The notes under the pieces were generated by a model, which did not search any database, was not told the DNA's origin, and was given only the letters and a program-made list of their open reading frames with translations. Below, piece after piece: positions 1 to 23,819 of a DNA stretch of 23,819 bases. This DNA comes from a virus. Position numbers and translations under genes: made by a program. How positions within the stretch are numbered: position 1 is the first letter of the stretch; each line of letters begins with the position of its first letter. The stretch is from positions 1-23,819 of the IMG/VR virus record IMGVR_UViG_3300020141_000082; one strand, 5' to 3'.

Positions 1-2
1 AC

Positions 3-122
3 GAATTTGCTCTGCTACGCAATCAATGGTTAGGTGTCATCAAGGGTCTTGATATCAAACAATGGCAACTCAGTAATATTATTAAACTCCGTACCGCTGG
101 TATGGAAGATGTAACGCTCTAA
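3..122 (+). CDS. uvsY: C-terminal end of a probable UvsY-like recombination mediator (partial)
   Basis: The window opens inside a reading frame that runs 39 codons to a TAA at 120-122. The tail contains an IKxxDIKxWxLSNIIKLRTAGM pattern that resembles the C-terminus of T4-type UvsY, where a basic and hydrophobic helix of the form IKxxxFxIKxxIxxxRxxxAG ends the protein. UvsY loads the UvsX recombinase onto SSB-coated single-stranded DNA. Position supports the call: in T4 uvsY and uvsW are neighbours, and a uvsW homologue lies one gene downstream. Only the last 39 residues are visible, so this is a similarity judged by eye; another small phage protein remains possible. The next gene starts one base after the stop. 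Confidence 0.45.
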   Translation, partial: EFALLRNQWLGVIKGLDIKQWQLSNIIKLRTAGMEDVTL

Positions 123-123
123 C

Positions 124-1305
124 ATGAAACATTACATTGAAGATCTCCTTGACCATTTAAATGGTTTTCAAATAAGTCTAGCCTCAATAGACACAAACGT
201 GGTAGCAAGTCTTGCCATGAACCCCATGATGGGCAAGGGGCATTCCGAAAAGCAAAGAAACCTAGTTTTACGCCTATGTAAGAAATATAGGGCACAACTA
301 ACTACCATACTTGGACCTGATGTTGAAAATTCACTCAACAACCCAGAGTTTAAATTTGCGTTGATTGAACCTGCGCCCACTGAAAAATCAATTAAAATTG
401 AGGAAAAGCAAATATTTGTGAAATTTCCCTACAACGAAGAATTGGTGGGAAAAATCAAGAAATTTCGTGAAATTTCCGAAGTTAAGAATGTCAACTGGAA
501 CATGGATAAGAAGGCATGGGTCTTTGAGTTGGAAGAAAATAATGTGCTATGGTTGAATCAAAACCTAGTGGGCCTTGGGTTTTCAGTTGATGAAGACTTC
601 AACTCGGCACTGAGCAAAATTACCACAATTTTGGAAAAAATTGAGGATTTTTTGCCCATGTTGGTCGAAGAAGAAGGCCAGTACAAATTCGCCAACACAC
701 ACCGATCAGTTCCACAACCGAATACAAACGACCTTGTAAAAGCATTACTGGTGGCCAAGTATTACGGAATATCTGTATGGGACGAAACTGTGTCAAAATC
801 GTTAGAAACGAGACAAAATTCGAAGATTTTTACCGAATTTTTAAACGAAACGACACCGCATTCGTTAGAATTTGACGCCAGTGAAGAAAGCATTGATCAG
901 TTTAAAGACCTATTTACACACAATCTTCCTGCGTTGATTGTTGTTCCAGGTCACGATGAATTCTTCACTTTAAAATCTTGGGTGCTATGGTTAAAAACCC
1001 AAAATATCAATGAAAAAGAGATGTCTGTACTGTTTAGACTGCCCAACGATTCTGGTAGCATGTTTAACGATTTAGTTAAGACCTACAACTTAAATTCGCC
1101 GATCGATGAAAATACCAAGGTTGTTTTCATAAGTCAAAAACTTCCAAAGCCATTGCTTAAAAGTGGCATTGAGTTTAAATTTATTATTAACTTGGGGCAA
1201 TTATCAGGTGTACATTATAGCCTGTCTAATTACCTTCAAGATAAGATGGATGTTATAAAATATACGGATAAGAAAAAGACAGGATACCAACTTGGCCTAT
1301 TGTAA
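124..1305 (+). CDS. HARP-like-domain protein next to UvsW, possible accessory helicase factor
   Basis: A 393-residue protein of unknown function. Residues about 95-150 read I-x-V-x-F-P-Y-N-x-x-L-V-x-x-I-K-K-F, then W-N-x-D-x-K-x-W-x-F. This is the layout of the HARP domain, found next to annealing helicases of the SMARCAL1 type, where it binds forked or single-stranded DNA. The C-terminal half (about 260-390) alternates short strands and helices as in a RecA-like fold, but I see no Walker A or DExx motif, so it is not an active ATPase as read. It begins one base after the preceding stop and overlaps the UvsW-like gene by 14 bases. Such coupling suggests a partner of that helicase. The HARP call is by pattern only; the role is inferred. 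Confidence 0.6.
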   Translation: MKHYIEDLLDHLNGFQISLASIDTNVVASLAMNPMMGKGHSEKQRNLVLRLCKKYRAQLTTILGPDVENSLNNPEFKFALIEPAPTEKSIKIEEKQIFVKFPYNEELVGKIKKFREISEVKNVNWNMDKKAWVFELEENNVLWLNQNLVGLGFSVDEDFNSALSKITTILEKIEDFLPMLVEEEGQYKFANTHRSVPQPNTNDLVKALLVAKYYGISVWDETVSKSLETRQNSKIFTEFLNETTPHSLEFDASEESIDQFKDLFTHNLPALIVVPGHDEFFTLKSWVLWLKTQNINEKEMSVLFRLPNDSGSMFNDLVKTYNLNSPIDENTKVVFISQKLPKPLLKSGIEFKFIINLGQLSGVHYSLSNYLQDKMDVIKYTDKKKTGYQLGLL

Positions 1306-2749
1306 AATTATTATTAAAGATGAAGTGAATGTTAAGATAGAAAACTTAGATCTCGACACACGTAAATCTTTGGTTAAAAAATTCAAATATTTTGATCAAA
1401 AAGCTAGGTATCTGCCCGCTTACAAATTAGGAAGGTGGGATGGCTGTACAAGTTTCTTTGGCCTAGGTGGCACAACTTATATGAGTATGTTGCCAGAGGT
1501 AATTGAAGAATTAGTAAGGCAAGGCTACGATCCAGTACTAGAAGATTGTCGAACTCCTATGGCCTTAAACTTCAGTCAAGTGGCTGAAGATTTCTGGGGT
1601 GATCAAACATGGCCAGTGGGACATCGATTTGCCGGACATCCTATCAGACTACGTGGCGACCAAGTTGAAGTCATCAATAAGTTCTTAGAAAATCCACAAT
1701 GTATCCAAGAAATTGCCACAGGCTTTGGTAAGACAATTACTACAGCAACACTGGCAAAAATCTGTGAAAAATATGGTCGTACTGTAACCATCGTTCCGAA
1801 CAAAAGTCTAGTTGAACAGACAGAAGAAGATTTTATTAATGTCGGATTAGATGTCGGAGTGTACTACGGTGACCGTAAAAACTTAGATAAGACGCATACT
1901 ATTTGTACTTGGCAATCGCTTAACATATTAGATAAACGATCCAAAGATACTACAGATAGCGAGTTACTTACATTGGCAGAATTGTTAGATAATGTTCAAA
2001 CTGTAATGGTCGACGAAGTTCATATGGCCAAGGCAGAAGTACTTAAAAAATTGTTAACCAACAACCTTGCCAACTCTCCTATTCGTTGGGGATTGACTGG
2101 TACAGTACCAAAAGAAGATATCGACTTTCAAAATATCAAGTGTGCGTTGGGCGAAGTAGTACACACAGTTAAGGCACATACACTACAAGAAGCAGGTGTA
2201 TTGAGCACCTGTCACGTAAACATCATTCAAACTGCAGAATGGAAAGAATTTGAAAGCTACCCTGCTGAATTAAAATATTTGGTAACAGATGCTGATAGAG
2301 TAGAATGGATGAGTAAACTTATAGCAGGGATAGCAGAAAGCGGAAATACTTTAGTATTGGTTGACAGAATTGAAACAGGACGTATAATAGTAGATAGCAT
2401 ACCTGATAGTGTTTTTATCTCAGGCGAAGTCAAGACCAAAGACAGAAAAGAAGAATACGATGAAGTGGCAACTGCTAGTAAAAAGATTATTGTGGCGACT
2501 TATGGTGTGGCCGCTGTTGGTATTAATATCCCTAGGATTTTTAATCTGGTTATGGTGGAATCCGGAAAGAGCTTTACAAGGGTTATACAAAGCATTGGGC
2601 GAGGCATTAGAAAAGCAGACGACAAGGACTTCGTACAGATCTGGGACATCACGGCATCTACAAAGTATGCGAAGAGGCATCTTACTGAACGTAAGAAGTT
2701 TTATAAAGAAGCCAAGTATCCGTTCACAATTGAAAAGGTAAAATATTAA
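1292..2749 (+). CDS. uvsW: UvsW-like SF2 recombination and fork-remodelling helicase
   Basis: A 485-residue superfamily 2 helicase close in length to T4 UvsW (503). The N-terminal DNA-binding part (about 1-100) has the UvsW pattern RYLPAYKLGRWDG. Helicase motifs follow in order: Walker A IATGFGKT (141-148), Walker B/DEVH (241-244), motif III WGLTGT near 267, and motif VI QSIGRGIRK near 437. UvsW unwinds branched DNA and R-loops and drives the switch from origin-dependent to recombination-dependent replication. The start is a TTG at 1292, inside the previous gene, which gives the N-terminus expected of the family; no better ATG lies upstream. The TAA shares its last base with the next ATG (TAATG). 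All key catalytic motifs are intact. Confidence 0.93.
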   Translation: MAYCKIIIKDEVNVKIENLDLDTRKSLVKKFKYFDQKARYLPAYKLGRWDGCTSFFGLGGTTYMSMLPEVIEELVRQGYDPVLEDCRTPMALNFSQVAEDFWGDQTWPVGHRFAGHPIRLRGDQVEVINKFLENPQCIQEIATGFGKTITTATLAKICEKYGRTVTIVPNKSLVEQTEEDFINVGLDVGVYYGDRKNLDKTHTICTWQSLNILDKRSKDTTDSELLTLAELLDNVQTVMVDEVHMAKAEVLKKLLTNNLANSPIRWGLTGTVPKEDIDFQNIKCALGEVVHTVKAHTLQEAGVLSTCHVNIIQTAEWKEFESYPAELKYLVTDADRVEWMSKLIAGIAESGNTLVLVDRIETGRIIVDSIPDSVFISGEVKTKDRKEEYDEVATASKKIIVATYGVAAVGINIPRIFNLVMVESGKSFTRVIQSIGRGIRKADDKDFVQIWDITASTKYAKRHLTERKKFYKEAKYPFTIEKVKY

Positions 2750-3252
2750 TGCAAATTCTCACCCTCGATAATAAAATATATCATCTAAACGACCTCCCCG
2801 ATGAGGTTGACGAGGATCTGAGATTCAGTGTCATGGACAATAGCGACCCACAGAATCCCGATTATTTTTATATTCCTCTAATATTTTTAGAAAGTTTTAC
2901 AGCGCCGGCAGCAGTACTGAAAGTAGGTCCTTACACTGTTAATATGCCACTTGATTGGTGTACTATAGTAGGAGACCCAGAAGGTCCCGATATGGAAATC
3001 ATTCCGTTGACCAGCTTAAATGATAGAGGATTTAGAACTTTTATTTTTAATCCTCTAAGTAGTTTTAGACCAGAATTTTATGACATCGATATCATCGATG
3101 TATATCAAGATGTCAAATGGTATTTTCCCAAAATGAAACCGGGACAGTTACTATGTACTCCGCTAAACAATGAGCCAAAACCGCCGTGTGCGTACTTTGT
3201 CAAAGAAGTTAGTAGACAAAGCGAGCTAGTTGATTATGGTAGGTGTTGGTAA
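2749..3252 (+). CDS. Unknown acidic protein in the replication operon
   Basis: A 167-residue acidic protein that I do not recognise. It starts with a TAATG overlap on the uvsW stop, which supports translational coupling and the chosen start. It has no signal peptide or membrane segment. The central part (about 60-125) is rich in Pro, Asp and aromatic residues and contains a PLDWCTIVGDPEGPDMEIIP stretch that reads like a compact beta fold. Cys residues are scattered and make no obvious zinc site. It sits between helicase and clamp-loader genes, so a replication or late-transcription role is conceivable, but nothing in the sequence proves one. Confidence 0.75.
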   Translation: MQILTLDNKIYHLNDLPDEVDEDLRFSVMDNSDPQNPDYFYIPLIFLESFTAPAAVLKVGPYTVNMPLDWCTIVGDPEGPDMEIIPLTSLNDRGFRTFIFNPLSSFRPEFYDIDIIDVYQDVKWYFPKMKPGQLLCTPLNNEPKPPCAYFVKEVSRQSELVDYGRCW

Positions 3253-3254
3253 CA

Positions 3255-3548
3255 ATGGGAAGCCTTACACCCGGAGCAACACTAGTATATGAAAGTCCAG
3301 ATGGTGGAAAAACTGTCTATGCTAGAGAGTCGGGCAAAGTAGAAAGGAAACTTGTGGGATATAGCTACGAACGAGATCCGTTAGACTATCGCAATTACCA
3401 AAGTACACCGGCAGAAAGCCAACTGTGGCATGAAATTAGGATTGCCGCCCGGACAGATAAGAACTTGCAAGATGCGCTAGATCGTGCTAAAATATTATAT
3501 TACCTAACCCATCCTGATAAAAAACCTTTAGATTGGCACCCAGTATAA
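3255..3548 (+). CDS. Unknown small protein, phage conserved type
   Basis: A 97-residue protein starting at ATG 3255, two bases after the preceding stop. An upstream in-frame GTG at 3243 would add four residues, but the ATG is the simpler start and gives MGSLTPGATLVYE. The N-terminal half looks like a beta hairpin (YESPDGGKTVYARE). The C-terminal half is helical (QLWHEIRIAARTDKNLQDAL), ending in a YYLTHPD segment. The style resembles short conserved proteins of marine T4-like phages, possibly structural, but I cannot name it. Its TAA overlaps the next gene's ATG by one base. Confidence 0.72.
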   Translation: MGSLTPGATLVYESPDGGKTVYARESGKVERKLVGYSYERDPLDYRNYQSTPAESQLWHEIRIAARTDKNLQDALDRAKILYYLTHPDKKPLDWHPV

Positions 3549-4009
3549 TGGCCGCAAAACTTGACATCGGAAGAGAACTCTCTGCTATAAATTCTAGGAA
3601 TCACGATTTCTATAAAAATCTTACAGAAGAAGAAAAGAAAGCATTTAGTCCTTATATATTGATGAGGTACATAAGCAATCCGCAAACTGATGACGAAACT
3701 TACGAATGGACAGTTGAACGTCTTAACACTCTCGTTAACATGAATCACTGGACGTTGAGCAAAGGCCATAAGGAATTACTATGGCAACTCTTTGCCAGTT
3801 GTGGTACAGGTTTTAATCTCAAATATCAGTACCTCAAAGCACCGGGTAAAGAAAAAGCAAACAAAATAGAAAAGCTGTTAGAAGAATTACATCCAACGAT
3901 GAAGATGGACGAAATTAAGCTACTGGCCAGTTTAATGGATAAAAAAGACAAAGAAGAATTATTTGATAAGATGGGCTTTGATAAAAAACAACGGAAAGAA
4001 TACGAGTGA
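3548..4009 (+). CDS. 62: Probable clamp-loader small subunit (gp62-like)
   Basis: A 153-residue protein from ATG 3548, which overlaps the previous TAA by one base. The longer frame from TTG 3533 would add five residues and is less likely. Residues about 22-45 read EEEKKAFSPYILMRYIS, followed by a helix with NTLVNMNHWTLS and the segment ELLWQLFASCGTG. I recognise this layout from divergent gp62 proteins of T4-like phages. gp62 is the small subunit of the gp44/62 complex that loads the gp45 sliding clamp. T4 gp62 is somewhat longer (187 residues). The Lys/Asp-rich C-terminus has no other motif. The gp44 and gp45 genes are not in this window. The call is by pattern and context. Confidence 0.55.
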   Translation: MAAKLDIGRELSAINSRNHDFYKNLTEEEKKAFSPYILMRYISNPQTDDETYEWTVERLNTLVNMNHWTLSKGHKELLWQLFASCGTGFNLKYQYLKAPGKEKANKIEKLLEELHPTMKMDEIKLLASLMDKKDKEELFDKMGFDKKQRKEYE

Positions 4010-4701
4010 TTAACCTAGTGGATCAGCCATTTAAATGTGTTCATTGTAACAAAGGGTTTATGAAAGAAAAAACCCTTGTTGCCCACATGTGTGAGCAAAA
4101 AAGGCGGGTCCTACAGAAGGATGAGAAACGTGTTCAAATGGGATTTTTCGCCTACAACAGATTTTATCAACTAACGCAAAACGCCAAGAAGCAGAAATCA
4201 TACAGTGATTTTTGTAAAGGTGCGTACTATAATGCCTTTGTCAAGTTCGGCAGTTTTATCAATAATGTTGAACCACTTTATCCAGAAAAATTCATAGATT
4301 TTGTGATAAAAAGCGGAGTCAAATTGGACCACTGGTGCCGTGATGAACTGTATGACAAGTATCTGTCAGACCTGGTTAAAGTAGAACCAGTTGAAAGTGC
4401 ATTACAACGTAGCCTACAATATATGATGGAGTGGGCTGAGGAAAATAATTCAGATTTTACCCATTATTTCAGGTATGTAAACATTAATAGAGCAGTACAC
4501 AACGTCAGGGATGGAAAAATAAGTCCTTGGATGATCATGAATTGCCCCAGTGGAGTAGAGCTGTTAAAGAAGTTTAATGACGAGCAATTAGACCTTGTTA
4601 ATCAAACATTAGACATTGCTTTTTGGGCCAAAAAAATTCGAGAAAATCCAGCAGATGTTGCGTTGGTCAAAGAAGTATGTAAAGAAGCAGGAATAGAATG
4701 A
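4006..4701 (+). CDS. Zinc-finger protein of unknown function
   Basis: A 231-residue protein with an N-terminal zinc finger: F-K-C-x2-C-x3-F followed by a basic helix that ends in A-H-M-C-E-Q-K-R-R (residues about 9-34), so Cys11, Cys14 and His27 plus Cys29 are the likely ligands. The remaining 200 residues are mostly helical and rich in aromatic and charged residues, with no recognisable enzyme motif. It starts at GTG 4006, which overlaps the previous TGA, and its own stop overlaps the next ATG (ATGA). The finger suggests DNA or RNA binding. Position between clamp-loader-like and sugar genes would fit a replication accessory factor, but this is inference. Confidence 0.8.
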   Translation: MINLVDQPFKCVHCNKGFMKEKTLVAHMCEQKRRVLQKDEKRVQMGFFAYNRFYQLTQNAKKQKSYSDFCKGAYYNAFVKFGSFINNVEPLYPEKFIDFVIKSGVKLDHWCRDELYDKYLSDLVKVEPVESALQRSLQYMMEWAEENNSDFTHYFRYVNINRAVHNVRDGKISPWMIMNCPSGVELLKKFNDEQLDLVNQTLDIAFWAKKIRENPADVALVKEVCKEAGIE

Positions 4702-5072
4702 CACAATTAAAAGGACTAGTAAACAAAGGATGGGGTTCAGAATTCATCTGGATCACTAACGACAAATACTGTAGCAAATTTCTTAATTTTGAAACAGGTG
4801 GAAAGTTTAGCATGCACTTCCATCGTGAAAAAATAGAAACTTGGTATGTACAGAGTGGCAAATTTGAAATCGAAATCATTGATACTAATAATGCCAGTAT
4901 CTATAAAAAAATTGTTACCCAAGGAATGATCCATCATAACGATCCGTTGGTTCCTCATCGTGTTACTTGTATAGAAGCAGGAACTATCATTGAGGTATCA
5001 ACACCTGATAGCGTAGAAGACAATTATCGTGTACTACCTGGAGACAGTCAACGTGACAACAGTAATCGTTAA
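4698..5072 (+). CDS. Small single-domain cupin, sugar-metabolism type
   Basis: A 124-residue protein with one cupin barrel. Motif 1 is FSMHFHREKIETWYVQSGKFEIEI (about 36-58; His39, His41, Glu45 as likely metal ligands) and motif 2 is PLVPHRVTCIEAGTIIEVSTP (His98 region). This pattern matches the C-terminal domain of mannose-6-phosphate isomerase/GDP-mannose pyrophosphorylase type cupins and small cupins that lie beside heptose genes. It starts with an ATGA overlap and its 3' end overlaps the nucleotidyltransferase gene that follows. Together with the next two genes it forms a sugar cassette. The exact substrate cannot be read from the sequence; isomerase, epimerase or binding protein are all possible. 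Confidence 0.85.
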   Translation: MTQLKGLVNKGWGSEFIWITNDKYCSKFLNFETGGKFSMHFHREKIETWYVQSGKFEIEIIDTNNASIYKKIVTQGMIHHNDPLVPHRVTCIEAGTIIEVSTPDSVEDNYRVLPGDSQRDNSNR

Positions 5073-5454
5073 CGGTACATTTGATATTCTCCATCCTGGG
5101 CATATTGCCATGTTAAATACTGCCCGTAGCCTAGGTGACTACCTCATTGTTTGTATTGACACAGATCGTCGCGTTAAAGAACTTAAAGGTGACAGTCGCC
5201 CAATCAATGATCAAAATGTTCGAAAGATAATGTTAAGCAATCTTAAAGCAGTAGACATTGTAGAATTTTTTGATAGTCAAGAAGATCTCATTAATCTCAT
5301 TAAACTTTATAAACCAGATATTATGGTCAAGGGTAGTGATTGGAAAGGGAAAAGTGTAGTGGCCCAACAGTACGTTAAGGAAATATATTGGTATGACAGA
5401 ATCGACGAATACTCAACAACAAGAACCATTCAGGATATTATTAATAGGGGATAA
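5053..5454 (+). CDS. hldC: HldE C-domain/RfaE2-like heptose-1-phosphate nucleotidyltransferase
   Basis: A 133-residue cytidylyltransferase-fold protein. The nucleotide-binding signature is NGTFDILHPGHIAML (HxGH at about residues 16-19), followed by DTDRRVKELKG and KGSDWKGK, and an STTRTIQDI tail where family members have S-T-T. It matches the adenylyltransferase half of HldE (RfaE domain II), which turns D-glycero-beta-D-manno-heptose 1-phosphate and ATP into ADP-heptose; glycerol-3-phosphate cytidylyltransferase is the main alternative. The start chosen is GTG 5053, preceded by GGAG at 5040-5043 and giving a family-like N-terminus (VTTVIVNGTFD). GTG 5029 would give an 8-residue extension. 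The gene overlaps the cupin by 20 bases and the kinase by 62. Confidence 0.85.
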   Translation: MTTVIVNGTFDILHPGHIAMLNTARSLGDYLIVCIDTDRRVKELKGDSRPINDQNVRKIMLSNLKAVDIVEFFDSQEDLINLIKLYKPDIMVKGSDWKGKSVVAQQYVKEIYWYDRIDEYSTTRTIQDIINRG

Positions 5455-6196
5455 TTGTGTTGATAGATACATGATAGGAGTAGTTGAAAGACTAAGTCCA
5501 GAGGCTCCAGTACCTATCTTTAACATAAAAGATTCATATGATAAAGTTGGAATGTCGGCAAACGTTCGAGAAAATTTAATCAACTTAAATTGCGATGTGA
5601 CATTTGTTACCAATAAAGGAAACATTGTAAAGACACGATTTATTGATCAAAAGTCCGGACAGCATCTACTTAGGGTAGATCATGATGACCCAGAAGTTGA
5701 ACTATGGGACGGCACTATTGGTGAATTTCCTTGGGACATATATCATGCTGTTGTTGTTTCAGATTATAACAAAGGTTTCCTAACTTACGAAAGCATTGAG
5801 CAAATTATTAAGTCAGCTGGTTGTCCCGTGTTTATTGACACTAAAAAACAAGATTTATCAAGATTTGGAGCACCACATGTCTATGTTAAGATTAACGAAT
5901 TGGAATATAAAAACAGATATTCTATTCCACAAAATTTAATTGTTACTCTAGGTGATAAGGGCGCAATGGTTAAACAACTCGGTAAAGAAACTATGACTTA
6001 TACAACCAAACAAGTTGAAGTTATGGATGTATGCGGGTGTGGTGATACTTTTTTGGCATCACTAGCAGTCCAGTATCTCTTTACAACTGACATAGAAAAA
6101 GCTATACTATTTGCTAATGTTGCCGCAGGTATTTCGGTACAACACCGAGGCAACTACGCACCAAGTTACGACGAGATTAGACGTGCCGGATATTGA
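5393..6196 (+). CDS. hldA: HldE N-domain/RfaE1-like heptose-7-phosphate kinase (PfkB family)
   Basis: A 267-residue ribokinase/PfkB-family kinase. The N-terminus ILLIGDNCVDRYMIGxVxRLSPEAPVPIF is the RfaE/HldE kinase signature. VVVSDYNKGFL corresponds to the conserved SDYxKG segment and residues near 218-226 read DVCGCGDTF, equal to the D-T-x-G-A-G-D anion hole and catalytic Asp but with Cys in place of Ala. The usual reaction is ATP-dependent phosphorylation of D-glycero-beta-D-manno-heptose 7-phosphate at C1. The domain is shorter than bacterial kinases of about 315 residues. Bacterial HldE has kinase first and adenylyltransferase second in one chain; here they are separate and reversed. The ATG at 5393 lies 62 bases inside the previous gene. 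Confidence 0.85.
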   Translation: MTESTNTQQQEPFRILLIGDNCVDRYMIGVVERLSPEAPVPIFNIKDSYDKVGMSANVRENLINLNCDVTFVTNKGNIVKTRFIDQKSGQHLLRVDHDDPEVELWDGTIGEFPWDIYHAVVVSDYNKGFLTYESIEQIIKSAGCPVFIDTKKQDLSRFGAPHVYVKINELEYKNRYSIPQNLIVTLGDKGAMVKQLGKETMTYTTKQVEVMDVCGCGDTFLASLAVQYLFTTDIEKAILFANVAAGISVQHRGNYAPSYDEIRRAGY

Positions 6197-6761
6197 TATT
6201 GACTTTGCTGATAGAAAACGTGTGCTTGATATTGTCAAGCATGTGCCTGCTTCAATGAAGGATAATGACACTTTTAAAAAGCACAATACCGGAGTATATT
6301 GTCATTCTATTCCGTACAATCCTTTAACAGGATTATCATCGATTGATTACAAAGAAGCCGAAGACAGAGGTTATTTTAAGATTGATTTCTTAAATGTTAG
6401 TATGTACAGTGGTATAAAAGATGAAGCCCATCTTATTAGACTAATGGAGACTGAACCACTATGGGATCTACTGGAACAAGACGATTTTACGAATTTGTTG
6501 TTTCACATAAACGGGTATGGAGGCTTGCTACGCAAGCAGAAGCCGACGAGTATCTTAGAACTGGCCGTGTGCCTAGCCTTGATCCGCCCAGGCAAGCGAT
6601 ACCTACAAGATTCGACGAAGAGCGATATTATGGACCAGATATGGATGAAGCCGACGAATGGTGATTATCATTTTAAGAAAGCTCATGCTGTGGCCTATGC
6701 TCATGCCATTGTAGTACAGATGAATTTAATCTGCGAAGGTATCAGCTACGAGTTTTCTTAG
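6183..6761 (+). CDS. Minimal DNA polymerase III alpha (DnaE)-like protein
   Basis: A 192-residue protein with short blocks in the order found in the polymerase core of bacterial DnaE. They are PDIDIDFADR near the N-terminus (Asp5 and Asp7 match the two metal-binding Asp of the PDxDxDF motif), HNTGVYCHSIP (34-44, matching the HAAGV segment), YFKIDFLNVS (64-73, Asp68 matching the third catalytic Asp), LLRKQKPTSILELAVCLALIRPGKR (115-139) and HFKKAHAVAYAHAIV (163-177, matching FxKSHAxAYA). PHP, thumb, OB and tau-binding parts are absent; E. coli DnaE is 1160 residues. GTG 6183 puts the first motif at the N-terminus and overlaps the kinase by 14 bases. Whether it polymerises DNA is unknown. Confidence 0.8.
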   Translation: MPDIDIDFADRKRVLDIVKHVPASMKDNDTFKKHNTGVYCHSIPYNPLTGLSSIDYKEAEDRGYFKIDFLNVSMYSGIKDEAHLIRLMETEPLWDLLEQDDFTNLLFHINGYGGLLRKQKPTSILELAVCLALIRPGKRYLQDSTKSDIMDQIWMKPTNGDYHFKKAHAVAYAHAIVVQMNLICEGISYEFS

Positions 6762-7125
6762 GGCTTCTAACGAGTTGGATACTTTTACGTTTAACTCGTT
6801 TCTCGGCTATTTCGCTTAGATTTACCACAGGACCAAACACTACTTCAACGTCTTTACTGTTGAAAGTTTTTATATAGGGTCTAAATTCTGACATTTCCTT
6901 CTTTAGGAAAATATTGATAGGAATCTTTCGATTGCTTTCCCACCACCATACCTCGCCCATTTCTAAGAACGCTTGTTTCTCGTTTTCTGATCGTATGTCC
7001 GCATAACTGTAGATGCTGGTAACGTTGTCGTCTAAGTTGACAATGATGCCCACATACTCGTTACCGGAGGTCTTAATACACGTTATAAACGGAAAGTTTT
7101 TTTGGAAGTCGTCCTTGTTCGTCAT
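6742..7125 (-). CDS. Conserved-looking phage protein of unknown function
   Basis: A 127-residue protein on the minus strand; its last 20 bases overlap the 3' end of the convergent polymerase-like gene. It has a beta-rich N-terminus (FPFITCIKTSGNEYVGIIVNLDDN), the striking WWWESNRKIPINIFL segment near residues 59-73, and a basic tail (EKRVKRKSIQLVRSPKKTR). No membrane segment or enzyme motif is visible. The basic C-terminus suggests nucleic-acid or membrane-surface contact. It is the only minus-strand gene in the first 10.6 kb, and an exact T4-type late box lies 35 bases upstream of its ATG, so late expression is likely. I do not recognise a named family. Confidence 0.75.
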   Translation of the reverse strand: MTNKDDFQKNFPFITCIKTSGNEYVGIIVNLDDNVTSIYSYADIRSENEKQAFLEMGEVWWWESNRKIPINIFLKKEMSEFRPYIKTFNSKDVEVVFGPVVNLSEIAEKRVKRKSIQLVRSPKKTRS

Positions 7126-7141
7126 TACAATAAATATAGAT

Positions 7142-8254
7142 ATGCAAAAATTACCAGTCTATTTATATCCAAATTTGCTGACGGTACAGTTAGATTTGGA
7201 TAGCACTGTCAAAGGGGTTAATAATACCATGTACCAACGCGAATTAAAAATACAAAAAGGCATGAAAAACAAAGTACAAATCCAGTTTAAAAATTCTGAT
7301 CAAAAAGCGGTTAGAATCAAAGCTAGTACTGCTCTTGCTCAAGCCGCATCTACTACTACAGTAGATATTGTAGTTACCAATTCGGCAGGAATCCAGACCG
7401 GAATGCTGGTTAATTGTAACGGTATTGCTCCTGGAACTTTTGTTTCAGCTGTGGCCGATAACATAGTAACCCTAGACAGTTTAACTCCTTCCTACGATCC
7501 CTTCAACGACTCTTTCAATTCAGTAATCCTTAACACAATTAGTTCAGGCACAAGTATATCCTTTAACCATAATTTTGTATTCTCAATGTTTGACGCAGAG
7601 CAACAACGAATGGTTTTACAGAAAACACTTGATATCGTAGATGATGGTGTCTCTACTTCGACCCGAGGTGTTGCTCTATTAGAATTAGTGGAAACTGACA
7701 CACGAAACTTAGACACAAGTTATTATACATTTGGTGTAACGCTAATGGATAAAGATGGTGCTAACTTGCCCGCATATTCCAATACCTATTACGGTATTAA
7801 TGGGACAATAAGATTAACACACGATTTATGGCCAACATTAAAAGACAATCAAACTATCGCGGCATTCCAGCGTTATGCTAACGAAACAACAAACTTGTAT
7901 CAATTTTATACAGGTAACCTACGTGCGTATCCAGATTTAACTCAAACAACAACTGCGGCCTATTACCTAAATAATTTTACAGGCACAGTAAGAGTACAAG
8001 GAACGCTAGACAATAGTCCTAGTACGTTTGCCAACTATGTTACCTTATCAGAAAAAACCTACAGCGGTTATACTGGTGTAGATTACGCCAATGCTGAAGG
8101 AAACTGGAGCGATGTTAGAGTCGAATGGATTCCTAACGCTTCTACACTTTACGGACTTCATAACTACTACAGTCCACAAATGCCAGGTAATCCTACTCCT
8201 GGATTGGACTATTGGCCCAACGGAAAGATTGACAAAGTTCTCTATAGAAGCTAA
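7142..8254 (+). CDS. Probable virion structural protein
   Basis: A 370-residue protein beginning at ATG 7142 (MQKLPVYLYPNLLTVQLDL); the longer frame upstream would overlap the divergent gene and has no ribosome site. It is rich in Thr, Ser, Asn, Tyr and beta-strand patterns, with almost no Cys. Residues about 65-115 (TTVDIVVTNSAGIQTGMLVNCNGI, then VAGDNIVTLDS-like turns) form the kind of bead-like repeat found in phage baseplate and fibre proteins. The C-terminal third (YTGNLRAYPD to the end) is Tyr/Trp rich. No enzyme motif is seen. Primase follows nine bases after its stop. Neck, baseplate or decoration protein are all possible; the structural call rests on composition and similarity in style to T4-like marine phages. 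Confidence 0.7.
   Translation: MQKLPVYLYPNLLTVQLDLDSTVKGVNNTMYQRELKIQKGMKNKVQIQFKNSDQKAVRIKASTALAQAASTTTVDIVVTNSAGIQTGMLVNCNGIAPGTFVSAVADNIVTLDSLTPSYDPFNDSFNSVILNTISSGTSISFNHNFVFSMFDAEQQRMVLQKTLDIVDDGVSTSTRGVALLELVETDTRNLDTSYYTFGVTLMDKDGANLPAYSNTYYGINGTIRLTHDLWPTLKDNQTIAAFQRYANETTNLYQFYTGNLRAYPDLTQTTTAAYYLNNFTGTVRVQGTLDNSPSTFANYVTLSEKTYSGYTGVDYANAEGNWSDVRVEWIPNASTLYGLHNYYSPQMPGNPTPGLDYWPNGKIDKVLYRS
7160..7167 (-). promoter_or_regulatory. T4-type late promoter box (TATAAATA)
   Basis: On the minus strand these bases read TATAAATA, the exact consensus of T4 late promoters recognised by gp55-RNA polymerase. The box sits 35 bases upstream of the ATG of the 127-residue minus-strand gene, which places the expected transcript start near 7153 and leaves a leader of about 27 bases. 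It lies inside the N-terminal coding part of the divergent structural gene. AT-rich sequence makes chance matches possible, but orientation and distance fit. Confidence 0.6.
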
Positions 8255-8263
8255 AATATATGT

Positions 8264-9262
8264 ATGAATCTCATACAGGCTTCTGTTCAAACTTTCTTGC
8301 CTCCTAAAAGGAAGACTACTCCTAGCGGCTGGACAAGTTTTAACGCTGTATGTTGTCATCATAACGGAGACCAACGCGATACAAGAAAACGCGGGGGTGT
8401 TCTGTTTAGTGAAGATGGGTTCCAATATCATTGTTTTAACTGCGGATTCAAAGCAGGTTGGACCCCGGGTAGACTTCTAAGCAAAAATACAAAGAACTTG
8501 TTTCAATGGATGGGAATCCCGTCTGATGAAATAACAAAATTGAATTTGGAAGCACTTCGTAGTAAAGAAGACCAACCACTTGCTAAACCTATAATAAAAT
8601 TTGAGTTAGCTGACAGACCCTTGCCACAGGACTGTAAGTCCATATTAAAAATACTTGAGGCTGAACCTAACGATGAAGTGTTAGCAGTGGTTGATTACCT
8701 TACTGATCGAGGAATGGATCTCGAATGGTATGACTGGATGTGGAGTTCGGAAAACGGATATCGAGATAGAGTAATCATACCTTTCTATCAAGAAGGACGG
8801 GTAGTAGGATACACAGGAAGAAAAATAAAATCTGGTAAACCCAAGTATCTCACTGATAGCCAAAACGGTTATGTGTTCAACATAGACCGACAAACAGAAG
8901 ATAGAGAATACGTTATCGTAGTTGAAGGACAGTTCGATGCTATTGCTATCGATGGAGTAGCAATCATGACCAATGAACCAAATGCTACACAAATAGCCAG
9001 GATAAAACAATTAGGCAAAACTGTTATTGCTGTGCCCGATAGAGATAAGCCTGGCGCCAAAATGATAGAACATGCCCTAGAAAACGAGTGGAGTGTCAGT
9101 ATGCCACCGTGGGGTGACGATGTTAAAGACTGTGCTGATGCTGTTAAGAGATATGGTAGACTGTATACGCTTTTCACGATCTTACAGTACAGAGAAACTA
9201 ACGAGATAAAAATACAACTGCTAAAGAAAAAACTAGAGAACTTACAAGATGCTGAAACCTAA
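8264..9262 (+). CDS. 61: DnaG-type primase, T4 gp61-like
   Basis: A 332-residue primase, close to T4 gp61 (342). The N-terminal zinc ribbon uses Cys30/Cys31 and the following His pair with Cys57 and Cys60 (YHCFNCGFKAGW). A TOPRIM core follows, with RDRVIIPFY and VVGYTGRKI leading to VIVVEGQFDAIAID (the metal-binding Glu) and AVPDRDKPGAKM (the DxD). A helical C-terminus overlaps the helicase gene by 14 bases. It makes RNA primers for lagging-strand synthesis and works as a complex with the gp41 hexamer encoded next. The ATG at 8264 lies nine bases after the previous stop, with no strong ribosome site. All expected catalytic motifs are present. Confidence 0.92.
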   Translation: MNLIQASVQTFLPPKRKTTPSGWTSFNAVCCHHNGDQRDTRKRGGVLFSEDGFQYHCFNCGFKAGWTPGRLLSKNTKNLFQWMGIPSDEITKLNLEALRSKEDQPLAKPIIKFELADRPLPQDCKSILKILEAEPNDEVLAVVDYLTDRGMDLEWYDWMWSSENGYRDRVIIPFYQEGRVVGYTGRKIKSGKPKYLTDSQNGYVFNIDRQTEDREYVIVVEGQFDAIAIDGVAIMTNEPNATQIARIKQLGKTVIAVPDRDKPGAKMIEHALENEWSVSMPPWGDDVKDCADAVKRYGRLYTLFTILQYRETNEIKIQLLKKKLENLQDAET

Positions 9263-10694
9263 CTATAACGCAGAGATGCAAAAACTATATCTGGAGATGT
9301 TTCTCTCAGATGCTGAAACTTTTATCCGTTGTCAGAACATTTTTAACCCAGAAAACTTTGACAAACGTTATCAAGATTCTGCTGCCTTTGTGACAAAATA
9401 TGTAGATGACTATAAGGTAATGCCGGAAGTTAGCATTGTAAATGCCTCCTGTGGGTCGGACTTTGAAGCAGTTTCTTTGGCCAGAGAAAATTACGATTGG
9501 CTAATGAACGAGTTTGAAACTTTTAGTAGGCACAAGAGTCTTGAACGTGCTATTTTACAGTCAGCAGATCTGTTAGAAAAGGGAGAATATAATCCTGTTG
9601 AAAAATTGATCAAGGATGCTATACAGATCAGTTTGAACAAGGACATGGGCACAGATTACTGGGATGATCCCCGTGCTCGACTATTAAAACTCAAAGACAA
9701 TAACGGACAGATTAGTACAGGATATCCCAGCATTGATAGGAAACTGTATGGCGGATTCAAACGTGGAGAATTGAATATCTGGTGCGCTGGATCAGGCGGT
9801 GGTAAAAGTTTGTTCTTGGCAAACCTTGGACTTAACTTTTCTCTTGCTGGATTGAACGTCATCTACTTTACATTTGAGTTGAGTGAAGAACTAGTGGGTA
9901 TGCGTGTTGACAGCATGATCACTAGCGTGGCATCCAAAGATATCTTTAAGAATCTTGATGACGTTGAAATGAAGGTCAAGCTCACTGGAAAGAGAGCAGG
10001 CGGAATGCAGATAAAATACATGCCTTCCGGTAAGAATTGTAATGATTTAAGGTCATATTTAAAAGAATATCAAGTAAAAACAGGCAAAAAACCTGACATT
10101 ATTTTAGTTGACTACTTAGACCTAATGATGCCACTAAGTGTCAAAGTAAGCCCAAGTGACCTATTTGTCAAGGACAAATATGTTTCGGAAGAACTGCGAA
10201 ACTTTGCGATGGAAACACAGGCTGTAGTAGTAACTGCGGCACAGTTGAATCGTTCAGCAGTTGAAGAAATTGAGTTTGATCACAGTCATATTAGCGGTGG
10301 ATTGAGTAAGATTCAAACTGCTGACAACGTGATTGGTATCTTTACCAGTCGTGCTATGCGTGAACGTGGACGGTACCAAATACAGTTTATGAAGACACGC
10401 TCAAGTAGCGGTGTTGGACAAAAAGTTGATTTGGAATTTGACGTTGACAGTCTGCGTATTAAAGATCTCGGAGACGAAGAAGATAGCGGTAGTTTTAATC
10501 AACAACGTAGTGCGGCAAGTTCTGCGCTAATTGATGGACTAAAGAAAACCAGCGTAGTAACTGCTACTAACGTAGATCCAGAAACTGGTGAGATTGATCC
10601 GACTAAAGGAGTGTCTGCTCCTAAACAAAAAGTATCAATTAAACCAAGAGATATTAGGGATTTGCTGAGTAGCTTAAATCCAGAAAAAGATTAA
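9249..10694 (+). CDS. 41: Replicative DNA helicase, T4 gp41-like (DnaB family)
   Basis: A 481-residue DnaB/RecA-fold helicase, close to T4 gp41 (475). An N-terminal helical domain (about 1-150) is followed by the RecA core: Walker A AGSGGGKS (180-187), H1a VIYFTFELSEE (about 204-214), Walker B IILVDYLDLM near 285-294, H3 VVVTAAQLNRSA, and the SGGLSKIQTADNVIGI segment. The C-terminal 70 residues are low-complexity and charged, as in gp41. It is the hexameric 5'-3' motor that unwinds the fork and activates primase. ATG 9249 overlaps the primase end. Its stop meets the stop of the convergent YqgE-like gene within four bases, so no spacer exists for a conventional terminator. Confidence 0.93.
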   Translation: MLKPNYNAEMQKLYLEMFLSDAETFIRCQNIFNPENFDKRYQDSAAFVTKYVDDYKVMPEVSIVNASCGSDFEAVSLARENYDWLMNEFETFSRHKSLERAILQSADLLEKGEYNPVEKLIKDAIQISLNKDMGTDYWDDPRARLLKLKDNNGQISTGYPSIDRKLYGGFKRGELNIWCAGSGGGKSLFLANLGLNFSLAGLNVIYFTFELSEELVGMRVDSMITSVASKDIFKNLDDVEMKVKLTGKRAGGMQIKYMPSGKNCNDLRSYLKEYQVKTGKKPDIILVDYLDLMMPLSVKVSPSDLFVKDKYVSEELRNFAMETQAVVVTAAQLNRSAVEEIEFDHSHISGGLSKIQTADNVIGIFTSRAMRERGRYQIQFMKTRSSSGVGQKVDLEFDVDSLRIKDLGDEEDSGSFNQQRSAASSALIDGLKKTSVVTATNVDPETGEIDPTKGVSAPKQKVSIKPRDIRDLLSSLNPEKD

Positions 10695-11251
10695 AGCCAG
10701 CTAGATATTTTACTTTGGGCAACTATTTCGATTCCTCGTTGCCATTGTTCTTCTTCAGTTAAATGGAACACAGATTCTACCGTGGCAGGAGTATCTAGCC
10801 ATCTATTTTGTTGTTTCCAGGGAGGGTCTCCCTGATACTCTCCGTCCAGTTGTCCAGCATCCCATCCACATACTCCTACGCAGGTTCTAAACAGCGCAGG
10901 ACCTTGATTTTGAGCAATTGCAGCTAGTACTCCAATGTCGTTTGTAATACCAATGTCATCTGTAATGGCCATTGTTGTTGAGCTAGACCAATCTAGTGAA
11001 TGAATAATGTGTACTCTGTTATTTTCTACTGGGCCGCCGATAAAAATTTTATCTTGCTTACTGCTCATGATTCCTGCCGATCTCATGATATGATCTAAAC
11101 TTATATTAGGTGTGGGTTTATTAACCATTATGCCCCAAGCACCGCCCGGCCCATGTTTAGCAATAAGTATCACACTTTTAGAGAAATAGGGATCCTCACT
11201 CTTGGGTTGTGATACAAGAATATTTCCAGTTAAATTGATTTTACCTCTCAT
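10691..11251 (-). CDS. YqgE/AlgH (DUF179) family protein
   Basis: A 186-residue protein with the hallmarks of the YqgE/AlgH family: N-terminal LTGNILVSQPKSEDPYFSKSVILIAKHGPGGAWGIMVNKP, then FIGGPVENNRVHIIHS, and CVGVCGWDAGQLDGEYQGDPPW (bacterial consensus GYAGWxAGQLExE). The length equals bacterial family members (about 185), so it is intact. The cellular role of YqgE is not firmly established; an AlgH name comes from alginate regulation. It is a host-type gene, unusual on a phage. It lies on the minus strand, convergent with the helicase and divergent from the nucleotidyltransferase-like gene. The ATG at 11251 gives the expected family N-terminus. Confidence 0.88.
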   Translation of the reverse strand: MRGKINLTGNILVSQPKSEDPYFSKSVILIAKHGPGGAWGIMVNKPTPNISLDHIMRSAGIMSSKQDKIFIGGPVENNRVHIIHSLDWSSSTTMAITDDIGITNDIGVLAAIAQNQGPALFRTCVGVCGWDAGQLDGEYQGDPPWKQQNRWLDTPATVESVFHLTEEEQWQRGIEIVAQSKISSWL

Positions 11252-11280
11252 CTAGATATTTACTCAAATAAATAAAGGGT
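11252..11280. promoter_or_regulatory. AT-rich divergent spacer, possible late-type boxes
   Basis: This 29-base gap separates divergent genes and must hold or border their start signals. The plus strand reads AATAAATA at 11266-11273, one base away from the T4 late consensus but only seven bases before the ATG, and AAAGGG just before the ATG at 11281. The minus strand has only a weak GTAAATAT. A similar AATAAATA lies in the other divergent gap at 7129-7136. No sigma70-type pair is visible. Confidence 0.3.
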
Positions 11281-11970
11281 ATGAAGATTGCTGAATTTAC
11301 TCCCCCAATAGAACTGCACAATAACCTAAATCCCAATATTTGGGACGGTGAAGAGCTGCGAACAGATGTGCGTGTTGCCCTGCTGAGAATCGCTAAAGAA
11401 TATTATAAATTTTTAAATGTTCAAGCACCTATTATGGATCTAGTAATTTCCGGAAGTCAGGCAAACTACAATTATACCAAACACAGCGATCTAGATCTAC
11501 ATCTTATCATGCCCTATAGTCAAGTACAATGTGACATGGAAGTTAGCGAGTTGTTCGACACAAAACGTAAATTGTGGAAAGAAAATCACGACATCACTAT
11601 ACGCGGTGTTCCTGTAGAGCTATATGTAGAAGATGTAGACGAGCCGGCAGTATCATCTACTTACTCTGTAATTAAAGGTGAATGGATATCAAAGCCAAGT
11701 ATGCCCGATGCCGGCAGTTACGACGAGCCAGAAGTTAAACGCCTAGTAGATATTTGGGAACGTGTTATAAGTTCTGCTATCGCTACTGATGAATTAGAAC
11801 TTTGTCAAAAGGTAAAAGATCTACTTAAAACATTTAGGCAGGCGGGCTTAGACAAAGGCGGCGAATATAATCCTGCCAATTTAGCATTTAAGAGTTTACG
11901 CAACGACGGTTACGTTGGTAAACTAATGAGCACAATCGCCAATCTAATAGATAAGCAATTAAGTATTTGA
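11281..11970 (+). CDS. Nucleotidyltransferase-fold protein
   Basis: A 229-residue protein with the polymerase-beta-type nucleotidyltransferase signature VISGSQANYNYTKHSDLDLHL: Gly58-Ser59 followed by Asp70 and Asp72 as metal ligands. GVPVELYVED near 109-118 is the strand that should carry the third acidic ligand, with Glu where Asp is common. The C-terminal half is helical. Enzymes of this superfamily transfer nucleotides to RNA, proteins or small molecules, or make cyclic oligonucleotides; the acceptor cannot be read here. It starts with MKIAEF; AAAGGG ends two bases before the ATG, which is close for a normal ribosome site. The stop codon overlaps the -35 box of the next gene's promoter. 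Confidence 0.8.
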   Translation: MKIAEFTPPIELHNNLNPNIWDGEELRTDVRVALLRIAKEYYKFLNVQAPIMDLVISGSQANYNYTKHSDLDLHLIMPYSQVQCDMEVSELFDTKRKLWKENHDITIRGVPVELYVEDVDEPAVSSTYSVIKGEWISKPSMPDAGSYDEPEVKRLVDIWERVISSAIATDELELCQKVKDLLKTFRQAGLDKGGEYNPANLAFKSLRNDGYVGKLMSTIANLIDKQLSI

Positions 11971-11995
11971 CACCCCGGTTAGTCTAGCGTATAAT
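11967..11995 (+). promoter_or_regulatory. Perfect sigma70-type promoter, TTGACA-17-TATAAT
   Basis: TTGACA at 11967-11972 and TATAAT at 11990-11995 are separated by exactly 17 bases, so both hexamers and the spacer are ideal. The -35 box overlaps the stop codon of the nucleotidyltransferase gene. With the start six to eight bases after the -10 box, transcription begins at about 12002-12003, on or beside the ATG of the HAD gene, which would give a leaderless message. It should be read by unmodified host polymerase, that is, early in infection. Confidence 0.85.
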
Positions 11996-12002
11996 TAGTG
12001 TT

Positions 12003-12511
12003 ATGACTACATTATATTTAGATATGGACGGGGTTGTGGCTGACTGGGATACCGCCGCTACCGAATACCTCCACGAAGAATTCCCGCTTGACTTTGCCAA
12101 TAAACCTGAAGGACGTTGGCCTAAACACCTTTGGGAAGAGCTTCGTAAACATCACAGATTTTATCGTGATTTACCCAAAATGCCCCAAGCTGATGAACTT
12201 GTTGCTCTAGCACGTAGATTTAGAGACGAAAAAGGCTACGACTTAATATTTCTAACAGCCATTCCCAGAGGCAATGACTGCCATTGGGCATTTTATGATA
12301 AAGTATTGTGGGTACAGGCCAGATACCCAGAAATAGCTGTACACTTTGGCCCTTACAGCGAAGACAAGCAGGTCCATTGTGAACCAGGTGATATCCTAGT
12401 CGATGATCGATATGATAACTGCGAAAGCTGGAAGGCTGCTGGCGGCATTGCCGTGCGTGTTACTAAGGATTATCAAGCCGCACTAGATCAACTAGCGGGC
12501 TTGTTTAATTC

Positions 12512-12515
<4 letters not shown>
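12003..12515 (+). CDS. HAD-superfamily 5'-nucleotidase-like phosphatase
   Basis: A 170-residue HAD hydrolase. Motif I is [13 protein letters not shown] (nucleophile Asp7 and general acid Asp9), motif II is [10 protein letters not shown] with its Thr, a motif III Lys may be that of YSEDKQVH, and motif IV is [11 protein letters not shown]. This matches the 5'(3')-deoxyribonucleotidase type, which dephosphorylates nucleoside monophosphates. A GmhB-type heptose bisphosphate phosphatase, which would complete the heptose pathway, is a less likely alternative because the sequence lacks that family's metal-binding Cys cluster. It has its own sigma70 promoter and no leader. Its stop overlaps the stop of the convergent tail fibre gene by four bases. 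Confidence 0.85.
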
Positions 12516-18508
<5,993 letters not shown>

Positions 18509-18548
18509 AGTTGTAGGAAATCCTCGTTCGCTGGACGGCTAATCAACG

Positions 18549-18556
18549 TATTTATG
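18549..18556 (-). promoter_or_regulatory. T4-type late promoter box (CATAAATA) for the tail fibre
   Basis: On the minus strand these bases read CATAAATA, seven of eight matches to the T4 late box TATAAATA. The box lies about 40 bases upstream of the fibre ATG at 18508, which predicts a leader near 33 bases that contains GAGGA. It is the best promoter candidate in the 115-base gap between the fibre and halogenase genes. I see no convincing plus-strand promoter for the halogenase in the same gap. Confidence 0.55.
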
Positions 18557-18623
18557 TAGTTCTTAAGTTAAGTGAGAAATCCTAGATTCCACATTAATCG
18601 TGTTTAGAAGGATAAATTTACAT

Positions 18624-20180
18624 ATGAAAATCACGATTATAGGCGGCGGCACCGCAGGTTGGCTCAGTGCTCTATGGATTACCAAGCTGTTACCCTATCA
18701 CCAGGTAACTGTGATCGACAGCACAAAGATAGATATCATTGGTGTTGGAGAAGGTACTACTGGTAAATTCCTGGACATCATACAGAATATCAAAGGTCCT
18801 TTTGGCATCGATGAAGCGGAATTTATCCGAGAAACACAGGCCACTCAGAAGATGGGCATACGTTTTACCAATTGGCGGGGACAGGGAGAGTCTTGGATAA
18901 GCCCCATAGATAACAGCCCCAGCATGCACGCACCTTGGGATTGGTGCTTGATCGATCACTGGCAACGGCACGGACTACGCGGTCTACACACCAGCACCAT
19001 ATGCGGAACGCTGGCAGAACACAATCTCAGCAGTGTGGCCAAAGATCTCAGCGGAACCTACGGACAGGGCGCTTACCATTTTGACGGACATCTAGTGGGC
19101 AAGTACTTTAAACGGCTGGCAGGACCTCTGTGTGAACAGATCATAGACGCAGAAGTCGTGGGACATGAGTTGGACAGTAACGGAAACCTAGCCCGAGTCA
19201 AACTCAGTACAGATACCTGGCATGCCAGCGACTATTGGGTGGACTGCTCGGGTTTCGCCCGTGTGTTAGCACCTGCTGTCAATCCCGGGTGGCACAGCTA
19301 TAAAGACAGCCTGACCTGCGATTCAACCCTGCTGTTTCAAACCAAACACTGGCACCTGCGTGACACCATAGAACCCTTGACTCTGGCTGAAGCCATGGAT
19401 TCGGGCTGGCGATTCCGCATACCCACACAGAGCCGATACGGTAATGGCTATGTGTTTGACAGTTCAACGACCACAGCAGATCAAGCACTGGAAGAACTAC
19501 ACCGCAAAGATCCCAAGATAGAAGCCCGTAGAACACTGAAGTTTGACCCGGGTCGCATGGAACGACCTTTTAGCCGTAATGTGGCCTTTATTGGGCTATC
19601 AGCAGTATTTCTGGAACCCCTACAGGCCACCAGCATACACGGCACCATAGCACAGTTAGAATATTTGGAAACCAATATACTGCGCGGAGAGCAACTGCCC
19701 AAGGGTCCTTGGGAATTGGATCACATCAACGACATACTGAGACAGACCTTTGATCAGTATGCGGATCTCATACATCTACACTATCGATCGGGCCGCACAG
19801 ACACTGACTTTTGGCGCAAGCAGACCTACGACATGGATGTACGGTCCCGAGTGGCACACCTACGTGAATTGGCTGAACGCCGATGGCCCATGCCCACTGA
19901 CTTTTATGTTCAGCGAGGCACTGCGGGCTATCCTGTGTTCATATATCCCATCCTGGCCTACGATTGGGTCAACATGAAGAGTGTGACCAAATACACGCCC
20001 CGAAGCACACGTAACTATCAAGACTATACCAGCGTCAAGCAACAGATAGTCAAGAACAGCATGCCACACTCCCGGTTGATTGGTCTGGCCTTACAGGGTC
20101 AACTGCCCCCATTAGCACAGCTGAGCTTGCCCAGACCCTTGCCACCCGTCCAGGCCAGACTACATCCCCTGCTACGTTAG
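18624..20180 (+). CDS. Flavin-dependent halogenase, tryptophan halogenase family
   Basis: A 518-residue FAD enzyme. The N-terminus has the Rossmann motif IIGGGTAGW (GxGxxG). IGVGEGTTGKF carries Lys48, the expected relay lysine for hypohalous acid. GWRFRIPTQSRYGNGYVF (261-278) is the halogenase signature with Phe at the second Trp of WxWxIP. GLSAVFLEPLQATSIHG (324-340) carries Glu331 and Ser337, as in PrnA-type enzymes. The family chlorinates, brominates or iodinates aromatic substrates using FADH2, oxygen and halide; a marine cyanophage halogenase (VirX1) is known. The ATG at 18624 follows AGAAGG at 18606-18611; GTG 18600 would add eight residues. No flavin reductase gene is in the window. 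The substrate is not readable. Confidence 0.88.
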   Translation: MKITIIGGGTAGWLSALWITKLLPYHQVTVIDSTKIDIIGVGEGTTGKFLDIIQNIKGPFGIDEAEFIRETQATQKMGIRFTNWRGQGESWISPIDNSPSMHAPWDWCLIDHWQRHGLRGLHTSTICGTLAEHNLSSVAKDLSGTYGQGAYHFDGHLVGKYFKRLAGPLCEQIIDAEVVGHELDSNGNLARVKLSTDTWHASDYWVDCSGFARVLAPAVNPGWHSYKDSLTCDSTLLFQTKHWHLRDTIEPLTLAEAMDSGWRFRIPTQSRYGNGYVFDSSTTTADQALEELHRKDPKIEARRTLKFDPGRMERPFSRNVAFIGLSAVFLEPLQATSIHGTIAQLEYLETNILRGEQLPKGPWELDHINDILRQTFDQYADLIHLHYRSGRTDTDFWRKQTYDMDVRSRVAHLRELAERRWPMPTDFYVQRGTAGYPVFIYPILAYDWVNMKSVTKYTPRSTRNYQDYTSVKQQIVKNSMPHSRLIGLALQGQLPPLAQLSLPRPLPPVQARLHPLLR

Positions 20181-20197
20181 CGGGAATCCTGTAGCCA

Positions 20198-20233
20198 GCG
20201 GCGAAGCCGCGAAGCGGTTAAAAAAGATTTTTT
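20198..20233. terminator. Inverted-repeat region between convergent genes, possible terminator
   Basis: GCGGC-GAA-GCCGC at 20198-20210 is a perfect GC-rich hairpin with a three-base loop; it overlaps an alternative CCGC-GAA-GCGG at 20207-20217. A6-GA-T6 follows at 20220-20233. The first hairpin could end the halogenase transcript, but the T-run is 17 bases away, so a textbook intrinsic terminator is not complete. The region sits exactly between the stops of the convergent halogenase and oxygenase genes. Confidence 0.5.
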
Positions 20234-20787
20234 CAAGGCATTAAAACCCTAGTTAAAAACTCACGCTCATAGTGTTCACCACTAAGGCTCAGTCTCCTCA
20301 CGCTAGTGCCGGGTTCCACATAGTGTGTCAACCATCCTGGAAAGATGATCAACTGCCCCCTAACAGGCTGGAATCGTTGGCAGTATTGATGCTGTGCTCC
20401 GACCCCGGGTCTAGGAGGGTGTTGAAAGTAGTCCCATGCGGTATTGCCCTTGGGATCTAGAAACACTATGGCACCCGCGTCATGATCAACATCTAGATAG
20501 TAGGTCCAGCCTACAGGGCTGACGCCGTGTGCGTGTGGCAGTATGTGTCGACCTGCGGCTAGATCGTTGAGCCATACTTGCCCGGGTGATAACTGCGCTA
20601 GATCCACTGAGTCAAAGCCACAAGATTCAAAATAGCTGTTGACAGCTGAATCTATCTGTGTCTTTAGATTGGGTAAGAATAGACCTTGGATCCAATCTTC
20701 ACGCCATGTGGAATGGAAGTCGGGCACTGTAGTATCTATGCTGAGATCAATGACTTCTACCACTGTGGGCCAAAGAGTGTGTTTCAT
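20233..20787 (-). CDS. Fe(II)/2-oxoglutarate-dependent oxygenase
   Basis: A 184-residue double-stranded beta-helix oxygenase of the putative 2OG-Fe(II) type seen in cyanophages (TIGR02466-like). Residues 74-114 read NDLAAGRHILPHAHGVSPVGWTYYLD and later GAIVFLDPKG: His85 and His87 fall on the HxH/HxD iron motif of the family. FPGWLTHYVEPG (149-160) provides the distal His155, and Arg164-Arg165 near RRLSLSG would hold 2-oxoglutarate. Substrate unknown. The start at 20787 overlaps the stop of a 51-residue gene (ATGA), and this coupling favours it over the longer frame that begins at 20874. It is convergent with the halogenase gene and last in a three-gene operon. Confidence 0.85.
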   Translation of the reverse strand: MKHTLWPTVVEVIDLSIDTTVPDFHSTWREDWIQGLFLPNLKTQIDSAVNSYFESCGFDSVDLAQLSPGQVWLNDLAAGRHILPHAHGVSPVGWTYYLDVDHDAGAIVFLDPKGNTAWDYFQHPPRPGVGAQHQYCQRFQPVRGQLIIFPGWLTHYVEPGTSVRRLSLSGEHYEREFLTRVLMP

Positions 20788-20939
20788 ATGAGCCAACCCC
20801 ATATGAAACCTATAAACAGGCCCAGTGAAAAGCCCATGACTGAGCACCACAAGAGTAAAGCAATGTAAGACCAATCATCTGTGCTCATGGAGTATCGGGG
20901 CTGATACCAATGATTGAAGAAACGATTGACTCGGGTCAT
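20784..20939 (-). CDS. 51-residue single-span membrane protein
   Basis: A short open frame of 51 codons plus stop. It reads MTRVNRFFNHWYQPRYS, a basic and aromatic N-terminus, then SYIALLLWCSVMGFSLGLFI and GFIWGWLI, one long membrane span close to the C-terminus. Positive residues at the start predict an N-in topology. Its ATG overlaps the TGA of the upstream 117-residue gene, and its TGA overlaps the ATG of the oxygenase gene; two ATGA junctions in a row are strong evidence that it is real and translated. It overlaps a longer spurious extension of the oxygenase frame. Function unknown; anchor or partner of the oxygenase is a guess. Confidence 0.75.
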   Translation of the reverse strand: MTRVNRFFNHWYQPRYSMSTDDWSYIALLLWCSVMGFSLGLFIGFIWGWLI

Positions 20940-21289
20940 GTGATTAGATGTTGCGCCAATACCATACAGCTAATCCATGCCCAAATGGTGTTAAATCCTA
21001 CCAGTGTGGGCAACAGTTTCTTTTCTGACGCCCAGATCAGCGTTAGTGATGTAAACAGAGTAAAGAAGTATAACCACCATACAGTGATGCCAAAGATCAA
21101 TCCTGGCACTATGATCATAGCTTTAGCGGCCCATGAAGCAAACTCTACTGTATTGTAGTCTGTCCAATAGGCACGGGTAAACCACATGCTATAACAGTCC
21201 CGAATCTTAGCAAATGTGATATGACGGTAGACTAGAAACAACAAGACTAGAAATACACCCGAGCCCACAGCTATTTGATTTGAATTCAT
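20936..21289 (-). CDS. 117-residue membrane protein, three or four spans
   Basis: Residues about 5-23 (IAVGSGVFLVLLFLVYRH), 54-86 (KAMIIVPGLIFGITVWWLYFFTLFTSLTLIW, long enough for one or two spans) and 91-112 (LPTLVGFNTIWAWISCMVLA) are hydrophobic. ATG 21289 is preceded by AGGGAGATATT, a strong ribosome site. An upstream sigma70-type promoter supports it as first gene of the 117-51-oxygenase operon. I do not recognise a family. A role in changing the host membrane early in infection is possible, but nothing specific supports it. Confidence 0.72.
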   Translation of the reverse strand: MNSNQIAVGSGVFLVLLFLVYRHITFAKIRDCYSMWFTRAYWTDYNTVEFASWAAKAMIIVPGLIFGITVWWLYFFTLFTSLTLIWASEKKLLPTLVGFNTIWAWISCMVLAQHLIT

Positions 21290-21311
21290 AATATCTCCCT
21301 ATATATGATAA

Positions 21312-21341
21312 AGTATACAGGAATAGACTAGACATTGTCAA
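21312..21341 (-). promoter_or_regulatory. Sigma70-type promoter, TTGACA-18-TATACT
   Basis: On the minus strand TTGACA (21341-21336) and TATACT (21317-21312) are separated by 18 bases. The start is predicted near 21305, 16 bases before the ATG of the 117-residue membrane protein, with the ribosome site in between. It overlaps the 3' end of the 76-residue gene. Confidence 0.75.
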
Positions 21342-21558
21342 CGGGCTGTCCAGTGGCGGTGTCCAAACGGGGATCAACTGGGGGACAAGCATGACCCCAG
21401 CGTAGAGCGAACTCTGTGTATATGGTGCCTTCCGGAACCCAAAAACGAGTGCGGTTTAGGTGGAATTCACAGCGTAAGGGAAACGATCCTACCCAAGTGA
21501 GCACATCAGCGAAATCTGGATGTTGCGTGAGTATATAGTGTTCTCGGGTGCGACTCAT
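21328..21558 (-). CDS. 76-residue protein of unknown function
   Basis: A small soluble protein of 76 residues (MSRTREHYILTQHPDFADVL at the N-terminus), with Trp and Phe spread through it and a Pro-rich tail (ACPPVDPRLDTATGQPVDNV). There is no zinc motif or membrane span. AAAAGG lies about nine bases upstream of the ATG and a repeated promoter-like element lies about 30-70 bases upstream. Those signals, and the downstream gene's promoter overlapping its end, support a real gene. No family recognised. Confidence 0.6.
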   Translation of the reverse strand: MSRTREHYILTQHPDFADVLTWVGSFPLRCEFHLNRTRFWVPEGTIYTEFALRWGHACPPVDPRLDTATGQPVDNV

Positions 21559-21591
21559 AAGCGGGACCTTTTAAAACAGTAGTTAGCCCGG

Positions 21592-21632
21592 TCTATAGGT
21601 GCTGGCAAAAAAATTAGCGTGCAATTTTTAAG
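21592..21632 (-). promoter_or_regulatory. Repeated bipartite element, copy A (26-bp repeat plus TATAGA)
   Basis: The 26-bp sequence at 21607-21632 recurs exactly at 21866-21891. On the minus strand each copy contains TTGCACGCTAATTTTTTT inside a near-palindrome (AAAAATT...AATTTTT). In both copies, exactly nine bases later, there is a -10-like box, here TATAGA (21597-21592) followed by C. The layout suggests a repeated phage promoter or a terminator/promoter joint. This copy overlaps the stop codon of the 66-residue gene and precedes the 76-residue gene. Confidence 0.6.
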
Positions 21633-21828
21633 ACTGTGAATTATGATCTTCCCATAACTGCACATATGGCAGTAGGTGAGCAAGAGACATTAATAACCAC
21701 ATTATGGGCATGGATAGATCGTGGTGGCCGCAGATTGGGCTAAGGGAATATATGCTGTGGATAAAACCAGCTAAGAATACGGGAGCGGGGAGGTACTTGA
21801 GCAGTTGTTTTAGACCGTGAAGTTTCAT
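21628..21828 (-). CDS. 66-residue membrane protein of unknown function
   Basis: A small hydrophobic protein of 66 residues. Residues about 13-32 (LPAPVFLAGFIHSIYSLSPI) and 40-58 (MPIMWLLMSLAHLLPYVQLW) can each cross the membrane, with a basic N-terminus (MKLHGLKQLLKY). It is framed by the two copies of the 26-bp element: one upstream, and one that includes its stop codon. No clear ribosome site is seen; a short inverted repeat CAGTTA-TT-TAACTG lies just before the ATG. No family recognised, and the gene call rests on context and membrane pattern. Confidence 0.55.
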   Translation of the reverse strand: MKLHGLKQLLKYLPAPVFLAGFIHSIYSLSPICGHHDLSMPIMWLLMSLAHLLPYVQLWEDHNSQS

Positions 21829-21829
21829 A

Positions 21830-21843
21830 CAGTTATTTAACTG
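21830..21843. promoter_or_regulatory. Short inverted repeat before the 66-residue gene
   Basis: CAGTTA-TT-TAACTG is a six-base inverted repeat with a two-base centre, placed one base upstream of the start codon and between the predicted transcript start (about 21844) and the ATG. It could be an operator or a small hairpin that controls translation. It is short, so chance is possible. Confidence 0.35.
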
Positions 21844-21850
21844 CCCAAAG

Positions 21851-21891
21851 TCTAAAGTAGCCCGTAAAAAAATTAGCGTGCAATTTTTAAG
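21851..21891 (-). promoter_or_regulatory. Repeated bipartite element, copy B (26-bp repeat plus TTTAGA)
   Basis: Second exact copy of the 26-bp repeat (21866-21891), with TTTAGA (21856-21851) nine bases downstream on the minus strand, the same spacing as in copy A. The predicted transcript start near 21844 lies 16 bases before the ATG of the 66-residue gene. Confidence 0.6.
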
Positions 21892-22016
21892 GGAGAGTGA
21901 GATCTGTACCCCTGGTGATTACATCTAACTGGGGTGGGGTTTTGGTAGCTTTTGTTGCTGTAGCGCAACAGTGTGCGGGAAGCACCTCCTGGTGCCCCCA
22001 CCACCCCACCACCGAC
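21892..22016. other. Structured intergenic region with hairpins and a G-rich strand
   Basis: No gene is seen in these 125 bases. They hold a possible closing stem GGGGTGG (21931-21937) with CCACCCC (22001-22007), a hairpin TGTTGC-TGTAGC-GCAACA (21953-21970) and a hairpin GCACC-TCCT-GGTGC (21982-21995). The minus strand at about 21995-22013 is a G-rich tract with repeated GG/GGGG runs that could form a quadruplex just after the stop of the Cys-rich gene. It may be a structured 3' end, a small RNA, or a transcription stop. Confidence 0.4.
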
Positions 22017-22268
22017 TCAGGAGAGGTCGAAGCCTTCTTCGATCAGTTGATCAATAGCTTCATGCATACAGGCTTCGATGTCCCAGACTGCCTGTGCTCT
22101 GGCCATGTCCTTCTTGCGGTGTACGGCCGTGCCCTTCTGGTAGACCAGCCACAGGTGTTCTTCGCAGTAGCTCTTGCCCTGTACAGTAGCGCAGCCGCAG
22201 GGCTTGCTGCCTGTGCCCAAGTATGTACAGCCTGTGCCCTGATCATTGTCCATTAGAGTTGTTGTCAT
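22017..22268 (-). CDS. Small Cys-rich zinc-binding-like protein
   Basis: An 83-residue protein. Residues about 13-40 read CTYLGTGSKPCGCATVQGKSYCEEH, a Cys/His cluster that looks like a zinc site; the C-x(n)-CG-x-G-x-YC-x2-H order is reminiscent of the C-terminal region of GcrA-type regulators. The remainder is helical and acidic at the end (LIEEGFDLS). ATG 22268 follows AAGGA by eight bases, so it is preferred over ATG 22253 and over the longer frame from 22415. It is the third gene of the ATPase operon and overlaps the previous gene. Function is not known; a DNA- or RNA-polymerase-binding early protein is a guess. Confidence 0.7.
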   Translation of the reverse strand: MTTTLMDNDQGTGCTYLGTGSKPCGCATVQGKSYCEEHLWLVYQKGTAVHRKKDMARAQAVWDIEACMHEAIDQLIEEGFDLS

Positions 22269-22461
22269 TGTCTTGTTCCTTTGCTCGTGCTCGCATGGCT
22301 GTGAGTTCGTTGTTGAGTTGCTCAATGAGTTCCATGCGGGTGATTGTTTCACTGGCCCAGAACAGTCCCACCACACACCAGAACTCTTCTGTGTAGAATG
22401 TGTAGCCCAGCACACTGAGTAGGTAGCCCAGTGTGCTGTACAGGACTAGCCTAGTGATCAT
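22243..22461 (-). CDS. 72-residue membrane protein with coiled C-terminus
   Basis: A 72-residue protein starting MITRLVLYSTLGYLLSVLGY, with hydrophobic stretches at about 3-19 and 25-38 (EEFWCVVGLFWASE), then a helical, charged tail (ITRMELIEQLNNELTAMRARAKEQDNDN) that may form a coiled coil. Its ATG at 22461 overlaps the TGA of the ATPase gene (ATGA), which decides this start over the frame that begins 13 residues earlier. It overlaps the start of the Cys-rich gene by 26 bases. It has a spanin- or anchor-like build, but no lipobox or lysis partner is seen. Confidence 0.7.
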   Translation of the reverse strand: MITRLVLYSTLGYLLSVLGYTFYTEEFWCVVGLFWASETITRMELIEQLNNELTAMRARAKEQDNDNNSNGQ

Positions 22462-23330
22462 GCACGCTTCATACAGGTAGTACGTGCCATAGCCACCCAC
22501 GTGGTAGGAAAGCTCTTACGCAGGTCTGCCAGCTTGAGTACCATACGCAAGCTCAGCTCACGAAGCTTGTCCTGGTTAGTCTCTACGAACGCAACCAACT
22601 CGTCCTTGACGCAGTCTTCAAACTCATAGCGGCCCAACATGTCACAGTCCTTGACCACCTGCTTGATACGCAGGATCTTCTCACGGGCGGTATCCATCTG
22701 TAGATCAATGTAGTGGCAACGTGACTCTAGTGCGTCCAAGTGATCACGGAGGCGCTTGCTCTTGACGTGTTCAAACTTGATGTTGGTAATGAAGATCGCG
22801 GCACCCTTGAACTCAAAGCGATCTGGAATGCCTTCTGAACGTAGCAAGCGGCTGTCTGTGTTCCAGCTGATCCAACGGCGCTCGGAACTGTCCAATGCGG
22901 CCTTGAGAATGTTCAAGCTAAGGTCTTCAAACAGGATTGAGTCGCAGTCATCGAACACTACCACATTGCCCTTCTCTGAGAACTCGTAGAGCTTGCTGTA
23001 CAAGCCAATGGAGCTCATGGCACCCTTGACCACTTCAAACTTGGGCTTGCGCTCTGCCAGCTTGTCAAACAGTCCGTCTTTGCTCAGTACTGCCTCAACG
23101 CCAAAGGATTTACCAACGCCCGGAGGGCCACTGACAATCATAGCACGGACGTCACCCGAGCGTACCGCACGAGTCATCTCTGTAAGGATAGTGAACCGCT
23201 CGCCCAGGCGCTCGTAGATCTGTTCGTCAGTCTCACGAGCCACTTCCTTCTCACGCTTCTTGATAGCGTCCTGATCGAATTCAAGTACTGTGGTGCCCTT
23301 GCTAGGTGCTTTGCTCTTTGATGTTGCCAT
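22458..23330 (-). CDS. AAA+ family ATPase
   Basis: A 290-residue P-loop ATPase. Walker A is GPPGVGKS (68-75), Walker B is VVVFDDCD (123-130), and AAIFITNIKFEHVKSKRLRDHLDALESRC carries a sensor-1 Asn and an arginine-finger region, all as in AAA+ proteins. The N-terminal 45 residues are charged and probably disordered. It has the size and style of stand-alone AAA+ proteins in marine myoviruses; its partner is not known, and MoxR-, Cdc48- or clamp-loader-like work are all open. ATG 23330 has AAAGGA upstream; the longer frame to 23390 would run across the promoter. First gene of a three-gene operon. Confidence 0.88.
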   Translation of the reverse strand: MATSKSKAPSKGTTVLEFDQDAIKKREKEVARETDEQIYERLGERFTILTEMTRAVRSGDVRAMIVSGPPGVGKSFGVEAVLSKDGLFDKLAERKPKFEVVKGAMSSIGLYSKLYEFSEKGNVVVFDDCDSILFEDLSLNILKAALDSSERRWISWNTDSRLLRSEGIPDRFEFKGAAIFITNIKFEHVKSKRLRDHLDALESRCHYIDLQMDTAREKILRIKQVVKDCDMLGRYEFEDCVKDELVAFVETNQDKLRELSLRMVLKLADLRKSFPTTWVAMARTTCMKRA

Positions 23331-23361
23331 TTGTGTTTCCTTTAGTGTGTTGAAGTGTGTA

Positions 23362-23390
23362 ATTATACAGGGGTTGCCCCCTAGTGTCAA
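23362..23390 (-). promoter_or_regulatory. Perfect sigma70-type promoter of the ATPase operon, with spacer inverted repeat
   Basis: On the minus strand TTGACA (23390-23385) and TATAAT (23367-23362) are separated by exactly 17 bases. The spacer contains AGGGG-GCAA-CCCCT, a perfect five-base inverted repeat between -35 and -10, as an operator might be. The -35 box overlaps the 3' end of the 108-residue gene. The leader is about 25 bases with AAAGGA before the ATG. Confidence 0.88.
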
Positions 23391-23713
23391 TCTAAGCGTG
23401 AGCCAGCGTAGGCCTCTAAGCCCAAGCTTCGCAGGTACTGGGCCATGGCCTCAGCGCCAGCCTCCAGCGTGTCCACGTTCTGGCAGTTCATGCCGCTGGG
23501 GTTCCACAGTTGGAGACCGCCTGTGTAGCTCTTGCTGAAGCCTTCTTTGGCCAGCTCTTTGCCCTGCTTAGAGTTTGAACGGACACCGTGTACGGTGACC
23601 CAAGCAAAGCCACATGCGAACTGATCGCGTCCGCCCAGCTTGTCGTAGAAGAATTCCATTGCGGCCTTGTAGGCTTGTGCTTTGGCCGCTTTGACTTGAT
23701 CTGCTGTTACCAT
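23387..23713 (-). CDS. 108-residue protein of unknown function
   Basis: A 108-residue protein starting MVTADQVKAAKAQAYKAAME (ATG 23713, with AGGAG upstream; the frame from 23743 would cross the transcription start). An Ala/Lys-rich helix leads to CGFAWVTVHGVRSNSKQGKELAK and a GFSKSYTGGLQLWNPSGMN segment, ending LGLEAYAGSRLD. The style is that of a conserved marine phage protein, but I know no function. It is early by promoter type. It has no membrane span or metal site. Confidence 0.72.
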   Translation of the reverse strand: MVTADQVKAAKAQAYKAAMEFFYDKLGGRDQFACGFAWVTVHGVRSNSKQGKELAKEGFSKSYTGGLQLWNPSGMNCQNVDTLEAGAEAMAQYLRSLGLEAYAGSRLD

Positions 23714-23745
23714 TGTGTGCTCCTGTTTAGTGTGTGTAAGCATGT

Positions 23746-23774
23746 ATTATAACTTCATTCGCCTTGATTGTCAA
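23746..23774 (-). promoter_or_regulatory. Perfect sigma70-type promoter, TTGACA-17-TATAAT
   Basis: On the minus strand TTGACA (23774-23769) and TATAAT (23751-23746) are 17 bases apart. Transcription should begin near 23739, about 26 bases before the ATG of the 108-residue gene, with AGGAG in the leader. The rest of 23775-23819 shows no gene. Confidence 0.88.
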
Positions 23775-23819
23775 GCACTTTCATGCCTAATACGCCACAA
23801 TAGGCAGTCAGCAGGCCCA

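Follow-up and report, generated by a model that had tools for sequence, protein, structure and literature searches.

What can a phage protein of 192 residues do when it carries the active-site blocks of bacterial DNA polymerase III (PolIII) alpha, but not the PHP, thumb and C-terminal domains of that enzyme? The question is raised by an open frame of 192 codons plus stop, starting with GTG, in a 23.8-kb fragment of an uncultivated, partial phage genome. This fragment, which is the whole of the source record, is called the window here. A sequence-only reading had recognised the gene as DnaE-like and had taken its product to be a self-contained tiny protein: a specialised polymerase, a nucleotidyltransferase, or a decoy of the host clamp or tau. 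The gene and its motif blocks, placed on E. coli DnaE, are as follows.

6183..6761, plus strand: C-terminal half of a split minimal PolIII alpha (PHROG 11778), called the C-half below; the GTG is equivalent to DnaE Met399, and the stop codon is counted in
6186..6206, plus strand: PDIDIDF, residues 2-8, invariant in 56 relatives; in the DnaE alignment Asp3 and Asp5 correspond to D401 and D403, and Asp7 to D405
6279..6296, plus strand: KHNTGV block, residues 33-38, corresponding to DnaE K510-H511..G514
6378..6392, plus strand: KIDFL block, residues 66-70; Lys66 corresponds to DnaE K553 and the third catalytic aspartate, Asp68, to D555
6543..6593, plus strand: PTSILELAVCLALIRPG block, corresponding to DnaE ~625-641, the remaining part of the fingers
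6672..6701, plus strand: FKKAHAVAYA block, residues 164-173, corresponding to DnaE F756..H760..Y764

The GTG at 6183 is supported as the start codon, because most close relatives of the C-half have ATG at exactly the same position, directly before PDIDIDF. The gene is under purifying selection, with a dN/dS of about 0.13-0.25 in pairwise comparisons with five relatives. Relatives were found in 64 phage records and as 414 stretches in viral contigs. A pseudogene or a sequencing artefact is ruled out by the hundreds of homologous stretches and by the purifying selection.

All the PolIII alpha blocks are present in the right order, as had been noticed from the letters alone, with the PTSILELA..LALIRPG block at residues 121-137. 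The ordered set was reproduced by 0 of 200,000 residue shuffles, and it occurs a single time in the six frames of the window. Conservation of the C-half was followed in 56 non-redundant members, and also in a 47-row alignment. Invariant in the 56 members are Asp3, Asp5, Asp7, His34, Gly37, Lys66, Asp68, Arg135, Pro136, Phe164, Lys165, Lys166 and His168. The majority have counterparts that do not vary either in a set of eight DnaE proteins (D401, D403, D405, H511, G514, K553, D555, R639, P640, F756 and H760). In E. coli DnaE, catalysis depends on D401, D403 and D555. The earlier claim that three catalytic aspartates are kept is therefore correct, but their assignment to Asp5, Asp7 and Asp68 was wrong: the triad is Asp3, Asp5 and Asp68.

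In a profile search, the C-half matches phrog_11778, annotated 'DNA polymerase', with an E-value of 1.5e-64 (residues 3-185 on profile positions 8-193 of 197), followed by phrog_405, the full-length DnaE, with 1.6e-10. When compared profile to profile with a DnaE alignment, residues 32-138 match with an E-value of 1.8e-8. A simple Pfam scan lacks the sensitivity to recognise the C-half, and PF17657 stays below its cut-off (E 0.028). The search against DnaE profiles that had been proposed as a check is thus positive in the profile-profile comparison, but not in the Pfam scan. When cellular versions were looked for, at least 28 weak matches appeared in genome contigs, mostly over residues 10-137 only, and these look like ordinary DnaE. 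The C-half is not filed as standard DnaE, because the PHP, thumb and C-terminal domains are missing from its chain. The lack of PHP, thumb and tau-binding parts had been pointed out before and is borne out on the 192-residue chain; elsewhere in the genome, a PHP domain was found in none of 9 related genomes.

The GRGS region of DnaE is also outside the C-half, which starts at PDxDxDF. When genomes of relatives were searched with the full DnaE family, another piece of DnaE came to light at a separate place, matching PHROG 405 positions ~357-437. This partner, here called the N-half, is PHROG 11127, a protein of about 175 residues that carries the GRGS nucleotide-binding motif and scores over the Pfam cut-off against PF07733. 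In phage RaK2 it is ORF162 (YP_007007317), a protein of 172 residues annotated 'DNA polymerase', and the C-half there is ORF124 (YP_007007279). Its C-terminal end, GRGSSVSSYCLFLIGLHLVDSLKYDLDVNEFLKY, corresponds to the DnaE stretch directly upstream of PDxDxDF. In a profile comparison, residues 98-175 of a reference N-half align without gaps to DnaE 318-395, and GRGS does not vary among 57 sequences. Because the C-half starts at Met399/Pro400 of E. coli DnaE and the N-half stops at about 395, the cut leaves out no more than a few residues. The two halves tile DnaE almost without overlap or gap. The protein is thus to be seen not as self-contained but as the C-terminal half of an enzyme encoded by two genes, the other of which lies elsewhere and supplies the GRGS half that binds the nucleotide. 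Residues 1 to ~78 of the reference N-half (L129:5001-5531) lie outside the DnaE-matching part and are mostly well predicted, with helices.

Structure prediction places the two halves side by side on DnaE as well. The AlphaFold2 models of the single halves are good, with a mean pLDDT of 89.4 for the C-half and 88.4 for the N-half, and the top Foldseek matches for both are PolIII alpha chains. With VIA-align 2, residues 1-189 of the C-half superpose on E. coli DnaE 400-781 (2hnh) with Z 8.7 (rmsd 4.4, 183 residues aligned) and the C-half superposes on PolC 971-1296 (3f2b) with Z 9.2 (rmsd 3.7, 185 aligned), while the best unrelated chain reaches Z 3.4. The overlay on DnaE that had been suggested as a check therefore gives a matching palm and finger fold. 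Residues 81-177 of the N-half superpose on DnaE 279-397 (4jom) with Z 11.5 (rmsd 2.7, 97 aligned). The predicted folds thus match adjacent segments of DnaE, 279-397 and 400-781. On 5lew, the N-half covers 307-417 and the C-half 419-858. The main gaps of the C-half against DnaE are the thumb (after ~405) and part of the fingers (after ~642). The missing finger part holds eight residues that are invariant in the DnaE set: G657, T680, Q687, E688, Q689, R709, F727 and G735.

The two halves travel together. The N-half and the C-half are each listed for 60 phage records, and 57 records appear in both lists. Two of the records listed for one half only, Slicko01 (C-only) and RAS14 (N-only), were found to have both halves on a profile re-test, which took in one of three C-only and one of three N-only records and left aside four, including the 109-kb record PP728206. 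Exactly one of each half is present in all seven complete phages (Phosso, Atu_ph07, RaK2, PA5oct, Slicko01, RAS14 and SCTP-2), which also encode a family B polymerase and are without a PHP domain. The two genes lie far apart, from 11 kb in Slicko01 to 224 kb in Phosso. Slicko01, at 141 kb, is below the jumbo class and has both halves, so the split pair is not limited to jumbo phages. Four large, possibly incomplete contigs have one half only. The nearest long relative of the window, a 331-kb contig, carries a C-half with 72% identity and also an N-half.

A family B polymerase gene is present in 12 of 12 related genomes, which agrees with the earlier expectation that the two polymerases coexist, and there is none within the window. 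The N-half is likewise outside the 23.8-kb record. For the window phage, we infer both the partner and the family B polymerase from relatives, as neither is encoded in the 24-kb fragment. A fixed proofreading exonuclease was also looked for, and RNase_T/DnaQ-type proteins were seen in only 5 of 9 related genomes.

The genes downstream of the C-half belong, in part, to DNA replication:

6742..7125, minus strand: convergent ORF, PHROG 11637 (no assigned function), overlapping the 3' end of the C-half; a conserved neighbour, also in named phages
8264..9262, plus strand: DnaG-type primase (gp61-like), a conserved neighbour
9249..10694, plus strand: DnaB-like replicative helicase (gp41-like), a conserved neighbour

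In named phages, the order is C-half, small convergent ORF, virion or hypothetical protein, primase and gp41-type helicase, and it is the same in the window. A convergent ORF of at least 90 residues stands at the 3' end of the C-half in 82 of 87 relatives, including the 141-kb phage; a functional link of the PHROG 11637 ORF to the polymerase is putative. In RaK2 and Atu_ph07, a clamp-loader gene follows the N-half at a distance of about 1 kb, and in Phosso an AAA-ATPase gene is found downstream of the N-half. Thus, the C-half adjoins the primase and helicase, and the N-half is near the clamp loader.

The C-half is probably the metal- and template-binding half of a two-gene minimal family C (PolIII alpha) polymerase, that is, of a heterodimeric accessory enzyme. 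The N-half, as known from relatives, would supply the GRGS region, and the C-half the three catalytic aspartates, the K553-like lysine, the RPG block and the H760-like block. The two chains would pair across the cut and rebuild one active site of the polymerase-beta type. Folds of this type have the GS motif and the first catalytic strand in a single domain, and thus the two chains can be of use only when closely paired. The paired halves may then add nucleotides to a primer end, serving beside the family B replicase, most likely in primer extension or gap filling. Poor processivity is to be expected, because the thumb, the PHP domain and the clamp- and tau-binding parts are absent. A specialised polymerase or nucleotidyltransferase, as proposed from the sequence, therefore remains the best guess, but not as a single protein, since the gene encodes half of a pair.

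A bolder form of this proposal, to which we give slightly less than an even chance, is that a functional family C polymerase, cut between GRGS and the first catalytic strand, is put together in trans from the two small proteins, which have about 290 DnaE-like residues in total. Such an enzyme would be among the smallest of family C and would share DNA synthesis with the family B replicase. It is tempting to speculate that it might resemble the ancestral PolIII core. With a family C core reduced to two small proteins, nature provides a test of which parts of the bacterial replicase nucleotide transfer requires. A further question is why these phages keep a second, bacterial-type polymerase beside their family B enzyme.

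Copying of a template cannot be taken for granted, since a large part of the fingers, with the eight DnaE invariants, is absent. For the same reason, the main rival is an active nucleotidyltransferase made up of the two halves, which would not be template-directed and would add nucleotides to DNA ends, RNA or protein, having lost the fingers and thumb. In favour of this rival, both halves retain the residues that bind metal and nucleotide, while the thumb and most of the fingers are gone. However, the RPG and FKKxH blocks, which are typical of PolIII alpha and lie far from the metal site in the sequence, are invariant too, and the C-half gene is near the primase and helicase. We consider the rival unlikely, although it is the strongest of the alternatives.

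A non-catalytic role is considerably more doubtful. The C-half is small and stands among replication genes, and it might be a subunit or decoy that binds replisome proteins of the host or phage (the clamp, tau or DnaE partners). Yet every catalytic residue checked is invariant, the co-conserved N-half also keeps GRGS invariant, and the parts that bind the clamp and tau are absent; the decoy of the host clamp or tau that was suggested initially is disfavoured on these grounds. Even less probable is that the 192 residues are a complete polymerase or nucleotidyltransferase by themselves. The C-half has all three catalytic aspartates and is predicted to fold confidently alone, but in the polymerase-beta-type fold the GRGS region is needed for the phosphates of the nucleotide, and this region is absent from the C-half and invariant in the co-occurring N-half. 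The C-half does correspond to only part of a larger known enzyme, but there is a negligible chance that a dnaE gene captured from a host is decaying here; this is already contradicted by the low dN/dS, the hundreds of homologous stretches in viral contigs, and the conserved start codon and neighbourhood.

The preferred reading, a two-gene minimal polymerase, agrees with a known system. The split minimal PolIII alpha of group 2.2 jumbo phages has been described from genome comparison, and cooperation in one-strand synthesis or in repair was suggested (Iyer et al. 2021, PMC7824862). The CBB paper reports a truncated alpha subunit of 172 residues (PMC5259590), and the Atu_ph07 paper an alpha subunit (PMC6102473). 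A literature search limited to open-licence papers found no experimental study of the split enzyme. The window gene belongs to the same family (PHROG 11778, with 11127 as the partner) and has the same cut between an NTP-binding N-part and a metal- and template-binding C-part. In the group 2.2 phages, the halves are encoded by distant genes with a family B polymerase alongside, whereas the window fragment shows the C-half only. The window copy is one more copy of this published enzyme, found mostly in giant phages. New here are the exact cut site, the per-residue conservation in both halves, the adjacency of the folds on DnaE, the co-occurrence counts and the 141-kb phage.

Other family C polymerases are also related. 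E. coli DnaE (PF07733/PF17657) shares all main active-site motifs, their order, and the fold over DnaE 400-781. However, it is a single chain of 1160 residues, while the phages split the catalytic domain over two genes, and the C-half, with 192 residues, is without the PHP, thumb, index finger, HhH, OB and tau-binding parts. PolC of Gram-positive bacteria (3f2b), the best structural match to the C-half by Z (9.2), is by contrast a single long polypeptide that includes PHP and exonuclease domains. The full-length phage DnaE (PHROG 405), found for example in group 3.2 jumbo phages, actinophages and Pbunavirus, is also a phage-encoded family C polymerase. Unlike the split pair, it is a near-complete PolIII alpha encoded by a single gene, and it is the sole replicase type in its phages, according to Iyer et al. 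(PMC7824862).

The window copy differs from those of the group 2.2 phages in coming from an uncultivated partial genome and in having sugar genes directly upstream. At 4698-6196 on the plus strand, a cupin, an HldE-C-like adenylyltransferase (TIGR02199) and an HldE-N-like heptose-7-phosphate kinase (TIGR02198) overlap head to tail. Bacterial HldE combines both activities of this HldE-like pair, which here are encoded by two genes in the opposite order; the matches are below the curated cut-offs. The C-half does adjoin these genes in the window, as had been noted, but they are an incidental and not a fixed neighbour. The gene that stands ahead of the sugar cassette in the window has the C-half straight after its end (..KEAGIE) in one relative (L011). 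A functional link between the C-half and the sugar genes was rejected, since the latter are not at that spot in this relative.

Several other genes of the window lie beyond the helicase. An AlgH/DUF179 protein (PF02622, E 4.9e-33), of a family that is usually bacterial, is encoded at 10691-11251 on the minus strand. An ORF of 1998 residues (12512-18508, minus strand) has many collagen-like G-x-x repeats (GATGATG..) and repeated 18-letter units, and looks like a phage fibre protein. It is followed by a gene for a tryptophan-halogenase family protein (PF04820, E 6.9e-83) at 18600-20180 on the plus strand and, convergent to it, a gene for a 2OG-Fe(II) oxygenase (PF13759) at 20233-20874 on the minus strand.
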